A stretch of DNA of 64,000 nt from contig JACZWU010000005.1 of the NCBI GenBank assembly GCA_022571985.1, positions 186,001-250,000 of the forward strand, given 5' to 3'. The DNA comes from Candidatus Zixiibacteriota bacterium (lineage in GTDB: Bacteria > Zixibacteria > MSB-5A5 > GN15 > FEB-12). Below, piece by piece: positions 1 to 64,000 of the stretch (the stretch's first letter is position 1; the number at the start of each line of letters is the position of its first letter). Below the pieces are notes generated by a model. The model made no database searches and had not been told where the DNA came from. It saw nothing but the letters and a program-made list of their open reading frames with translations. The translations under genes were made by a program, and so were the position numbers.

Positions 1-1022
1 ACGTAATACTCGATTTTGTGTGTACCCTCGGGAACACCAGTCGTGCTAAAATAACCTTCGGCATCTGACTCAACTTTAATCCCCAGATCCGGGAATACTA
101 CCTCAGCGCCTTTAATGTAAGGTTTACCTTTTTTGTCTAATATCATGCCGGCGACTATTCCATCGCCGTTTCCAGGGCCGCTCAAAAACATCGATCCGAC
201 AATAAAGAGAACTATCACAAATGCTCCGGCAATACTGCTGAAAAGAAGGGCCGAATTGAGCTTCTTAGGCTGAAGATGATATTCCTTGCCGTTTAATGTC
301 AATTCATCATGTCGGGTCAGATGATGCCGCCCCAAAAGCTGAATATAGTTCTTGTAGAAATACGCCTTACCTTTGCTGCGAGATGTTTTGGGAGTCTCCC
401 CAAGACCTTCCAGAAGAGGCTTTTTGTCAATTTTGGGGATATCGGAACTGGCTTCTTCAGGGTTTTCCTGACTATCCAGTTCATTGAGTTTATTCCGGAT
501 TTTAGCTTTTTCTTCATCAGCAAGATGAACATTTTTACCGTACAAATTTTGCTCGATTTTCTTTAAATCTTCATCTGAAAGTTTATGGACTTTTTCGTCA
601 ACTTCGTCCGGATTTTTTTCAGGTTTATCTGAGGCCGATTTTGAAAGCTCCAAAACAGGTTCTGGTTTAACTTCTTTGCCGGAGCTGGTTTCTTCGGAAT
701 AGTCAGCTTCAGGGGGGAGGGTTGGTTCAGAGACGCCTATCGGATCATAGTCCATTAATTTATTGAGATCCCCTGTATGATCGTACGTCTCCTGGCTGGG
801 GCCAGGCTGATCTTTGGAGTCCTCAAAACCAGGCTTATCTCCTCCCACAAATTCTCTATCATCTGCAGGAACTTCTGTTACAACAATATCAAGTTGACCT
901 GTATCATCTGGCTCCTGGGAGCTGTCAGCCGGCAAGTTCTCCAGCGTGGTGCTGCATACAGAACAATTCCCTGTTTCTGTAATAATTTGCTCAGATTTGC
1001 ATCTGGGGCAATGCTTTAACAA
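1..1022 (-). CDS. Zinc-ribbon, membrane-anchored protein with carboxypeptidase-regulatory-like domain (3' end missing)
   Basis: The frame is open from a TTG start to the window edge (340 codons) and continues beyond it. AGGAG lies 8 bases before the TTG, which supports this unusual start. Residues 5-23 hold two CxxC pairs (CPRC, then CSVC), a zinc-ribbon pattern. A long acidic, Pro/Glu/Ser-rich and probably disordered stretch follows to about residue 225. One hydrophobic segment lies at about 258-280 (ALLFSSIAGAFVIVLFIVG). After it the sequence reads like a carboxypeptidase regulatory-like or PEGA-type beta-sandwich (VAGMILDKKGKPYIKGAEV, then EGYFSTTGVPEGTH). A cytoplasmic zinc ribbon joined through one membrane span to an extracytoplasmic beta domain is inferred. 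The function is unknown and the missing C-terminus may hold the effector domain. It is divergent from the next gene. Confidence 0.75.
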   Translation of the reverse strand, partial: MLKHCPRCKSEQIITETGNCSVCSTTLENLPADSSQEPDDTGQLDIVVTEVPADDREFVGGDKPGFEDSKDQPGPSQETYDHTGDLNKLMDYDPIGVSEPTLPPEADYSEETSSGKEVKPEPVLELSKSASDKPEKNPDEVDEKVHKLSDEDLKKIEQNLYGKNVHLADEEKAKIRNKLNELDSQENPEEASSDIPKIDKKPLLEGLGETPKTSRSKGKAYFYKNYIQLLGRHHLTRHDELTLNGKEYHLQPKKLNSALLFSSIAGAFVIVLFIVGSMFLSGPGNGDGIVAGMILDKKGKPYIKGAEVVFPDLGIKVESDAEGYFSTTGVPEGTHKIEYY

Positions 1023-1150
1023 TGTGCTGGCTCCTGACTTTTTTAGATTCTGTCACTTTATCGACCAAAATTTAAGTTTTCTTTAGATATTTGAAGCTCT
1101 CAAAGCGTCTGAATAAGATAGAGTTGTACAAAAAATGGGCTGTAAAGGGC

Positions 1151-1180
1151 TTGACACATGCTTAGCTTATAGCTTATCAT
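1151..1180 (+). promoter_or_regulatory. Candidate sigma-70-type promoter
   Basis: A perfect TTGACA (-35) is followed 18 bases later by TATCAT, five of six matches to the -10 consensus. It sits about 70 bases before the start of the downstream lipoprotein gene, in the intergenic region between two divergent genes. This is a motif match only. Confidence 0.45.
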
Positions 1181-1247
1181 TTGTGCTTATATTTTGAACA
1201 GGAACTTGTACATATAGACCCCTAGTTATTGGGGAGGAAGACTTATA

Positions 1248-2615
1248 ATGTCGAAAAGAATTAGACGGTTACTGATAATGGCAGCTCTTGTGGTAGCTAC
1301 TACTGTTTATTGGGGCTGCTCACAGCCGGCCGATGTCCTGGCTCCGTTTTCAACAAGCGAGGTTACCCTTAACCCTCAGGTACTGCCTGCTAATTTCCCC
1401 GGTATGCATTATCAATTATGGGTAGCAAATTCTCAGGACACCGTTTCTTTAGGGAAGTTTGCTTACGATAATTTCGAAAAGAAATTTCTGGAATTGAACG
1501 GTTCGCCAAGGGCAGATTCCAATTTGTTTACCTTGGATGGCAACATCTTTGATTTTTCGGAACTTTTTGTTTCTATCGAAGAAGACAATGATCCTGCGCC
1601 ATTATCCCCGGGTCCGATAATGCTCATTGATGATGTAACATTGCCGTCAGAAATTTCTGTCGACCTGGTTTTTCCACTCAGCGACATTCTCTGGGAAGCT
1701 ACAGCCCGATATAATATGGAAACGACTTCCGACAGCGATAGATTCGCTCTGGACGGATACGGCCTCTGGTTTGCCAGCTATCAGCAGCTTTTCGACTCTA
1801 TCAGAGATACTCTAAGCCTCGATTCTTTCTGGGTAGATACTACCTATGAGATTTTCCCGAGGGACACAGTTATTCCAAACCTGATTGGTATCAGCAACAT
1901 TACAAGTGGAGATACAACCCGCATATTTGGAGTTGATTCTTTTAACCATGCCATTATTAGATTTGTCCAAGCCGTTCAGATTGATACAGCTGCGGCCGGA
2001 GATTCTATACTGGTAACGATTCCCAATTTCATTTACACTATTGGCAGTTTATTTGCATTCAATTTTGATGAGTTTACTCAGGATAGTTTTGCGCTGCCTG
2101 AATACTCCGACTACGGCTGGAAATATAAAGGCTGGGTTGTATCGCCGACAGTGTCACCAAGTGCAGTGGGCAGCGCTACCTTGCCTGCCTGGCGACCTAA
2201 TTCACCTAATGATTCATTGATGCCGGGTATCAGCGGAGGGCTTTTGACCACTGGAACATTCAGCAAGATAAATAAGCCCGATGATAATAATCCGTATGTT
2301 GCCGGCCCCAGATTGCCGCAATTCCCTGGAGAAGATTTTATTGCAAACCTGCCGGGAGGCATGAACACCGGCAATTGGGGAGGTCTGGTACCTTTAAGCA
2401 GCGGCAACTCAGGGACTGTCTTTATTTCACTTGAACCAACAAACTTCGTAACCGATACTACCAATTTCCCTCTGATTGCATTCATGGCCGACGTTCCTCC
2501 TGTAAGAGATTCTATTACTGCAACGGTTGTAATAATAAATATGCAAAATAGAACTCAGACGAACGATCCGTTTATAGGATTTCCCCGCATAAGAGTGGAT
2601 ATCAAGGCGTTTTAA
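1248..2615 (+). CDS. Predicted lipoprotein, function unknown
   Basis: The 455-residue protein has a charged start (MSKRIRR), a hydrophobic stretch and a cysteine at about residue 24 (VYWGC). This fits a lipoprotein signal peptide, although Trp at the -2 position is unusual. The rest is Asp/Ser/Thr-rich, without membrane segments or a motif I recognise, and it ends in a beta-strand-like tail with a terminal Phe. The composition suggests a beta-rich surface or periplasmic protein of the kind common in FCB bacteria. A strong GGGGAGGAAG ribosome-binding site precedes the ATG. A promoter-like sequence lies upstream and a hairpin terminator follows the stop, so the gene is probably monocistronic. 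No function is proposed. Confidence 0.8.
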   Translation: MSKRIRRLLIMAALVVATTVYWGCSQPADVLAPFSTSEVTLNPQVLPANFPGMHYQLWVANSQDTVSLGKFAYDNFEKKFLELNGSPRADSNLFTLDGNIFDFSELFVSIEEDNDPAPLSPGPIMLIDDVTLPSEISVDLVFPLSDILWEATARYNMETTSDSDRFALDGYGLWFASYQQLFDSIRDTLSLDSFWVDTTYEIFPRDTVIPNLIGISNITSGDTTRIFGVDSFNHAIIRFVQAVQIDTAAAGDSILVTIPNFIYTIGSLFAFNFDEFTQDSFALPEYSDYGWKYKGWVVSPTVSPSAVGSATLPAWRPNSPNDSLMPGISGGLLTTGTFSKINKPDDNNPYVAGPRLPQFPGEDFIANLPGGMNTGNWGGLVPLSSGNSGTVFISLEPTNFVTDTTNFPLIAFMADVPPVRDSITATVVIINMQNRTQTNDPFIGFPRIRVDIKAF

Positions 2616-2650
2616 GAGAGTATTTGAGAATATTGATTTAGATAATAGTA

Positions 2651-2685
2651 AAAGAGGCTGGTTATGATTAACCGGCCTCTTTTTA
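2651..2685 (+). terminator. Rho-independent terminator
   Basis: AAAGAGGC and GCCTCTTT form the arms of a hairpin extended by TGGTTA/TAACCG around a short loop, followed by a T run. It lies 35 bases after the lipoprotein stop codon. Confidence 0.75.
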
Positions 2686-2823
2686 TTTACAATAACCCCT
2701 CAAAACATTGAAATAACTTGCCATTGAAATCAGGAGCGGATATATTCGAGGCTTGTAAATTTAAGATAGTCATATAGTTGATAACTATTTAATTTTGATA
2801 ACGTTAAACGGGAGAAAAGACTA

Positions 2824-4824
2824 ATGGACACAGGTTTGATGGCTGCACTGATTGGCGCTGTTGGGCTTATTTTTGCCTTAATTCTCTTCTTGTGGATTAA
2901 GAATAAACCGACCGGAACAGACCTCATGCGAGAGATTTCCGATGTAATTCATCAGGGAGCCATGGTCTTTCTGAAACGGGAATATTCTATCCTGCTAATC
3001 TTCATTATTATTGTATTCGCTATGCTTTTCTGGAAGATCTCTGCCCAGACAGCTTATGCATTTATGGGCGGTGCCGGCTGCTCAATGCTGGCCGGATTTT
3101 TCGGCATGAAAGCTGCAACCCGGGCTAATGTACGCACAACCGCCGCGGCTAAAGATTTCGGGGAGAGCCAGGCTCTGTCCATTGCTTTTACCGGAGGGGC
3201 GGTTATGGGAATGTCCGTAGCTTCGCTCGGTCTGGTTGGTATGGGTATCGTTTTTTATTATTTCGGTAATCCTGAATCTTCATCTGTTATCTCCGGGTTT
3301 GCCATGGGGGCTTCATCAATAGCTCTTTTTGCCCGTGTCGGCGGAGGTATTTTTACCAAAGCAGCCGATGTTGGCGCTGATCTGGTGGGAAAATTAGAAG
3401 CTGGTATTCCTGAAGATGATCCCAGGAACCCGGCTGTTATAGCTGATAATGTTGGCGATAACGTCGGTGATACGGCCGGAATGGGTGCTGACTTGTTCGA
3501 ATCCTATGTCGGCTCTGTCATAGCCACCATCGCTATTGCTGCAACTCTGAGTGGAGGAACTTCAATGGCCATGTCTGTTGCTGCCGCGCGTGAGTCATAT
3601 ATGCAGCTGCCTCTATTAATAGTGGCTTTTGGAGCGCTGGCGTCAATACTGGGTATTCTGTCAGTTCATGTTTTCACTAAGATGAACCCGGCCATGGTAT
3701 TAAGACTTGTTACTTATGTTGGTGCTGCTGTAATGCTGGGAGGGACCTGGTTTATCATAAAAGAATTAAATATACGTCAGGAAGTTTTTTGGGCGGTCTT
3801 TGCCGGAAATGTTGCCGGAATAATCTTAGGTATTTTAACCGAATACTATACCTCAGCCAAACCTATCAGGGATATTGCAGATGCTTCCAAAACCGGTTCT
3901 GCAACCAATATTATTTCAGGACTTGCTATCGGCATGGAATCTGTGGTGCTGCCGATTTTGGTTATCTGCGTGACAATTTATGTAGGCTTCGAGTTTGCCG
4001 GACTGTATGGAATTGGCATTGCCGGTGTGGGCATGCTGGCTACAATCGGGGTAACTATGTCTGTCGATGCTTACGGCCCTATTGCTGATAATGCCGGCGG
4101 TATATCAGAGATGGCCGGTCTGGGACCAGAAGTCCGCAAGACAACTGATAAACTTGACTCACTTGGTAATACTACTGCCGCTATTGGCAAAGGCTTTGCG
4201 ATCGGTTCGGCAGCCTTAACCGCTCTGGCTTTGTTCTCTGCTTATTCCAGCGCAGTCGGGCTGACCAGTATTAATATTCTGGATGTAAAAGTTGTCATAG
4301 GATTCTTTATCGGAGGCGCTCTGCCGTTCTTGGTGGCAGCCCTGACCATGAAAGCTGTCGGCAGGGCAGCGGCACAAATGGTCGCCGAAGTGCGCAGGCA
4401 GTTTAAAGAAATTGTTGGTCTGATGGAAGGCACAGCTAAACCGGATACAGCCCGCTGCATTGATATAGCCACCCGCGGAGCTCTCAAGCAGATGATCGCT
4501 CCCGGACTTGTGGCCATATTTGCTCCGATCGTAGTCGGACTTATTCTTGACAAAGAGGCTTTGGGAGGCATGCTGGCAGGCGCTACTATGTCCGGCGTAA
4601 TGCTGGCATTAATGATGGCCAATGCCGGAGGCGCCTGGGACAACGCCAAAAAGTATATTGAAGCCGGCGCTCATGGCGGAAAAGGCTCCGATGCTCATAA
4701 AGCTGCAGTTGTCGGTGATACTGTTGGTGATCCGTTTAAGGATACTTCCGGACCATCGATGAATATTCTGATAAAGCTGATGGCTATAGTATCACTTGTG
4801 GTTGGGCCATATTTATTTAATTAG
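2824..4824 (+). CDS. hppA: Membrane-bound ion-pumping pyrophosphatase, K+-dependent type
   Basis: The 666-residue integral membrane protein couples hydrolysis of pyrophosphate to pumping of H+ or Na+ across the membrane. The substrate-binding signature is at about residues 180-190 (DVGADLVGK), followed by the acidic [11 protein letters not shown] and [10 protein letters not shown] motifs. The segment [10 protein letters not shown] near residue 446 has Ala where K+-independent enzymes carry Lys, which places it in the K+-dependent subfamily. ADLFESYVG puts the membrane Glu three residues after the Asp, as in the Thermotoga Na+-pump type, but sequence alone does not decide the ion. About 16 hydrophobic segments and normal length. 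GGGAGA precedes the ATG. It is likely monocistronic, with a hairpin after the stop, and would recover energy from PPi released in biosynthesis. Confidence 0.97.
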
Positions 4825-4898
4825 GACGAAAGATTTATAGATAGTGTTCTAATAGAGAAATAATTCATGTTTTTCTTAAAACACAGGATTTAGCTCTT

Positions 4899-4926
4899 GC
4901 CCACGACTATTGTAATAGTCGTGGGC
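4899..4926 (+). terminator. Hairpin terminator after hppA
   Basis: A 13-base arm (GCCCACGACTATT) is followed after two bases by its exact complement, then by a T-rich stretch. The stem is strong and the T tract is weak, so either termination or 3'-end protection is possible. Confidence 0.65.
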
Positions 4927-5013
4927 ATTTGCTATTTTGAGCCATGAGATTCATTTTGAAACAATTTAGCTTTAGGGGCGTACACTTAAAACAATGAAAT
5001 GGGGAGAGTACTA

Positions 5014-5727
5014 ATGGATTTGCCGGAACAATCGCAAATTTTGCCGGTAGCAAAGAAAGAAAGCAATCTTGGCCTAAAAGGGATTGTGGAAGTTTTTTAT
5101 CAGCCCGCGAAATTATTTGAAAGAATAAAAGACGAGCCTAAGATATTAGTCCCCTGGATATTTTTCTTTTTGCTTATTTTTTCGTTAATTTATCTGGTTT
5201 CTGACCTCATGGTCGAAATGCAGATGGAAGTAATGCGAGAAAAATTTGCAGGTCAGGTGCAAACTTCCGCAGATGTTTCGTCTAAAGATATGATAAAATG
5301 GTCAACAATTATACTTATTCCCCTGGCGTTTATGCTGGCTCCGCTAATTGCGGCAGCGCTGGCCTTGTTTTTTGGAAATGTAGTCATGGAAGGTCGCGCT
5401 AAATTCAAGCAGCTGCTTTCGGTTATGATCTATGGTGAAATAGTATATGTACTTGGGTCTTTGATGCTGGCGCCTCTGATACTGGCCAAAGGGAGTCTGA
5501 ATGTAACGATATCATTAGCGGCCCTGCTTCAAGATGTACAGGTTCAAGACCCATTATATGTGGCGCTTTCAAAAATCGGTGCATTCCATATTTGGGAAAT
5601 TATGATAATAGGCATAGGACTTTCAATTATTTACGGATTTTCCCGCAACAAAGGTTACACTTTAGCGGTCTTATCCATGGGAATGATATCTATAACGCAT
5701 GCTCTGGTGGAGCTGGCGTTCGGATAA
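5014..5727 (+). CDS. Yip1-family membrane protein
   Basis: The 237-residue protein begins with a short polar segment and then carries the pattern typical of bacterial Yip1-domain proteins (VEVFYQPAKLFERIKDEPK, followed directly by PWIFFFLLIF). Five hydrophobic helices follow. An upstream in-frame ATG at 4999 exists, but GGGGAG at 5001-5006 is an ideal ribosome-binding site 7 bases before the ATG at 5014, so the shorter start is chosen. It precedes the TolC/MacAB-type operon with a 37-base gap and may be co-transcribed with it. Yip1-domain proteins of bacteria often lie beside ABC exporters, but their function is not established. Confidence 0.8.
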   Translation: MDLPEQSQILPVAKKESNLGLKGIVEVFYQPAKLFERIKDEPKILVPWIFFFLLIFSLIYLVSDLMVEMQMEVMREKFAGQVQTSADVSSKDMIKWSTIILIPLAFMLAPLIAAALALFFGNVVMEGRAKFKQLLSVMIYGEIVYVLGSLMLAPLILAKGSLNVTISLAALLQDVQVQDPLYVALSKIGAFHIWEIMIIGIGLSIIYGFSRNKGYTLAVLSMGMISITHALVELAFG

Positions 5728-5764
5728 AGTATAAGTATATATAAATTGACGAAGGAGAAATTTA

Positions 5765-7138
5765 ATGCGACTCAGATATGCAGTCATAACACTTCTAATA
5801 ATTTCTGTTCTCTCAGGCGTAACTGTTGTATCAGCCGAAACTCTGACGCTCGACCAATGTATTGAGCATGCCCTGAAAACCCGTGCCAATGTAATAATTG
5901 CACGTGGCAGGGAGTCTCTTGCGGGAAAGGACAAGCTGAGAGCTTTTGGAAGGTTTTTACCGACCGTTGATGCTACATATAATTACAATAGAGGACGTCA
6001 ATTTAATATTAGTCCTATGTCCGGTGACCAGTTTAAGGATACTATTATAGTAACTACCATCGGTGGGGAAACTGCCAGAGACGTTTTCAGTATTCCGATT
6101 ACGTTTAGAGACGAACAAGACCTTGGTCCGGACAAGAGTTTGACCTTATCGGCAGGAGCTACTTTTAGTTTTTCCAATGTGTTCAACTATCTTGGCGCCA
6201 GAGCAAGTCACGGTGCTGCTCATCTGGCCGCAATAGACACCGAGCAGGAGCTGATATATCAGGTAAAAACGGCATATTATAACTATCTCCGTGCTGTTCA
6301 GAGTGAAGAAGTAAACGAGCAGGCTGTCGAAAGAAGTAAAGAACAGCTGAAGCTGGTAGAGTCACGTTATGAACTTGGTTCTGCAGCTTACTCAGATGTA
6401 TTAAGCCAGCGGGTACAGTACGGGACTGACAGGCTGGAACTGCTAAAAGCTCGGAATAACACTTCGACTTCGAAAGCGCTGCTTTCCTATACAGCCGGAC
6501 TGGACCCAAATAAAGAAGTAGAATTTTCAACAGTCGATGATATACGAGAGTACGAAGGAACCCTGGAGCAGGCAACGAATTTCGGAATTTCTCATGAGCC
6601 GGGATATTTGTCAAATCTAAAGAATTACTCGGCTTCCCGCTACGGCGTCAAAACTACCTTGGCCGAATATCTCCCGAGTATTACTGCTTTTGCCAGATAC
6701 ACAGATTTTGTTGGTACCCAGGCATTCCCGGTAGTTTTTGAGTATTCATTTAATTCGTTAACTTATGGTTTTCAAATATCTTACAGTATCTTTGACGGTT
6801 TTGGCAAACAAAGAGAAATAGGACGCTCAAAAATCAGCCGCAATAATGCCAGAGCCACCTTGTCGGACGCAAAGAATGCAGTAGTGCAGCAGATCAGGAC
6901 CGCTTATGCGGATATTCAAAACCAAAAAGAAGGTCTTTTGGTAGCAGAAGAAACAGTTGCGGCCGCGGAAGAAGATATGAAAATAGTACAGGAGAGATAT
7001 AATCTTGGCGCTGCCACAATTCTGGATCTGCTGAAGGCGCAGGAAAATTTGAAAAGAGCGCAAGTCTCTTTTATAAACACAAGATTCTCACTCAATTTAT
7101 CAATAGCAAATCTGGATAATTCCATGGGGAAACCGTAA
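5765..7138 (+). CDS. TolC-family outer membrane efflux protein
   Basis: This 457-residue protein would form the outer-membrane channel of a tripartite exporter. A signal peptide ending near ALA-like VVSAE is followed by the first repeat opening with LTLDQCIEHALK, a hallmark of the outer membrane efflux protein family. The second half repeats the pattern, with long coiled helices (about 165-235 and 370-440, including VVQQIRTAYADIQNQKEGLL) and the closing NLGAATILDLLKAQENL segment. GAAGGAG precedes the ATG. It is the first gene of the set followed by a periplasmic adaptor, an ABC ATPase and three permeases, so it is the likely channel partner of that exporter. Confidence 0.93.
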   Translation: MRLRYAVITLLIISVLSGVTVVSAETLTLDQCIEHALKTRANVIIARGRESLAGKDKLRAFGRFLPTVDATYNYNRGRQFNISPMSGDQFKDTIIVTTIGGETARDVFSIPITFRDEQDLGPDKSLTLSAGATFSFSNVFNYLGARASHGAAHLAAIDTEQELIYQVKTAYYNYLRAVQSEEVNEQAVERSKEQLKLVESRYELGSAAYSDVLSQRVQYGTDRLELLKARNNTSTSKALLSYTAGLDPNKEVEFSTVDDIREYEGTLEQATNFGISHEPGYLSNLKNYSASRYGVKTTLAEYLPSITAFARYTDFVGTQAFPVVFEYSFNSLTYGFQISYSIFDGFGKQREIGRSKISRNNARATLSDAKNAVVQQIRTAYADIQNQKEGLLVAEETVAAAEEDMKIVQERYNLGAATILDLLKAQENLKRAQVSFINTRFSLNLSIANLDNSMGKP

Positions 7139-7164
7139 CCCGAAAAGAGGTATAATTAATTGTT

Positions 7165-8475
7165 ATGAAAAAGAAAATACTGATATTTGGATCGATTGGG
7201 ATCGTGGCAGTGGCGCTGCTTGTCATGAGCCTGATGTCTAACAATGAAGACAAAGTAAAAGTCACCTCTGCCGAAGTCGAAAGCCGCGACATAATCGAGA
7301 TAGTTTCAGCTTCCGGCAGAGTTGAACCAAAGACCAAAGTTGATATAACCGCACAAATTAATGGCGAGATAGTCCGGCTGGCCGTCAAAGAAGGTGACCC
7401 GGTATCGATGGGAGACCTTTTGATAGTCCTGGACACAGTACAACTTCGCTCAGATGTAAATCAGGCAAAATATAATTTGAATGAAGTCAATGCCAGGCTT
7501 GAAGGTGCTCGCGCAACATTGGAGCAGGCCAAAGATGAATATGACCGCCAGCAGAGACTCTTTGATAAGTCCCTTACATCCCAAACCGCCTATACCGACG
7601 CCAAATACAGATACCTGAATGCCAAATCAACAGAAAAAGCAACGGTTGCCCAGTCGAAGCAGTCACAATACAGATATGAAAAAGTAATGGACAATCTTGG
7701 TAAGGCTACGATTGTTGCTCCGATGAACGGCGTGGTTACTTTCGTTGATTGTGAAGTTGGTGAGATCGCCCCTGCCCAAACCGGTTTTAACCAGGGCAAA
7801 ACTTTGATGACAGTTTCAGATTTGAGCCTGTTTGAAGTTGAAGTAGAGGTTGATGAGACAGAAATCAATAAAGTGCAGTTAAATCAGGAAGTTGAGATTG
7901 AAGTGGATGCGTTTCCTGACACTACTTTTGCCGGAACAGTTGTTGAAATTGGCAATACTGCTGTTGTCAGTCGTGCCGGAACACAGGATCAAGCCACGAA
8001 TTTTAGAGTAATGGTAGTTTTTGCTGACAGCGACGTCTCAGTACGACCGGGCATGTCCGCGACAGTTGACATTACTACCAGCAGACGTGAAGAGGCTGTC
8101 TCGGTTCCTTTTAGTGCAGTGGTCATGCGTTCATTTGATATGGATTCACTCCTGGCGGCCAGGGAACAAAGACAGTCAGCCGGCACAACTTTGGTTAACG
8201 AAGTTAACGCTGCCGAAAACGGTGATCTGGACGAAGACAAGCCTAAGAAAAAAAAGGATGTTGAGCGCAAGGATTTGCGTGGTGTTTTTGTAATAAAAGA
8301 TGGGAAAGCTCGGTTTGTAGAAATTAAAACGGGCATTGCGGATCAGAAGTTCATTGAAATAACTTCCGGTCTGGAGCCGGGAGACTCTGTAGTAGCCGGT
8401 CCTTATAAATCATTAAGAAAAATCAAAGATGGCGACGCCCTTGAAGTACAAAAAGATGAAGAGGATAAAGAATAA
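7165..8475 (+). CDS. HlyD/MacA-type periplasmic adaptor (membrane fusion protein)
   Basis: The 436-residue adaptor joins an inner-membrane ABC permease to an outer-membrane channel. One N-terminal membrane anchor spans about residues 5-25. The first half of the lipoyl domain follows (GRVEPKTKVDITAQINGEIV, VKEGDPVSMGDLLIVLD), then a coiled-coil hairpin at about 95-175 and the second lipoyl half (ATIVAPMNGVVT). A beta-barrel and a membrane-proximal domain end the protein. A charged low-complexity insert (about residues 350-375, with KPKKKK) interrupts the C-terminal part. The stop codon directly abuts the ATG of the ATPase gene, indicating translational coupling. Confidence 0.93.
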   Translation: MKKKILIFGSIGIVAVALLVMSLMSNNEDKVKVTSAEVESRDIIEIVSASGRVEPKTKVDITAQINGEIVRLAVKEGDPVSMGDLLIVLDTVQLRSDVNQAKYNLNEVNARLEGARATLEQAKDEYDRQQRLFDKSLTSQTAYTDAKYRYLNAKSTEKATVAQSKQSQYRYEKVMDNLGKATIVAPMNGVVTFVDCEVGEIAPAQTGFNQGKTLMTVSDLSLFEVEVEVDETEINKVQLNQEVEIEVDAFPDTTFAGTVVEIGNTAVVSRAGTQDQATNFRVMVVFADSDVSVRPGMSATVDITTSRREEAVSVPFSAVVMRSFDMDSLLAAREQRQSAGTTLVNEVNAAENGDLDEDKPKKKKDVERKDLRGVFVIKDGKARFVEIKTGIADQKFIEITSGLEPGDSVVAGPYKSLRKIKDGDALEVQKDEEDKE

Positions 8476-9159
8476 ATGGCTCTTATAGTAACCAAAGATG
8501 TCTGGAGAACTTATGATATGGGGCATGAAAAGGTTCATGCTCTGCGGGGAGTCTCTATAGTAATTGAAAAGGGAGAATATGTTGCCATAATGGGACCATC
8601 TGGTTCCGGCAAATCGACCCTGATGAATCTCATAGGCTGCCTGGATACTCCCTCACGAGGGGACTACTATCTTAACAACAAAGCTGTCAACACTCTTGAT
8701 GACGATGAACTGGCTAATATAAGAAACCGTGAGATAGGATTTGTTTTCCAGACGTTCAATCTCCTGCCCAGGGCTACATCGCTGCACAATGTAGAGCTGC
8801 CTCTGATATACAACGGAACATCTACTGAAGAGAGAATTATCAAAGCCAAAGAAGCCCTGGCAAAAGTTGATTTAGAAGACAGAATAACTCACAAACCGAA
8901 CGAACTTTCCGGAGGGGAAAGGCAGAGAGTTGCTATCGCACGCGCGCTGGTTAATAATCCTTCCTTGATTCTGGCCGACGAACCGACCGGTAACCTTGAC
9001 AGTAAAACCTCAGAAGAGATTATGAGACTGTTTGACAAGCTGCATTCGCAGGGAAATACAATAATTACTGTCACCCACGAACAGAGTGTCGCCAGCCATG
9101 CCCATCGGATTATATCACTATTTGACGGTGAAGTTGCCAACGATAAGAGAATCAATTAG
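8476..9159 (+). CDS. MacB/LolD-type ABC transporter ATP-binding subunit
   Basis: The 227-residue ATPase has Walker [10 protein letters not shown] at residues 40-48, the Q-loop in [10 protein letters not shown], the signature LSGGERQ at 144-150, and Walker B ILADEP at 165-170 with the GNLD D-loop. This is the subfamily that powers MacB- and LolCDE-type mechanotransmission permeases. The ATPase is a separate polypeptide rather than fused to the permease as in E. coli MacB. It starts immediately after the adaptor stop and is followed 18 bases later by the first of three permease genes, for which it is the only ATPase nearby. Confidence 0.96.
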
Positions 9160-9177
9160 CAAAGCGGTAAACTTGAA

Positions 9178-10398
9178 ATGATCGGTTTTTCAATATTAGG
9201 CATAGCGGCAAACGCAATAAGAGCCAATAAACTAAGGTCTTCGCTGACACTTTTGGGCATAGTCTTTGGAATGGTCTCTGTAATGACCATTATATCGGCA
9301 CTTGAAGGTATGATGGGGGCGATTGAAAAAGATATTGGTCGTTTGGGTCCTTCAACATTTATGGTTGCTAAGATGATGATTGCAACTTCCGATGAGGAGT
9401 TTTTTAAGAAAATAAAGCGCAAGCCGATTGATCTTAAGTCTGCAGATCTCATTATCAACGAATGCAACCTATGCGAAAAAGTTTCTCCCAGAGCTTTTTC
9501 ACGCGCCCGGTTTAAGTATGGTTCTGATTATATTCGTGACGGCCGAATCATGGCCGGCACTTACAGTTTTATTGATATTGTTGATATGGAAGTGGCCCAG
9601 GGGAGATTCCACTCGATGGAAGACGATTTACACAGGAGTCAAGTTGTGATGATTGGCGATGGTGTCAGAGAAAAACTGTTTTCCGGAGTTGATCCGATCG
9701 GAAAAACTTTAAGAGTTGGCAGCAAGAAATATACGATTATAGGTATCGCCAAGAAGTTTGGCTCCATGTTTGGCAATGAGCGTGACAACTTTGTGGTCAT
9801 GCCTCTTTCTACATACGGCGCCCATTTTGGACAGCCGCGCTGGGGGCTGAATATTGTTATCAAGGCCCGTTCAGTAGAGAAGTTAGAAGACGCTATGGAC
9901 GAAGTCAGGCTGCTTTTAAGGTCGCAAAGAGGCGTTGCCTATGACGAAGAAGATGATTTTGACATTATGACTGCTGATATTTTTTTGGAGCTGTTTAATT
10001 CAATTACCAAGGTATTTCGGATGGCCCTGGTAGGAGTTTCATCAATTTCCATAGTAGTTGGCGGAATTGTGGTCATGAACGTAATGATGGTGGCGGTTTC
10101 CGAAAGAACCCGCGAGATAGGAATACGCAAAGCAATTGGCGCCAAGCAAAAACATATACTGTTGCAGTTTTTGTTTGAGTCATTGATACTCACTTCCAGC
10201 GGCGGACTGGTAGGTATGTTAATCGGCTATTTGTTGGCAAAATTCCTGGTTGGAATGATAGGCATGGAGATTTCCCCTTCGGCCATAGCTATTATAGCTG
10301 GACTATCAATCTCTATGGGCACAGGATTAATTTTCGGAATTTACCCGGCACTTAAAGCAGCTAAGCTTGACCCTATTAAGGCGCTGAGTTTTGAATAG
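9178..10398 (+). CDS. MacB-type ABC permease (first of three)
   Basis: The 406-residue protein has the MacB architecture: one N-terminal membrane helix (about 18-42, in the LRSSLTLLGIVFGMVSVMT segment), a large periplasmic domain (about 45-275) and three C-terminal helices of the FtsX domain. The cytoplasmic coupling segment SERTREIGIRKAIGAK and the terminal FGIYPALKAAKLDPIKAL motif are family hallmarks. It is clearly more divergent from the next two permeases than they are from each other. It probably works with the ATPase immediately upstream. The ribosome-binding site is weak, consistent with coupling to the preceding gene. Confidence 0.93.
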   Translation: MIGFSILGIAANAIRANKLRSSLTLLGIVFGMVSVMTIISALEGMMGAIEKDIGRLGPSTFMVAKMMIATSDEEFFKKIKRKPIDLKSADLIINECNLCEKVSPRAFSRARFKYGSDYIRDGRIMAGTYSFIDIVDMEVAQGRFHSMEDDLHRSQVVMIGDGVREKLFSGVDPIGKTLRVGSKKYTIIGIAKKFGSMFGNERDNFVVMPLSTYGAHFGQPRWGLNIVIKARSVEKLEDAMDEVRLLLRSQRGVAYDEEDDFDIMTADIFLELFNSITKVFRMALVGVSSISIVVGGIVVMNVMMVAVSERTREIGIRKAIGAKQKHILLQFLFESLILTSSGGLVGMLIGYLLAKFLVGMIGMEISPSAIAIIAGLSISMGTGLIFGIYPALKAAKLDPIKALSFE

Positions 10399-10406
10399 GT
10401 TGCAAT

Positions 10407-11657
10407 ATGCTGTTATCTCCTGTTGAAATAAAAAATGCCGTGATGATGGCTCTTGGTTCACTGATGAGCAATAAGTTCCGCTCATTTCTGACAATCCTTG
10501 GCGTGATGGTAGGCGTTGGTTCGGTAATATCGATGGCCGCAGTAATTGACGGCCTTGACAATGCAGCCAAAGATGAAGTAGACAGGATGGGCACTAATAT
10601 CATAACGGTCAGGAAATTTGCCCCCGGCACTGACTGGGATAATCTTAGCGATGAAGAGCGCAAGCGTCCGGAAATGTCTGTAGGCGAAGCTGAGGCAATA
10701 TTGGCGAATTGTCCTACTGTCGATGGTGTTGCCCCAAGGAATCACTTTTATGCACTTGGCGGGAATGAAGCAAAATATAGAAACCGCACTTTTAACAGAC
10801 CGCTGGTGATGGGGACCTGGCCGGATTATATGAAGGTCAGAGACAAGAATATGGAGACAGGCAGATTCTTTTCTGAAATAGATCTCCAATACAGGTTAAT
10901 GGTTTGTGTTCTTGGTGCATCAGTCGCTGATCTGTTATTTCCGAATCAAAATCCGATTGGCCGGGAAATCAGGGTCAATGGCGATAAGTTTCTGGTCATT
11001 GGAGTATTGGAACGTGTAAAGTCAAATTTTGGTGAGGACTCTGACAATACCTACGTGATAATGCCTCTGACTACTTTCGAAAAACTGATGCCACAGGACA
11101 AAGCTCTAACGCTGGAATGCAGGTCGAGGAGTTTTGAAGAAATCGATAAGGCAATTGAAGAAGTTACAACTGCATTAAGACTGTATCGCAAAGTTCCTTT
11201 CAATAAAGAAAATAATTTTGCGCTTTCGACTCAGGAACAGTTTAAGGACGAGATAAACAATATTACCAAGTATATTTATTTGGGCATGGGAGTTATTACT
11301 TCGATTGGTCTGATGGTCGGCGGTATTGGCGTCATGAATATAATGCTGGTTTCTGTAACTGAGCGCACCCGTGAAATAGGGGTCAGAAAAGCTATCGGGG
11401 CCAAGCGCTCGAATATCATAATGCAATTTCTGACCGAAGCCATGACGCTTTCCGCGACGGGGGGAGTTGTAGGCATTTTGGCCGGAATATCTCTGGGAAC
11501 CGGGGTAAATCTTCTGCTCGGGTTTCCTCTGTCAGTTTCTCCATTTTGGATAGTTCTCGGCTTTACGGTATCCGTCTCTGTGGGACTTGTTTCAGGTATT
11601 TATCCCGCCATAAAGGCCTCAAAACTCGACCCCATTGAATCTCTGCGCTATGAATAG
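10407..11657 (+). CDS. MacB-type ABC permease (second; tandem paralogue A)
   Basis: The 416-residue permease has an N-terminal helix in the NKFRSFLTILGVMVGVGSVI segment, a periplasmic MacB domain and three FtsX-type helices with the TERTREIGVRKAIGAK coupling element and the end motif GIYPAIKASKLDPIESL. It starts 8 bases after the previous permease. It has the same length as the next gene and aligns with it along the whole sequence without gaps, most closely in the C-terminal 150 residues. Having two or more permeases suggests either a heterodimeric pore, as in LolC/LolE, or a duplicated exporter specificity; the sequence does not decide which. Confidence 0.93.
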   Translation: MLLSPVEIKNAVMMALGSLMSNKFRSFLTILGVMVGVGSVISMAAVIDGLDNAAKDEVDRMGTNIITVRKFAPGTDWDNLSDEERKRPEMSVGEAEAILANCPTVDGVAPRNHFYALGGNEAKYRNRTFNRPLVMGTWPDYMKVRDKNMETGRFFSEIDLQYRLMVCVLGASVADLLFPNQNPIGREIRVNGDKFLVIGVLERVKSNFGEDSDNTYVIMPLTTFEKLMPQDKALTLECRSRSFEEIDKAIEEVTTALRLYRKVPFNKENNFALSTQEQFKDEINNITKYIYLGMGVITSIGLMVGGIGVMNIMLVSVTERTREIGVRKAIGAKRSNIIMQFLTEAMTLSATGGVVGILAGISLGTGVNLLLGFPLSVSPFWIVLGFTVSVSVGLVSGIYPAIKASKLDPIESLRYE

Positions 11658-11776
11658 ACAAATTGCTTGACTATCTTAAATCAAGCATTGCTTTGATTGA
11701 ATTTGGAACTGAGAAAACTGTCTTTAGTATTAGATTTAGTAATAATGAAATATCAAAGGATCTGTTTTAGACTATT

Positions 11777-13027
11777 ATGCTGCTCTCTCCGGTAGAATTA
11801 AAAAATTCCGTATTGATGGCGCTGGATTCTTTACGGGCTAATAAGTTTCGCTCATTTCTGACTATTCTCGGGGTGATGGTCGGGGTTGGCTCGGTCATCG
11901 GCATGGCATCGGTAATCGATGGCTTAAACAATGCGGCAGAATCCGAAGTTGACAAAATGGGCTCAAATATCATTAGTGTGAGCAAGTTCAAACCGGGAAC
12001 AGACTTTGACAATCTTACAGAAGAAGAACGCAGACGTAAGCCTATCACAGTAGGCGAAGCGCGGGCGATTTTGGATAACTGTCCCAGTGTTCAGGGTGTT
12101 TCTCCCAGAAACTACTATTTTAAGCCCGGCGGGAATGTAGCTAAATATCTAAATAGAAAATTTAACAATCCGTATTTTCTCGGAACCTGGCCGGACTATG
12201 TCTCCGTACAGGATAAAGAGATCTCATCAGGCAGATTTATTACAGAAACTGATCTGCAAAACAGGCTGATGGTCTGTGTAATCGGTGCTGACATAGCGGA
12301 AGTACTATTTCTGCAGAGTACGGCCATAGGCAAAGAAATTCGGTTTAATGGAGATAAATTCCTGGTTGTAGGAGTTATGGAAGATGTAAAGTCCAATTTT
12401 GGTAATGACTCGGAAAACAGATATGTGATGGTACCTTTGACAACTTACCAAAAACTGATTCCCTGGGAAAAAGAACTGGGGCTGGACTGTCGCGCCGAGA
12501 GCTTTGACAAAATCGATGTCGCCATAGAAGAAATTACGGCAGCACTGCGAGTTTACCGCAAGGTTCCATTTGAAAAAGAAAACAACTTCGCTTTGTCGAC
12601 TCAGGAGCAGTTTAAGGACGAGATAAATAATATTACCAAGTATATTTATATGGGTATGGGAGTCATTACCTCGATTGGCCTTTTGGTTGGCGGTATTGGC
12701 GTTATGAACATAATGCTTGTTTCTGTCACCGAGCGCACTCGTGAAATTGGAGTCAGAAAGGCTATCGGGGCCAAGCGTTCAAATATTATAATGCAATTTC
12801 TGACCGAAGCCATGACGCTTTCCGGAACCGGTGGTATCGCGGGGATTCTGGCCGGGTTGTCTTTAGGAATAACAGTTAATCTGCTGCTCGGCTTTCCGCT
12901 GTCAATTTCTCCTTTCTGGATAATTCTCGGCTTTACAGTGTCCGTCTCGGTAGGACTTGTTTCAGGCATATATCCCGCCATAAAAGCCTCAAAACTCGAC
13001 CCGATTGAAGCTCTGCGCTACGAATAA
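11777..13027 (+). CDS. MacB-type ABC permease (third; tandem paralogue B)
   Basis: This 416-residue permease is the duplicate of the preceding gene: both begin MLLSPVE(I/L)KN and end with the same ASKLDPIE(S/A)LRYE tail. The periplasmic domains have diverged (for example residues 64-170), while the FtsX segment is nearly identical, including synonymous positions. A 119-base gap without a clear terminator separates the two, so they may share a transcript. It lacks its own ATPase and would use the one at the head of the cluster. It is followed about 100 bases later by the GWxTD gene. Confidence 0.93.
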   Translation: MLLSPVELKNSVLMALDSLRANKFRSFLTILGVMVGVGSVIGMASVIDGLNNAAESEVDKMGSNIISVSKFKPGTDFDNLTEEERRRKPITVGEARAILDNCPSVQGVSPRNYYFKPGGNVAKYLNRKFNNPYFLGTWPDYVSVQDKEISSGRFITETDLQNRLMVCVIGADIAEVLFLQSTAIGKEIRFNGDKFLVVGVMEDVKSNFGNDSENRYVMVPLTTYQKLIPWEKELGLDCRAESFDKIDVAIEEITAALRVYRKVPFEKENNFALSTQEQFKDEINNITKYIYMGMGVITSIGLLVGGIGVMNIMLVSVTERTREIGVRKAIGAKRSNIIMQFLTEAMTLSGTGGIAGILAGLSLGITVNLLLGFPLSISPFWIILGFTVSVSVGLVSGIYPAIKASKLDPIEALRYE

Positions 13028-13125
13028 ATCTGCTTGCTTATTAGTCAGCTTTTTGTTGAACTGAACTGCGCCCGGTAATAGATTGGAACCGTAGCGTTTG
13101 AGTTTAGTTAAATTAAGTAGGCGTC

Positions 13126-14475
13126 ATGTTTTTCATGAAATACACATTTTTACCACTGGCTCTGCTAACTGCCATCATTCTGTTTTCTCCTGTCCTGTCT
13201 CAGGGGGATTATGGATCACTATTTCTGGATAAAAACCAGCGCGAAATCAAAGTGGATTACGCAGCCTTTGCGATTGAAGACTCCAGGCAGATGCGTCTGG
13301 AGGTCTATTATCAGGTTTATAATAGTTCCCTGGCTTTTAAAGAAGAAGGAGATCTTTTTGTAGCTTCTTATGACATAAAAATAACAGTAATGGACAAACG
13401 CGGCCGCCGTCTTAAAGACGAAAAGAGAGAGAAAACTATTACAGTCGCTGATAAACGGGAGGCCCTCTCCGGCACCAGTTACCGTACCAGTCAAATAAAC
13501 TTCGTACTTGACCCGGGCAGGTACGATGTCCGGTTTGTTCTCAACGACCACTACGCCAAGAAAAGCAACATTAAGAAAAAGGAATTTCAGGCAAAACTTA
13601 AAGATGTCAGCAAGGGTAAACCAAAACTTTCCAATATCCTGTTTGCTCAGGCGGTAGGACCGCTCCAGGATAATTCTGAATTGTTTGCCAAAGGGGATAA
13701 AGTGGTAATTCCCTCAGTAACGCATTATTACGGGGGCGGGGAAGACAAAGATAACAAGTTACTTTATTATCTCGAAATTTATCCCGGTTCTGATGGTCAG
13801 ACTAAGGCCACAGTCCAGACGCTGATAAGAAAGAGAAAGGGAAAAATGGTCTACCGGGATACCCTTACTTCTCTTTTGGAGAAGCCATTTGCGAGGCAGA
13901 TAAGAGAGATTTCCGTAGACGGCTTTGAGCCGGGAGAGTATGAAATTGAAATTGAGCTTAAAGGAGCCCGGGGCAAGAAGTTCGATAAGACAAAGGGGAA
14001 ATTTCATATCAGATGGAACGAGGAATCGCTGCTGCAGCATAACTATGATGTTCTGCTCAACCAGATATCTCTTATCGCCTCACCCAAAGATGTCAAAGAA
14101 CTAAAAAAGGCAAAATCTCTCGAAGAGAAAAAAGCCGCTCTCGATAGTTTCTGGAAATCAAAAGACCCGTTCCCTGAAACTTCAAGAAACGAATTTAGAG
14201 CCGAATTCTATAGCAGGGTCAGGCTGGCTAATGCCAATTATGGTTACCTGAGACGGCAGGGTTGGGAAACTGACCGGGGGCGCATTTTAGTAAGATATGG
14301 CATACCCGACCAGATTGAAGATTACCCCTTTGCGCTGGAGACTTATCCTTCGCAGATCTGGCATTATTATCGAAAGGGAAGGTATCGCAGGTTTGTCTTC
14401 GTCGATGACAGCCACGACGGCGACTATCGCCTGCAATACCCTTATGACGGGTTAGGAATCAACCCCGACTTTTGA
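13126..14475 (+). CDS. GWxTD-domain secreted protein
   Basis: The 449-residue protein has a signal peptide ending near PVLSQG, a beta-rich middle region and a C-terminal GWxTD domain: GWETDRGRILVRYGIPDQIE at about residues 382-401, then IWHYYRKGRYRRFVFVDD. This domain is largely confined to FCB-group bacteria and relatives, and its function is not established. The Met at 13126 is used, though the second Met three codons later could also start the protein and gives an equally good signal peptide. It follows the export operon and may be co-transcribed with it. The region after its stop holds a decayed copy of the same C-terminal domain. Confidence 0.85.
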   Translation: MFFMKYTFLPLALLTAIILFSPVLSQGDYGSLFLDKNQREIKVDYAAFAIEDSRQMRLEVYYQVYNSSLAFKEEGDLFVASYDIKITVMDKRGRRLKDEKREKTITVADKREALSGTSYRTSQINFVLDPGRYDVRFVLNDHYAKKSNIKKKEFQAKLKDVSKGKPKLSNILFAQAVGPLQDNSELFAKGDKVVIPSVTHYYGGGEDKDNKLLYYLEIYPGSDGQTKATVQTLIRKRKGKMVYRDTLTSLLEKPFARQIREISVDGFEPGEYEIEIELKGARGKKFDKTKGKFHIRWNEESLLQHNYDVLLNQISLIASPKDVKELKKAKSLEEKKAALDSFWKSKDPFPETSRNEFRAEFYSRVRLANANYGYLRRQGWETDRGRILVRYGIPDQIEDYPFALETYPSQIWHYYRKGRYRRFVFVDDSHDGDYRLQYPYDGLGINPDF

Positions 14476-14479
14476 CTAA

Positions 14480-14731
14480 TTTAGATATCAGTTAGGTATT
14501 CTGCTGAGTTACTCAAAAGAATACTCAAACATTTACAATAGCCACCAATTTTCGGGCAACAATGATCCATTTCAGACATAGTACTATCACCGCTTAAACG
14601 GCAAAGTGTTTGTTTTTCAGAATAAAAGAGGGGATAAAGAATACATTCTGGTGCATTCAAATGTAAGCGGTGAAAGATATGACCCTGCCTGGGGAAATAG
14701 AATTAAGCAGGGTCTGTTTGAATTTGATTAG
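14480..14731 (+). pseudogene. Decayed C-terminus of a second GWxTD-type protein
   Basis: One forward frame across this stretch reads as protein, interrupted by a single TAG at 14579-14581. It gives SYSKEYSNIYNSHQF, then DPFQT, the stop, YYHRLNGKVFVFQNKRG and EYILVHSNVSGERYDPAW, and ends at TAG 14731. The order aromatic pair, basic/Gly, FVF, acidic-Gly, YxL matches the end of the intact GWxTD protein just upstream (IWHYYRKG.., FVFVDD, YRLQ). The amber codon falls where that protein has Trp, so a TGG-to-TAG change is likely. No start codon or ribosome-binding site is evident, so this is a relic of a paralogue. Confidence 0.5.
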
Positions 14732-14736
14732 AAAAG

Positions 14737-15471
14737 TTATTTGCCGGGTTTCTTCGAAGCAGTCCTGGCCGCGGCAGCTAATTTTCTTTTGACGGGAATG
14801 GTAAATCTGCTCTTAACTTCGTCGCTTAACTCGAAAGTAAATGATTTTTCAAAAGACTTTCTCAGAACTTCTTTGCGCAGTTTAACTTTGGCCTTTGCCG
14901 CTTCGCCGGCTTTGATTTTTTTAGGAAGATCCACTTCAAAATATTCGCTGGCATAGGAAATCATTTTTATCTTCAGATCCTCGTCGGATACGTTTCTGAT
15001 TTCAAAACTCATATTGTCTATCTGCTTGGAGCCTGTTTGAGACAAATCAATTTTGTATGGCCTCATGATCACAGGATAGGTGGAATCAGGCCGGGTAACG
15101 ACATTCACCGTAATTGATACGAATTTGTCCGGAGGTCCTTCATTAGTCTGAATTTTGGGACGCTTGGTTATTTTGGTCCGGTATTTCTTTGAACTGAAAA
15201 TTATCTCTAATTCTGTGCTGTCACCGACAGCAAGCAGGTCCTTTTGTAAAGGAGCCTTGGTGCAGCCTCAGCCAGGGATTATTTTAAGAATCTTGAGAGT
15301 GTCATCGCCCGTTGAAACCAGCCAAAATTTGTGGCTGATTGTAGAGTTCTGAGGGACATAGCCAAAATTGAACTCTTTGACAGGTATTGTCAGCCTGGGC
15401 GCAGCCATTGCAACAGATGCAATGAGCAAAGTCAAAACTGCTGTCAAAACAATCGTTTTAGTATTATTCAT
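14737..15471 (-). CDS. DUF1573 periplasmic protein with in-frame UGA at a family Cys (candidate selenoprotein)
   Basis: The frame runs about 244 residues if the UGA at 15270-15268 is read through. The start ATG has GGAG 9 bases upstream; a TTG and another ATG lie just before. A signal peptide (ending VAMAAP) precedes the DUF1573 beta domain. The upstream paralogue reads PGCSCTRAPL where this gene reads PG-UGA-GCTKAPL, so the UGA replaces the first Cys of the CxC motif. The 175 codons after it are intact and align with the paralogue (VGDSTELEIIFSSKKY, KIQTNEGPPDK). Two hairpins follow the UGA. Selenocysteine, a recent nonsense mutation (TGC to TGA) or an assembly error are the options. It is last in a three-gene operon; its length matches its relatives (235 and 249). 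Confidence 0.7.
15216..15270 (-). promoter_or_regulatory. UGA codon with two downstream hairpins (possible SECIS)
   Basis: After the UGA the transcript can form TCCTTT-ACA-AAAGGA (15253-15239) and then TGCTGTC-GGT-GACAGCA (15232-15216), a perfect 7-bp stem with a GGU loop. The GGU loop resembles the loop of the E. coli fdhF element, but it lies about 42 bases after the UGA, beyond the usual bacterial distance of roughly 16-37. The nearer hairpin has no loop G. GGT GAC AGC also encodes a conserved Gly-Asp-Ser, so protein constraint alone could explain the stem. Confidence 0.3.
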
Positions 15472-15538
15472 ATTCATATACTCCAATATATTACTTCGTC
15501 CGCCAGGCTGTCAAATATTAGTTTTTTTCCTGACAAAA

Positions 15539-16288
15539 TCAATTATCAAAATAATCAATAATTCTCGTTACCGGTATAGTGAATCGGCTGCCAAAATCAT
15601 CACTGAGCCTGATTGTAAAGGACTTCTGAAAAGATTTTCCAATCGAGTCTTTCAGGAGCCGGATCTCTGCGGTTATGGTTTCACCCGCCTTGATTTCGAC
15701 CGGCAGGTCAATTTCAAAATAGCCGTCGGGTAAGGAAACAAGTTCGAGCTTTAAATTTTCCTTTGAAACGTTTTTGATAGAAAACTGCTTTTTATTTACC
15801 TGCCCGGAATCGCTTGTCGGAAAAGAAATCTTAAACGGCTCTATGATTACCGGAAAAGTTGAGTCGGTCTTTGCTAAAACGTTGGCAATGATTTTGAGGC
15901 TTTTGTCGGGCGTGTTCTCGTTGGTCTGAATTTTCGGACTTTTCTCAACCCTGTTTCTGAAGCTTTTAGTGCTGAATATGATTTCTACTACGGTACTGTC
16001 GCCGGAGGCCAGTTTATTTTTTTTGAGCGGAGCTCTGGTACAGCTGCAGCCGGGGATTATCTGCTCTATTATGAGAGTATCGTCGCCTGTGGATAGCAGC
16101 CAGAATCTGTGAGAGACCAGCGAGTGCTGAGGTACATAGCCAAAGTTGAAGACTGTTTCCGGCAGGGTTAATCTTGGCGACGACAAGGCCGCTGTGGCCG
16201 AGAGGCCAATAATTAAGACCGCCAAAACCAATATTTTATATAATTTTTTCAAGCTGGTTTTCTTTTCTTCATTCAGACAATTATACAA
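15539..16288 (-). CDS. DUF1573 periplasmic protein (middle gene of three)
   Basis: The 249-residue form starts at a TTG two bases after the stop of the preceding gene. An internal TTG at 16252 gives a cleaner signal peptide (KKLYKILVLAVLIIG, then TAALSSP) and may be the true start. The DUF1573 domain has the GYVPQHSLVSHRFWLLSTGD strand pattern and the motif PGCSCTRAP near residue 80. It ends in a second beta domain. DUF1573 proteins are exported Ig-like domains with a CxC motif; their role is not known, though metal or thiol chemistry is often supposed. It is the closest relative of the UGA-containing gene that follows and serves as the reference for it. Confidence 0.85.
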   Translation of the reverse strand: MYNCLNEEKKTSLKKLYKILVLAVLIIGLSATAALSSPRLTLPETVFNFGYVPQHSLVSHRFWLLSTGDDTLIIEQIIPGCSCTRAPLKKNKLASGDSTVVEIIFSTKSFRNRVEKSPKIQTNENTPDKSLKIIANVLAKTDSTFPVIIEPFKISFPTSDSGQVNKKQFSIKNVSKENLKLELVSLPDGYFEIDLPVEIKAGETITAEIRLLKDSIGKSFQKSFTIRLSDDFGSRFTIPVTRIIDYFDN

Positions 16289-16290
16289 TT

Positions 16291-16998
16291 TTATTCAGCT
16301 TTGCTGCCATAGAATTTCCGGCGAATAGGGATAGTCAGATAATTTCCTTGCCCGTACTTAAAATCTACTGTAAATGAGCTTTTGAACTCTTTGTCAACGA
16401 ATTCGGGCAGTAGTTTAGCATAACCGAAAGCCGAACCTCTGGCAGGTACAGTTTCCGGCATGAAGATAATGCATTCAGCCGGTAACTTAGATATAATTTC
16501 CGGATAAAAGATCTGGTCGGTAGCATTGATAATTCTAAACTCAAGACTATCGATCGACATTTCGCGGATTCGGCTCATTTCAAACTTAAACGGCCAGATA
16601 CTTCCTGAAAATGCAGAATCAAGAGATAGCAGGACGTTGGCCTTAAGTGATATTCTCAAAGGCTTAGCTGAGCCATTGCTGTAGATTAAGGGATATCTTT
16701 TTATAGGACCCGTAGCCCGTTCTGTATTCCAGGAGATTTTCACGTAGGTGGAATCACCCGGGGCGATCTTATCGGATTCAAGCGAGCTGACAGCGCAGCT
16801 GCAGCCGGTCTTAATTTCTGAGATGGTGACTGTATCAGTGCCGGTCGATTTTAGCCAGAAGCTGTAGATTATATCGGAGTTTTGAGTTGTCAGCCCGAAA
16901 TCGAATTTTTGGCCGCTGCTCTCCAATTTCGGCTGTGAAAAAGCGTTAGTACACAGAACCGAAATAGCGACCATCGTAAGTAAAGGAAATCTTCTCAT
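16291..16998 (-). CDS. DUF1573 periplasmic protein (first gene of three)
   Basis: The 235-residue protein has a signal peptide (PLLTMVAISVLCTNAFSQ) followed by the DUF1573 domain: FDFGLTTQNSDIIYSFWLKS, the motif TGCSCAVSS and the PGDST loop. It is more distant from the other two than they are from each other. It heads a minus-strand operon: the next gene starts two bases after its stop. The region upstream (about 100 bases) separates it from the FAD oxidase on the same strand. Three adjacent copies indicate repeated local duplication; all keep a CxC motif except the UGA variant. Confidence 0.87.
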   Translation of the reverse strand: MRRFPLLTMVAISVLCTNAFSQPKLESSGQKFDFGLTTQNSDIIYSFWLKSTGTDTVTISEIKTGCSCAVSSLESDKIAPGDSTYVKISWNTERATGPIKRYPLIYSNGSAKPLRISLKANVLLSLDSAFSGSIWPFKFEMSRIREMSIDSLEFRIINATDQIFYPEIISKLPAECIIFMPETVPARGSAFGYAKLLPEFVDKEFKSSFTVDFKYGQGNYLTIPIRRKFYGSKAE

Positions 16999-17098
16999 AG
17001 ACTAATTATATTATCCAATCTGACAAAAGTTTCAGTAATCCGCCAAGAATATAGCAGCAAGACGGCAGAGTCAAGTTACCGGCAATCTGAGACTCTAT

Positions 17099-18460
17099 TT
17101 AGAGGTCAAATATCTTACCAGGGTTGAGAATATTATGGGGGTCAAACTGCTTCTTTATTCTTCTCATTAAGTCTACCGAGCCCCTATGCTCAAGTGTAAA
17201 AAGATGTTTATGGGCAAGTCCTATGCCGTGTTCGCCGGAAATAGAACCTCCTAATTCTATGGCTTTTTTGATGATCATATCGTTCAGCTCTTTGGCCTGG
17301 CTCCATTGGCTCTGATTGTTTTTGTCTGCCAGCATCAGGGCATGCAGCAGCCCCATGCCGACATGCCCAAAAGTATGCATCAGAATTCCGATATTGTCAG
17401 CTTCATTGTGGCAGAATTGTACCATTTCAGGCAGGCAGGAGATAGGAAAAGCTACATCGTTGCGTATTATCGTAAATCCGGGTTTCAGGTGTTTGATAGC
17501 TTCGGTTACAAAATGCCTGACCTCCCAGGGGGATTGACTCGACGACAGCTCTAACTTTTCACCCTTTTGCTCTAGACAGATTGACTCAGCAGTTTCAAAA
17601 TTCGACAGATTTGAACTTTGGGTTCCATGGAATTCCAAAAACAGAGAGGGAACTTCCTCAAGGCCGTAACTTTTAAGCTGATTGAGAGCTGCCATAACTT
17701 TGCCATCAAGAAATTCTACCGCAGCTAAATCCACTCCGTAGCGGCACATCTCGGAGACTGCTCTGGCAGCGTTGATTTCATCGGAGAATTTGAAAGCAGC
17801 CTGAAGTTTATGTTCAGGTAGTCCGGCTAACTTCAAGGTAATAGCCGAGATAACCACAAGCGTTCCCTCGGAACCGGCTATTAAATCTACCAGATTATAA
17901 CCGCTGGAGCGTTTAATTGCACGGCTGCCGAGTTTAACTCTTTCTCCTGTGCCTGTGACAACTTCAAGCTCTAAAACATAATCTTTAGTGCCGCCGTATT
18001 TGACCGAGAAAATACCACTGGCGTTGGTAGAGACCATGCCGCCGATGCTGGCTAAGTTTCCTGAGCCACCGGGGGAAGGAGGGAAGAAGAGGCCGTCGGA
18101 CTTCAATTTATTATTTAAGTCGTCATAGATAAGTCCCGGCTGAACACATACTTGCAAATCCTCCGGCCAGTGGTTCAGAACCTTGGTCATGCGGCTTAAG
18201 TCAAGCACTATGCTTTGCTCAGTGGGGATTGCAGAGCCCTCCAGGGCGCTGCCACCGCCTCGGGAAGTAATTGGCACTTTATGCTCGACACAGAGTTTTA
18301 GTACCTTGCTGATATCGTCAGTAGACAAAGCCCATACAACAGCAACAGGGGTCACCGGGGGCAGGGTAGATTCATCAATTGATGCCACTCTCAACTGGTC
18401 GGGATGGGTTGAGACTTGGTCTTGGGGCAGCAGTTCTGTCAGTTTATTTAGAAAGTTCAT
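17099..18460 (-). CDS. FAD-linked oxidase, D-lactate/glycolate dehydrogenase (GlcD) family
   Basis: The 453-residue flavoenzyme would oxidise a D-2-hydroxy acid such as D-lactate or glycolate. The PCMH-type FAD-binding domain occupies about residues 35-215, with TSRGGGSALEGSAIP, FPPSPGGSGNLASIGGM and GSEGTLVVIS as the FAD-contacting segments. The C-terminal FAD-oxidase domain ends with the conserved SGEHGIGLAHKHLF near residue 410. The length is normal for a single-subunit enzyme and no Fe-S domain is fused. No glcE or glcF partner lies nearby, so it may act alone or with a quinone or other acceptor. The exact substrate cannot be read from the sequence. Confidence 0.9.
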   Translation of the reverse strand: MNFLNKLTELLPQDQVSTHPDQLRVASIDESTLPPVTPVAVVWALSTDDISKVLKLCVEHKVPITSRGGGSALEGSAIPTEQSIVLDLSRMTKVLNHWPEDLQVCVQPGLIYDDLNNKLKSDGLFFPPSPGGSGNLASIGGMVSTNASGIFSVKYGGTKDYVLELEVVTGTGERVKLGSRAIKRSSGYNLVDLIAGSEGTLVVISAITLKLAGLPEHKLQAAFKFSDEINAARAVSEMCRYGVDLAAVEFLDGKVMAALNQLKSYGLEEVPSLFLEFHGTQSSNLSNFETAESICLEQKGEKLELSSSQSPWEVRHFVTEAIKHLKPGFTIIRNDVAFPISCLPEMVQFCHNEADNIGILMHTFGHVGMGLLHALMLADKNNQSQWSQAKELNDMIIKKAIELGGSISGEHGIGLAHKHLFTLEHRGSVDLMRRIKKQFDPHNILNPGKIFDL

Positions 18461-18526
18461 TGGTTCGCTATTAAAGGGAAGTTAAAGGAAAAATGAAAGT
18501 TAGAATTTGAAACTTGACTAAAAGGG

Positions 18527-19426
18527 TCAACGTTTTAGTAACATCTCGATATACTTCCTGTGACCTTCAAAGAACATAGTGCAATAATATATCCCATCAG
18601 GAACAGCCAGTTGATAATTATTAGTACCATTCCAGGTAAATGAACTTATACCGGCCAGATAATATTGACTAAAATCATACACTACTTGTCCTGAATCATT
18701 AGTTATTCTAAATCTGACATTGGACGCAAAAGGTATCGCAAAGGGAATAACAGTTTCGTTGCTGAATGGATCGGGACTGTTCTGACCTAAAACAAATTCG
18801 GTTTGCAGTAGGCTGGCGTTGACAGGCTGGCCTTCATATGTGGCCATTTCAAGTGATACCACTTCGCCGTACACTTCGAGGAAGTCACCTGTAAACCAGT
18901 CGCCATGGTACGACCACAACAGAATTCTGGTGTTTTTTCCGTCATAAGCATATTCTATATCCATATTGTCAGTCATTCGCTGAATTGACCTATTTCCGGC
19001 TACTACCACGAGAACAGCGCCAATTCGGACATCATCAAGCACCTTCAATACGCCTCTTCTTTCGTCATAAGTGTAACTAACTTCCAGAGGAGTGATTATC
19101 GAGTAAGGTAGGGCATCTCCGATAACGATTCGTGATAAATGTACAAGGTCGGCCACCGTCAAATTCAAGCCATCTCTATTGACGTCGGTTGTGGCGATCT
19201 GAGACTCCCTTTCAATGGTGAACACGGTCAGGCCATAGACGAAGTAGTTACTGAACAAAACAGCATCGGCTACCTCATTAGCAATACCGTTTATATTTAC
19301 ATCTCCAGGTTGAAATTTCGGTTGGGGAGGACCGATAACTTGGGTTTTATCAGAACAGCTTCCCAATATTAACATGAGAGCAAATACTAAAATAGAAAGC
19401 GTAAATTTTTGGAGGGCGCCTAACAT
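18527..19426 (-). CDS. Dockerin-type lipoprotein with C-terminal sorting-like domain
   Basis: The 299-residue protein has a lipoprotein signal (LMLILGSCSDK) and a pair of dockerin-type Ca2+-loop repeats at about residues 40-110: GDVNINGIANEVADAVLFS and TDVNRDGLNLTVADLVHLS. A middle beta domain follows. The last 85 residues match the FlgD-like/type IX-type sorting pattern: FVLGQNSPDPFSNETVIPF, then VRFRITNDSGQVV, FTWNGTN and PDGIYYC, ending in Lys-Arg. A lipid anchor together with a sorting-like C-terminus is an odd combination. It lies directly downstream of a larger protein with the same parts and probably arose from the same architecture. Confidence 0.82.
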   Translation of the reverse strand: MLGALQKFTLSILVFALMLILGSCSDKTQVIGPPQPKFQPGDVNINGIANEVADAVLFSNYFVYGLTVFTIERESQIATTDVNRDGLNLTVADLVHLSRIVIGDALPYSIITPLEVSYTYDERRGVLKVLDDVRIGAVLVVVAGNRSIQRMTDNMDIEYAYDGKNTRILLWSYHGDWFTGDFLEVYGEVVSLEMATYEGQPVNASLLQTEFVLGQNSPDPFSNETVIPFAIPFASNVRFRITNDSGQVVYDFSQYYLAGISSFTWNGTNNYQLAVPDGIYYCTMFFEGHRKYIEMLLKR

Positions 19427-19480
19427 ATTGAAATTTAATCCTTAATCTCTTTTTTCAAAGGCATTTTTGGAATATTCAGC

Positions 19481-21721
19481 CTATTTCAGCAAAATCATTT
19501 TTTTCGACGAGACAAAATCTCCGGCGGTAATTCTGTAATAATAAACACCGCTGCCAACGGTCTGTCCCAAATTCGAGCTGCCGTCCCAGTAGATGGTATG
19601 AGAACCAGCGGAGTATCGATTAGTAACGTTGTAAACTAACTGACCCAGAATATTGATAATTTCGAAACTGACTTCCGAGGCTCTGGGCAAATCGAATTTG
19701 ATAGTAGTCTCAATGTTAAAAGGGTTGGGGTAGTTGTTATAAAGGGCAAATTCGGTCGGCAGGTTGTCCGGGTTGTCAGCAATATCCGTGCTGATATCAA
19801 TGACAGAATTTACCTTGGCGCCCATATTGGTAGCAGTATGAGCTTCAACAAGCTGACCTGAACCGGAGTAGCTTATCAGCGGCCCCGGTGATATGAAGAT
19901 AGAATCGGCAGGACGAAGTTTTCGAGGATAGATGAGCATTTTGGTTTGTCCGTTATCAAAATTGTGAACAACATGAAAATTTGTGTCAATAATAGCTGGA
20001 GTGACCTCCCCATCAAAAATCAGCCAGACTGCCCCAAGAGAGTCGACAGTATTGACACTAATCATTTGTGAAGAATTGTTCTGTTGAAAAGTAGCGATAT
20101 TAGACGAAGTAGTATCAAAGTCTACGGCGCACGAAGGACCGCCAATAAGATGCGTTGACATAAAAACGAAGTCTTCAATTGTCAAAAAGATGCTGTCGAG
20201 ATTCACATCCGTATTATATATCTGCTTATTCGGGTCTTTTGTAAATACCTGCTCTCCGTTCAAGAAATAGTTACTAAATATGACCCAATCTGCAATTTCG
20301 CAGGAAAGACCATTAAGGTTTATATCACCCATATCAAGAGTGATTCTGCAATTTCTTCCGAAACCACAATTGAAATAATAGGTAGAAATCTCATGTCCCC
20401 ATAGATTCGAAGCCTGTGATCCGACAAGATCTCCTTTACCTTCGTAGTCAAAGAGAAACAGTGAGCCGGAATCAACTGCGCCGTATGCCGCGACAATAAC
20501 CCGGGTGTATACTCCGTCATAATCGCTATTAAAAATATAGTCCAGATTCTCATTTTCAGGCGTTATCTCACCAAAAAATTTGAGCCATAGCACCGGAATT
20601 TGTGTTTCTGTGTCGAGATAAATTGACTTAGTATCACGGTCATTGACAATGTAATTGTCACCGTAAATAGTGATGTCGTTTGTTGAATCAGGGTCAAGTC
20701 CTTCAACACGTATTCTTGCAAATTGAATTAAGTCTTCTAATTTCAGAGACTGTCCGTCCTTGTTGATATCGGTCGCGGCAATCTGCTTATTTGGATTGAT
20801 TTTAAAAGCAGAAACACCTCTATAGAAAAAACTGGCAAATAGTGCGACGTCATGCACGCTATATGGAAACCCGTCAAGATCAATATCCCCGACCGAAAAT
20901 TGACTCTCGTCACATTTTATGTACACACCGCCGTTGTAGAAATTGATCAACGGTAAAAGAGGATAATTTGAATTTGAGTCTTTATAGCAAGTATCTGCCG
21001 GGCCACTTAAGGAAGGAAAAGTATCAGTAGGCTGAATTAATTGACTACTACTATAAACTCCTTTGGCGGCAGCTAGCTTTTGGTTAAATTGTGGTCCTTC
21101 AGGATCATTGAACGAAATCGCGTTATCACCGCAGTCATACCAAATGAATTCGACAGGAACAAATGCGCAAGTGGAGTCTATATTTTCGGAAATTGAAAAC
21201 TTTAACGTAAAAAAATCTGCTACCGTATTAGGATTAAAGCAGAGCGGATGATGACAGCAGACGTTGGTTTCAGCAATACCAACGACTCGGATTGCTCCGT
21301 TCGGACAGTAGTTTGGGCCGCAATACGACGAAGAGTCATAGTATCTGTAGTTAAAGTATTCCCATTCACAATAGCCATCGGCATAAAAAAGAGGACCTTC
21401 TTCAACATCGACAAATTGCATAATCGAGTTATCGAAATTCATGAGAAAATCGAAGCCGTACATATCATAAGGCGAGTAGTTGAGCGTTACCGGTAAGTAA
21501 ATTATTGACCCGGGTTCAACATCATAAACCGTCCCTATTTCAATTACAAAATTGCTGTCTGATGATGACGAATTTGACCCCAAAGAACTGCCGGGCAGAT
21601 TCTTAAACTGGGACTGGATAAAATTATAGAAATCGCTGCTATCGTTGTCTGCCAAGGCAGAATGCGAGAACAATGAAAACGTTAAGATTAGGACGACTGC
21701 AGAAATAGTAAGAAACTTCAT
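19481..21721 (-). CDS. Large secreted protein: cohesin-like domain, two dockerin pairs, C-terminal sorting domain
   Basis: The 746-residue protein has a signal peptide (ending near HSALAD). About residues 50-235 read like a cohesin-type beta-sandwich (PGSIIYLPVTLNYSPYDMYG, FDNSIMQFVDVEEGPLF). Two dockerin-type regions follow near 272-345 (GDIDLDGFPYSVHDVALFA, TDINKDGQSLKLEDLI) and 462-540 (GDINLNGLSCEIADWVIFS, TDVNLDSIFLTIEDFV), each followed by a beta domain. The C-terminus from about 652 is the FlgD-like/type IX-type sorting domain (NNYPNPFNIETTIKF, GSGVYYYRITAG, KKMILLK). This points to a secreted or surface-attached structural or adhesive protein. No catalytic domain is visible. Confidence 0.85.
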   Translation of the reverse strand: MKFLTISAVVLILTFSLFSHSALADNDSSDFYNFIQSQFKNLPGSSLGSNSSSSDSNFVIEIGTVYDVEPGSIIYLPVTLNYSPYDMYGFDFLMNFDNSIMQFVDVEEGPLFYADGYCEWEYFNYRYYDSSSYCGPNYCPNGAIRVVGIAETNVCCHHPLCFNPNTVADFFTLKFSISENIDSTCAFVPVEFIWYDCGDNAISFNDPEGPQFNQKLAAAKGVYSSSQLIQPTDTFPSLSGPADTCYKDSNSNYPLLPLINFYNGGVYIKCDESQFSVGDIDLDGFPYSVHDVALFASFFYRGVSAFKINPNKQIAATDINKDGQSLKLEDLIQFARIRVEGLDPDSTNDITIYGDNYIVNDRDTKSIYLDTETQIPVLWLKFFGEITPENENLDYIFNSDYDGVYTRVIVAAYGAVDSGSLFLFDYEGKGDLVGSQASNLWGHEISTYYFNCGFGRNCRITLDMGDINLNGLSCEIADWVIFSNYFLNGEQVFTKDPNKQIYNTDVNLDSIFLTIEDFVFMSTHLIGGPSCAVDFDTTSSNIATFQQNNSSQMISVNTVDSLGAVWLIFDGEVTPAIIDTNFHVVHNFDNGQTKMLIYPRKLRPADSIFISPGPLISYSGSGQLVEAHTATNMGAKVNSVIDISTDIADNPDNLPTEFALYNNYPNPFNIETTIKFDLPRASEVSFEIINILGQLVYNVTNRYSAGSHTIYWDGSSNLGQTVGSGVYYYRITAGDFVSSKKMILLK

Positions 21722-21848
21722 AATTAGCTAATTTGCATGGTTCAATATATCAACTATTACAGATTAAGCAAGCCCTTTTTTATGAGCTATTTCAGCTCAA
21801 ATTTTTAATTGAGCATATCAGATAAAGCCGTAAATTGTCTTTCAAATT

Positions 21849-23276
21849 ATGGCTAAGAAGAAAACAGATAAAGTCAGGCCTCAGGTCTTAAAGGGGTTTC
21901 GGGATTACCCGCCGCCGGAGCAGATTGCCCGCGAAAATATGATAGGTAATGTCCGCTCAGCCGTAGAATTGATGGGTTTTCTGCCCCTTCAGACAGCTTC
22001 GCTGGAATTAGCCGAGACTCTTTTGGGGCAGCATTATACCGAAGACAACCTCTCGGAGCTGTTTGGGTTTGTCGGGCCGGATGAAGTCAAGATGGCTTTG
22101 CGCTATGAGTTTACTGTCTCGCTGGCCAGATATGTAGCCGCAAATCCGAACTTAGCTTTGCCCTTTCGGCGGTATCAATATGGCAATGTCTGGCGGGTAG
22201 ATAAACCGGGCCCGGGCAGGTTTCGCGAATTCATGCAGTTTGATATCGATATAGTCGGCAGCAGCAATATCTTAGCCGATGCCGAAATTATTGCCACGAT
22301 GGTGGCGGTCTTTGACCTGATCGGCATTCAAAAATATAAAGTTAAATACTCCAGCCGTAAAATCATGAACGGTTTGATTAAGTTTGCCGGTATCGCCGAC
22401 GACAAAGCGGCCGACGTTATGCGCGTGGTCGACAAACTCGACAAGCAGGGCAAAAAAGCCGTGATAGCAGAGCTTGGTGCGGGACGGACCGACAGGTCGG
22501 GCGATAAAATAAAAGGCGTAGGACTAACCGATAAGCAAATCGCCGAGATTGAAAAGTTTCTCGATGCCACCAGTGGCTCCGGCAATACGCTCGAAACTGC
22601 CGAGAGTCTGCTGGGCTCTGTGGAAGTTTCAGCCGAAGGCATCAGCGATCTCAAATCAATCGAGTCGCATCTGTCATCAATGAATATTGACAATAGCAAA
22701 ACCGAAATCGATTTAACTATCGTTCGCGGCCTGGCCTACTACACCGGACCGGTATTTGAAACGACACTTCTGGATCTGCCCGAATTCGGCTCGGTCTTTT
22801 CGGGCGGGCGTTATGATAATCTTGTCTCGCGCTTCACCGGGCAACAAATCCCCGGCACCGGAGCTTCGATAGGAGTCGACCGGCTTCTGGCGGCTTTAAT
22901 AGAATTAAAAGCGCTGAAACTTGAACAGTCAATTTCAAAAGTCCTGGTTACCGTAATGGACCCGGAGCGTCTGTCGGATTATTTGAAAATGCTCTATCAA
23001 ATTCGCGAAGCGGGAATTCCATCTGAGATTTATGTCGGTGACTCCAAAAACATCACCAAGCAGGTCAAGTACGCCGATAAAGTAGGCATTCCGTTTGTGG
23101 TGATTGTCGGCTCGGATGAATTCGCCGCAGGTCAAGTTACAATCAAAAATCTCAAAGCAGGCCAGGAGAAAGCCAAAGAAACCTCCGAGCGCGAAGAATG
23201 GCTCAAAGCTGAAGAAATTCAGGTAACGATTGGCGCAGATAGGATGGTGGAGTATTTGAAAGGGGAGCTGGGGTGA
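21849..23276 (+). CDS. hisS: Histidyl-tRNA synthetase
   Basis: The 475-residue class II synthetase charges tRNA-His. The N-terminus has KGFRDYPPPEQIARE, motif 2 is YQYGNVWRVDKPGPGRFREF near residue 118, the histidine-binding segment is VRGLAYYTGPVFE near 293, and motif 3 is GTGASIGVDRL near 340. The Rossmann-like anticodon-binding domain fills the last 100 residues. It is longer than typical bacterial enzymes (about 420), with an extra helical insert at about 170-290. There is no obvious ribosome-binding site before the ATG. The stop overlaps the GTG of the next gene by four bases. Confidence 0.93.
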   Translation: MAKKKTDKVRPQVLKGFRDYPPPEQIARENMIGNVRSAVELMGFLPLQTASLELAETLLGQHYTEDNLSELFGFVGPDEVKMALRYEFTVSLARYVAANPNLALPFRRYQYGNVWRVDKPGPGRFREFMQFDIDIVGSSNILADAEIIATMVAVFDLIGIQKYKVKYSSRKIMNGLIKFAGIADDKAADVMRVVDKLDKQGKKAVIAELGAGRTDRSGDKIKGVGLTDKQIAEIEKFLDATSGSGNTLETAESLLGSVEVSAEGISDLKSIESHLSSMNIDNSKTEIDLTIVRGLAYYTGPVFETTLLDLPEFGSVFSGGRYDNLVSRFTGQQIPGTGASIGVDRLLAALIELKALKLEQSISKVLVTVMDPERLSDYLKMLYQIREAGIPSEIYVGDSKNITKQVKYADKVGIPFVVIVGSDEFAAGQVTIKNLKAGQEKAKETSEREEWLKAEEIQVTIGADRMVEYLKGELG

Positions 23277-23902
23277 TCGAAGCAGCCGTTCTCGCATTTG
23301 CAACTTTTTGTGTGGCATACTTTATTGGTCGAAGTAGACGCAAGATTAGTATTGAGCTAGCACGTTCTTGGTGGGAATCGTATTTGTCCGTACTGTTGTC
23401 TTCCCTTCTAGCAATTAGTGGAGGATTATTCTTGTATTTTTGGCAATTAAACTCTGAGGAGGATAGACAACGAAAAGAATATATGCAATTGCTATCTAAC
23501 GAAATCGGCTTTATAAAAGGCTCGATAGACAACCTAGGTGAGACCCGCATTATTATTGGTCAGGACACTCTTAAAACAAAATTGTTATATTTGCCTAGCA
23601 TAATTTTAGAGGACGCGGGGAGAAGTGGTCTATTTCCTCAATCTCGTTCATGGAACATGCTAGGTGTAGCGGCACTAATTCATGAACATAAACTATATAC
23701 TGATTACTTAATTTCGTCAATGGCAATCGGCGCGGCTAATCCTGATTTGGGAAGTCGGATTTTTCATGCAGTTCAGCTTTTGAATCAGACAAGATCGCAA
23801 ATTCATGAGGGCACTCGCAAAATTGTAAATCAATTGAACTTACCCAAACCGGAGATGCTAGACATAACGTTTCCCCCTAAGGTTGATACAATTAGCATGT
23901 AG
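23273..23902 (+). CDS. Small membrane protein of unknown function, coupled to hisS
   Basis: The 209-residue protein starts at a GTG that overlaps the hisS stop (GTGA), with AGGGGAG five bases upstream, so translational coupling is well supported. Two hydrophobic helices lie at about residues 3-20 and 38-58 (YLSVLLSSLLAISGGLFLYF). A charged linker and a mostly helical soluble part follow. I recognise no family. Its base composition is more AT-rich than hisS, which suggests separate origin despite the overlap. It is followed by a cluster of palindromic repeats. Confidence 0.65.
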   Translation: MIEAAVLAFATFCVAYFIGRSRRKISIELARSWWESYLSVLLSSLLAISGGLFLYFWQLNSEEDRQRKEYMQLLSNEIGFIKGSIDNLGETRIIIGQDTLKTKLLYLPSIILEDAGRSGLFPQSRSWNMLGVAALIHEHKLYTDYLISSMAIGAANPDLGSRIFHAVQLLNQTRSQIHEGTRKIVNQLNLPKPEMLDITFPPKVDTISM

Positions 23903-24080
23903 GTCGGGACCCTTTTGAGTGGGCGGCAGATGTCCTCATCTGCCCCCTTTTCGACACTTCTAAACTAGGTGTTCGAATTACGGACTGGATTCCACGTCAA
24001 GCGTGGAATGACGGAGAAGATAGATTCCCGACTACTCCCCGTGTCTTCGCACGGGACTAAGACGGGAATGACAAGGGTAA
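23898..24080. repeat. Cluster of short palindromic intergenic repeats (cluster 1)
   Basis: This stretch holds a GTAGGTCGGGACCC element, a hairpin GGCAGATG-TCCT-CATCTGCC, a unit GGATTCCACG-TCAAG-CGTGGAATGAC (about 23987-24012) and a longer unit that opens with GATTCCCG and closes with CGGGAATGACA (24024-24073). The pattern GGATTCC...GGAATGAC and the GTAGG leader recur in three other intergenic clusters in this window. These resemble REP-type non-coding repeats. No gene is seen here. Confidence 0.7.
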
Positions 24081-24140
24081 CAGGGCAAGCTTCCTGATCT
24101 TTATGAAACTATTTCATTCATTGTGCGTACTCATTGATAA

Positions 24141-25322
24141 GTGAAAAAGTTCATAACAAAATTACTGATTATCGCCTCACTTTTGACGCTCGCTCTCTAT
24201 GTTGCTGCTCATATTTTTGTGCCTGGAATTATAGATAAAAAGTATAATTCTATCTTTACCAGCCCTCCATATAACGTTGCTTCACTAGAAGCCACGAAAC
24301 TTCACGAAGAGCTGCTTATAGCAGATTTGCATTCTGACGCTTTAATCTGGGGCAGAGACCTTTTAGAAAACAATGACAGAGGGCACGTGGACATTCCCCG
24401 GCTCTTAGAAGGCAATATTGCATTGCAAGTTTTTTCTGTGCCCACTAAAGTACCAAAGAAGAGGAGCCAATGGGGAACAGATCCTGACCAGCTTAATTTG
24501 ATAACTCTATCAGCTATAACGATGGCCTGGCCAATATCCAGTTGGTTCAACTTAAGCAGCAGGGTAACTCATTTGGGCGGTTATCTTAACGAAGTTGCAG
24601 AAGATTCTGATGGCAAGTTTAGAGTCATTAAAACTTCTTCGGGACTCAATGAACTTTTTAAGGAGCGCGAAAGAAAGAAAGAACTTACAGGAGGAATTCT
24701 TGCTATTGAAGGATTACATGCCCTGGATGGAGAAATAGAAAACCTTGACCTGTTCTATAAATCAGGATATCGGATAATGGGATTGGTGCATCATTTCGAC
24801 AACATGATAGGCGGGTCATCGTACGGTCTCAAAAAAGGCGGCCTGACGGAATTCGGAAGGCGAATAGTTGAACGAATGGATGAACTGGGAATAATCATTG
24901 ATCTGGCACATGCCTCAGAGCAGCTCATCAAAGACGTATTGGAAGTTACCAGTCGACCGGTAGTAGTATCACACACCGGGGTCAAAGGTACCTGCAAAAG
25001 AACACGAAATCTTGGTGATGACCAAGTTAGGGCGATAGCTGAAAAGGGAGGCCTGATTGGTATAGGTTTCTGGAGAGGTGCGGTATGCGGAACACAACCT
25101 ACCGACATTGCCCGAGCAATCAGATATACTGTTGAACTTGTGAGAATTGAACATGTTGCACTGGGATCAGATTTCGATGGTGATTCTATGCCCTTTGATG
25201 CCACCGGCATGGTTCAAATAACCGAGGCCCTATTAAGCGAAGGTTTTTCAGAATCCGAAATAAAGAAAATTATGGGGGAAAACTTAATCGGATTCCTCCT
25301 GGAAAATCTTCCTGAAAAGTAG
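24141..25322 (+). CDS. Membrane dipeptidase, M19 (renal dipeptidase-like) family
   Basis: The 393-residue enzyme has one N-terminal membrane anchor (LLIIASLLTLALYVAAHIF). The metal-binding TIM-barrel motifs of family M19 follow: ADLHSDAL near residue 60 (HxD), the bridging Glu in AIEGLHAL near 191, HHFDN near 215, SHTGV near 278 and GSDFDG near 340. The family hydrolyses dipeptides, often with a D-residue at the C-terminal side, and some members act on amide or lactone substrates. The start is a GTG without a clear ribosome-binding site. It is flanked on both sides by repeat clusters. The active site probably faces the periplasm. Confidence 0.9.
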   Translation: MKKFITKLLIIASLLTLALYVAAHIFVPGIIDKKYNSIFTSPPYNVASLEATKLHEELLIADLHSDALIWGRDLLENNDRGHVDIPRLLEGNIALQVFSVPTKVPKKRSQWGTDPDQLNLITLSAITMAWPISSWFNLSSRVTHLGGYLNEVAEDSDGKFRVIKTSSGLNELFKERERKKELTGGILAIEGLHALDGEIENLDLFYKSGYRIMGLVHHFDNMIGGSSYGLKKGGLTEFGRRIVERMDELGIIIDLAHASEQLIKDVLEVTSRPVVVSHTGVKGTCKRTRNLGDDQVRAIAEKGGLIGIGFWRGAVCGTQPTDIARAIRYTVELVRIEHVALGSDFDGDSMPFDATGMVQITEALLSEGFSESEIKKIMGENLIGFLLENLPEK

Positions 25323-25760
25323 CTGGGTCGCCCATCCGCTTGCGGCCATGGTCCTGAGCGAAGTCGAAGGGTGGGTTCTAAGCATACGAATATAAAATCT
25401 CAACTTCACTGCTCGTATTGCCGCCTGGATTCCACGTCAAGCCCCTCGACTTTGCTCGGGATTAAAACGTGGAATGACGATTATGGTTTGGAATGACAGA
25501 AAAGATGGATTCCAGCCTCCGCCCCGTGTCTTCGCACGGGACTAAAGCGGGAAAAATCAATTCTTGTAGGTCAGGACCCGCCTCTTTGGCGTGGTCCTGA
25601 CGTTTCTCGTTTCATGCTTCGACTCCTGCGAGTACTTGGGACTTTGTCTGCTCAGCATGACTAACGAAGAAGATGGATTCCCGACAACAGCATTCGGGAA
25701 TGACAAGGAGGGGCAGAAATGATAAGGTGGCAGAGAAAACAGAAACGAGCGAAGCATAAG
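25321..25760. repeat. Cluster of short palindromic intergenic repeats (cluster 2)
   Basis: The intergenic region holds no credible gene. It contains a TCCTGAGCGAAGTCGAAGGG unit (25352-25371), two or three GGATTCC...GGAATGAC units (25426-25475, 25506-25553, 25674-25703), a GTAGG-led hairpin with stem GTCAGGACC/GGTCCTGAC (25566-25601), and a TCATGCT...AGCATGA inverted pair (25611-25660). One unit carries an insert with a CTCGACTTTGCTCGGG segment related to the first motif, so elements are nested. Confidence 0.75.
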
Positions 25761-25879
25761 AGCCGCTTCGCGGCCTTTTACCTTGACTTGAATATACCGC
25801 CCGCATATTATCGGACTCGTTAACCGGATTCTATGAACCCAGAGGCAAAGAAACTGACAGGAAAGTTATACCAAGATAT

Positions 25880-26875
25880 ATGTCCACCCCTTCGACTTCG
25901 CTCAGGACAGGCAAAAGAGCCTTTGCAGGTATTGATATTGGCGGCACCTCTGTCAAATTCGGTCTGTTCTCGCCCGACGGCACCATAATCTACAAAGACC
26001 AAAAACCAACTCTGGCCGAAAAAGGGGCGGTGCCTCTGATGCACTTAGTCAGTAATATCGCCGAGCAACTAATGTATCACGCCGCTGAAGATGAGCTTGA
26101 AGTCCGCTGGCTGGGGGTTGGCACACCGGGAGCAGTCGATTTCAAGACCGGACAGGTTATAGGCGCTGCTCCAAATATAAACGGCTGGCAGGGAACAGAA
26201 ATCGGCAGCACGCTCAAAGAACGGCTGAACATGCCGGTCTGGGTCGATAACGATGTCAACACGGTAGCATTGGCGGAACTTCGCTATGGCGCTGCCAGCG
26301 GGGCACAATCAGCTGTCTGTTTGACAATCGGAACGGGCATAGGCGGGGCGGTAATAATCGACGGCCAGCTTCAGCGGGGGCACTCATATTCTGGCGGCGA
26401 GATCGGGCATATGACGATAAATTTTGAGGGGCCTGACTGCAAGTGTGGCCGCAAAGGCTGTCTGGAAGCCTATTGTTCTTCGCAGGCGATAATAAATCGC
26501 ACCCAAAAAAGGTTGGAGCAAAATTCGTCAACCGTATTCGATGAAGTTACCGGCGGTCAGATTGACAAATTGACAATCAAACAGCTCTTTACGGCAGCCA
26601 AAAAAGGTGATAAGATTGCCAGTGAGGTTTTAGCTGAGACAGCTCAATATTTGGGAATTGGCTTGGCTAATCTGGTAAATCTGCTGAACCCGGAGATTAT
26701 TATTATTGGCGGCGGGATTGCCGACGGCGGACCGGAGTTTTTGTCAAAGCTGTCTGCAGCAGTTAAGGAACAAGCTTTTGATTCGGCCGTAAAAGAATTG
26801 AAGATAATGAAAGCGGCTCTTGGTAACGACGCCGGCTTTATTGGCGCCGGTCTATTGGGAGAGAATCAACACTAA
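25880..26875 (+). CDS. ROK-family sugar kinase (glucokinase-like)
   Basis: The 331-residue kinase would phosphorylate glucose or a related sugar with ATP. Phosphate-binding AGIDIGGTSVKFGLF lies near residue 15, the sugar-binding VDNDVN near 122, LTIGTGIGGAVI near 148, the HMTIN segment with GEIGH near 175, and the zinc motif CKCGRKGCLEAYCS at about 191-204. The first 11 residues (MSTPSTSLRTG) are encoded by the same CCTTCGACTTCGCTCAGGA-type repeat that occurs in nearby non-coding DNA, so the repeat has entered the gene and may have replaced the original start. An upstream ATG at 25833 is out of frame with the kinase. Confidence 0.92.
   Translation: MSTPSTSLRTGKRAFAGIDIGGTSVKFGLFSPDGTIIYKDQKPTLAEKGAVPLMHLVSNIAEQLMYHAAEDELEVRWLGVGTPGAVDFKTGQVIGAAPNINGWQGTEIGSTLKERLNMPVWVDNDVNTVALAELRYGAASGAQSAVCLTIGTGIGGAVIIDGQLQRGHSYSGGEIGHMTINFEGPDCKCGRKGCLEAYCSSQAIINRTQKRLEQNSSTVFDEVTGGQIDKLTIKQLFTAAKKGDKIASEVLAETAQYLGIGLANLVNLLNPEIIIIGGGIADGGPEFLSKLSAAVKEQAFDSAVKELKIMKAALGNDAGFIGAGLLGENQH
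25883..25909 (-). repeat. Intergenic repeat unit embedded in a coding start
   Basis: The unit is the reverse complement of the TCCTGAGCGAAGTCGAAGGG element at 25352 and is related to the one at 48668. It encodes residues 2-10 of the ROK kinase. Confidence 0.7.
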
Positions 26876-26891
26876 CGGATAGGGAAAAAAG

Positions 26892-27266
26892 ATGTTTTCA
26901 TATTTAAAAGGCCGTCCGGTCACTTATGCCATTTCCAGCGTTTACGGATTTATCTTTGCGCTCTTTTATATTTTGTATGGAGGAGTTAAGGTAATTCTCT
27001 CTTTTTTAGACCACACCTATGACGCTATGTCCGCTCCCATAGTATTTACAATCTTAGGCGTGTTGCTGATGTCATTTGCCATTGGCTATCGCGATCTCAA
27101 AAACTGGGGCTGGTACGGACTTATCGGGGTCAACGCCATCGTAATACTGCTGGGATTAATCAGTATCAGTAAGGCCGGAAATATCGCCGTAGTCCTCTTT
27201 TCTGCCGGAGCTCTTTACAGTCTTTTGGCGCCAAGTACCAGAGAATGCCTGTCGGGCGGCTCATGA
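26892..27266 (+). CDS. Small four-helix membrane protein, function unknown
   Basis: The 124-residue protein has about four hydrophobic helices (starting at about residues 13, 45, 75 and 98) and short charged loops. It starts 16 bases after the ROK kinase stop, with GGGAAAAAAG before the ATG, so it is likely co-transcribed with it. It resembles many small uncharacterised membrane proteins of the DoxX or DUF type in topology only; I assign no family. It ends just upstream of tRNA-Phe. Confidence 0.7.
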   Translation: MFSYLKGRPVTYAISSVYGFIFALFYILYGGVKVILSFLDHTYDAMSAPIVFTILGVLLMSFAIGYRDLKNWGWYGLIGVNAIVILLGLISISKAGNIAVVLFSAGALYSLLAPSTRECLSGGS

Positions 27267-27320
27267 TTTAGTTTGACTAAGTTCAAAAACCCCCTTAATT
27301 GCCATTTCAATTTGGATATT

Positions 27321-27393
<73 letters not shown>

Positions 27394-27484
27394 TTTCTAT
27401 GCATACTAAATTCCTTTCAAAACGTTTTACTTACTTGTCAGCGTCGCATCGGTCTGTGACGCCGAAAAGCGCCGGTAACGGCTA

Positions 27485-27847
27485 TCACGAACAAGGAGGA
27501 ACACTTCCATCTGAGCACAGAACACAATCGCCGGGAGCGTTGTTATCAATGGTGATCGTACCTCCAGCTGTAAACTTTCGGCAGATGTTGTCATCTCCAT
27601 TGAGATCTGCGGGATTCCCGACCTCAATTTCTATGTCGAAGCCCTCCGGGCAGCAGTTGCCAATTGGATTTCCTTCGACCCCATGGGTTAGCTGTGGAAC
27701 AGACTCGTCCTCGCTCGAAACAGCAGGCGCGTCAATCTGCGGAACAACCTCGTTGCCGCTCGTAGAAGTAGGCGCCCCCTGATTGCAGCCTAACACGAGA
27801 AGCGCTAAAATCACTACCGGTGCCATTAGATAAGATACGTTTTTCAT
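27485..27847 (-). CDS. Small Cys-rich lipoprotein (cargo of the tRNA-Phe element)
   Basis: The 120-residue protein begins MKNVSYL, with GGAGAG a few bases upstream, chosen over a Met six codons earlier. A lipobox (LLVLGC) ends the signal peptide near residue 21. The mature part is acidic and Pro/Ser-rich, then Cys-rich: NCCPEGFDIEIEVGNPADLN, NICRK, GDCVLCSDGSVPPCS. Disulphides or metal binding are possible. I recognise no family. It is the only credible gene between the tRNA-Phe repeats and lies opposite to the tRNA. Confidence 0.7.
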   Translation of the reverse strand: MKNVSYLMAPVVILALLVLGCNQGAPTSTSGNEVVPQIDAPAVSSEDESVPQLTHGVEGNPIGNCCPEGFDIEIEVGNPADLNGDDNICRKFTAGGTITIDNNAPGDCVLCSDGSVPPCS

Positions 27848-28063
27848 GATACTCTCTCCTTTCAATAGTTAAATTGCAGACTAAAATCTTTCGGAGTCGA
27901 GCATCCCTGCGACTCAGATAAATATACTCTATTTTCCCCTCGTGCCAAGCCTTACTAAACCACACCCCTGAGCGATGATGTCGGAAGAGAGTGGTGAGAA
28001 ACTGGCAAGGGTCACTTTTATTGTGATAAATCGCTGTAAGTCGTTAGGGGACAACATCACACC

Positions 28064-28115
28064 ACGGACTGAAAATCCGTGTGTCCGCAGTTCAATTCTG
28101 CGGGGCGCCATTTCT
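28064..28115 (+). repeat. Partial tRNA-Phe copy (attR-like)
   Basis: It is an exact copy of 27347-27398. It lacks the acceptor 5' arm and D-arm, and the bases just upstream show no similarity to the tRNA, so it is not a functional tRNA. The repeat begins at the 5' edge of the anticodon stem, a common limit for integrase core sites. Confidence 0.85.
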
Positions 28116-28186
28116 GATTAATTCCCGTTCAATGTCGTATTGCCTGAACTCTTGCTTATATATACCTTAGTGACTGATATAAACTT

Positions 28187-29257
28187 ATGGCTGAAAAAAC
28201 CAGAAATTTTAAAAAACGAATCGCCGTTACAGGCGGCGCCGGCTTTATCGGCTCAAATTTTCTATTAATGATGGTGCCGCGCTATCCCGACTATCTCTTT
28301 GTCAATATTGACTGCCTGACATATGCTGCGAATTTATCAAACCTTTCTGAAATTGATTCTGCTGAAAATTATGAATTTGAAAAAATAGATATTACCGATT
28401 ACGCCGGTTTAGAAAAATGCTTCGACAAATATAATTTTGATGCTGTCATTCATCTGGCGGCTGAGTCCCATGTTGACCGTTCGTTGATTGGTCCGGCTTT
28501 GTTTATCCAGACCAATGTCATGGGTACATTTAATCTGCTGGAGTTAGCCCGCAAGTCAGCCGTATCAAACAAAACTTTTCGCTTTCACCATGTTTCAACC
28601 GACGAAGTTTATGGCTCGATAGAAGGCGACCGTCGGGCTGACGAAGACTATCCGGCGTGTCCCAGCTCGCCTTATGCAGCCTCAAAAGCCGCCGCCGACC
28701 AGATGGTGCGCTCATACCATAAATCTTACGGTCTGGATACTGTTATCACAAACTGCACCAATAATTATGGAGCCTTTCAATTTCCTGAGAAATTGATACC
28801 GCTTTTGATAAATAATATTATCAATGGCAAGACAATGCCGGTTTATGGCGATGGTAAAAATATCCGCGACTGGTTATATGTAGACGACCACTGTAGAGCG
28901 CTTGATTTGGTTTTTCATAATGGCAAGGCCGGTTCGGCCTATAACATTGGCAGCGGCTCCGAGACAGAAAACCTTATCTTAATCAAGAAAATATGCGCTA
29001 TACTTGAAAAGAAAACCGGTGCCGGGCCATTCGACAAGCTGATTGAGTTTGTCAAAGACAGACCGGGACATGACCGGCGCTATGCTCTCGACTCATCAAA
29101 AATCAAAAACGAACTTGATTGGGAGCCGTCTTTAAGTCTGGACGAGGGTCTCGAACTGACAGTCGACTGGTATTTGTCACAGACCGACTGGTTAAACAAT
29201 TGCACCAGCGGTGAATATGTTAATTATTATGAAACAGTTTATGGCGACCGTAAATAG
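28187..29257 (+). CDS. rmlB: dTDP-glucose 4,6-dehydratase
   Basis: The 356-residue short-chain dehydrogenase performs the second step of dTDP-L-rhamnose synthesis (dTDP-glucose to the 4-keto-6-deoxy sugar). The NAD+ motif [10 protein letters not shown] is near residue 17, the substrate segment [11 protein letters not shown] near 89, the catalytic STDEVYGS near 138 and [10 protein letters not shown] near 163, and [15 protein letters not shown] near 192. It heads a compact rml cluster, 15 bases before rmlA. It starts the polysaccharide locus immediately right of the tRNA-Phe element. Confidence 0.97.
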
Positions 29258-29271
29258 CTGACGGAACAATT

Positions 29272-30183
29272 ATGAGTATTACCAGAGGAATTATATTAGC
29301 AGGAGGAACCGGGACGAGACTATACCCGGTGACGCGCTCTGTTTGCAAGCAGCTCTTACCGGTTTATGATAAACCGATGATTTATTATCCGCTGGCAACT
29401 CTTATGGAGGCCGGTATCAAAGAGATACTGATAATATCTACCGAGGCCGACAAGCCGCGCTTTGAATCTCTATTTTATGACGGCAGCCAGTTGGGTTTGA
29501 ATATTTCATACAAAATACAGCCGCAGCCGAACGGTATCGCCGAATCATTTATAATCGGTGAAGAATTTATCGGAGCTGATAATGTGGCCCTGATACTTGG
29601 GGACAATATTTTCTACGGCTTGGGCAACTCTATTGAGACCATAAAAAACTTCTCAAACGGCGCCTTACTATTTGGATATTATGTGAGCACTCCGGAAAAA
29701 TATGGAGTAGTCGAGTTTGATAACAGCGGCCAGGCGGTTTCGATAATTGAAAAGCCACAGTCGCCGCGGTCGCATTATGCAGTAACAGGCTTGTATGTTT
29801 ATGACAGTCATGTCGCAGATTATGCAAAAAGTCTGAAACCATCGGCACGGGGAGAGCTTGAGATTACAGATATCAATAACATCTATCTGAAACAGGGCAG
29901 CCTCAAAGTTGAAATTTTAAGCCGCGGGGTGGCCTGGCTTGATACCGGCACGCATGAGAGTATGCTCGAAGCCGGCAACTTTATTGAGACAATCGAAAAG
30001 AGGCAGGGCTTAAAGATAGCCTGCATTGAAGAAATTTCGTTAAGACTCGGCCATATTAACAAAAGCCAGTTTGAAAAATTGATCGAGCAAATGGGGGAGA
30101 ACTCCTACCGCAAATATCTGGAGCTTGTTTTAGAAGAAGCCGCAGGTATTGCAGATGCAAAAGGCAGAGATAGTGCCGCATAA
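29272..30183 (+). CDS. rmlA: Glucose-1-phosphate thymidylyltransferase
   Basis: The 303-residue nucleotidyltransferase makes dTDP-glucose, the first step of the dTDP-rhamnose pathway. The N-terminal signature [20 protein letters not shown] is near residue 10, [19 protein letters not shown] near 82, the metal-binding LGDNIFYG near 107 and [18 protein letters not shown] near 217, all typical of RmlA. The C-terminal end overlaps the start of rmlD in another frame. Confidence 0.97.
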
Positions 30184-31069
30184 GGTTTTAGTCACCGGCG
30201 CTAACGGACAACTGGGGCGGGCCTTAGTTTCGCAGTTTTCTGATTTATATGAAGTGGTTGGAATTACCAGAAAAGATGCAGATATCACGGATAAAATTGA
30301 AATCAGCAGAGTTATAAGCAGTCACAGGCCGCAATATGTCTTACACACAGCCGCTTTTACAAATGTTGACAGATGTGAGATTGAATCGGAAAAGGCAGCG
30401 CTGGTTAATTCTATTGGTACTGAGAATGTAGCCCTGGCTTGCAAAGCGGTAAATGCAAAGTTAGTCTACTTTTCTACCGACTTTGTCTTTGATGGCACCA
30501 AAAGCAGAGCTTACCTTGAAACTGACAGAACTAACCCTGTTAATACTTACGGCCGCTCTAAACTTGAAGGCGAAAGTAAGTGCCTGTCAAGTCGGGTAGA
30601 TACAGTAATTATAAGAATCGGCTGGATTTATTCCGAAAATGGAAGCAATTTTTTAAAGAAGATACTGGCTGCAGCCAAAAAAAAAGTAGAAACAGCCAGA
30701 GCGACAGGAGAGAAGCCCTGTCTCAAAGTTGTTTCTGACCAGATTGGCACTCCGACCTGGGCAAAAGATATTGCGGCGCAGACTAAAAAATTAATTGAGA
30801 GAAATGTCAGCGGTATTTATCATATCGCTTCGTTTCCGGAAGTTTTGCGGTTTGAATTTGCCCGCGTAATACTGGCCACGATGCTGCCGGATGTTACAAT
30901 CGAGCCATGTTCCTCGAGTGAATTTGAGACTGAAGCCAAAAGACCGCTGAGATCTTCACTCTGTTGCGAGAAATTAGAATCAGAAAATTTGAATATGATG
31001 AGACCCTGGAAAGACAGCCTTGATGAATTTTTAAAACTTCACGGAAAGCAGCTATTAAATGAAATCTGA
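30155..31069 (+). CDS. rmlD: dTDP-4-dehydrorhamnose reductase
   Basis: The protein of about 304 residues reduces dTDP-4-keto-rhamnose to dTDP-rhamnose with NADPH. It has [19 protein letters not shown] at the N-terminus, [12 protein letters not shown] near 62, [11 protein letters not shown] near 102, [10 protein letters not shown] near 125 and SDQIGTPTW near 195. The ATG at 30155 lies inside rmlA (29-base overlap) with CGCAGG eight bases upstream. A GTG at 30173 would put the protein start directly before the nucleotide-binding fold and is a credible alternative. Confidence 0.94.
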
Positions 31070-31529
31070 GATTGACGGCGTAATAATCAAACGGTTGACA
31101 AGTCAAAAAGATGAGCGCGGCTGGCTGATCGAGCTTTTCAGAAGTGACGAAATTCCGCCGGAGTTCAGGCCGGAGATGGCCTATATGTCTCTGTCGCATG
31201 CCGGTGTAGTGCGGGGGCCGCATGAGCATGTTCATCAGGCCGACCTCTTTTGCTTTTTGGGTCCCTCAGATTTTAAGATTTACCTCTGGGACAACAGGTC
31301 TGGTTCGGCGTCACATGGTCGGAAAATCGTGTTTGAGGCCGGCCAGAAAAACCCGTCGTTGTTGATTATTCCGCCCGGTATTGTCCATGCCTATAAAAAT
31401 ATCGGGGAATGCGACGGCCTTGTTTTTAATGCCCCTAACCGACTATTTAAGGGTCCTGGCCGCTCTGATGCGATTGATGAAATTCGCCACGAAGAAAACC
31501 CAAATTCTCCTTTTAAGCTAACAGACTAA
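31059..31529 (+). CDS. RmlC-like dTDP-sugar epimerase/isomerase (cupin)
   Basis: The 156-residue cupin overlaps rmlD by 11 bases. It resembles dTDP-4-dehydrorhamnose 3,5-epimerase: DERGWLIELFRSDEIPPEF, VVRGPHEHVHQADLFCFLGP (canonical RmlC has RGLHxQ here), then PSLLIIPPGIVHAY. It is shorter than standard RmlC (about 180) and the RGPHEHxHQ segment departs from the classic form, so it could be the pathway's 3,5-epimerase or a related sugar isomerase. The position in the rml cluster favours the former because no other rmlC is present. Confidence 0.8.
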   Translation: MKSEIDGVIIKRLTSQKDERGWLIELFRSDEIPPEFRPEMAYMSLSHAGVVRGPHEHVHQADLFCFLGPSDFKIYLWDNRSGSASHGRKIVFEAGQKNPSLLIIPPGIVHAYKNIGECDGLVFNAPNRLFKGPGRSDAIDEIRHEENPNSPFKLTD

Positions 31530-31728
31530 TCTTACAATTCTAAAATTAATGTGCGGCAGCAGTATTTAATGTTCCGTATTAATTGATTTGTTCTTTATTT
31601 CTCAAATGGAGAACAATCAGATTTCTGTTTTATTAAGAAATAGAACGACAATAATAACTTAGGCGGGGAAGTATCAAAAAATCGTCGTCGACCTGCTGCT
31701 ATATGTCTTTAATGGGGTGAACTATTTA

Positions 31729-33000
31729 ATGAGCAAACGTTTTCAGGCAATAATTAATATCTTTGAGGATAAAAACAAAAAAAGATTAGTCGAAAATGTT
31801 TTCTCTTTATCAGTACTGCAAGTTGCAAATTTCATTTTGCCGTTAGTTACGATCCCGTATCTGGTCAGGGTTCTCGGTGCGGAAAAATTTGGGTTAGTAA
31901 TGTTTGCCTACGCTTTTAATCAGTATTTTGTCATGCTCGTCGATTTTGGATTTAATCTTTCAGCTACGCGCGAGATAGCGCTAAATAGAGATGACCCTCA
32001 AAAAATCAATGAGATATTCTGGTCTATAATGGCCATAAAAACACTGTTTTTGATGTTCTGTTTCATAGTTCTTGTTAGTGTGATCAGTTACTTCGATAGA
32101 TTCAAAATTGATTATCAGATTTATTTGTTGAGCTATGGAGTTGCGGTCGGTCAGGCATATTTCCCGGTATGGTTTTACCAGGGGATGGAAAAAATGAAAT
32201 TTGTCACAATGCTCAACGTAATAGCTAAATTAATTTTTGCTTTACTTCTCTTCGTTGTTGTCAATAAGCCGGATGATTATATTTATGTACCTCTGATGAA
32301 TTCATTGGGATTCATTTCAGCGTCAGTTATTTCCTTTTATCTGGTAATAAAAGTGTTCAATGTTAAATTCGTTGTTCCAGACTTATCATTTATGCTGCTC
32401 ATGTTAAAAAAGAGTTATCAATTTTTTATTTCCCGTGCGGCAGTATCGTTTTACACAAATAGTAACGCTTTTGTGATTGGTCTAGTACTGGGGAATGTTT
32501 CGGTCGGATATTATATTGCTGCCGAAAAACTATTTAATGCCATAGGAGCTTTGTACGTGCCGTTAAGTGATAGTTTGTATCCTTACATGTCAAAAAGAAA
32601 AGACATTAAAACATATAAAGCAGTATTTGTTGCTGCTTCAACTAGTAACTTGGTCATTTGTATTCTTGTGTTTTTCTTTAGTCTTAAAATTATCTCAATA
32701 ATATACGGCCCTGGTTTCGAACAATCTGCTTCTCTTCTGGAGTTATTCGCTATTTTGGCATGTATTTTTGTTCCTTCTGTTCTGCTTGGGTATCCATTAT
32801 TAGCAGCTATGGGGTATCCCGGCTATGCGAATTACAGTGTTGTCATAGCAGCCGCCGTGCATGTAGCGATGCTTTTAGCGTTTTTGCCAATTCTAAGTTT
32901 GGAATTAGTAGTAATATTATTGATTATAACTCAATCGGTTGTTATAGTTTTCAGAATTATTGGCATAAGGCTCAAATTGACCGGTATTTGGAAAGATTAG
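31729..33000 (+). CDS. wzx: Wzx-type polysaccharide flippase
   Basis: The protein of about 423 residues has some 12 hydrophobic segments and the family features FILPLVTIPYLVRVLGAEKFG near residue 38 and FNQYFVMLVDFGFNLSATREIA near 66. It would flip undecaprenyl-linked repeat units to the periplasm. GGGGTG lies 6 bases before the ATG at 31729, preferred over the GTG four codons upstream. A 199-base gap from the rml genes and a visible rise in AT content mark the start of a distinct block. Confidence 0.92.
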   Translation: MSKRFQAIINIFEDKNKKRLVENVFSLSVLQVANFILPLVTIPYLVRVLGAEKFGLVMFAYAFNQYFVMLVDFGFNLSATREIALNRDDPQKINEIFWSIMAIKTLFLMFCFIVLVSVISYFDRFKIDYQIYLLSYGVAVGQAYFPVWFYQGMEKMKFVTMLNVIAKLIFALLLFVVVNKPDDYIYVPLMNSLGFISASVISFYLVIKVFNVKFVVPDLSFMLLMLKKSYQFFISRAAVSFYTNSNAFVIGLVLGNVSVGYYIAAEKLFNAIGALYVPLSDSLYPYMSKRKDIKTYKAVFVAASTSNLVICILVFFFSLKIISIIYGPGFEQSASLLELFAILACIFVPSVLLGYPLLAAMGYPGYANYSVVIAAAVHVAMLLAFLPILSLELVVILLIITQSVVIVFRIIGIRLKLTGIWKD

Positions 33001-33006
33001 AATTCT

Positions 33007-34944
33007 ATGTGTGGCATTGTCGGCATTGTAAATTTAGAAAACAGCAAGCAAGTACGGATTGACTTGATCAGGGAAATGGCTGATACCATGAAACATCGCG
33101 GACCGGATGACTCTGGTGCGTATGTTGATGACCGTATTGCTCTCGGTCATCGACGTCTTACAATTATTGATTTAACTTCACTTGGCAGACAGCCAATGTT
33201 TGATATAACCGGCAGGGTGGGCATAACCTTTAACGGGGAAATTTACAATTATCAAGAGCTAAGATTGGAATTAGAAAAAAAAGGATATCAGTTTCAGTCA
33301 CAAACAGATACGGAAGTTATTCTTAATGCCTATATCGAATACGGAATCAAATGTCTTGATAAATTCAATGGAATGTTCGCGTTTGCCATATATGATAAAA
33401 AGAATAAAACTGTAACTTTGGTCAGAGATCGGATAGGCATTAAGCCTTTGTTCTATAGTTTTTATGATGGTAAGCTTATTTTCGCCTCAGAAATTAAGGC
33501 GATATTGAAATACCCCGGTTTTCCCGCATCAGTAAATATCAACGGCCTCTCAAGTTATTTGAGCTATAGATATCCTATTGGAGAAGATACTTTGTTCAAT
33601 AAGATAAAATCCTTAAATCCCGGCTATTATCTGGAAGTGGACGGACAAAATGTTAAAAAATATCAGTATTGGGAAATTCCCATAAATGAGAATAATGAAG
33701 ATCAAGGGGAAGAGTTTTATATCAACAGACTTCGTGGAATTATGGCAAGTTCAGTTAAGTATCGGATGATAGCTGATGTACCTGTGGGAGCATATCTGAG
33801 TGGAGGTCTCGATTCCAGTATCACAGTAGCCCTTATGAGTAATTTTATGGAATCACCGGTAAATACATTCACAATCGGTTTTAAAGAAGAAGGCTACAAC
33901 GAATTTTGTTATGCCGAACAGGTAGCTGAGAAATACCATACAAAACATAATCGCATGACAATGAGCTCAAACGATTATATAGAAAACATGGTTAAGCTAA
34001 TCAGTTATAAAGATGCCCCCCTTGGTGTTCCCAACGAACCCGCTTTATATGTTATGTCTAAAGAGTTAAAGAAATATATAACTGTGGTATTGTCCGGTGA
34101 AGGAGCCGACGAGATTTTTGGTGGTTACGGCAGGATATTCAGAAGTCCTTATGACTATCAGCGGTTAAGAGAGCTTGAGAAATCTGACAAAAAGTCTAAT
34201 ACAGAAAGACACCGATTGTTGCAGAAGAATTTAGATGAAAAGTATAACGGTAGTAAGTTCAGTTCGGACCAGGAACACTTTCTCTTTCTATATAATTATG
34301 CAAACTGGGACGATAAGCGGAACTTTCTTGATCCAGATGTTCTGAAATATCTTAATAATGATGAACAGTTGAACAATATTTTTACCGTAGAATTTGATAA
34401 GATCAAAAATATGAATATCTATGACAAATATATGTGGATTTTTGAAAAAATACATATCCTGGGTCTTCTGCAGAGAGTGGATATGACTACAATGGCAGCC
34501 TCAGTTGAAGCCAGAGTTCCCTTCGTTGACCATCGTCTTGTTGAATTTGCATTTACAATTCCGATCAAGTATAAATTGAAATGGAAATCGCGAACGGATG
34601 AAGCGACGGCGTTTACCTGCAATTCTGACCAAATCAGCGAAAAATATGATATTCCGAAATATATTTTGAAAAAAACTTTTGAAAACGACCTGCCAAAAGA
34701 GGTTGTCTGGCGAAAAAAAATGGGCTTTCCTGTCCCGGTACATAAATGGCTGGGAGAAGATTTTAATGACTTTTCAAAAGAAATTCTTCTGGATAAAAGG
34801 GCTTCGGACAGGAATCTTTATAATAAGAATCTAGAAAAGATATTGAACAATAAAGAATTATTCTCTAATCATACTTTTGGAATAAAAATATGGATGTTGG
34901 TAAATATGGAGCTCTGGCACAGGGAGTACATTGATAAGAACTAG
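33007..34944 (+). CDS. asnB: Asparagine synthase (glutamine-hydrolysing) family
   Basis: The 645-residue protein has the Cys-2 glutaminase start (MCGIVGIVN), RGPDDSGAYVDDRIALGHRR near 33 and NGEIYNYQELR near 77. The synthetase P-loop is SGGLDSS at about 265-271, and SGEGADEIFGGY follows near 364. Such enzymes in polysaccharide loci often amidate sugars or sugar acids rather than make free asparagine; the substrate here is not known. It starts six bases after the flippase stop. Confidence 0.93.
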   Translation: MCGIVGIVNLENSKQVRIDLIREMADTMKHRGPDDSGAYVDDRIALGHRRLTIIDLTSLGRQPMFDITGRVGITFNGEIYNYQELRLELEKKGYQFQSQTDTEVILNAYIEYGIKCLDKFNGMFAFAIYDKKNKTVTLVRDRIGIKPLFYSFYDGKLIFASEIKAILKYPGFPASVNINGLSSYLSYRYPIGEDTLFNKIKSLNPGYYLEVDGQNVKKYQYWEIPINENNEDQGEEFYINRLRGIMASSVKYRMIADVPVGAYLSGGLDSSITVALMSNFMESPVNTFTIGFKEEGYNEFCYAEQVAEKYHTKHNRMTMSSNDYIENMVKLISYKDAPLGVPNEPALYVMSKELKKYITVVLSGEGADEIFGGYGRIFRSPYDYQRLRELEKSDKKSNTERHRLLQKNLDEKYNGSKFSSDQEHFLFLYNYANWDDKRNFLDPDVLKYLNNDEQLNNIFTVEFDKIKNMNIYDKYMWIFEKIHILGLLQRVDMTTMAASVEARVPFVDHRLVEFAFTIPIKYKLKWKSRTDEATAFTCNSDQISEKYDIPKYILKKTFENDLPKEVVWRKKMGFPVPVHKWLGEDFNDFSKEILLDKRASDRNLYNKNLEKILNNKELFSNHTFGIKIWMLVNMELWHREYIDKN

Positions 34945-34961
34945 CAAATGAGGAGTTTCAA

Positions 34962-35711
34962 TTGAAATTATTTATTCTGGCTGCAGGCAAGGGAGAGCGT
35001 CTTTGGCCTCTGACAAAAAACACACCAAAATCTCTTATAGATTTTGGTGACGGGACAACGATACTGGAACGACAAATTGAATCTGCCGTATCGTCGGAAA
35101 TGTTCTCAGAAATTATTATTATTACAGGCTATAAAACAGAGCAGATTGAAGCTAAAATTAAGGACCATAAATCTAAAATAAATATTAAAACGATTTTTAA
35201 TCCGGTCTATAATGTTACAAATAATCTTGTTTCTCTTTGGGTAGCCCAGAATGAGATGCAGAGAGAAGACTTTGTTATAACGAACGGCGATAATATTTAC
35301 ATTGGTGATGTCTTTAAGAAGATTAAATCAGATGCTAAGAACATTATTCAGCTTACGATAGACTATAAAAATGAATATCAGGAAGATGACATGAAGGTCA
35401 GCTTCGGTTCTGACGGCTTGATTATGAGAGTCCATAAAGACATACCACTGGCTGAAGTAGGCGCCGAGTCGGTGGGGCTGGTTCTGGTTAAGGGTGAAAA
35501 AAGTAGAAGATTGTTCGTAAATAAAATCCTTCAATTGGTTAAAAATGAAAATTATTTAAATAAGTTTTGGCTGGAAATATTTAATTCTCTTATCGATGAT
35601 GGTATAGTTATATCTTTTTTAAAGATTGAGCCTGCCGACTGGAACGAAGTCGATTTTCATCCTGATGTTGACATAATGAAAGCTATGATTTTCAAAGAAA
35701 CACCTAAATAA
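34962..35711 (+). CDS. Sugar/choline-phosphate nucleotidyltransferase (LicC-like)
   Basis: The 249-residue protein starts at TTG with GAGGAG upstream. It has LAAGKGERLWPLTKNTPKSL at the N-terminus, then NPVYNVTNNLVSLWVAQ near 83 and ITNGDNIYIG near 105. The NxYxxTNNxxSL pattern is typical of phosphocholine or glycerol-3-phosphate-type cytidylyltransferases (LicC-like) rather than of RmlA. With the CDP-glycerol-type transferase next to it, it may make a CDP-activated polyol or choline. That pairing is an inference from context. Confidence 0.75.
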   Translation: MKLFILAAGKGERLWPLTKNTPKSLIDFGDGTTILERQIESAVSSEMFSEIIIITGYKTEQIEAKIKDHKSKINIKTIFNPVYNVTNNLVSLWVAQNEMQREDFVITNGDNIYIGDVFKKIKSDAKNIIQLTIDYKNEYQEDDMKVSFGSDGLIMRVHKDIPLAEVGAESVGLVLVKGEKSRRLFVNKILQLVKNENYLNKFWLEIFNSLIDDGIVISFLKIEPADWNEVDFHPDVDIMKAMIFKETPK

Positions 35712-35747
35712 CATATATTTGTAGCATTGTATTATGACAAGGATTAA

Positions 35748-37037
35748 ATGGCCAATATAACACCGAAGAGGAGAAGTCTGTTTGTATTTATAGGATTGAT
35801 ACTTCTTTTCCCTTTTTATTTGATATCAAAACTGATTACCAAAGATAAACAATTATACATTTTCGGTTCATCGCTGGGTTATCACTTTGCTGATAATAGT
35901 AAATATCTTTTCCTGTATGTAAATGAACATGTCAGACATATTAGGTCAGTTTTTATTTCAAAAAACAGGGATGTCGTAACTTTTGTGAAAAGTATTGGAA
36001 TGAACGCTGAATACTTGTATTCATTTAGCGGTTTGAGAACAGTAATACGTGCCAAGAAAGCTTTTATTTCCCATTCAATAGAGGATATTCATCCTGTACT
36101 TACAAGCGGTTCGGAAGTGATTCAATTATGGCATGGTACTCCCTTAAAAAAGATAGGGTACGATATGGATTGGATTAACGACAACGGAACAAATAAAATT
36201 CGAAATTTGATAAGAAACATGTGCTATTCGATTATTCCTTATCTATACAGCAGCCGCTGTTTTGATAAAATAGTTATTTCATCTGATTTTAACTATCCGT
36301 CTTTTAAGAGCGCTTTTAATATTTCCGAAACTATAATTGATGTCATGGGACAATCTCGTAATGATTCAATGTCAAGAGATTATAATTTTGATGAAAAGTG
36401 CTTTCCCGAAATTAAAGCATTAGAACATTTAAAAAAACGATTCGAATATATAATTAGCTGGCTGCCTACTCATAGAAAGCCGGCTCCTATAAATATCCTG
36501 AATCTCATGAACGATTACAAATTTGATATTGATGCTTTTAATGAAAACTTGAGAAGTCTAAATGCCGTATTATTATTGAAACCGCATTTTCTGGAATTAG
36601 AAATCGCCGAGAATATGATCAAAGATAAATCCAATATATTGATTTATCGCGAGGTAGATCCGTACCCTTTATTGAGATTCACTGACATTTTGATCACGGA
36701 TTATTCAAGTATATGTTTTGATTTCTTAATAATGAACAGACCAATAATATTTACACCATTTGACTTTGATGATTATATAAAAAATAGCGGGGGTCTATAT
36801 TATGATTACGACGAAGTTACACCAGGTCCGAAGTGTTATGACTGGATAGAAGTAATGAAAGAGATTGAAGCGAGTATTAGCTTTATCAATAGAAGAGAAG
36901 AGGATTCATATGCGAAAGAAAGGGTCAGAGTAAATGGATTATTTAATAAATTTAATGACGGGTTCTCAAAACGTATCGTTGATAACTATTTTGTGAAAAG
37001 TGATGACGCTCAAACGAAAAACAGTGATCCTTATTAG
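35748..37037 (+). CDS. CDP-glycerol glycerophosphotransferase (TagB/TagF-like)
   Basis: The 429-residue protein has an N-terminal hydrophobic segment (LFVFIGLILLFPFYLISKL) and the family motifs IQLWHGTPLKKIGYDMDW near 121 and ITDYSSICFDFLIMNRPI near 317. These transferases add polyol-phosphate units to lipid-linked carriers in teichoic acid synthesis and also occur in some capsule loci. Here it lies among Wzx/Wzy genes of an apparently diderm organism, so it may decorate a glycan with phosphoglycerol or a similar unit. Confidence 0.88.
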   Translation: MANITPKRRSLFVFIGLILLFPFYLISKLITKDKQLYIFGSSLGYHFADNSKYLFLYVNEHVRHIRSVFISKNRDVVTFVKSIGMNAEYLYSFSGLRTVIRAKKAFISHSIEDIHPVLTSGSEVIQLWHGTPLKKIGYDMDWINDNGTNKIRNLIRNMCYSIIPYLYSSRCFDKIVISSDFNYPSFKSAFNISETIIDVMGQSRNDSMSRDYNFDEKCFPEIKALEHLKKRFEYIISWLPTHRKPAPINILNLMNDYKFDIDAFNENLRSLNAVLLLKPHFLELEIAENMIKDKSNILIYREVDPYPLLRFTDILITDYSSICFDFLIMNRPIIFTPFDFDDYIKNSGGLYYDYDEVTPGPKCYDWIEVMKEIEASISFINRREEDSYAKERVRVNGLFNKFNDGFSKRIVDNYFVKSDDAQTKNSDPY

Positions 37038-37163
37038 TCCGTTCTTTTGGTTAAGAAAGGTTTTAGTAAAAGAATTCGACCTGGGAATGGTCACTAATCA
37101 CCAAATGAAGTTGAAAGAAACCGGAACTTGAACAAATACACAAACTTAGAAGCAGCTTGAATA

Positions 37164-38414
37164 ATGGGGAGAGCAACAAAATATAAAATTATTTTGTTAA
37201 TGTTTTTTCTCTTTATGTTTCTCGGAAACATATTGAGACTTATTCCTCTTTCGACAGCGCTGGGTTCCTTTAATATATTTGAATTAGTTCTATACGCTTC
37301 CTGTTTACTATTGTTGTTTTTCTCCTGGAAAGATATCAGGAAGTTTCCCGGACTGTTTATACTGATATATTCTTTATTTTTCGTATCCTATTTAATAGGA
37401 GCTCTCAGAGTTCAAGAGGTAAGTACCTTAGCGTTTACATACAACATCAGAATCTTTTTAATGTTTATTACCAGTTATGTGATCGGACTGTCATTCTTCA
37501 GGATTTATGGTTCTAATTTACAAAAGGTCATTAATTTTTATATAGTAGTGTTTGTAGTCAATACAATAGTGGCCTGGGTGATATATTTTATATTTCCTGA
37601 TGCCAGTCAGCTATACGCTTTCCTTTCATTATTTGGTGTAATTTATCACGGGGATCCGCATTTACATAGATTACTGGGTACACTGTTTGACCCCAATTTT
37701 TTCGGCAATTTACTCATTTTACCAATATTGATGTCTTTGTATTTATTCGATTTAACGAGAAAGAAGAAATATTTAGCCGTATTTATTTTTCTGCTATTTT
37801 CGGAATTTTTCACTTTTTCTAGATCTTCCTTACTGGGATTATCACTGGGTCTTATGTTTTACTACTTGCCAGATATAAAAACTTTTATAAATAATTGTCG
37901 GATCAAAAAGTCATTATTTATAAATACTGTTATATTGGCCGCATCTATAGTAAGTATTTTCTATTTGTTCCCTGATGAAATCATAAGAATAACTGAAAGA
38001 TTTACTTCACTAAGACAGGATGAATCAGCGGCGCACCGTTATAATAATTTTGTATTAGCAATGAATCTGTTGTCACAAATTGACGTGTTGATATTCGGAA
38101 TCGGATTTAATTTCTTTTCTTATTTGGGGTTAACCAAATTATCGTCATTAGATTCGTCAATATTAGCATTGATGGTTACTTTGGGTGTTCCAATGTTTTC
38201 TATTACTGCGTTTACGATGAAACGTTTCATTGTATCGTCGCTGTTGGGATTTGTAAAGGAAAGATTATTTGTTAACAAAGTCTATCTGAATTATTTGTTT
38301 GTCAGTTTGCTTTTATGTAATTTGAACCCTCTATTATTATATCCATTTTGGTTTTTCTGCATGTTTCCATTATTATGTTATTTCCGATTAAATAATACGA
38401 AGAGCATTAGATAA
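37164..38414 (+). CDS. O-antigen polymerase-like (Wzy/ligase family) membrane protein
   Basis: The 416-residue protein has about 10-12 hydrophobic helices and a large periplasmic loop with HRLLGTLFDPNFFGNLLILP near 173-192 and FFTFSRSSLLGLSLGLMFYY near 214-233. This matches the O-antigen polymerase/ligase family, where sequence is poorly conserved. It would polymerise repeat units flipped by Wzx. The sequence is very AT-rich (16 of 60 bases are G or C at 38341-38400). The stop directly abuts the next ATG. Confidence 0.8.
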   Translation: MGRATKYKIILLMFFLFMFLGNILRLIPLSTALGSFNIFELVLYASCLLLLFFSWKDIRKFPGLFILIYSLFFVSYLIGALRVQEVSTLAFTYNIRIFLMFITSYVIGLSFFRIYGSNLQKVINFYIVVFVVNTIVAWVIYFIFPDASQLYAFLSLFGVIYHGDPHLHRLLGTLFDPNFFGNLLILPILMSLYLFDLTRKKKYLAVFIFLLFSEFFTFSRSSLLGLSLGLMFYYLPDIKTFINNCRIKKSLFINTVILAASIVSIFYLFPDEIIRITERFTSLRQDESAAHRYNNFVLAMNLLSQIDVLIFGIGFNFFSYLGLTKLSSLDSSILALMVTLGVPMFSITAFTMKRFIVSSLLGFVKERLFVNKVYLNYLFVSLLLCNLNPLLLYPFWFFCMFPLLCYFRLNNTKSIR

Positions 38415-39497
38415 ATGCGGCTTTCAATTGATTGCCGAATGTGGCGTTCCAGCGGGATTGGTACTTATCTCAGAAACTTGGTGCCGCATCTTATCACTTT
38501 ATTACCAAATTTCAAAATATATCTGTTAGGTCATATTAATGACCTGCAACAGATAAATGATGAAAATGATAATGTAGATATAGTCGAATGTAACTCTCCG
38601 ATATATTCAATATCGGAACAGTATGAGATGTTAAGAAAAATGCCTAAATGTGATATGTTTTTCTCACCGCATTATAACATACCCCTGTTATTTCGAGGCA
38701 TTCAGATAACGACTATACATGATTTATTTCATATTGCTGATGAAAATGACAATAAAACGTTAATTATGAAAATATATGCTCGAGGCATGCTTTCAGCAGC
38801 TTTAAGAAAATCACGCATAGTATTTACAGACTCAAATTTCACGCTGTCTGAAATGATAAAGTATAAGCTGCCAGGAGTTGAAAAGGTCAGGGTTATTCAT
38901 ATCGGTGCAGGTTTTTCTAATATAGAAAAATCAGCTGAAAATGATCGTAAATATATTGTATATGTTGGTAATATTAAACCACACAAAAATTTAAAGAGAT
39001 TAATTACCGCATATAAAATTCTTCATGAAAAATACAATATTAAATTACCTTTAATGATAGTAGGCGAAGCGGATAGTTTTATTACCGGTATTCCTGGTTT
39101 TAGAGAAGAAATAGCTGATTCCGCATGGAGTAAATGGATCACATTTACTGGTAAAGTAAGTGATGAAAAATTGATTAGTATCTATCAAAAAGCATCTATT
39201 CTTGTATTACCATCATTGTACGAAGGATTTGGTTTGCCTCCGCTTGAAGCTATGGCATGCGGCTGCCCATGCGTGGTGTCAAATGTTGCTTCTTTACCTG
39301 AAGTATGCGGTGAAGCGGCTCTTTACTGTGACCCTTACGATGTTCAAGATATTGCAAGAAAAATATATGAATTAATCGTCAACGATGATCTCAGGGAAAC
39401 GCTTATTGCTAAAGGCTTTAAGCAGGTCGAGACGTACAAATGGGAAAATACTGCCACTTTTATTGTGAAAGCTTTGGAAGAAGTTATAGATTGTTAA
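38415..39497 (+). CDS. Glycosyltransferase, GT4 family
   Basis: The 360-residue protein has the two-domain GT-B pattern. [12 protein letters not shown] is near the N-terminus, [17 protein letters not shown] near 178, and the nucleotide-sugar motif [20 protein letters not shown] (E-x7-E) near 271. A retaining GT4-type transferase using a nucleotide sugar is predicted; the sugar is not identifiable. It begins immediately after the polymerase stop and is probably translated with it. Confidence 0.93.
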
Positions 39498-39567
39498 AAT
39501 TAATAAAATTTATTTAATAGATTACAGCATAAACTTTAGCGAAGTTATTTCCTGAGGAGATAAAAAA

Positions 39568-40467
39568 ATGAATTCCACAATAATGGAACACATTACTTCC
39601 TGTAACATCTGTGAAAGTAACAATATTGAACCATTGGATAAATTGCGAAATTTCTGGAAATGCACTAATTGTGGATATGTTTTTGACAATCCTCGTCCTA
39701 CGCAGACGGAAATTAAAAACTTCTATTCGAAACCGTCACAATATGATGAATGGCTCTTACACGAGAAACAACGAAATGATCTTTGGAAGAGGAGGATTAG
39801 AAAGATAGGCAAGCATGAAAAACCTGGCTCTCTTCTTGATATTGGAACAGGTATAGGACAATTCTTATACCTAATACAGCAAAATTACAGTGAGGTTCTG
39901 GGAATTGAAATTTCAAAAAGTGCAATATCAATCGCTAAAGAAAAATATAATATAGATGTCTTAGAGGGAGACATTTACAACGCTGCTATTCCATCCGGGA
40001 TAAATTTCGACATAATTACGATATTTCATGTTTTGGAACATGTACCAGATCCAAAGCAAGTTATTGACAGATGTCATTCTCTTTTATGCCAGGGAGGCAA
40101 ATTGATCGTGGCCGTTCCGAATGACGTGAATTCACTCAGATTGAGCGGCTTATCCATGATAAAAAGGATACTTGGTCGATGTGGCTTTGGAGCCTATAAA
40201 AATGCCGGAAGACTTGGGATATCACGTCTTACGCTTGATGGTTCTATGGGTGAAATCCACTTGTCACATTTTACTCCTGATGTGTTGCAACAATTTCTTG
40301 AAGATTCAGGGTTTGAGGTAGTTGACAATTCGTTAGACCCTTACTTCGTAGCCTCTGGTCTCAAAAACTTATTTCACAAGACGTACTATCTTCTTATGGT
40401 CATACTTAAAATACTGTCGAATAAGAACTACTATGAAACTATTTGGATGACAGCCAGAAAACAGTGA
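39568..40467 (+). CDS. SAM-dependent methyltransferase with N-terminal zinc ribbon
   Basis: The 299-residue protein has a four-Cys zinc ribbon (C12, C15, C32, C35) and then motif I LLDIGTGIGQFLYLI near residue 88. TIFHVLEHVPDPKQVI follows near 150, as in the Methyltransf_23-type family. Such proteins methylate sugars or lipid-linked intermediates, including chain-terminating methylation. A GAGGAG site precedes the ATG. Its place between two glycosyltransferase genes suggests a role in modifying the polysaccharide. Confidence 0.88.
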   Translation: MNSTIMEHITSCNICESNNIEPLDKLRNFWKCTNCGYVFDNPRPTQTEIKNFYSKPSQYDEWLLHEKQRNDLWKRRIRKIGKHEKPGSLLDIGTGIGQFLYLIQQNYSEVLGIEISKSAISIAKEKYNIDVLEGDIYNAAIPSGINFDIITIFHVLEHVPDPKQVIDRCHSLLCQGGKLIVAVPNDVNSLRLSGLSMIKRILGRCGFGAYKNAGRLGISRLTLDGSMGEIHLSHFTPDVLQQFLEDSGFEVVDNSLDPYFVASGLKNLFHKTYYLLMVILKILSNKNYYETIWMTARKQ

Positions 40468-40523
40468 ACCTATTTGTCTCTTATTCATCATGAAATTATA
40501 GAGACAAGGCAAGAAGGAGTACT

Positions 40524-41648
40524 GTGAAAACTGCAATAGTTCATGACTGGCTGGTGACGTATGGAGGAGCTGAACGTGTCCTTGAGCAGATGCTTCTGAT
40601 CTATCCCGAAGCTGACCTTTTTTCGCTTTACGATTTTATTCCGGAGGGGAAGAGGGGTTTTATTCTGGATAAGAAGGTGACCACCTCGTTTTTGCAGAAA
40701 ATGCCGTTCGCAAAAAGCAAATACCGCAGTTACCTGCCGCTCATGCCCCTCGCAATAGAACAATTTGACCTTTCGCAATATGACCTCATAATTTCAAGTT
40801 CCTACGCTGTCGCAAAGGGTGTTATCACCGGCCCCGATCAGCTTCACATTTGCATGTGCTATTCTCCTATCAGATATGCCTGGGATTTGACACATCAATA
40901 TCTCGAAGAATCCGGGCTGAATACGGGAATTAAAGGCTGGATTGCAAAATACATGCTTCACAAAATTAGAATGTGGGATTATCGCACTGCTAATGGTGTT
41001 GATGATTTTATCTCTATTTCAAACTATATAAGTCGGCGAATCAAAAAAGTTTACAACAGAGAGTCTTCAGTAATATATCCACCTGTTGACTTGGATTTTT
41101 TTAAACTCCACACTCAGAAAGATGATTATTATCTGACAACATCAAGATTCGTTCCATACAAAAAAATTGGAATGATTGTCGAAGCATTTTCAAAAATGCC
41201 CGAAAAGAAACTGGTCGTAATAGGAGACGGTCCTCAGTTCAAAAAAGTTAAATCACTTGCCGCTTCAAACGTAGAACTGATGGGCTTTCAGTCCAGGGAG
41301 ACAATTCGCGAATATATGCAGCGGGCAAAAGCGTTCGTTTTTACCGCAGTTGAAGATTTCGGTATAGTCACGGTAGAAGCTCAGGCCTGCGGTACGCCCG
41401 TTATCGCTTATGGTAAAGGAGGGTCGCTTGAAACGGTTATTGAAAACGAGACAGGCATCTTCTTCTATCGACAGCATCCGGATGATATCATCAAGGCCGT
41501 AAAACGATTCGAGAGCGGTATTGTTGCTTTTGACCCTGCCATTGTTCACAATAATGCTAAGAGATTTGCCGAAGAAAGGTTTAAAAAGGAATTCAAAGAT
41601 TTTGTTGAAAAAGCTGTTAATTCTCATTATGATAATGTTAATAATTAA
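40524..41648 (+). CDS. Glycosyltransferase, GT4 family (mannosyltransferase WbaZ-like)
   Basis: The 374-residue GT-B enzyme begins KTAIVHDWLVTYGGAERVLE, has HICMCYSPIRYAWDLTHQYL near 110 and SVIYPPVDLDFF near 180, and carries the donor motif EDFGIVTVEAQACGTPVIAY near 277. The opening segment and the YxxPIRYxWD element are typical of WbaZ-like mannosyltransferases of O-antigen loci; the sugar assignment is tentative. Its composition is less AT-rich than the preceding genes. GAAGGAG precedes the GTG start. Confidence 0.9.
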   Translation: MKTAIVHDWLVTYGGAERVLEQMLLIYPEADLFSLYDFIPEGKRGFILDKKVTTSFLQKMPFAKSKYRSYLPLMPLAIEQFDLSQYDLIISSSYAVAKGVITGPDQLHICMCYSPIRYAWDLTHQYLEESGLNTGIKGWIAKYMLHKIRMWDYRTANGVDDFISISNYISRRIKKVYNRESSVIYPPVDLDFFKLHTQKDDYYLTTSRFVPYKKIGMIVEAFSKMPEKKLVVIGDGPQFKKVKSLAASNVELMGFQSRETIREYMQRAKAFVFTAVEDFGIVTVEAQACGTPVIAYGKGGSLETVIENETGIFFYRQHPDDIIKAVKRFESGIVAFDPAIVHNNAKRFAEERFKKEFKDFVEKAVNSHYDNVNN

Positions 41649-41697
41649 AATATTATCTGTTGCAAACAATATAATATGAGTATGTCAAATATTCAAA

Positions 41698-42741
41698 ATG
41701 CAAAACAACTATAGTCAGATTGAAGACAATTCAGAATTTAGCCTCTTTGATTTTGCTTCGATTATCGTAAATCATATAAAATTTATTGTTTACACTATCG
41801 GTATATTGATGCTGCTAACGATTGCAACGTTGTTTCTACTGCCGAATAAATATACTTCAACTGCTTCTATTCTACCAAGCGGCTCTCCCAATTCGTTTAG
41901 TGAACTTAAATCTCTTGCAGGCATAGGAACCAGTTCCAACCTGAATGAAAATCCATCGGCACTGTTTCCACCAATTCTAAAATCGCTGCATATTGCTAAT
42001 GCAATTTTATCCGAAAAGTATTCGTTTCATGTTGGCGGAAATATAAAGATATTAACTCTCGAAGAATATTTTGACGAATATGATAATGACAAACTCGTAT
42101 ATGAACTTGCTAAAATCTCATCTTTCAATACAGATAAAAAAACAGCTGTTATTCACCTGGCTGTTGAAACAAAGTATCCCGCTTTTTCGCAGGCGCTGGT
42201 CGCAAAATATCTTTTTGAATTAGAAAATTACAATCTCTACAAACGACGTTCGAAGGCAAAGGAAAACGAAGTATACCTCGCCAAACAGTTAAGTGCGATC
42301 AAAGAAAAACTCTCGGCTGCAGAAAACGAACGAGAACGATTTCAGACAGAAAATAGTAATTGGTACGCAAGCAGCAATGCCATAATTGTTAAAACATTGT
42401 CCCGCTTAGACAGAGAGGTAGAAATAAAATCAAGTATCTACTTGTTTTTAACTCAAGAATATGAGAAAACAAAATTTGAAGCTCAAAAAAATGTGCCAAT
42501 TATTCAAATTTTGGATAGTCCGTCATTACCTACTGAAAAATCGAGCCCCCATAGAACGCTCATTTTACTGTTAGTTTTTGTAATAAGTTTATTTTTGACA
42601 GGTTTCATGGTTATCATATATGAATCGATTAAAAAACATTCAAGAAAGCAGGAAAAGGAAGTGTTAGATCATATAAAAAGTGATCTAAAAAGTACTTTCC
42701 CGACCATAAGTAAATACGTTTTTAGAACAAAGAATCAATAG
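41698..42741 (+). CDS. Wzz-type chain-length determinant protein
   Basis: The 347-residue protein has a membrane helix at about 28-50 (VYTIGILMLLTIATLFLLP), a periplasmic coiled-coil region (about 180-270) and a second helix at about 281-305 (LILLLVFVISLFLTGFMVI). A short basic tail follows, with no tyrosine-kinase domain. This is the Wzz/polysaccharide co-polymerase layout that sets chain length in Wzy-dependent assembly. It ends the locus. Confidence 0.9.
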   Translation: MQNNYSQIEDNSEFSLFDFASIIVNHIKFIVYTIGILMLLTIATLFLLPNKYTSTASILPSGSPNSFSELKSLAGIGTSSNLNENPSALFPPILKSLHIANAILSEKYSFHVGGNIKILTLEEYFDEYDNDKLVYELAKISSFNTDKKTAVIHLAVETKYPAFSQALVAKYLFELENYNLYKRRSKAKENEVYLAKQLSAIKEKLSAAENERERFQTENSNWYASSNAIIVKTLSRLDREVEIKSSIYLFLTQEYEKTKFEAQKNVPIIQILDSPSLPTEKSSPHRTLILLLVFVISLFLTGFMVIIYESIKKHSRKQEKEVLDHIKSDLKSTFPTISKYVFRTKNQ

Positions 42742-43057
42742 AAGTTTTATATGACACGAGCCAGCTAAGATCCATTCACTGGCCGCGTGTTTCTGATGTC
42801 TTATGCAGCCACCAATCTGTTTCGAGTGCCTCTCTGAAAAGCTGATCTGTTTACCCGAAATATCACTGGTAAAAGTTTCGAAATAATAGCCGCCCAAAAA
42901 CCGATGCTGATTGCATACCAACTTCGAAGCGAGGCGGACTGGCAGGCTTTTAGTGGTTTCTCAAAAAAAGCAGCCCAACGGAAATGAGCAGAATCGGTCC
43001 AAAAATCTGGTCTGATTCGCTATTTTTTAGCCGTCACCAAGCCGTTTTCAATTAGGG
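42742..43057. other. Intergenic region, possible decayed coding DNA on the minus strand
   Basis: No intact gene is seen. Minus-strand frames contain protein-like pieces separated by stops (for example PILLISVGLLFLRN and REALETDWWLHKTSETRG), and the composition is less AT-rich than the adjoining polysaccharide genes. This may be the remnant of a gene, but I recognise no family. Confidence 0.3.
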
Positions 43058-43086
43058 TTGCTTTTATACAGTCTCTTGGCTATAAT
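43058..43086 (+). promoter_or_regulatory. Promoter of tRNA-Tyr
   Basis: TTGCTT, 17 bases, then a perfect TATAAT, with the tRNA beginning 24 bases after the -10 box. Confidence 0.55.
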
Positions 43087-43109
43087 TGCCCTTCAACTTT
43101 TTATTGATT

Positions 43110-43191
43110 GGTGGGGTTCCCGAGTGGTCAAAGGGAACAGACTGTAAATCTGTCGGCGTAGCCTTCGGAGGTTCAAATCCTCCCCCCACCA
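43110..43191 (+). tRNA. tRNA-Tyr (GTA)
   Basis: The 82-base class II tRNA has acceptor GGTGGGG/CCCCACC, anticodon stem CAGA/TCTG with loop CTGTAAA (anticodon GTA), a long variable arm (GTCGGCGTAGCCTTC) and T-arm GGAGG/CCTCC with TTCAAAT. The discriminator is A, and CCA is not encoded. It sits at the right border of the polysaccharide locus, as tRNA-Phe does at the left. Confidence 0.97.
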
Positions 43192-43285
43192 CTTATAAAA
43201 CTCGCCAAACATTTGACATTTGAAGCCTGTTTAGTTAGCTATACTGTTCAATCAGTAATTAACATAAACCAAAAGGAGCCAGGAT

Positions 43286-43885
43286 ATGCCGGCAACTTTG
43301 CCAAGCTTACCATACGGATATGACGCGCTCGAGCCCTATATCGACGCCAAAACGATGGAAATCCATCACACCAAGCACCATCAGGCCTATACTGATAAAT
43401 TTAACGCTGCAGTAGATAGTGAGCCTTCTGTAGCAGGAAAATCAGCCGAAGAGCTGATCACAAATCTTGACACTGTCCCTGAGAACATCCGCAACGCTGT
43501 TCGCAACAATGGCGGCGGCTTTGTTAATCATTGCTTCTTTTGGGAGATAATGAAAAAAGACGTAGCATACGGCGGAGCAGTAGCCGATGCTATAAACTCT
43601 GGGTTTGGCGGAATTGACGGCTTCAAATCTCAGTTCTCGACAGCAGCAATGACCCGATTTGGATCCGGCTGGGCCTGGTTAGTTTCAAGCGACGGCAAGC
43701 TAGAAATTATGTCGACTGCCAATCAGGACTCGCCGCTTTCAATAGGGAAGACGCCGCTTATCGGACTCGATGTCTGGGAGCACGCCTATTACTTAAACTA
43801 TCAGAACCGTCGCCCGGATTATATCGCGGCCTTTTTTAACATTATCAACTGGGACAAAGTGAACGAGATTTATTCGGCGCTATAG
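43286..43885 (+). CDS. sodA: Superoxide dismutase, Mn type
   Basis: The 199-residue Fe/Mn-family enzyme converts superoxide to O2 and H2O2. Metal ligands are visible in [12 protein letters not shown] (His), [10 protein letters not shown] (His) and [14 protein letters not shown] (Asp, His). GGGFVNH and TANQDSPL carry the Gly and Gln positions typical of Mn rather than Fe enzymes. There is no signal peptide, so it is cytoplasmic. AAGGAG precedes the ATG. A TATACT box lies about 40 bases upstream; the nearest TTGACA is 21 bases before it, too far for a normal promoter. Confidence 0.95.
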
Positions 43886-43914
43886 AAATAACTCTGTAAT
43901 TGCAGTTGATTCAT

Positions 43915-43946
43915 AAGGCAGTACCCTTTACTGGTTCTGCCTTTTT
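43915..43946 (+). terminator. Rho-independent terminator after sodA
   Basis: AAGGCAG and CTGCCTT form the stem (with an inner ACC/GGT) and are followed by a T run. Confidence 0.8.
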
Positions 43947-44010
43947 CAATCAGCCGTTTACCTTTGTGATTTGTGTTCTTTATCAGATTGCCCTATTTTA
44001 GCCAGACTAT

Positions 44011-45384
44011 ATGCCTGACAACCCAGAGAAAAAACGCGCCGTTTACACCGATGGTTCCATCCTTACTGCCATTCTCAAAATGGGTCTGCCGTCGATGTTT
44101 GGTTTTCTGACCGCCAACATCTACCGCTTAGTCGACACCTGGTGGGTTTCACAGCTTCCCGAGGGAGAAAATGCTGTTGCCGGGCTTACATTTTTTGGCA
44201 CAATCCTCTGGTTGTTATTCTCATTTAATGCGCTGGTTGGCCCGGGTTCGGTTGCCATAATTTCTCGCAGGTACGGTGAGAAAGCTTATGACGCCGCCGA
44301 AAAGGCCATTAAAGAGGCGCTCATCCTAAAGTTTTTTTTCGGATTCCTGTTTGGCGGCCTCGGCTTAGTTTTGCTTCGGCCTATTCTTATTCTCCTGGGG
44401 GCAGAGGGTAACGCTCTGGAGTTTGGTTTTGATTACGGACAGATAATGCTTGTCGGCTTAGCCTTTAATTTTGCGGTCTATACAATATTTACTGCTTTTA
44501 GAGGTGTTGCCAACCCGAATCAGGCGATGACTTTGATGCTTGCTTCGAATGCACTGAACATGATTCTTGACCCGCTTTTCATTTTTGGCTACGCCGGTTT
44601 TCCGGCGATGGGTGTAAGGGGCGCCGCAGTGGCCTCATTCATAAGTATTTTCGTTACATTGGTGGCAGGGCTGATAATACTCTATGGCGATTTCGCCAAT
44701 ATCAAACTCCATCTGCGAGGAAAACTAAGTGTCTCAGTCAGTTCAATGTGGACGATTGTCAAAATCGGTATTCCTGCCTGGCTTGGCGAATTTTCTTTCT
44801 CCGGTGCCAGACTGATAATCGTGCCAATCGTGGCTACCTTTGGAACAAGCGTAGTAGCTGCCTATGGTGTCGGAAATCTCATAACAGAGATGGGCGTAAT
44901 GATTTTGGTCGGTATAGGTGTGGGGGTGTCTGCTTTAATCGGTCAGACTCTTGGCAGCGGCAAAACCGAGCGCGCCAAGCAAACAGCCACTCAGTCTATT
45001 TACCTGGGAATAGGAATAATGACTCTGTTTGGACTGGCTGTGTTTTTCTTCGCTGAAGAAACTATGGAAATGTTTTTTAGCAGTCAGGATACGATAGCAG
45101 TCGGCAGCGTTATGCTGAAAATATATGCTGTCGGTTTTCCATTTTTTGGGGCATTTCTGATGATATCAGAAATCCACATGGGCGTAGGTTTAAACATTCC
45201 GGCGATGGTCATTAATTTCATAAACTCCTGGGTGTTGGAAGTCATTCCGATTTACTTTTTTACACAGCACTTTGGATTCGGAGTTACGTTTATCTGGTGG
45301 ACAATTGTCGCCGCGCTTTCGATAAGCTCGTTCATATTCTACTTATATTACCGGCGTGGCAGGTGGCTTAATCATTCTGTCTAG
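44011..45384 (+). CDS. MATE-family multidrug exporter
   Basis: The 457-residue protein has about 12 helices in two halves, with the MATE features GLPSMFGFLTANIYRLVDTWW near the start, FRGVANPNQAMTLMLASNALN near 168 and the matching ALIGQTLGSGKTERAKQ in the second half. It would export cationic compounds in exchange for Na+ or H+. No ribosome-binding site is evident. It is a single gene between sodA and the ABC exporter. Confidence 0.93.
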   Translation: MPDNPEKKRAVYTDGSILTAILKMGLPSMFGFLTANIYRLVDTWWVSQLPEGENAVAGLTFFGTILWLLFSFNALVGPGSVAIISRRYGEKAYDAAEKAIKEALILKFFFGFLFGGLGLVLLRPILILLGAEGNALEFGFDYGQIMLVGLAFNFAVYTIFTAFRGVANPNQAMTLMLASNALNMILDPLFIFGYAGFPAMGVRGAAVASFISIFVTLVAGLIILYGDFANIKLHLRGKLSVSVSSMWTIVKIGIPAWLGEFSFSGARLIIVPIVATFGTSVVAAYGVGNLITEMGVMILVGIGVGVSALIGQTLGSGKTERAKQTATQSIYLGIGIMTLFGLAVFFFAEETMEMFFSSQDTIAVGSVMLKIYAVGFPFFGAFLMISEIHMGVGLNIPAMVINFINSWVLEVIPIYFFTQHFGFGVTFIWWTIVAALSISSFIFYLYYRRGRWLNHSV

Positions 45385-45479
45385 CTAAATTCATTCAACA
45401 TTCAGACTCAATCCCAGTTTTAGTTGCTTCTCCCCATTAAAACTTCGTTTATGAAAATCTAATATAACTGGAAGCAAAA

Positions 45480-46412
45480 ATGCATTTAGAGCTTGAAAAT
45501 ATACGTAAAGTTTACGACCAAAAAGTCGCAGTAGATAATCTCTCGCTATCGGTTCCTAAAGGAGTCATCTATGGCATAATCGGACCAAACGGAGCCGGCA
45601 AAACTACCACTATCAGAATGATAATGAACATTATCGCACCGGATAGCGGGAGAGTTACATTCGATGGCAAGAAATCTAATATCGCGTTTCTTGAACGGGT
45701 TGGTTATCTGCCCGAAGAAAGAGGGCTGTACAAAAACATGACTCTGCGCGAAGTCATCACCTATATGGCTGAGCTCAAAGGCTGCCCTCGCAAAACAACT
45801 GCCACAAGAATTTCCCCCTGGCTTACCAAAATGGGCTTGATTGAGTATATCGACCAGAAAGTTGAAGAGCTCTCCAAAGGCATGCAGCAGAAACTTCAGT
45901 TTGTCACTACTCTGATTCATGAGCCAGACATCATTATTCTTGATGAACTGTTTTCTGGTCTTGACCCTATCAATGTTGAACTTATCAGGGGAGTCTTGAT
46001 GGACTTAAAGAGGGAAGGGAAGACGATTCTTTTTTCCACCCATGTCATGGAGCAGGCCGAAAAACTTTGCGATTATATCTGCATGATTTCAAGCGGCATA
46101 AAAGTTTTAGATGGAACAATGAGCGAAATTAAGTCGCAGTTTGGTAAGAACGCTCTTCATGTCGAAATCAAGGGAGACGGTTCTTTTATTAACGGGCTTC
46201 CGGGAGTGGCCGGTCTAACCGAGTACAGTAACTATCTGGAAATTAAACTGGCTGAAAACGCCAACACTCAGCTAATCTTAAGTAAACTGGTAGAGAAAGT
46301 TGAAGTCCGCCGGTTTGAAATTGCTGAGTCTTCTCTGTATGAAATTTTTATCAGCATGGCTCATATAGACCCAAAAGAGCTGGAAGACAAAGCGAGAGTA
46401 GCGAATGTCTAA
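45480..46412 (+). CDS. ABC exporter ATP-binding subunit (NatA/DRA-like)
   Basis: The 310-residue ATPase has Walker A GPNGAGKTT at residues 35-43, a signature of the form LSKGMQQK (Ser-Lys-Gly replaces the usual Ser-Gly-Gly) at about 131-138 and Walker B IIILDELFSGLD near 151. The C-terminal 90 residues are the DUF4162-like extension of NatA-type ATPases. It overlaps the permease gene by eight bases. NatAB-type systems export Na+ or drugs; the substrate here is unknown. Confidence 0.94.
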   Translation: MHLELENIRKVYDQKVAVDNLSLSVPKGVIYGIIGPNGAGKTTTIRMIMNIIAPDSGRVTFDGKKSNIAFLERVGYLPEERGLYKNMTLREVITYMAELKGCPRKTTATRISPWLTKMGLIEYIDQKVEELSKGMQQKLQFVTTLIHEPDIIILDELFSGLDPINVELIRGVLMDLKREGKTILFSTHVMEQAEKLCDYICMISSGIKVLDGTMSEIKSQFGKNALHVEIKGDGSFINGLPGVAGLTEYSNYLEIKLAENANTQLILSKLVEKVEVRRFEIAESSLYEIFISMAHIDPKELEDKARVANV

Positions 46413-47721
46413 AATTTGGGTTGTTATAAAATGTGAATACGCGCAGGTCGTTAAGAAGAAATCTTTCATTATCAGTATATTCTTAATACCGGCGCTGATG
46501 GCCGCCTTTGGTATTCTTCCGGCTATGCTGGCTACTAAATCGGCCAGCTCAACCCAGTTTCTGGCGGTCGTCGATCAGAGTGGTGCAGGTGTTGGGGAAG
46601 AGTTTAAGTCTGCCCTGGAGCGCTACAAGCTTGATGACGGCGAAACCCCCTACTATGAGATAGATGATATTATTCTTATCACTCCCGGTGACAGCGACGC
46701 GTTTGTCTCTACCGTTGATTCATTGACGAAAGCATTAAATGACGAAGAAATTAAATACTTTCTCATTTTCAAGCCGGGCATAGAAGATGCCGACAGCAAC
46801 ATGGCTCTGGTTACCAATTCTGAAAGTTTCAGAACTGTTTCACGCTTTGAAAAAATTGTTTCACATATCGCTTCAACCATGAGACTCAAGAAATCCGATA
46901 TCAATCTGGGTGTAGATTCTGTTCTAGCCTTAACCCGGCGCGTTGACCTGCCCCGAAGAGATGCCCAGGGAGAATCCGTTGATTTCGAAACAAAATATCT
47001 TGCTTCGATGATCTTCATTTCACTGATAATGTTTGTCATAATAGGCTACGGCCAGGTCATAATGCGCTCAGTTATCGAAGAAAAGACGTCTCGGATTATG
47101 GAAGTGCTGGTTTCCTCCATTACTCCCTTTCAACTTATGTTGGGAAAAGTATTTGGGTTGGGGGGCGCCACACTTACTCAATTATTCATCTGGATATTTA
47201 TGGGGGCAGCGCTGTATTTCGGAAGCGGAGCCTTTGCTGTTGCGATTGATCCGGGAATAGCGAAAATAGTTTTTAATCCTGTGGTACTAACGTTTTTCTG
47301 CTTATTTCTGATTTTTGGCTATCTAATGTTTGCTACTTTGTTTGCTCTCTTGGGCTCTATTGTCAACAGCGAAAAAGAAGCGCAGAACTTTGTTATGCCG
47401 CTTACAATGCTATTAGTAGTACCGTTCGTAATTGGGATAGCAATTATACAGGAGCCTAATTCTACTATGGCGCGGACACTTTCTATGATTCCGTTTTTTG
47501 CGCCAACTCTGATGATGATGCGAGTTATCTTTGTAGCCCCAAGCGTAACCGAATATTCGTTTTTCTCAGGTATTTTAGGTGAAGCCATACTTTCTTTTGT
47601 TTTGCTGCTGGTTACCACCTTTTTTGTTATCTGGCTCTCGGCCAGGATATTTCGTATAGGTATCCTGATGTATGGCAAACGACCAACGCTGCCTGAAATA
47701 ATTAAATGGGTAAGGTACTAA
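46405..47721 (+). CDS. ABC exporter permease (NatB/ABC-2 type)
   Basis: The 438-residue permease has one N-terminal helix (KSFIISIFLIPALMAAFGIL), a large extracytoplasmic domain (about 50-200) and five or six C-terminal helices. The coupling segment VIEEKTSRIMEVLVSSITPF is typical of ABC-2/NatB proteins. It overlaps the ATPase gene, so they form one exporter. Confidence 0.92.
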   Translation: MSKIWVVIKCEYAQVVKKKSFIISIFLIPALMAAFGILPAMLATKSASSTQFLAVVDQSGAGVGEEFKSALERYKLDDGETPYYEIDDIILITPGDSDAFVSTVDSLTKALNDEEIKYFLIFKPGIEDADSNMALVTNSESFRTVSRFEKIVSHIASTMRLKKSDINLGVDSVLALTRRVDLPRRDAQGESVDFETKYLASMIFISLIMFVIIGYGQVIMRSVIEEKTSRIMEVLVSSITPFQLMLGKVFGLGGATLTQLFIWIFMGAALYFGSGAFAVAIDPGIAKIVFNPVVLTFFCLFLIFGYLMFATLFALLGSIVNSEKEAQNFVMPLTMLLVVPFVIGIAIIQEPNSTMARTLSMIPFFAPTLMMMRVIFVAPSVTEYSFFSGILGEAILSFVLLLVTTFFVIWLSARIFRIGILMYGKRPTLPEIIKWVRY

Positions 47722-47722
47722 A

Positions 47723-48628
47723 GTGATTAGAAAAAGTTCGTTCCCCAAAGTTCTGCTGCTGCTGGCAGCCTTTGTCTTTTTTACAGCTAATACCGTTCAT
47801 ATTTTAGAAATTGATAATGCCGAGCTGCTGGCTTCCGATAATCCCACCTATCAATTCGATTTTGATACTGTTAAGAAAAAAGGCCCGTACTTAAATCTAA
47901 AGTCCGCCATTCTTGTCAATTACGAAAACGGACAAGTGTTATATAGCAAAAACGCCAACCAGGTCCGGCCGATTGCTTCGATTACCAAGCTTGTGGCGGC
48001 AATGGTCATTCTCGACAAAGGAATAGATCTGAATCGCACCGAGAAAATTACTAAAAAAGACGCCCGACGCTCCTCCAGGTCTCGACTCAAAATCGGCTAT
48101 GAAGTAAAGCTCGAAGATCTACTGGTAGCGGCGCTCATGAACTCCGACAACCGGGCTATGCGGGCGCTGGCCAGGGCAACTTCAGGTTCCAGCGAGGCTT
48201 TCGCGGTGGAAATGAACATAAAAGTCAGGTCCCTTGGTTTGAAAAAAACATTGTTCATAGAGCCGACCGGTCTGGACAAAAGAAATGTTTCGACAGCCCA
48301 TGAGGTCGCCAAAATTATTCATTACGCTTTCAAGTACCCCGAACTCGTAGAAATAACCTCAGCTAGAAAACGTCGGATACCTATTCAAAATCACAAAGGC
48401 AGGTATCTTCAGATGGCCAACACCAACTTAATCGTTCTGTCGCCATATAAAGTTTTGACAGGTAAAACCGGTTATACTCGCGCCGCAGATTACTGCCTGG
48501 GCACTCTGGTACAGGACAAATCAGGGGAGAGGCTGACAGTTGTAGTCCTGGGTGTGCCGGGCGACAAACTCCGCTTCCGCGAAATCCGCAAACTGATAGA
48601 CTGGGGCTATAAGCAGATTTACATGTAG
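47723..48628 (+). CDS. D-alanyl-D-alanine carboxypeptidase/endopeptidase (S11)
   Basis: The 301-residue penicillin-binding protein has a signal/anchor helix (VLLLLAAFVFFTANTV), the catalytic SITK at 86-89, SDN at 141-143 and KTG at about 248-250. It is the short PBP7-like form without the C-terminal domain of DacA. It would cleave peptide cross-links or terminal D-Ala in the periplasm. The GTG start lies one base after the permease stop, so it is part of the same transcript. Confidence 0.92.
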   Translation: MIRKSSFPKVLLLLAAFVFFTANTVHILEIDNAELLASDNPTYQFDFDTVKKKGPYLNLKSAILVNYENGQVLYSKNANQVRPIASITKLVAAMVILDKGIDLNRTEKITKKDARRSSRSRLKIGYEVKLEDLLVAALMNSDNRAMRALARATSGSSEAFAVEMNIKVRSLGLKKTLFIEPTGLDKRNVSTAHEVAKIIHYAFKYPELVEITSARKRRIPIQNHKGRYLQMANTNLIVLSPYKVLTGKTGYTRAADYCLGTLVQDKSGERLTVVVLGVPGDKLRFREIRKLIDWGYKQIYM

Positions 48629-48663
48629 GGGGAGTGCTAGTTTTCGCATCAAGAGTCAGTAGT

Positions 48664-48736
48664 AGTCATCCTGAGCTTGTCGAAGGGTGACGGGAGTGTG
48701 AGTAGGTCGAAACCCGCCTCTTGGGTGTGGTTTCGA
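48664..48736. repeat. Palindromic intergenic repeats (cluster 3)
   Basis: It holds a TCCTGAGCTTGTCGAAGGG unit and a GTAGG-led hairpin with stem GTCGAAACC/GGTTTCGAC (48705-48736) around CGCCTCTTGGGTGT. No gene is seen here. Confidence 0.75.
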
Positions 48737-48829
48737 CATCTTTAGTCGTTCCACATTGATGGGCTTGACGTGGAGTCCAAACTTGCCATATTAGCATCTA
48801 ATCTGTAATGATGATTGAAGGAATCAAGT

Positions 48830-49480
48830 ATGAATATCAAGATAAACTTAGATATGTTGGGAAAGGAGTATCAAGCACTATTCGAAGTTCTTGAGAGCAA
48901 TAGAAAGGAAGGAAACATAACTATTGAAGAAAAGTTAGAACTTGCAATGTTATATATTGAATTAGACGAGGAAGAGCCGGCCCTGAATATTTATGAAGAA
49001 ATCCTGGAAGAATATCCGCAAAATGCACAGGCGAAAATGTGGTTTGCTCATTTCAACCTGCATTATAGAAGTTACTTAGAGGAGAATATTTATGTTAGTT
49101 TGAAGTTGGCTGAAGAAATTATCAAGCTTGGCGATGAAACGGCTGCTTTCGGGTACTCCATAAAATCACATGGGTTAGATGAACTAGGCCAGACAGATAG
49201 ACGCGATGAACAAATTGAAGCTTTGCAAAAATCTGTGCAGCTTTGTCCGCATTGGAACTTTAATCATGAACATCTCGCTATTTTATATGATAAAGAAGGT
49301 AGAATTGTAGAAGCAATTGAACAATATGAAAAAGCAGGTGAGAATTATATCGATGATTTTGATCCGGACTGGGGACCAATTAAACGATACTTTGAGGCAG
49401 TAATAACTGGCCGGGTTGTAGGAAAGTTACATAAGAGGGATAGATTGAGGAAAATCGAAGAACTAAGGAAACTCTTGTAG
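48830..49480 (+). CDS. TPR-like protein, function unknown
   Basis: The protein of about 216 residues is helical and acidic, with tetratricopeptide-like repeats: LELAMLYIELDEEEPALNIY, then ALQKSVQLCPHWNFNHEHLA and AILYDKEGRIVEAIEQYEKA. AAGGA lies seven bases before the ATG at 48830, preferred over an in-frame TTG five codons upstream. It is cytoplasmic, with no signal or membrane segment. Repeat clusters lie on both sides. TPR proteins are scaffolds, and the partner is not identifiable. Confidence 0.75.
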   Translation: MNIKINLDMLGKEYQALFEVLESNRKEGNITIEEKLELAMLYIELDEEEPALNIYEEILEEYPQNAQAKMWFAHFNLHYRSYLEENIYVSLKLAEEIIKLGDETAAFGYSIKSHGLDELGQTDRRDEQIEALQKSVQLCPHWNFNHEHLAILYDKEGRIVEAIEQYEKAGENYIDDFDPDWGPIKRYFEAVITGRVVGKLHKRDRLRKIEELRKLL

Positions 49481-49488
49481 AAATGTAG

Positions 49489-49774
49489 TAGGCCGGAGGT
49501 GGCCCACCCCACGGGACTTTGACATTTATGGTCGGTCCAGTCTGGGATACTATAATCTAGAATTATTTGCAAATATCACCGACTGGATTCCACGTCAAGC
49601 GTGGAATGACGGACTCGATAATTTCAAGAACAAATTAAATTGGATCGGCGGGGTGGCCCAGCCCACGGGACTTTGCCATTAATGGTGGGCTCCAGAGGTA
49701 AATTTGTAGGGGTTGAATATATTCAACCCTAAAAGCGAGTAGGTCGAAACCCGCCTCTTGGGTGCGGTTTCGAC
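49489..49774. repeat. Palindromic and direct intergenic repeats (cluster 4)
   Basis: A unit with GTGGCCCACCCCACGGGAC is present at about 49499 and again near 49653 with small changes (a direct repeat of about 45 bases). A GGATTCCACG...CGTGGAATGAC unit lies at 49584-49611, a GTAGG-led perfect palindrome at 49707-49729 (GGGTTGAATA and its complement), and a GTAGG-led hairpin with stem GTCGAAACC/GGTTTCGAC at 49739-49774. No gene is seen between the TPR gene and leuS. Confidence 0.75.
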
Positions 49775-49894
49775 AATTAGGTGAACCGAGAAAACACAAC
49801 GTCCCATAAGATATATTATGTTAACTTATGGCAAATGCTTAAATAGCAGCTAGTTCGAAGAGAGCCTTTATATTGTCATTGATTAGATTAAAGG

Positions 49895-52396
49895 CTATTT
49901 TACCACTATATTAAGAATACGCCCCGGGACATAGATTATCTTCTTAATCTCTCCTTGATTGGTATAAGAAGTCACCCTTGAGCTATCAAAAGCAGCCTTT
50001 TCGACTGTTTCCTGGTCACAATCAACCGCCACTATTATAGTGTCTCTGAGCTTACCGTTTATCTGAACTGCAATCTTAACTGTGTCTGAGGTTATAGCTT
50101 CAGGGTCGAATTCCGGCCAATCAGACTTGAAAATCGAGCCAGTATCTGCAAGGCCAAATTGCTGCCATAATTCTTCGGCCAAGTGCGGCGCCATTGGGGC
50201 TATCAGCTGCACCGCCTTAACTATAATGTAATCGTTTAGCTGATCGGACTTAAGCTGAGACTGCTCGTAGTCTCTGATAAGCTCCATCAGAGCCGAAATA
50301 GCCGTATTAAAATGAAGCTGCTGATACGACTCTGAAACTCTCTTGATAGTTTGATTGAGTTTCAAATATAACTTCCAGTCACTCTCAGAAATATCGGATT
50401 TCTTAAAGTACTGCTTTAAGTCACAGCCTGAGCTTCGGAATTTTTCATTTAGAGGGTAGAGCTTTTTGAGAACGAATTTCTCAACTCCCGTCAGGCTGTT
50501 ATCAGACCAGAGCACTTCCTTGGCGCTGGGGGCGGTAAAAAACATGGCCAATCGGGTGACATCCACTCCACGCTGGTCCATCAAAGAAATCGGCGAGACG
50601 ACATTGCCTTTGGATTTGGACATCACTTCGCCGCTTGCATCCGAGACCATGCCATGGTTGAACATTTTTATGGCCGGCTCCTCGAAATTTGACCAGCCGA
50701 TATCTTTGAGGAATTTCTGGAAAAACCTGAAATATATCAAATGCCCGGTAGCGTGTGTAATTCCGCCAATGTATAAATCAATCGGAAGCCAGCTATCGGC
50801 TTTTTCTTTATCAAACGGCGCCTTATCGTTTTTGGCGTCGAGATAGCGCAGATAGTACCAGGAGGAGCATACGAATGTATCCATGGTGTCAGCATCGCGT
50901 CTGGCCTCTCCCCCGCATTCGGGGCATTTCGTATTGACAAATTCAGGTACATCTTCGAGTGGTGATCTCCCTTTGGGGATAAAATTTTCAACGTCAGGTA
51001 ATATTACCGGCAGCTGATCTTCAGGAACGGCTATTTCCCCGCACTTCCGGCAATGAATAATAGGTATGGGACAGCCCCAATAGCGCTGTCGCGATATGAG
51101 CCAGTCACGCAGCTTAAACTGCTTCTTCTTACGGCCGATATTATGAGTTTCAGCATGCTCGGTGACAGCGTCTATTGCTTCCTGCCCCGACAATCCGTCA
51201 AATTCGCCTGAGTTGACCATTGGTCCGGCGTCAGTATAGGCATCATCCATCTCGTTGACATTCAACATAGTATCTTTGTTCGGGTGAATTACTACTTTAA
51301 TGGGTATGTCATATTTTTTGGCAAACGTGAAATCCCGGCTGTCATGCGCCGGAACTCCCATGACAGCCCCGGTGCCATAGCCTGCCAAGACGTAATCAGC
51401 CACCCAGAGCTGGACTTTCTCATCGTTAAACGGGTTGAAAGCGTACTTGCCGGTAAAGACGCCATCTTTTTCGTCACTTGCCGCTGTGCGCTCGATATCG
51501 GTCTTTGCCATGGCCGCACGACGGTATTCGTCAACTTGCTGCTGCTTTTCTGAATCAAGATTGAGTGAGTTCAAAATCTCGGATTCCGGCGAGATAGCCA
51601 TAAAGGTCACGCCATAAATAGTATCCGGTCTGGTCGTATAGACCGGAAGTTTTTCGCCGGATTCTTCAATCGTAAAATCTATCTCAGCGCCATATGACCG
51701 CCCGATCCATTCTCGCTGAATAGCTTTCAAATGCTCCGGCCAGCCCTCGAGCGTATCGAGTCCGTCTACTAAGCGGTCGGCATAGTCTGTAATTTTGAAA
51801 TACCACTGCACCTGTTCTTTCTTTTCTACCAGCGTGTCACAGCGTTCACAGCGGCCGTCTTTGACCTGTTCGTTGGCCAGCACAGTCTTATCTTCGGGGC
51901 ACCAGTTGACAAAGCCTTTTTTGCGGTAAGCCAGGCCTTTATTAAAGAGCTGAATAAAAAACCACTGAGTCCATTTGTAATAATCCGGCTCCGACGAGAC
52001 CACTTCCCTGTCCCAGTCATACAAGATGCCGACTTTTTGAAGAGTCTTGCGGGAGGCTTCGATATTTGACATCGTCCATTCTTTAGGGTGAATACCTCTC
52101 TTGATAGCAGCGCGCTCTGCCGGCAGCCCGAACGAGTCCCAGCCAAAGGGATGCAGCACATCTTTGCCTTTCATCATCTGCCAGCGGGCTACGGCATCGC
52201 CGATGATATAGTTGCGGAAATGCCCCATGTGAATATCACCAGAGGGATAAGCGAACATTTCCAGCATGTAAAATTTATTTTTGGGGTCAGGCTTAGCAGG
52301 CGCTTTAAACAGACCGCTTGTCTGCCAGTGGCGCTGCCATTTGGCTTCTATTGTCTTAAAGTCGTAACGTTCGCTTTTTATTTCAGTAGAGGACAT
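49895..52396 (-). CDS. leuS: Leucyl-tRNA synthetase
   Basis: The 833-residue class I synthetase charges tRNA-Leu. The HIGH-type motif PSGDIHMGHFRNYIIGD is near residue 52 and the KMSKS loop VMSKSKGNVVSP near 585. The CP1 editing domain lies between, with AVMGVPAHDSRDF. Zinc-type Cys pairs (CRKCG near 435, CPECG near 480) are present. The length is normal. It is monocistronic or the last gene after the deacetylase (91-base gap). Confidence 0.97.
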   Translation of the reverse strand: MSSTEIKSERYDFKTIEAKWQRHWQTSGLFKAPAKPDPKNKFYMLEMFAYPSGDIHMGHFRNYIIGDAVARWQMMKGKDVLHPFGWDSFGLPAERAAIKRGIHPKEWTMSNIEASRKTLQKVGILYDWDREVVSSEPDYYKWTQWFFIQLFNKGLAYRKKGFVNWCPEDKTVLANEQVKDGRCERCDTLVEKKEQVQWYFKITDYADRLVDGLDTLEGWPEHLKAIQREWIGRSYGAEIDFTIEESGEKLPVYTTRPDTIYGVTFMAISPESEILNSLNLDSEKQQQVDEYRRAAMAKTDIERTAASDEKDGVFTGKYAFNPFNDEKVQLWVADYVLAGYGTGAVMGVPAHDSRDFTFAKKYDIPIKVVIHPNKDTMLNVNEMDDAYTDAGPMVNSGEFDGLSGQEAIDAVTEHAETHNIGRKKKQFKLRDWLISRQRYWGCPIPIIHCRKCGEIAVPEDQLPVILPDVENFIPKGRSPLEDVPEFVNTKCPECGGEARRDADTMDTFVCSSWYYLRYLDAKNDKAPFDKEKADSWLPIDLYIGGITHATGHLIYFRFFQKFLKDIGWSNFEEPAIKMFNHGMVSDASGEVMSKSKGNVVSPISLMDQRGVDVTRLAMFFTAPSAKEVLWSDNSLTGVEKFVLKKLYPLNEKFRSSGCDLKQYFKKSDISESDWKLYLKLNQTIKRVSESYQQLHFNTAISALMELIRDYEQSQLKSDQLNDYIIVKAVQLIAPMAPHLAEELWQQFGLADTGSIFKSDWPEFDPEAITSDTVKIAVQINGKLRDTIIVAVDCDQETVEKAAFDSSRVTSYTNQGEIKKIIYVPGRILNIVVK

Positions 52397-52487
52397 TTGT
52401 AAACTCTTCGGTCAATTTATTACCGGGCATTATAGGAGAAACGGGAGCATACTGCAATAATTAACAGTTAGCTGTAATGAGGAGAAA

Positions 52488-53300
52488 TCAGGGGCGTCCG
52501 AGTAATTTATTTAATAAAACAGTACCGACAGACAGGGCCGTGGCCGAGCGGCATAGCGCTTTGTGAAATGGATATAATCCTGTGCGGCCGAGTTTCTGCA
52601 TCACCGAATCGGGGCTGTCAAAAAAGTAAACAGGAACTCTGCCCATAGCCAGATTTGAATCCGAATTATCAGGAAATGACATCGTAAAAGAGGACTTGTA
52701 GCCTGCTTTCTCTGTCGCATCCAATACTCTTTGATTCGTCTTACCAAAAGGAAAGCTCATGGTTTCGACCGGCTTCCCCGTTATTTCTTCGAGTATATTT
52801 TTAGACTCAGAAAGTTCAGAACCAAGAGCTTTGTCGTCCAGACTTGAAAGACCAACATGGCGGTGGCCGTGACTGCCGAAATCGACGCCAATTTCTGACA
52901 GATATTCAATCTGCTGACGGCTCAGGTGTGGCTCGGACTTAAAAAATGAGCTGTAGTCCCAGCTATTGTTTTTGCCTACATACGATGTCGGCACAAAAAT
53001 TGTCGGTTTGATCTTATATCTATCGATAAGCGGCGGCAGAACGGCAGCCAGATGGGCGTAGCCGTCGTCGAAAGTTATGGCAATCTTTCGGCTGTCATTA
53101 GCGCTCATAAGCTCACTAACCGAAACAAACTGACAGCCGTTATCAGAAAGCGACTCTAACAATATGCACATTCTTTTAGGAGAATAGTTGGTCGAGCCGA
53201 ATGAGAGAGAGCCGGTCAGCTTGTGGAAGACCAGTACGTTGCGGCAAGCGCTGTCTTCTTTTATAAAAGATTCATCCTTAAGAAGATTGTCAGATGACAT
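52488..53300 (-). CDS. Polysaccharide deacetylase (NodB/CE4-like)
   Basis: The 270-residue protein has ITFDDGYAHLAAVLPPL near residue 73 (metal-binding Asp-Asp), GSHGHRHVGLSSLDD near 140 (HxxxH) and MSFPFGKTNQRVLDAT near 185, the CE4 pattern. There is no clear signal peptide, so it may be cytoplasmic or peripheral. Its start overlaps the M16 peptidase gene by 11 bases. It would deacetylate an N-acetylated sugar polymer or precursor. Confidence 0.88.
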   Translation of the reverse strand: MSSDNLLKDESFIKEDSACRNVLVFHKLTGSLSFGSTNYSPKRMCILLESLSDNGCQFVSVSELMSANDSRKIAITFDDGYAHLAAVLPPLIDRYKIKPTIFVPTSYVGKNNSWDYSSFFKSEPHLSRQQIEYLSEIGVDFGSHGHRHVGLSSLDDKALGSELSESKNILEEITGKPVETMSFPFGKTNQRVLDATEKAGYKSSFTMSFPDNSDSNLAMGRVPVYFFDSPDSVMQKLGRTGLYPFHKALCRSATALSVGTVLLNKLLGRP

Positions 53301-54570
53301 TTTCGAGGGCCTTCTTATTAGCCGGTCCTTTGACAGCTATGGCCAGCCTATCGTTATCAAACATCAGATTGGCAACTTTTAAAATGTCAGCTGATTTGAG
53401 ACTGTCAATTTCTTTCAAAGTCTGGTCAAGCGAGTAGAATCGCTCCAGGACCAGCTCCTGTCGGGCCAGTCTGTTCATTCTGGCCGAGGTTGATTCCATA
53501 GCCAGTGTCAGATTTCCCTTAAGCTGAGCCTTGATCTGATCCATGGTGATAGCTGGCAATTTCTTTTTCTTTAGTCTGTAACATTCTTTGAGCATCATGC
53601 CCAGGGCCTCTGTCAGGCTTTTTGGTTCGGTAGCAACATAGGCTCCGAATATTCCGGCGTCTCGGAATGTTTCATGATAAGTATAAACCGTGTAGGCCAG
53701 ACCTTTTTGTTCTCTTATCTTTTGAAACAAAACCGACGACATCCCCCCGCCCAGATAAGTACTGAGCGCGATTACCGCCGTTCTTAAGGGATCACGATAA
53801 TTTATTCCCGGAAAACCAATGCAGAGATGAGACTGGCTTTGTCCGTTTGAATCTACTGTCAGACATTTTTGCCTGGTTCGCTCAGCCAAGGCCGGAATCT
53901 CCGCCTTGCCTTGGGCAAAGTTGAATTTTTCTCTGGCAAGTTTGACCAACTTATTGTGAGAGATCGCTCCCGAAACTGCCAGTACTACCGACTCAGCCTT
54001 GTAGTTATTCTTAATATAGTTCAGAATAGACTTGCGCGGCATTTTTGTAACAGTATCGATACTACCCAGTATCGGCCTGCCTAAGGCATGGTCGCCCCAG
54101 TAGGCTTCGGCGAACAAATCATGGACATGGTCAGACGGTGTTTCCAGCGATTCTTTAATCTCTTCGCAAACAACTTTTTTTTCTTTGTTCAGATTATTTG
54201 GTGTCAGGGTCGCATTTTGTGACAGGTCCGCCAAAACATCAAGAGCAGTCTCAAGATGCTCATACATGACTCTGGCCAGGTAACAGGTGCTTTCTTTGGA
54301 TGTGAAAGCGTTCAAGGAGCCGCCGATGTTTTCAAGCTCTGAGGCTATCTGCTTGGCATTGCGGTTCTTGGTTCCCTTAAAGAGCATATGCTCAATTAAG
54401 TGAGTGACGCCGTTCAGCTCCTGAGATTCGTTGCGGGCGCCGACATCGATCCATACCCCTATGGATATGGACCGAACCGACTGATTTCGTTCAGTAACAA
54501 TTCTCAAACCATTCTTGAGAGTTGTTTTCTGATATATGCTGCCATCAGACTGGACAAGCCGCTTAGTCAA
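53290..54570 (-). CDS. M16 zinc peptidase (processing-peptidase-like)
   Basis: The 426-residue protein has the inverted zinc motif HLIEH in GVTHLIEHMLFKGTKNR near residue 58 and the downstream Glu in KKVVCEEIKE near 130. The C-terminal half is the inactive lobe with YLGGGMSSVLFQKIREQKGL near 274. A gene of this family often follows pnp in bacteria. The start is a TTG with AGAGG upstream. The substrate is unknown. Confidence 0.93.
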   Translation of the reverse strand: MTKRLVQSDGSIYQKTTLKNGLRIVTERNQSVRSISIGVWIDVGARNESQELNGVTHLIEHMLFKGTKNRNAKQIASELENIGGSLNAFTSKESTCYLARVMYEHLETALDVLADLSQNATLTPNNLNKEKKVVCEEIKESLETPSDHVHDLFAEAYWGDHALGRPILGSIDTVTKMPRKSILNYIKNNYKAESVVLAVSGAISHNKLVKLAREKFNFAQGKAEIPALAERTRQKCLTVDSNGQSQSHLCIGFPGINYRDPLRTAVIALSTYLGGGMSSVLFQKIREQKGLAYTVYTYHETFRDAGIFGAYVATEPKSLTEALGMMLKECYRLKKKKLPAITMDQIKAQLKGNLTLAMESTSARMNRLARQELVLERFYSLDQTLKEIDSLKSADILKVANLMFDNDRLAIAVKGPANKKALENVI

Positions 54571-54610
54571 TTTTTTTTAACCTCTTAATTGTAAGAGTTT
54601 TCAACCGAGC

Positions 54611-56713
54611 TTAGTTTTCGCTGCCTTTATCGCCATCAGCTCCCAGTAGAGCTTTCCGTGACAGCCTTATCTTGCCCTCGTTGTCCATGCTGAGTACTTT
54701 GACATCAAGACGGTCGCCAAGTTTCATATAATCTTCAACCCGTTTTACATGGGTATGATCGATTTCAGAAATATGAAGCATGCCGTCGGTACCCGGGATA
54801 ATTTCCAGGAAGGCGCCAAAGGCGGCTATTCGTCTGACCAGTCCGCTGTAAACTTTGCCTACTACGGCTTCCTCGGTGCAGGCTTCCACCCGTTCTTTGG
54901 CTTTCTGGCCGGCTTCTCCGTCTACCGATGAAATCAGGACTGTGCCGTCATCTTCAATGTCGATTTTAGCGCCGGTCTCTTCACAGATAGCCCGGATATT
55001 TTTGCCTCCGGGGCCAATCAACTCGCCAATTTTTGAAGGGCTGATCATAATAGTAATAATACGCGGTGCAAACTGCGAGAGCTGCTCGCGACTTTTCGAA
55101 ATGGTAGCATTCATACTTTCGAGTATCGAAAGTCTGGCGGTGCGGGCTTTGTCCAGCGCCACCCGGATAATTTCGATATCGAGTCCCTCGATTTTGATAT
55201 CCATCTGAATAGCGGTTACGCCTTCGGTAGTGCCCGTGACCTTAAAGTCCATATCGCCGAAGTGGTCTTCGTCACCCAGAATATCAGTCAGAATAACAAC
55301 TTTATCGTCTGACTTAATCAGCCCCATGGCGATTCCCGCCACGGCAGTTTTGATTGGCACTCCGCCATCCATCATAGCCAGCGAAGCTCCGCAGACCGAG
55401 GCCATTGACGACGAACCGTTTGATTCCATAATATCTGCGACTATCCTCAGAGTATAGGGGAAGCTTTTGTCAGCCGGTATTACCGGTACCAGCGCGCGTT
55501 CAGCTAAGACGCCATGACCTATTTCGCGGCGGCTGGTGCCACGCATCGGTTTGGCTTCGCCGGTCGAAAATGGCGGGAAATTGTAATGGAACATATAGCT
55601 CTTGGTTGATTCCCCTTCAAGTTCGTCGAGTCTCTGCTCGTCCATCTTTGTGCCCAGAGTGACAGCTACCAGAGCCTGGGTCTGACCGCGCGTGAACAGG
55701 GCCGAACCGTGAGTTCTGGGCAGAAGTCCGACTTCGCAGGTGATTTCGCGGATATCATCAGGCTTACGGCCATCAATGCGGGTTTCTTCATCAAGAATCA
55801 TCTTGCGCATTGAGGCGGAGTCTAAATCGTGAATGATATTGCCTATATCGGAATCACTTTCCGGGAATTCTTCGGCCAGCTGCTCGATTATTTCATCCTG
55901 AAGTTTCTTCTTGCCCTTACGGCGCTCTTCTTTGTCAGCGGTGTGATTAAAGCCGTCGAGTTTGTCGCCGATTATTTCTTTGACCTTAGCGGCCAGTGCG
56001 TCATCAATATTAACCGGAATGTATTCAAATTTAGGTTTGCCGCATTCTTTCTGAAGTTTTTCGATTTCAGAAACGATAATTTTAATACCTTCATGAGCAA
56101 ATTCCAGCACCTTGATCAGATCCTCTTCAGAAAGTTCATAACCACTGCCTTCTACCATGGCGATTGAATCAGCCGAACCGGCTACGATAATATTCAGGTC
56201 GCTGTCATCTAACTGGCTGAAGGTCGGGTTCATAACCAGTTCGCCGTTTAAGTGGCCGACTCTGACACCTGCTATTACTTTTGCAAAGGGAACGTCTGAT
56301 ACGGCTATTGCTGCTGAAGTTCCGTTTAAGGCCAGCATGTCGGTATCGTTTTCCTGGTCATGCGAGACTATGAAATTGATACACTGGGTTTCGCCCATAA
56401 AGTCCGAGGGAAACAATGGCCTGATAGGCCGGTCGATTATTCTGGCTGAGAGTATTTCTTTTTCTGAGGGGCGTCCTTCACGTCTGAAAAAGCCGCCCGG
56501 TATTTTTCCGGCAGCATAAGTTTTTTCGCGGTATTCTACGGTCAGCGGGAAAAAGTTAAAGCCGAGCCTTGGTTCCGGTCGTGCACAGACGGTGGAGATG
56601 ACCATTGAGTCGCCGTAGCGGACTGTGACTGCGCCGTTGGCCTGTTTAGCGATTTTTCCGGTTTCGATGGTTAAAGTACGTCCGCCTAGTTCAAATTCTA
56701 CTTTGTGTGACAT
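54611..56713 (-). CDS. pnp: Polyribonucleotide nucleotidyltransferase
   Basis: The 700-residue 3'-5' exoribonuclease has two RNase PH domains, including FFRREGRPSEKEILSARIID near 73 and the second-half FMCG-like core MRGTSRREIGHGVLAERAL. A KH domain (MISPSKIGELIGPGGKNIRA near 560) and an S1 domain (GKVYSGLVRRIAAFGAFLEI near 622) follow. It works on mRNA decay in the cytoplasm. It lies 69 bases after rpsO, the usual order. Confidence 0.97.
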   Translation of the reverse strand: MSHKVEFELGGRTLTIETGKIAKQANGAVTVRYGDSMVISTVCARPEPRLGFNFFPLTVEYREKTYAAGKIPGGFFRREGRPSEKEILSARIIDRPIRPLFPSDFMGETQCINFIVSHDQENDTDMLALNGTSAAIAVSDVPFAKVIAGVRVGHLNGELVMNPTFSQLDDSDLNIIVAGSADSIAMVEGSGYELSEEDLIKVLEFAHEGIKIIVSEIEKLQKECGKPKFEYIPVNIDDALAAKVKEIIGDKLDGFNHTADKEERRKGKKKLQDEIIEQLAEEFPESDSDIGNIIHDLDSASMRKMILDEETRIDGRKPDDIREITCEVGLLPRTHGSALFTRGQTQALVAVTLGTKMDEQRLDELEGESTKSYMFHYNFPPFSTGEAKPMRGTSRREIGHGVLAERALVPVIPADKSFPYTLRIVADIMESNGSSSMASVCGASLAMMDGGVPIKTAVAGIAMGLIKSDDKVVILTDILGDEDHFGDMDFKVTGTTEGVTAIQMDIKIEGLDIEIIRVALDKARTARLSILESMNATISKSREQLSQFAPRIITIMISPSKIGELIGPGGKNIRAICEETGAKIDIEDDGTVLISSVDGEAGQKAKERVEACTEEAVVGKVYSGLVRRIAAFGAFLEIIPGTDGMLHISEIDHTHVKRVEDYMKLGDRLDVKVLSMDNEGKIRLSRKALLGADGDKGSEN

Positions 56714-56782
56714 TATATGTTCTTTTCCTATTTCTTTTGTTCTAATAATACAATTATTGTTTAGTGTTTATGCTTAAGTAGC

Positions 56783-57052
56783 CTATCTACGTAAGCCCAA
56801 GGCGCCCAGTACCTGACGATAGCTTTCAATATCGCGGTCTTTTAAGAAATTAAGCTGACGCCGGCGCTGACCGACCATTTTCATCAAGCCGGTGCGACTA
56901 TGGAAGTCTTTGGAATGCTCCTTAAGATGCTCTGAGAGTTCGTTAATCCGCGAAGTCAGCAGAGCGATCTGGACCTCCGGCGAGCCGGTGTCTTTATCGT
57001 GCAGCCGATGCTCAGCAATAGTTTGAGCTTTGCGCTCTTTTTTCAATTCCAT
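56783..57052 (-). CDS. rpsO: Ribosomal protein S15
   Basis: The 89-residue protein has the S15 pattern: [40 protein letters not shown] and [16 protein letters not shown]. It binds 16S rRNA in the small subunit. Its ATG lies inside the end of ribF, with GAGGAG about eight bases upstream, so translation is probably coupled. Autoregulation of rpsO mRNA is known in E. coli but is not visible here. Confidence 0.98.
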
Positions 57053-57995
57053 TACTTTTCTCCTCTTTCAATATTTCAATTACTATTTCTTTATCTTTTT
57101 TCATCTGAGCCACGAGTTCATCTTTTGAATCAAATTTCTGGTTGCCTCTTACAAAACGAGTCGGATAAACATATATCTCCTCATCGTAAATGTCTTCATC
57201 AAAATCAAATAAATTCGCCTCTACAGAAATTCCGCCTTTGGGGTCAAAATGGTTCTTGCCGATAAACATCATGCCTGAATAATGCTCGTCTTTAACAGTT
57301 ACCCAGCAGGAATATACCCCTTCCGGCGGCAAAAGCTTGCTCTTGTTGTAGTCTACATTGGCGGTCGGATAGCCCAATTTGCGCCCCAGCCCCATACCCC
57401 TCATGACAATGCCAAAAATGGCGTACTGGTGCCCCAGAAGATCAGTCGCTTCGTCAAAGTCGCCCGACTGCATCGCCTCGCGAATTCTTGTAGAAGAGAC
57501 CGGTTTGGCATTCCGCATTATTGGCTCAACGATTTCTACATCAAAGCCGTATTTGATGCCCAGTCTGATGAGCTCTTTGCTATCGCCGCCGCGATCTTTG
57601 CCAAGAACGTGGTCAAAACCAACTATTAGCTTTTTGACTTGAAGCTTTTCTACCAAAATAGTCTTTACGAACTGCTCGGCAGTCATATTTCTGATCTTTT
57701 CGTCAAACTTTATGACAATTACTTTGCCGCTAAAAAAATCTGGTATGAAGTGTTCCTTTTCTTCGATTGTCGTTAGCAGCAAAGGAGCATTTTCGGGAGT
57801 TAGCACTACTCTGGGGTGCGGATGGAAAGTAACCAGTAACGGAACCAGCCCGTTTGCTTCTGCTGCTGCCTGAACTCTCTGGAAAATAGCTTTGTGCCCC
57901 AGATGAATGCCGTCGAATGTTCCCAGGGTAGCTACCGCCGGGGATGCTTCTTCGGAGGCATACTTCTCGATATCTCTTATGAACTGTGCCTTCAA
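57012..57995 (-). CDS. ribF: Bifunctional riboflavin kinase/FMN adenylyltransferase
   Basis: The 327-residue enzyme converts riboflavin to FMN and FAD. The N-terminal adenylyltransferase has [15 protein letters not shown] near 26 (HxGH-type), and the C-terminal flavokinase has [20 protein letters not shown] near 205. The last 13 codons overlap the start of rpsO by 41 bases. It also overlaps truB by four bases, in a compact operon. Confidence 0.96.
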
Positions 57996-58942
57996 TTTAA
58001 GACCCTTGAATAAGTAAAAATTTTGCTGTCAGTCGATTGTGAAATTTCCGAAGAATTAATCTCGGCCCGACCTATGGCCAGGGCGTTGCCGCTTTTGTCT
58101 TTTAGTAAGACTCTGTCGCCGCTTGAGAAGCTGCCGTCGGTACCTGATATGTCTGACGAAGTCAAGGTTGCTCCGCTGATAACTTTTTCTTTAAAGACAT
58201 CGCTGACGAAAATGCAGCTAAAATCGAGCATCTCCCGAAATGGAAGAAGCCTCTCTTTCAGCTTTCCAGACTTATGCAGTTGTTCTACTTCGTCGATGGT
58301 CAATGCGTTTTCTAAAAGCAGGCCGTTCACACCGGTTCTTTTCAAGGCAGACAAATATGCTCCGCATTCCAGTTTGTTACCAATATCATCAGCCAGTGTG
58401 CGAATGTAGGTTCCCTTTGAACAAGTGACCCGGATTGTCAGACGAGGTTTAATGTAAGAAATTACTTCCAGTTCTGATATTGTAATTTGTCTTTCCGGCC
58501 TTTCCACTTCCTTTCCTGCTCTGGCGAGTTCATATAAATGTTTGCCGTCTACCCTGATGGCGGAATATGCCGGCACTTTCTGACTGAAAGTGCCCCTGAA
58601 TTCATCTAACATCTCTGAGAACTCTTTAATGGAAAAATCCGGAGCAGCTTTGGGCATGTCACTTGTGATCACGCCTTCACTATCAAAGGTAGTTGAACTC
58701 TTGCCCAGATAGATTTCAGCCTCATAGGACTTGTCGAAGTTTGAGAGATACTGAACAATCTTGGTGGCACTACCAATGCAGATGACGAGCAGCCCTTCGG
58801 CCTGCGGGTCGAGTGTGCCGGTATGGCCGACCCGTTTCTGTCCGATAATATTGCGGATGTTCATAACCGCATCATGGCTGGTAATCCCCGGCTGTTTATT
58901 GAGCAGGAGAATACCGCTATATGGAGTGGAACTAGCGCTCAA
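57992..58942 (-). CDS. truB: tRNA pseudouridine-55 synthase
   Basis: The 316-residue enzyme makes pseudouridine 55 in the T-loop of tRNA. It has LLNKQPGITSHDAVMNIR near 13, the catalytic Asp in VGHTGTLDPQAEGLLVICIG near 36 and the substrate-binding KVPAYSAIRVDGKHLYELAR near 120. It overlaps nrnA by 11 bases and ribF by four. Confidence 0.97.
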   Translation of the reverse strand: MSASSTPYSGILLLNKQPGITSHDAVMNIRNIIGQKRVGHTGTLDPQAEGLLVICIGSATKIVQYLSNFDKSYEAEIYLGKSSTTFDSEGVITSDMPKAAPDFSIKEFSEMLDEFRGTFSQKVPAYSAIRVDGKHLYELARAGKEVERPERQITISELEVISYIKPRLTIRVTCSKGTYIRTLADDIGNKLECGAYLSALKRTGVNGLLLENALTIDEVEQLHKSGKLKERLLPFREMLDFSCIFVSDVFKEKVISGATLTSSDISGTDGSFSSGDRVLLKDKSGNALAIGRAEINSSEISQSTDSKIFTYSRVLN

Positions 58943-59954
58943 CTTGAAACTCTTTTAATTTATTTAGAAATTCTTTCTTCGCTGCTGAGATAGGCTTATC
59001 AATTGAACAGCCTGCCGCACAAATGTGCCCGCCGCCTCCAAATTCAGCAGCGAGTTCGGCGACATTCGGGTTGCCGCGCGAGCGAAGCGAAATACGAGTG
59101 GTGCCTCTGCTGCGTTCTTTAAACGTTACTCCGAGTGTCACGCCTTTGCCATACAAGCTGTATTCTGCAATACCTTCGGTTTCAGCATTTTCATGCTCCG
59201 CTAATTCCAATATTTCATTAGTAAGCGACAACAGGCAGGTTCTGTCGTTATCAATAAATTCGGCATTAGTCAAAACATTGCCTATCAGCTTGATTGTAGC
59301 AGGCTGCAGATCATAAAAAACTTTGTCGCAAATATGTCTGGGATTAGCACCGGCTTCAATCAATCTTCCGGCAATCTCCATTGTTCTGCCCGAGGTTGAT
59401 TCATATCTGAATCTTCCCGTATCTGTCAGGATGGCTGTAAAAAGCAGAACGGCTGTCTCTACATCAATCTGGTAGCGGAAAGACTCGAATAACTCATAGA
59501 CCATTTCGCCGACCGATGAAGCATCTTTGTCAATCCATTTGACTTGACCATAGTTAGCGTTGTCCTGATGATGGTCTATATTAATAATTTTAATGTCGTC
59601 ACTGAGGCTGTTGATAATATCCCCGGCCCTGGAGAGCTTAGGGCATTCAAGCGCTATGACAGTATCAATGTCCAGGCTGTTTTTGATATTGTCAATATGC
59701 CGGATTAGCTCAATTCCGGGAAGGAACTGATATCTTTCGGGAATCGCTTCTTCCCTGACCAGCGTTACCTCTTTGCCAAGACTTTTCAGATAGGCCGCAA
59801 AGGCCAGTTGTGTACCTAGTGCGTCGCCATCGGGATTGATATGCGAAACGACTAACAGTTTTTTGGCGCTCTCGATAAGCAGGCTTATTTCCTTAAACGG
59901 CCTGCCATTATCAACTTCTAAGCTATCAGCTTTGTAAATCGTCTTTGACTTCAT
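58932..59954 (-). CDS. nrnA: DHH-family bifunctional oligoribonuclease/pAp phosphatase
   Basis: The 340-residue phosphoesterase has SHINPDGDALGTQLAFA near 38 (DHH motif I), IALECPK near 96, NIDHHQDNANYG near 123 and the DHHA1 domain with EFGGGGHICAAGCSI near 304. NrnA degrades short RNAs and 3'-phosphoadenosine 5'-phosphate. It overlaps rbfA (29 bases) and truB (11 bases). Confidence 0.95.
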   Translation of the reverse strand: MKSKTIYKADSLEVDNGRPFKEISLLIESAKKLLVVSHINPDGDALGTQLAFAAYLKSLGKEVTLVREEAIPERYQFLPGIELIRHIDNIKNSLDIDTVIALECPKLSRAGDIINSLSDDIKIINIDHHQDNANYGQVKWIDKDASSVGEMVYELFESFRYQIDVETAVLLFTAILTDTGRFRYESTSGRTMEIAGRLIEAGANPRHICDKVFYDLQPATIKLIGNVLTNAEFIDNDRTCLLSLTNEILELAEHENAETEGIAEYSLYGKGVTLGVTFKERSRGTTRISLRSRGNPNVAELAAEFGGGGHICAAGCSIDKPISAAKKEFLNKLKEFQVER

Positions 59955-60282
59955 TTAGTAATTGCTCTATTCTGAGACCTGCTTCAATTGAAGGATCAAA
60001 TTTGAAGGTGAACTCCGGAATATGTTTTATGTTCAATGGAGAACCGACCAAGCTTCTGAATCTGCGGCACTCTCTTTGAAAATATTCTTCAAGTTTTTCT
60101 TTTTCTTCGGGTTTCCCCAGATAAGAATAATAGACTGTGGCGTAGCGCAGATCATCTGTAAGCCTGACTCTTGTAAAGGTTATCAAACCTTTGAATCGAT
60201 CACCGACGATATCTCCTATGGCCGCGGGCAGATCTCTGAGAATCTGCTCTCCAAGTCTGGCGGAACGTTTGAACTGTCTCAT
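59926..60282 (-). CDS. rbfA: 30S ribosome-binding factor A
   Basis: The 118-residue KH-type protein has RSARLGEQILRDLPAAIGDI near the start, ITFTRVRLTDDLRYATVYYS near 36 and KHIPEFTFKFDPSIEAGLRI near 87. It assists late 30S assembly. It starts two bases after DUF503's stop. Confidence 0.95.
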   Translation of the reverse strand: MRQFKRSARLGEQILRDLPAAIGDIVGDRFKGLITFTRVRLTDDLRYATVYYSYLGKPEEKEKLEEYFQRECRRFRSLVGSPLNIKHIPEFTFKFDPSIEAGLRIEQLLNEVKDDLQS

Positions 60283-60284
60283 AA

Positions 60285-60566
60285 TCAGTAAGTCTCAATT
60301 GTATAATCCAATAAAACGGCGTCTCTGGATAGTTCTATGTGACTAACAACTTTTGACAGTACAGAGGTGCCAAAGGCGGAATCATTGGATACTATGGCCG
60401 CGCCGATTACGGCAGTGCGGTGACTGTCCTGTGCCTCAACCTCGGATATCGAAATATTGAATTTGTTTTTTAAACGTGTCATAATTGATTTAATTATTCT
60501 TCTTTTCTCTTTGAGTGAATTAACACCGGGCAAGTCCAGTTTTACTTTCAGGGTGACAGTGATCAA
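60285..60566 (-). CDS. DUF503 (YlxP-like) protein
   Basis: The 93-residue protein has the family pattern TVTLKVKLDLPGVNSLKEKR, then RRIIKSIMTRLKNKFNISIS. It is commonly found between infB and rbfA and may be an RNA-binding factor, but no activity is established. The 20-base gap to infB and the adjacency to rbfA place it in the operon. Confidence 0.9.
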   Translation of the reverse strand: MITVTLKVKLDLPGVNSLKEKRRIIKSIMTRLKNKFNISISEVEAQDSHRTAVIGAAIVSNDSAFGTSVLSKVVSHIELSRDAVLLDYTIETY

Positions 60567-60586
60567 AGCTAAGCATTATCTTGGTG

Positions 60587-62818
60587 CTATTGCAGAGTTC
60601 TGGCAGTTTCCACAATTTTATAGGCCTCGATAGAGTCTCCAACTTTTATATCATTGTATCCTTCAATACCTATACCACACTCAAAACCTTCTTTTACTTC
60701 TTTAGCATCATCTTTGAATCGTCTGAGCGAGCCAACTACGCCGTGGTATATGATTTGTCCGTCTCTGACAAGTTTGACCTTGTCCTTACGGGTTATTCGT
60801 CCATCTCTGACAAAGCAACCTGCAATTACTCCAAGTTTGGGAACTTTGAACAGTTCACGGACTTCTGCTGCGCCGACAAATTCTTCAGATATCTCAGGCG
60901 AAAGCATTCCGGAAAGGGCTTCTTTTACTTCTTTTTCCGCTTCATAAATAATATCATAGTGTTTAATTTCAATAGATTCTTTCTTAGCCAAGTCTCTGGC
61001 GCGGGCGTCGGGAACAACGTTAAAGCCGATAATAATGGCGTCCGATGCAGCCGCCAGCAAAACGTCTGATTCAATAATTGGACCAACACCGTCATGAATA
61101 ATGTTTGTGCGGACTTCTTCAGTTTCAAGTTTACCCAAAGTATCTGAAAGCACTTCTACTGAGCCGTCCACATCTGCCTTGATAATCAGTTTTAGTTCTT
61201 TAATAGCACCTTCTTTTATTCTGTCAAAAACTCGATCGAGGGTAAGACGTCCGTGGGTCCGGCGGGACTCTTGCTCGCGTTTTACCTGACTGCGCTTGAG
61301 AGCCAGTTCCTTGGCCTCCTGGTCGCTTTGAACCGCATAGAAGCTGTCACCTGCCTGCGGAGTTCCGTTGAGACCCGTAATTTGAACCGGCATCGACGGA
61401 CCTACTTCTTTTAAGGCTTCTTCTTTATCGCTGACAATGGTTCTTATCCGGCCATAGTTGATACCCGAAATAATAGGTTCACCGATTTTGCAGGTGCCTC
61501 GCTGTATCAAGATCGTAGCAACCGCACCACGCCCTCTTTCCAGACGGGAATCCACCACTACACCCTGAGCCCTGATTGTCGGGTCAGCTTTGAGATCCAG
61601 CATTTCTGCCTGCAAAAGAACCAGCTCCAGGAGTTTCTCAACCCCGTCCCCTGTTTTGGCAGATACTTCGACCATAATTGTTTTGCCACCCCACTCTTCA
61701 GAGACCAGATTATGCTCGGACAATTTAGAGCGGACATTGTCAATATTTGCATTCGGTTTATCAATTTTATTTATGGCTACGATAATGGGAACATCAGCAG
61801 CTCGGGCATGGTCGATAGCCTCTACAGTCTGCGGTTGAACGCCGTCATCGGCGGCAACTACCAGAATAACAATATCTGTAATTTGTGATCCTCTGGCCCT
61901 CATGGCGGTGAATGCTTCATGCCCCGGAGTATCAATAAAAGTAATTATTTTATCCTGGAAAGTTACGGTATATGCCCCTATGTGCTGCGTAATAGAGCCG
62001 GCTTCTTTTTCAACAACATTCGATTTCCGGATATAGTCCAAAAGCGAAGTTTTGCCGTGATCTACATGTCCCATTACTGTAACGATGGGTGCTCTGTAGA
62101 CAGCATTTTCGAAATTTTCTTCTTCTTTAACTTCTTCGCCAACTTCACTTACCAGCTTAGCCTCAAAATCAAACTCTGCCGCAATCGTTTCGATTGCATC
62201 AAGGTCAAGTCGCTGGTTGATGGTAGCCATCATGCCCAGTTCAAAAAGTTTGGCGATAAGCTCTGCAGGTTTGCGGTCCATCGTTCGGGCCAGCTCTGCA
62301 ACGGTCATAAATTCATTGACCTCAATTACGTTACTTGGTCCGGAGTCAGCGTCGGCATCATCCCCCCCGCCTTTTTTATATTTTCGTTTAACCTTGCCGG
62401 AGGTGAGTTTAGCCAGAGTTGTTTTGAAAGTTTTAGCGACTTCTTCCTGATTGACCGGTACTTTGTCTCTTTTTTTGCGTTTATCTTTTCTCTTGGGTTT
62501 TTTATCAATTACTTTCAGCAGCGCCTTTTGCTTGATTGGCGCCGGAGTTGCTTTTTCAGCTTCAACTTTAGTCTGCTGTATCTGAATCTGTTTTTTGGCT
62601 ATACTCTGTGTAACTTGGGCCCGATGCTCCATCTCCTTTTTGGCTTTTTCCTTTTCCTGGGCATAGCGATCGTTTATGGCCCTGATCATATCGATTGTTG
62701 CCAGAGACATATGTGACTTTGGCTCAAACCCGGACTCTTTCAATATTTTTAACAGAGCGTGAGAAGAAACCTTGTGTTCTTTAGCTAATTCAAATATTCT
62801 TTTTTCTTCAACAGCCAT
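60587..62818 (-). CDS. infB: Translation initiation factor IF-2
   Basis: The 743-residue GTPase delivers fMet-tRNA to the ribosome. IF2_N-like helices ([20 protein letters not shown]) start the protein, followed by a Lys-rich linker and a second IF2_N segment near 170. G1 is [16 protein letters not shown] near 246, G3 is [17 protein letters not shown] near 293, and G4 is INKID near 345. The beta-barrel domains and the tRNA-binding C1/C2 domains follow. It starts two bases after nusA's stop. Confidence 0.97.
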
Positions 62819-62820
62819 TC

Positions 62821-64000
62821 TTAAACCTTTTCACCGGTGTCTTCTTCTGTTTTGTCATCTGTTTCTTTTTCTTCGTTCTCTTCTTTTTCGTCTTCGTCAG
62901 CTTCTACTTCAGGCTGCTCAGCTTTCTGGACATCGTCTTCTTCCGTGACATAATCATCGTCATCTTCAAATACATCGCCAACTGAGAGCTTGTCTTTGTC
63001 TTTAGCGCTTAGTTCTTTTTGGGCTTCTCTTTCGGCCTCTTTTTTCTTGCGGTATTCTTCTTCGAGCACTTCTACCAATTCTTTGGAGCGTTCAATAAGT
63101 GTCTCAGCTGTTTTTTGTCCAAGTCCTTCAATTTTGGTAAGAGTCTCGATTGAACTTTCGGCAAGTCTTTGCACAGTAGCTATGTTGGCTTCGCTTAGTC
63201 TCTCTTCGAGTTTAGGACCGACACCTTCTAATTGTCCCACAGGTGCCAGGAGCTCCGCTTCCATATGTTTAGAGATATCGTACTCAACATCAGACATGAT
63301 ATTGACTTTCCAGCCTGTCAGTTTTGAGGCCAGTCTTGCATTTTGACCGCTGCGGCCGATCGCCAGAGACAGTTTGTCTTCTTCGACTACCACTGTCATT
63401 TTCTGTTCCTCTTCGTTCAGCTCTATTGTCACCACATTGGCCGGAGCCAGTGCGCGGGTAACAAAAACTTCAGGATTAGAAGAATATGGTACAATATCAA
63501 TCCGCTCATTGTTTAGCTCACGGACTATAGACTGCACTCTTACGCCCTTAATGCCGACACAGGCGCCGACCGGGTCAATTCTTTCGTCTGAGGAATAGAC
63601 GGCGACTTTCGTTCGTTCTCCCGGCTCGCGGGCGATAGTTCTGATCTCTATTACTTTTTCAAAAATCTCCGGTACCTCAAGTGCAAAAAGCGCCCGCACA
63701 AACTCGTTGTTAACGCGAGACAGAATAATTTGAGGTCCGCGAGAGGCTTTCTGAACATCAATTATCAGCGCCCTGACCCTGTCGCCCTGGCGAAATTTTT
63801 CTCTGGGAATCTGTTCTTTGATTGGCAGCAGTGACTCACCCCGGCCAAGATTGACTATGACATTTCCTTTGTCGACTTGCTGTACTACACCTGCGATGAG
63901 AGTGCCAATTTTATCAATATACTCGTCGTAAATTCTATCGCGCTCTTTTTCGCGAACCTTCTGAACCAATATCTGTTTTGCCGATGCAATAGCGTTTCTT
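62821..64000 (-). CDS. nusA: Transcription termination/antitermination factor NusA (5' end missing)
   Basis: The open frame continues to the window edge with AIASAKQ followed by LVQKVREKERDRIYDEY, the typical end of the NusA N-terminal domain, so the TTG at 63969 is not the true start. S1, KH1 (AVYSSDERIDPVGACVGIKG) and KH2 (KLSLAIGRSGQNARLASKLT) follow. A helix-hairpin-helix (LEGVGPKLEERLSEANIATV) and an acidic Glu/Asp-rich tail of about 70 residues end it. It heads the nusA-infB operon. Confidence 0.96.
   Translation of the reverse strand, partial: RNAIASAKQILVQKVREKERDRIYDEYIDKIGTLIAGVVQQVDKGNVIVNLGRGESLLPIKEQIPREKFRQGDRVRALIIDVQKASRGPQIILSRVNNEFVRALFALEVPEIFEKVIEIRTIAREPGERTKVAVYSSDERIDPVGACVGIKGVRVQSIVRELNNERIDIVPYSSNPEVFVTRALAPANVVTIELNEEEQKMTVVVEEDKLSLAIGRSGQNARLASKLTGWKVNIMSDVEYDISKHMEAELLAPVGQLEGVGPKLEERLSEANIATVQRLAESSIETLTKIEGLGQKTAETLIERSKELVEVLEEEYRKKKEAEREAQKELSAKDKDKLSVGDVFEDDDDYVTEEDDVQKAEQPEVEADEDEKEENEEKETDDKTEEDTGEKV

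Follow-up and report, generated by a model that had tools for sequence, protein, structure and literature searches.

The window analysed here is a 64,000-nucleotide stretch of a Candidatus Zixiibacteriota genome. It holds three tandem genes of the DUF1573 family on its reverse strand, the last of which (hereafter the Sec gene, for selenocysteine) has a TGA codon within its reading frame. The features discussed below are as follows.

14737..15477, reverse strand: predicted selenoprotein gene (two-domain DUF1573), from ATG at 15477 to TAA at 14739–14737; Pfam, structural model with pLDDT 92.6
15217..15231, reverse strand: SECIS hairpin 2, GCUGUC-GGU-GACAGC; near-invariant alignment, compensatory pair in family f12
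15232..15258, reverse strand: SECIS hairpin 1 region, variable and covarying; MFE, synonymous shuffling and covariation
15268..15270, reverse strand: in-frame UGA, first position of the U-G-C-T motif; aligned homologues
15403..15477, reverse strand: N-terminal Sec-type signal peptide, ending at about AMA/AP; sequence, cleavage site placed by eye
15539..16288, reverse strand: tandem Cys paralogue (PGCSCT) without a SECIS; groups in the tree with the Sec genes of its genus
16291..16998, reverse strand: third tandem DUF1573 gene (TGCSCA), of an older Cys-only lineage; matching clade in the tree

The product of the Sec gene is 246 residues long; U is residue 70, and 176 codons follow the UGA. The gene contains this single in-frame TGA, reading PG-UGA-G-C-T-K-A-P-L against PG-C-S-C-T in its neighbour. 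The sequence-only reading had put the TGA (15270–15268, reverse strand) where the neighbour has the first Cys of PGCSCT, followed by about 175 intact codons; aligned homologues confirmed the position, which in the family is the first Cys of a C-x-C motif, and our count agreed with the length. Its view that UGA is not globally reassigned was also borne out, the neighbouring DUF1573 gene ending in GAT AAT TGA and hisS in GGG TGA. Against Pfam DUF1573 (PF07610) the product scored 79.4 bits, above the gathering cut-off of 26.1 bits. Past the UGA, with the SECIS excluded, dN/dS was 0.08, 0.10 and 0.15 between the Sec gene and its three closest relatives, giving strong support for intense purifying selection on the codons downstream of the TGA.

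An AlphaFold model of the product (pLDDT 92.6) consisted of an N-terminal helix (residues 3–23) and two Ig-like beta domains, with U70 and C72 in the loop after strand 61–67 of the first domain; the first Cys/Sec column and C72 were invariant in the alignment. Fold matches of the model were generic Ig/ASH domains, the PDB held no sequence relative of the protein, and a plasmid search returned no homologue of the gene. The protein shares its family assignment and Ig-like fold with DUF1573 (PF07610) and the HYDIN-VesB-CFA65 Ig-like domains (PF22544); the resemblance to ciliary proteins of the latter group is structural and implies no shared function. As a signal peptide is present, the product is predicted to be exported, and we infer a periplasmic location. 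Judged from the motif, Sec70-Gly-Cys72 is probably a selenol/thiol redox pair or a metal-binding pair.

Gene context pointed to no function: many families had MacAB/TolC-type transporter and GWxTD genes convergent with the gene, and others had lexA beside it. The MacA/MacB/TolC-type and GWxTD-domain genes (7165–14475 in the window; L189–L203) were conserved convergent neighbours at 9–11 of the 16 loci compared. At L196, L200 and L203 (families f5, f9 and f19) the DUF1573 cluster and a lexA-like gene are transcribed divergently, and L203 also has a dinB-like gene nearby; at L197 and L201 lexA again lay near the cluster. Elsewhere in the window (18527–21721) lie two genes whose products end in FlgD-like/type IX sorting domains; the larger also has a cohesin-like domain.

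The sequence-only reading had seen no selenocysteine genes in the window; a check of the source genome (2.93 Mb in 17 contigs, with Candidatus Zixiibacteriota MAGs as its close relatives) for selA, selB, selC (tRNA-Sec) and selD found all four. On contig 3, selA (406.8 bits) adjoins selB (342.5 bits over residues 2–577 of 581), and the tRNA-Sec lies about 11 kb from them (71.3 bits; called SeC with anticodon tca by ARAGORN); selD, on contig 10, itself has a frame with one in-frame TGA, at CAG-U-AS. With these four genes, the organism has what it needs for decoding Sec. SelB was above the search threshold in 90 of the 100 genomes with a Sec gene (87 of 97, plus three f12 genomes, all SelB-positive). 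The ten genomes with a Sec gene and no complete SelB were mostly fragmented assemblies, several with SelB fragments, and included one rated 100% complete (G127).

In a protein search of 132 Zixibacteria genomes, 71 from the order had an orthologue whose match contained a TGA, and a covariance model built on the RNA that follows the UGA added 29 further genomes of the class with the same gene type; in the source genome the only strong match of that model was the Sec gene. Thus 100 of the 132 genomes carry TGA at the Sec/Cys column of the homologue, which is far beyond chance. All 77 genes extracted from the order had the TGA in the same codon, that of the Cys column, and 65 Cys-type genes had TGC or TGT there, so that UGA and Cys do alternate at this position. 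Among the matches listed, nearly all genes had no other stop within the match. A sequencing error at the TGA is untenable, as about 100 independent assemblies carry it.

A SECIS is present downstream of the UGA and is selected at the RNA level in both of its hairpins. All 76 aligned genes had the same layout (UGA, 11 to 14 nt, hairpin 1, hairpin 2), and the Cys paralogues generally had neither hairpin. Hairpin 2 had the consensus GCUGUC-GGN-GACAGC (6 bp, mean MFE −8.2 kcal/mol), its loop beginning with GG in every case and lying 42 nt past the UGA in all aligned genes; the earlier figure of about 42 bases for the GGU loop proved exact. At the five codons of this hairpin the major-codon share in Sec genes was 0.95 against 0.56 elsewhere, and the same comparison in Cys genes gave 0.52 and 0.52. 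At the position where most Cys forms carry Pro, Sec genes have Val (GTC), which allows the hairpin 2 stem to form. In family f12 a G-C pair has become A-U (GCUAUC-GGU-GAUAGC, with Val changed to Ile); given the high conservation, this one event in one clade is the sole compensatory change.

Hairpin 1 varied in sequence. In most relatives it read GC[U/A/G]CC...GG[A/U/C]GC, and in the Sec gene of the window these canonical pairs are partly broken and a shifted register pairs instead (AGG-CCU and UCCUUU-ACA-AAAGGA). We used a per-gene synonymous-codon test for the hairpins in place of single-sequence folding, which gave no significance for the Sec gene region (z −1.18), and of RNAalifold, which did not pick hairpin 1 because the register drifts between species. 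The synonymous-shuffle z for hairpin 1 was −3.1 in Sec genes and −0.2 in Cys genes, with mean MFEs of −9.6 versus −3.1 kcal/mol, and distant families outside the set that defined the hairpin gave −9.8 kcal/mol and z −3.0. Pairing held in 90.4% of cells, compared with 28–61% when the hairpin was slid, and the pair 18–35 was UA in 39 genes, AU in 10, GU in 9 and GC in 8. The loop starts about 20–27 nt past the UGA and often begins with G.

Like the bacterial SECIS (bSECIS) of the E. coli formate dehydrogenase type, this element lies within the coding sequence past the UGA and has a G in a small apical loop. It differs in having a second, covarying hairpin ahead of the conserved one, and in spacing: the bSECIS model allows 16–37 nt from the UGA to the apical loop (PMC13188914), a range that the loop of hairpin 1 would fit and that of hairpin 2, at 42 nt, exceeds. 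It differs too from the element in selD of the same genome, an ordinary single SECIS-like hairpin at about +20. The long spacing resolves the earlier doubt over the SECIS: the poor fit to the published model was real, and a conserved SECIS is present nonetheless. No SECIS family in Rfam matched the region after the UGA. A long pairing of GCUGCACC with GGUGACAGC, seen in some minimum-energy folds, was rejected as unconserved: in 36 of 77 genes UGAGG is followed by A.

We take the gene, at a probability of about 95%, to encode an exported DUF1573 selenoprotein, with Sec inserted at codon 70 through SelB and the two-hairpin mRNA element downstream. The original proposal of Sec at the family Cys is thus supported by the machinery, the UGA/Cys alternation, the conserved SECIS and the lack of pseudogene decay. 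Were the gene instead a pseudogene or a frozen nonsense mutation, the UGA would end translation, as it does in the neighbouring gene and hisS, and the remainder would be decaying. The sequence-only reading had named extra stops and relaxed dN/dS in relatives as signs of decay; the ratios of 0.08–0.15 after the UGA mark it as no pseudogene, the same TGA recurs in 100 species with almost no other stops among the matches listed, and the RNA downstream has evolved in a stem-preserving way, all of which leaves this explanation hardly credible. Reading of the UGA as an ordinary amino acid, by near-cognate suppression or reassignment, would suit a gene with just one such codon, but is very improbable when UGA terminates other genes and here falls solely at a family Cys, when the genome has complete Sec machinery, and when a hairpin with a SelB-type GGN loop follows.

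The sequence-only reading had known of no described DUF1573 selenoprotein, and on this point the literature corrects it: reviews from 2022 and 2026 list pfam07610 as a selenoprotein with the motif UGC, both citing Zhang & Gladyshev 2007, the Olavius symbiont study (PMC9312934, PMC13188914). The corresponding NCBIfam family, OS_HP2 (NF041425), likewise combines DUF1573 with Sec as the first residue of a U-G-C motif; it was reported from a deltaproteobacterial worm symbiont, whereas the Zixibacterial branch has the motif PGUGCTKAPL and scores under the NCBIfam cut-off. A search with the OS_HP2 model also brought up a second DUF1573 selenoprotein family (L204–L218, for example L209, L215 and L217), with TGA in a GSUGCTAAV-type motif, at twelve examined loci in eleven Zixibacterial genomes; two genomes from other phyla had it as well. 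Its genes are longer (open frames of about 370–420 aa), fall short of the OS_HP2 cut-off of 100 bits with scores of 82–96, and have a hairpin at about +40, usually UUCCCC-CGGGN-GGGGAA, with another hairpin before it.

This second family bears on two further alternatives. Hairpin 1 could be the SelB-binding SECIS and hairpin 2 an accessory, as the loop of hairpin 1, about 20–27 nt past the UGA, falls inside the published range; we consider this unlikely, since the loop sequence is free (ACA in the Sec gene) and the register drifts, while hairpin 2 is near invariant and the second family keeps the distance of hairpin 2 with an unrelated stem. Invariance and the GGN loop favour hairpin 2 as the probable SelB-binding site. 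The Sec gene could also be a plain member of the known OS_HP2/DUF1573 subfamily, the reviews already listing DUF1573 with UGC (PMC9312934, PMC13188914), the aligned Sec genes having UGCT at the U-G-C motif, and all 60 aligned members matching NF041425 weakly. We find this rather doubtful: the Sec gene scored 69.4 bits where the curated cut-off is 100, none of the 386 genomes searched reached that cut-off, and the other Zixibacterial family (SUGCTAAV) came closer, at 82–96 bits. Because of this shortfall (69 versus 100 bits), we treat the Zixibacterial genes as a separate, phylum-wide branch. No joint mention of Zixibacteria and a DUF1573 selenoprotein was found in the literature searched, which lay mostly outside subscription journals, so that this absence is weak evidence of novelty. 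Apparently undescribed are the phylum-wide branch under the family cut-off, its SECIS of two hairpins at +42 and the repeated switching between Sec and Cys.

That switching was seen in a quick, unrooted tree of 161 sequences, in which the Sec label needed 22 changes, at least 14 of them forced by strongly supported branches. Cys copies were scattered among the Sec genes; most were tandem duplicates that lack the hairpins (the Cys-type members, unlike the Sec gene, need no SECIS). The PGCSCT neighbour grouped with the Sec genes of its own genus (support 95). Genes have duplicated repeatedly and apparently reverted from Sec to Cys, probably including this middle paralogue of the window; the direction from Sec to Cys is suggested by the pattern, the tree being unrooted. 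A Cys orthologue in G028 (L051) still had both hairpins, as expected for a recent change from Sec to Cys. Genome G086 gave another such recent case, with near-identical tandem Sec and Cys copies (L101). It also held a divergent DUF1573 gene (L147) that has the TGA in the Sec column but a degraded hairpin 2, and that is possibly decaying or using another signal.

We propose that SelB delivers Sec-tRNA-Sec at codon 70, steered by the two consecutive hairpins directly 3′ of the UGA. Hairpin 1, whose form is kept while its sequence varies, probably folds to absorb the extra length and so holds the distal hairpin, near invariant with its GGN tri-loop and the probable SelB site, within short reach of the codon being decoded. 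After secretion of the product to the periplasm, Sec70 and Cys72 would serve in redox chemistry or metal binding. More broadly, it seems likely that the SECIS of DUF1573 selenoproteins is a bacterial class of its own, a compactable hairpin followed by a distal SelB-binding GGN hairpin at +42, which spans the phylum, recurs in other phyla in the second family and shapes the protein sequence, and that the Zixibacterial Sec copy persists as tandem duplicates repeatedly revert to Cys.

Annotation can easily mistake DUF1573 Sec genes for truncated or broken ones; the present analysis defines an exported selenoprotein phylum-wide, in about three quarters of the sampled Zixibacteria genomes. A well-conserved bacterial SECIS beyond the standard spacing should help prediction tools and raises the question of how SelB copes with distance. 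The many Sec/Cys duplicate pairs would allow the contribution of selenium to be tested in a family of unknown function.
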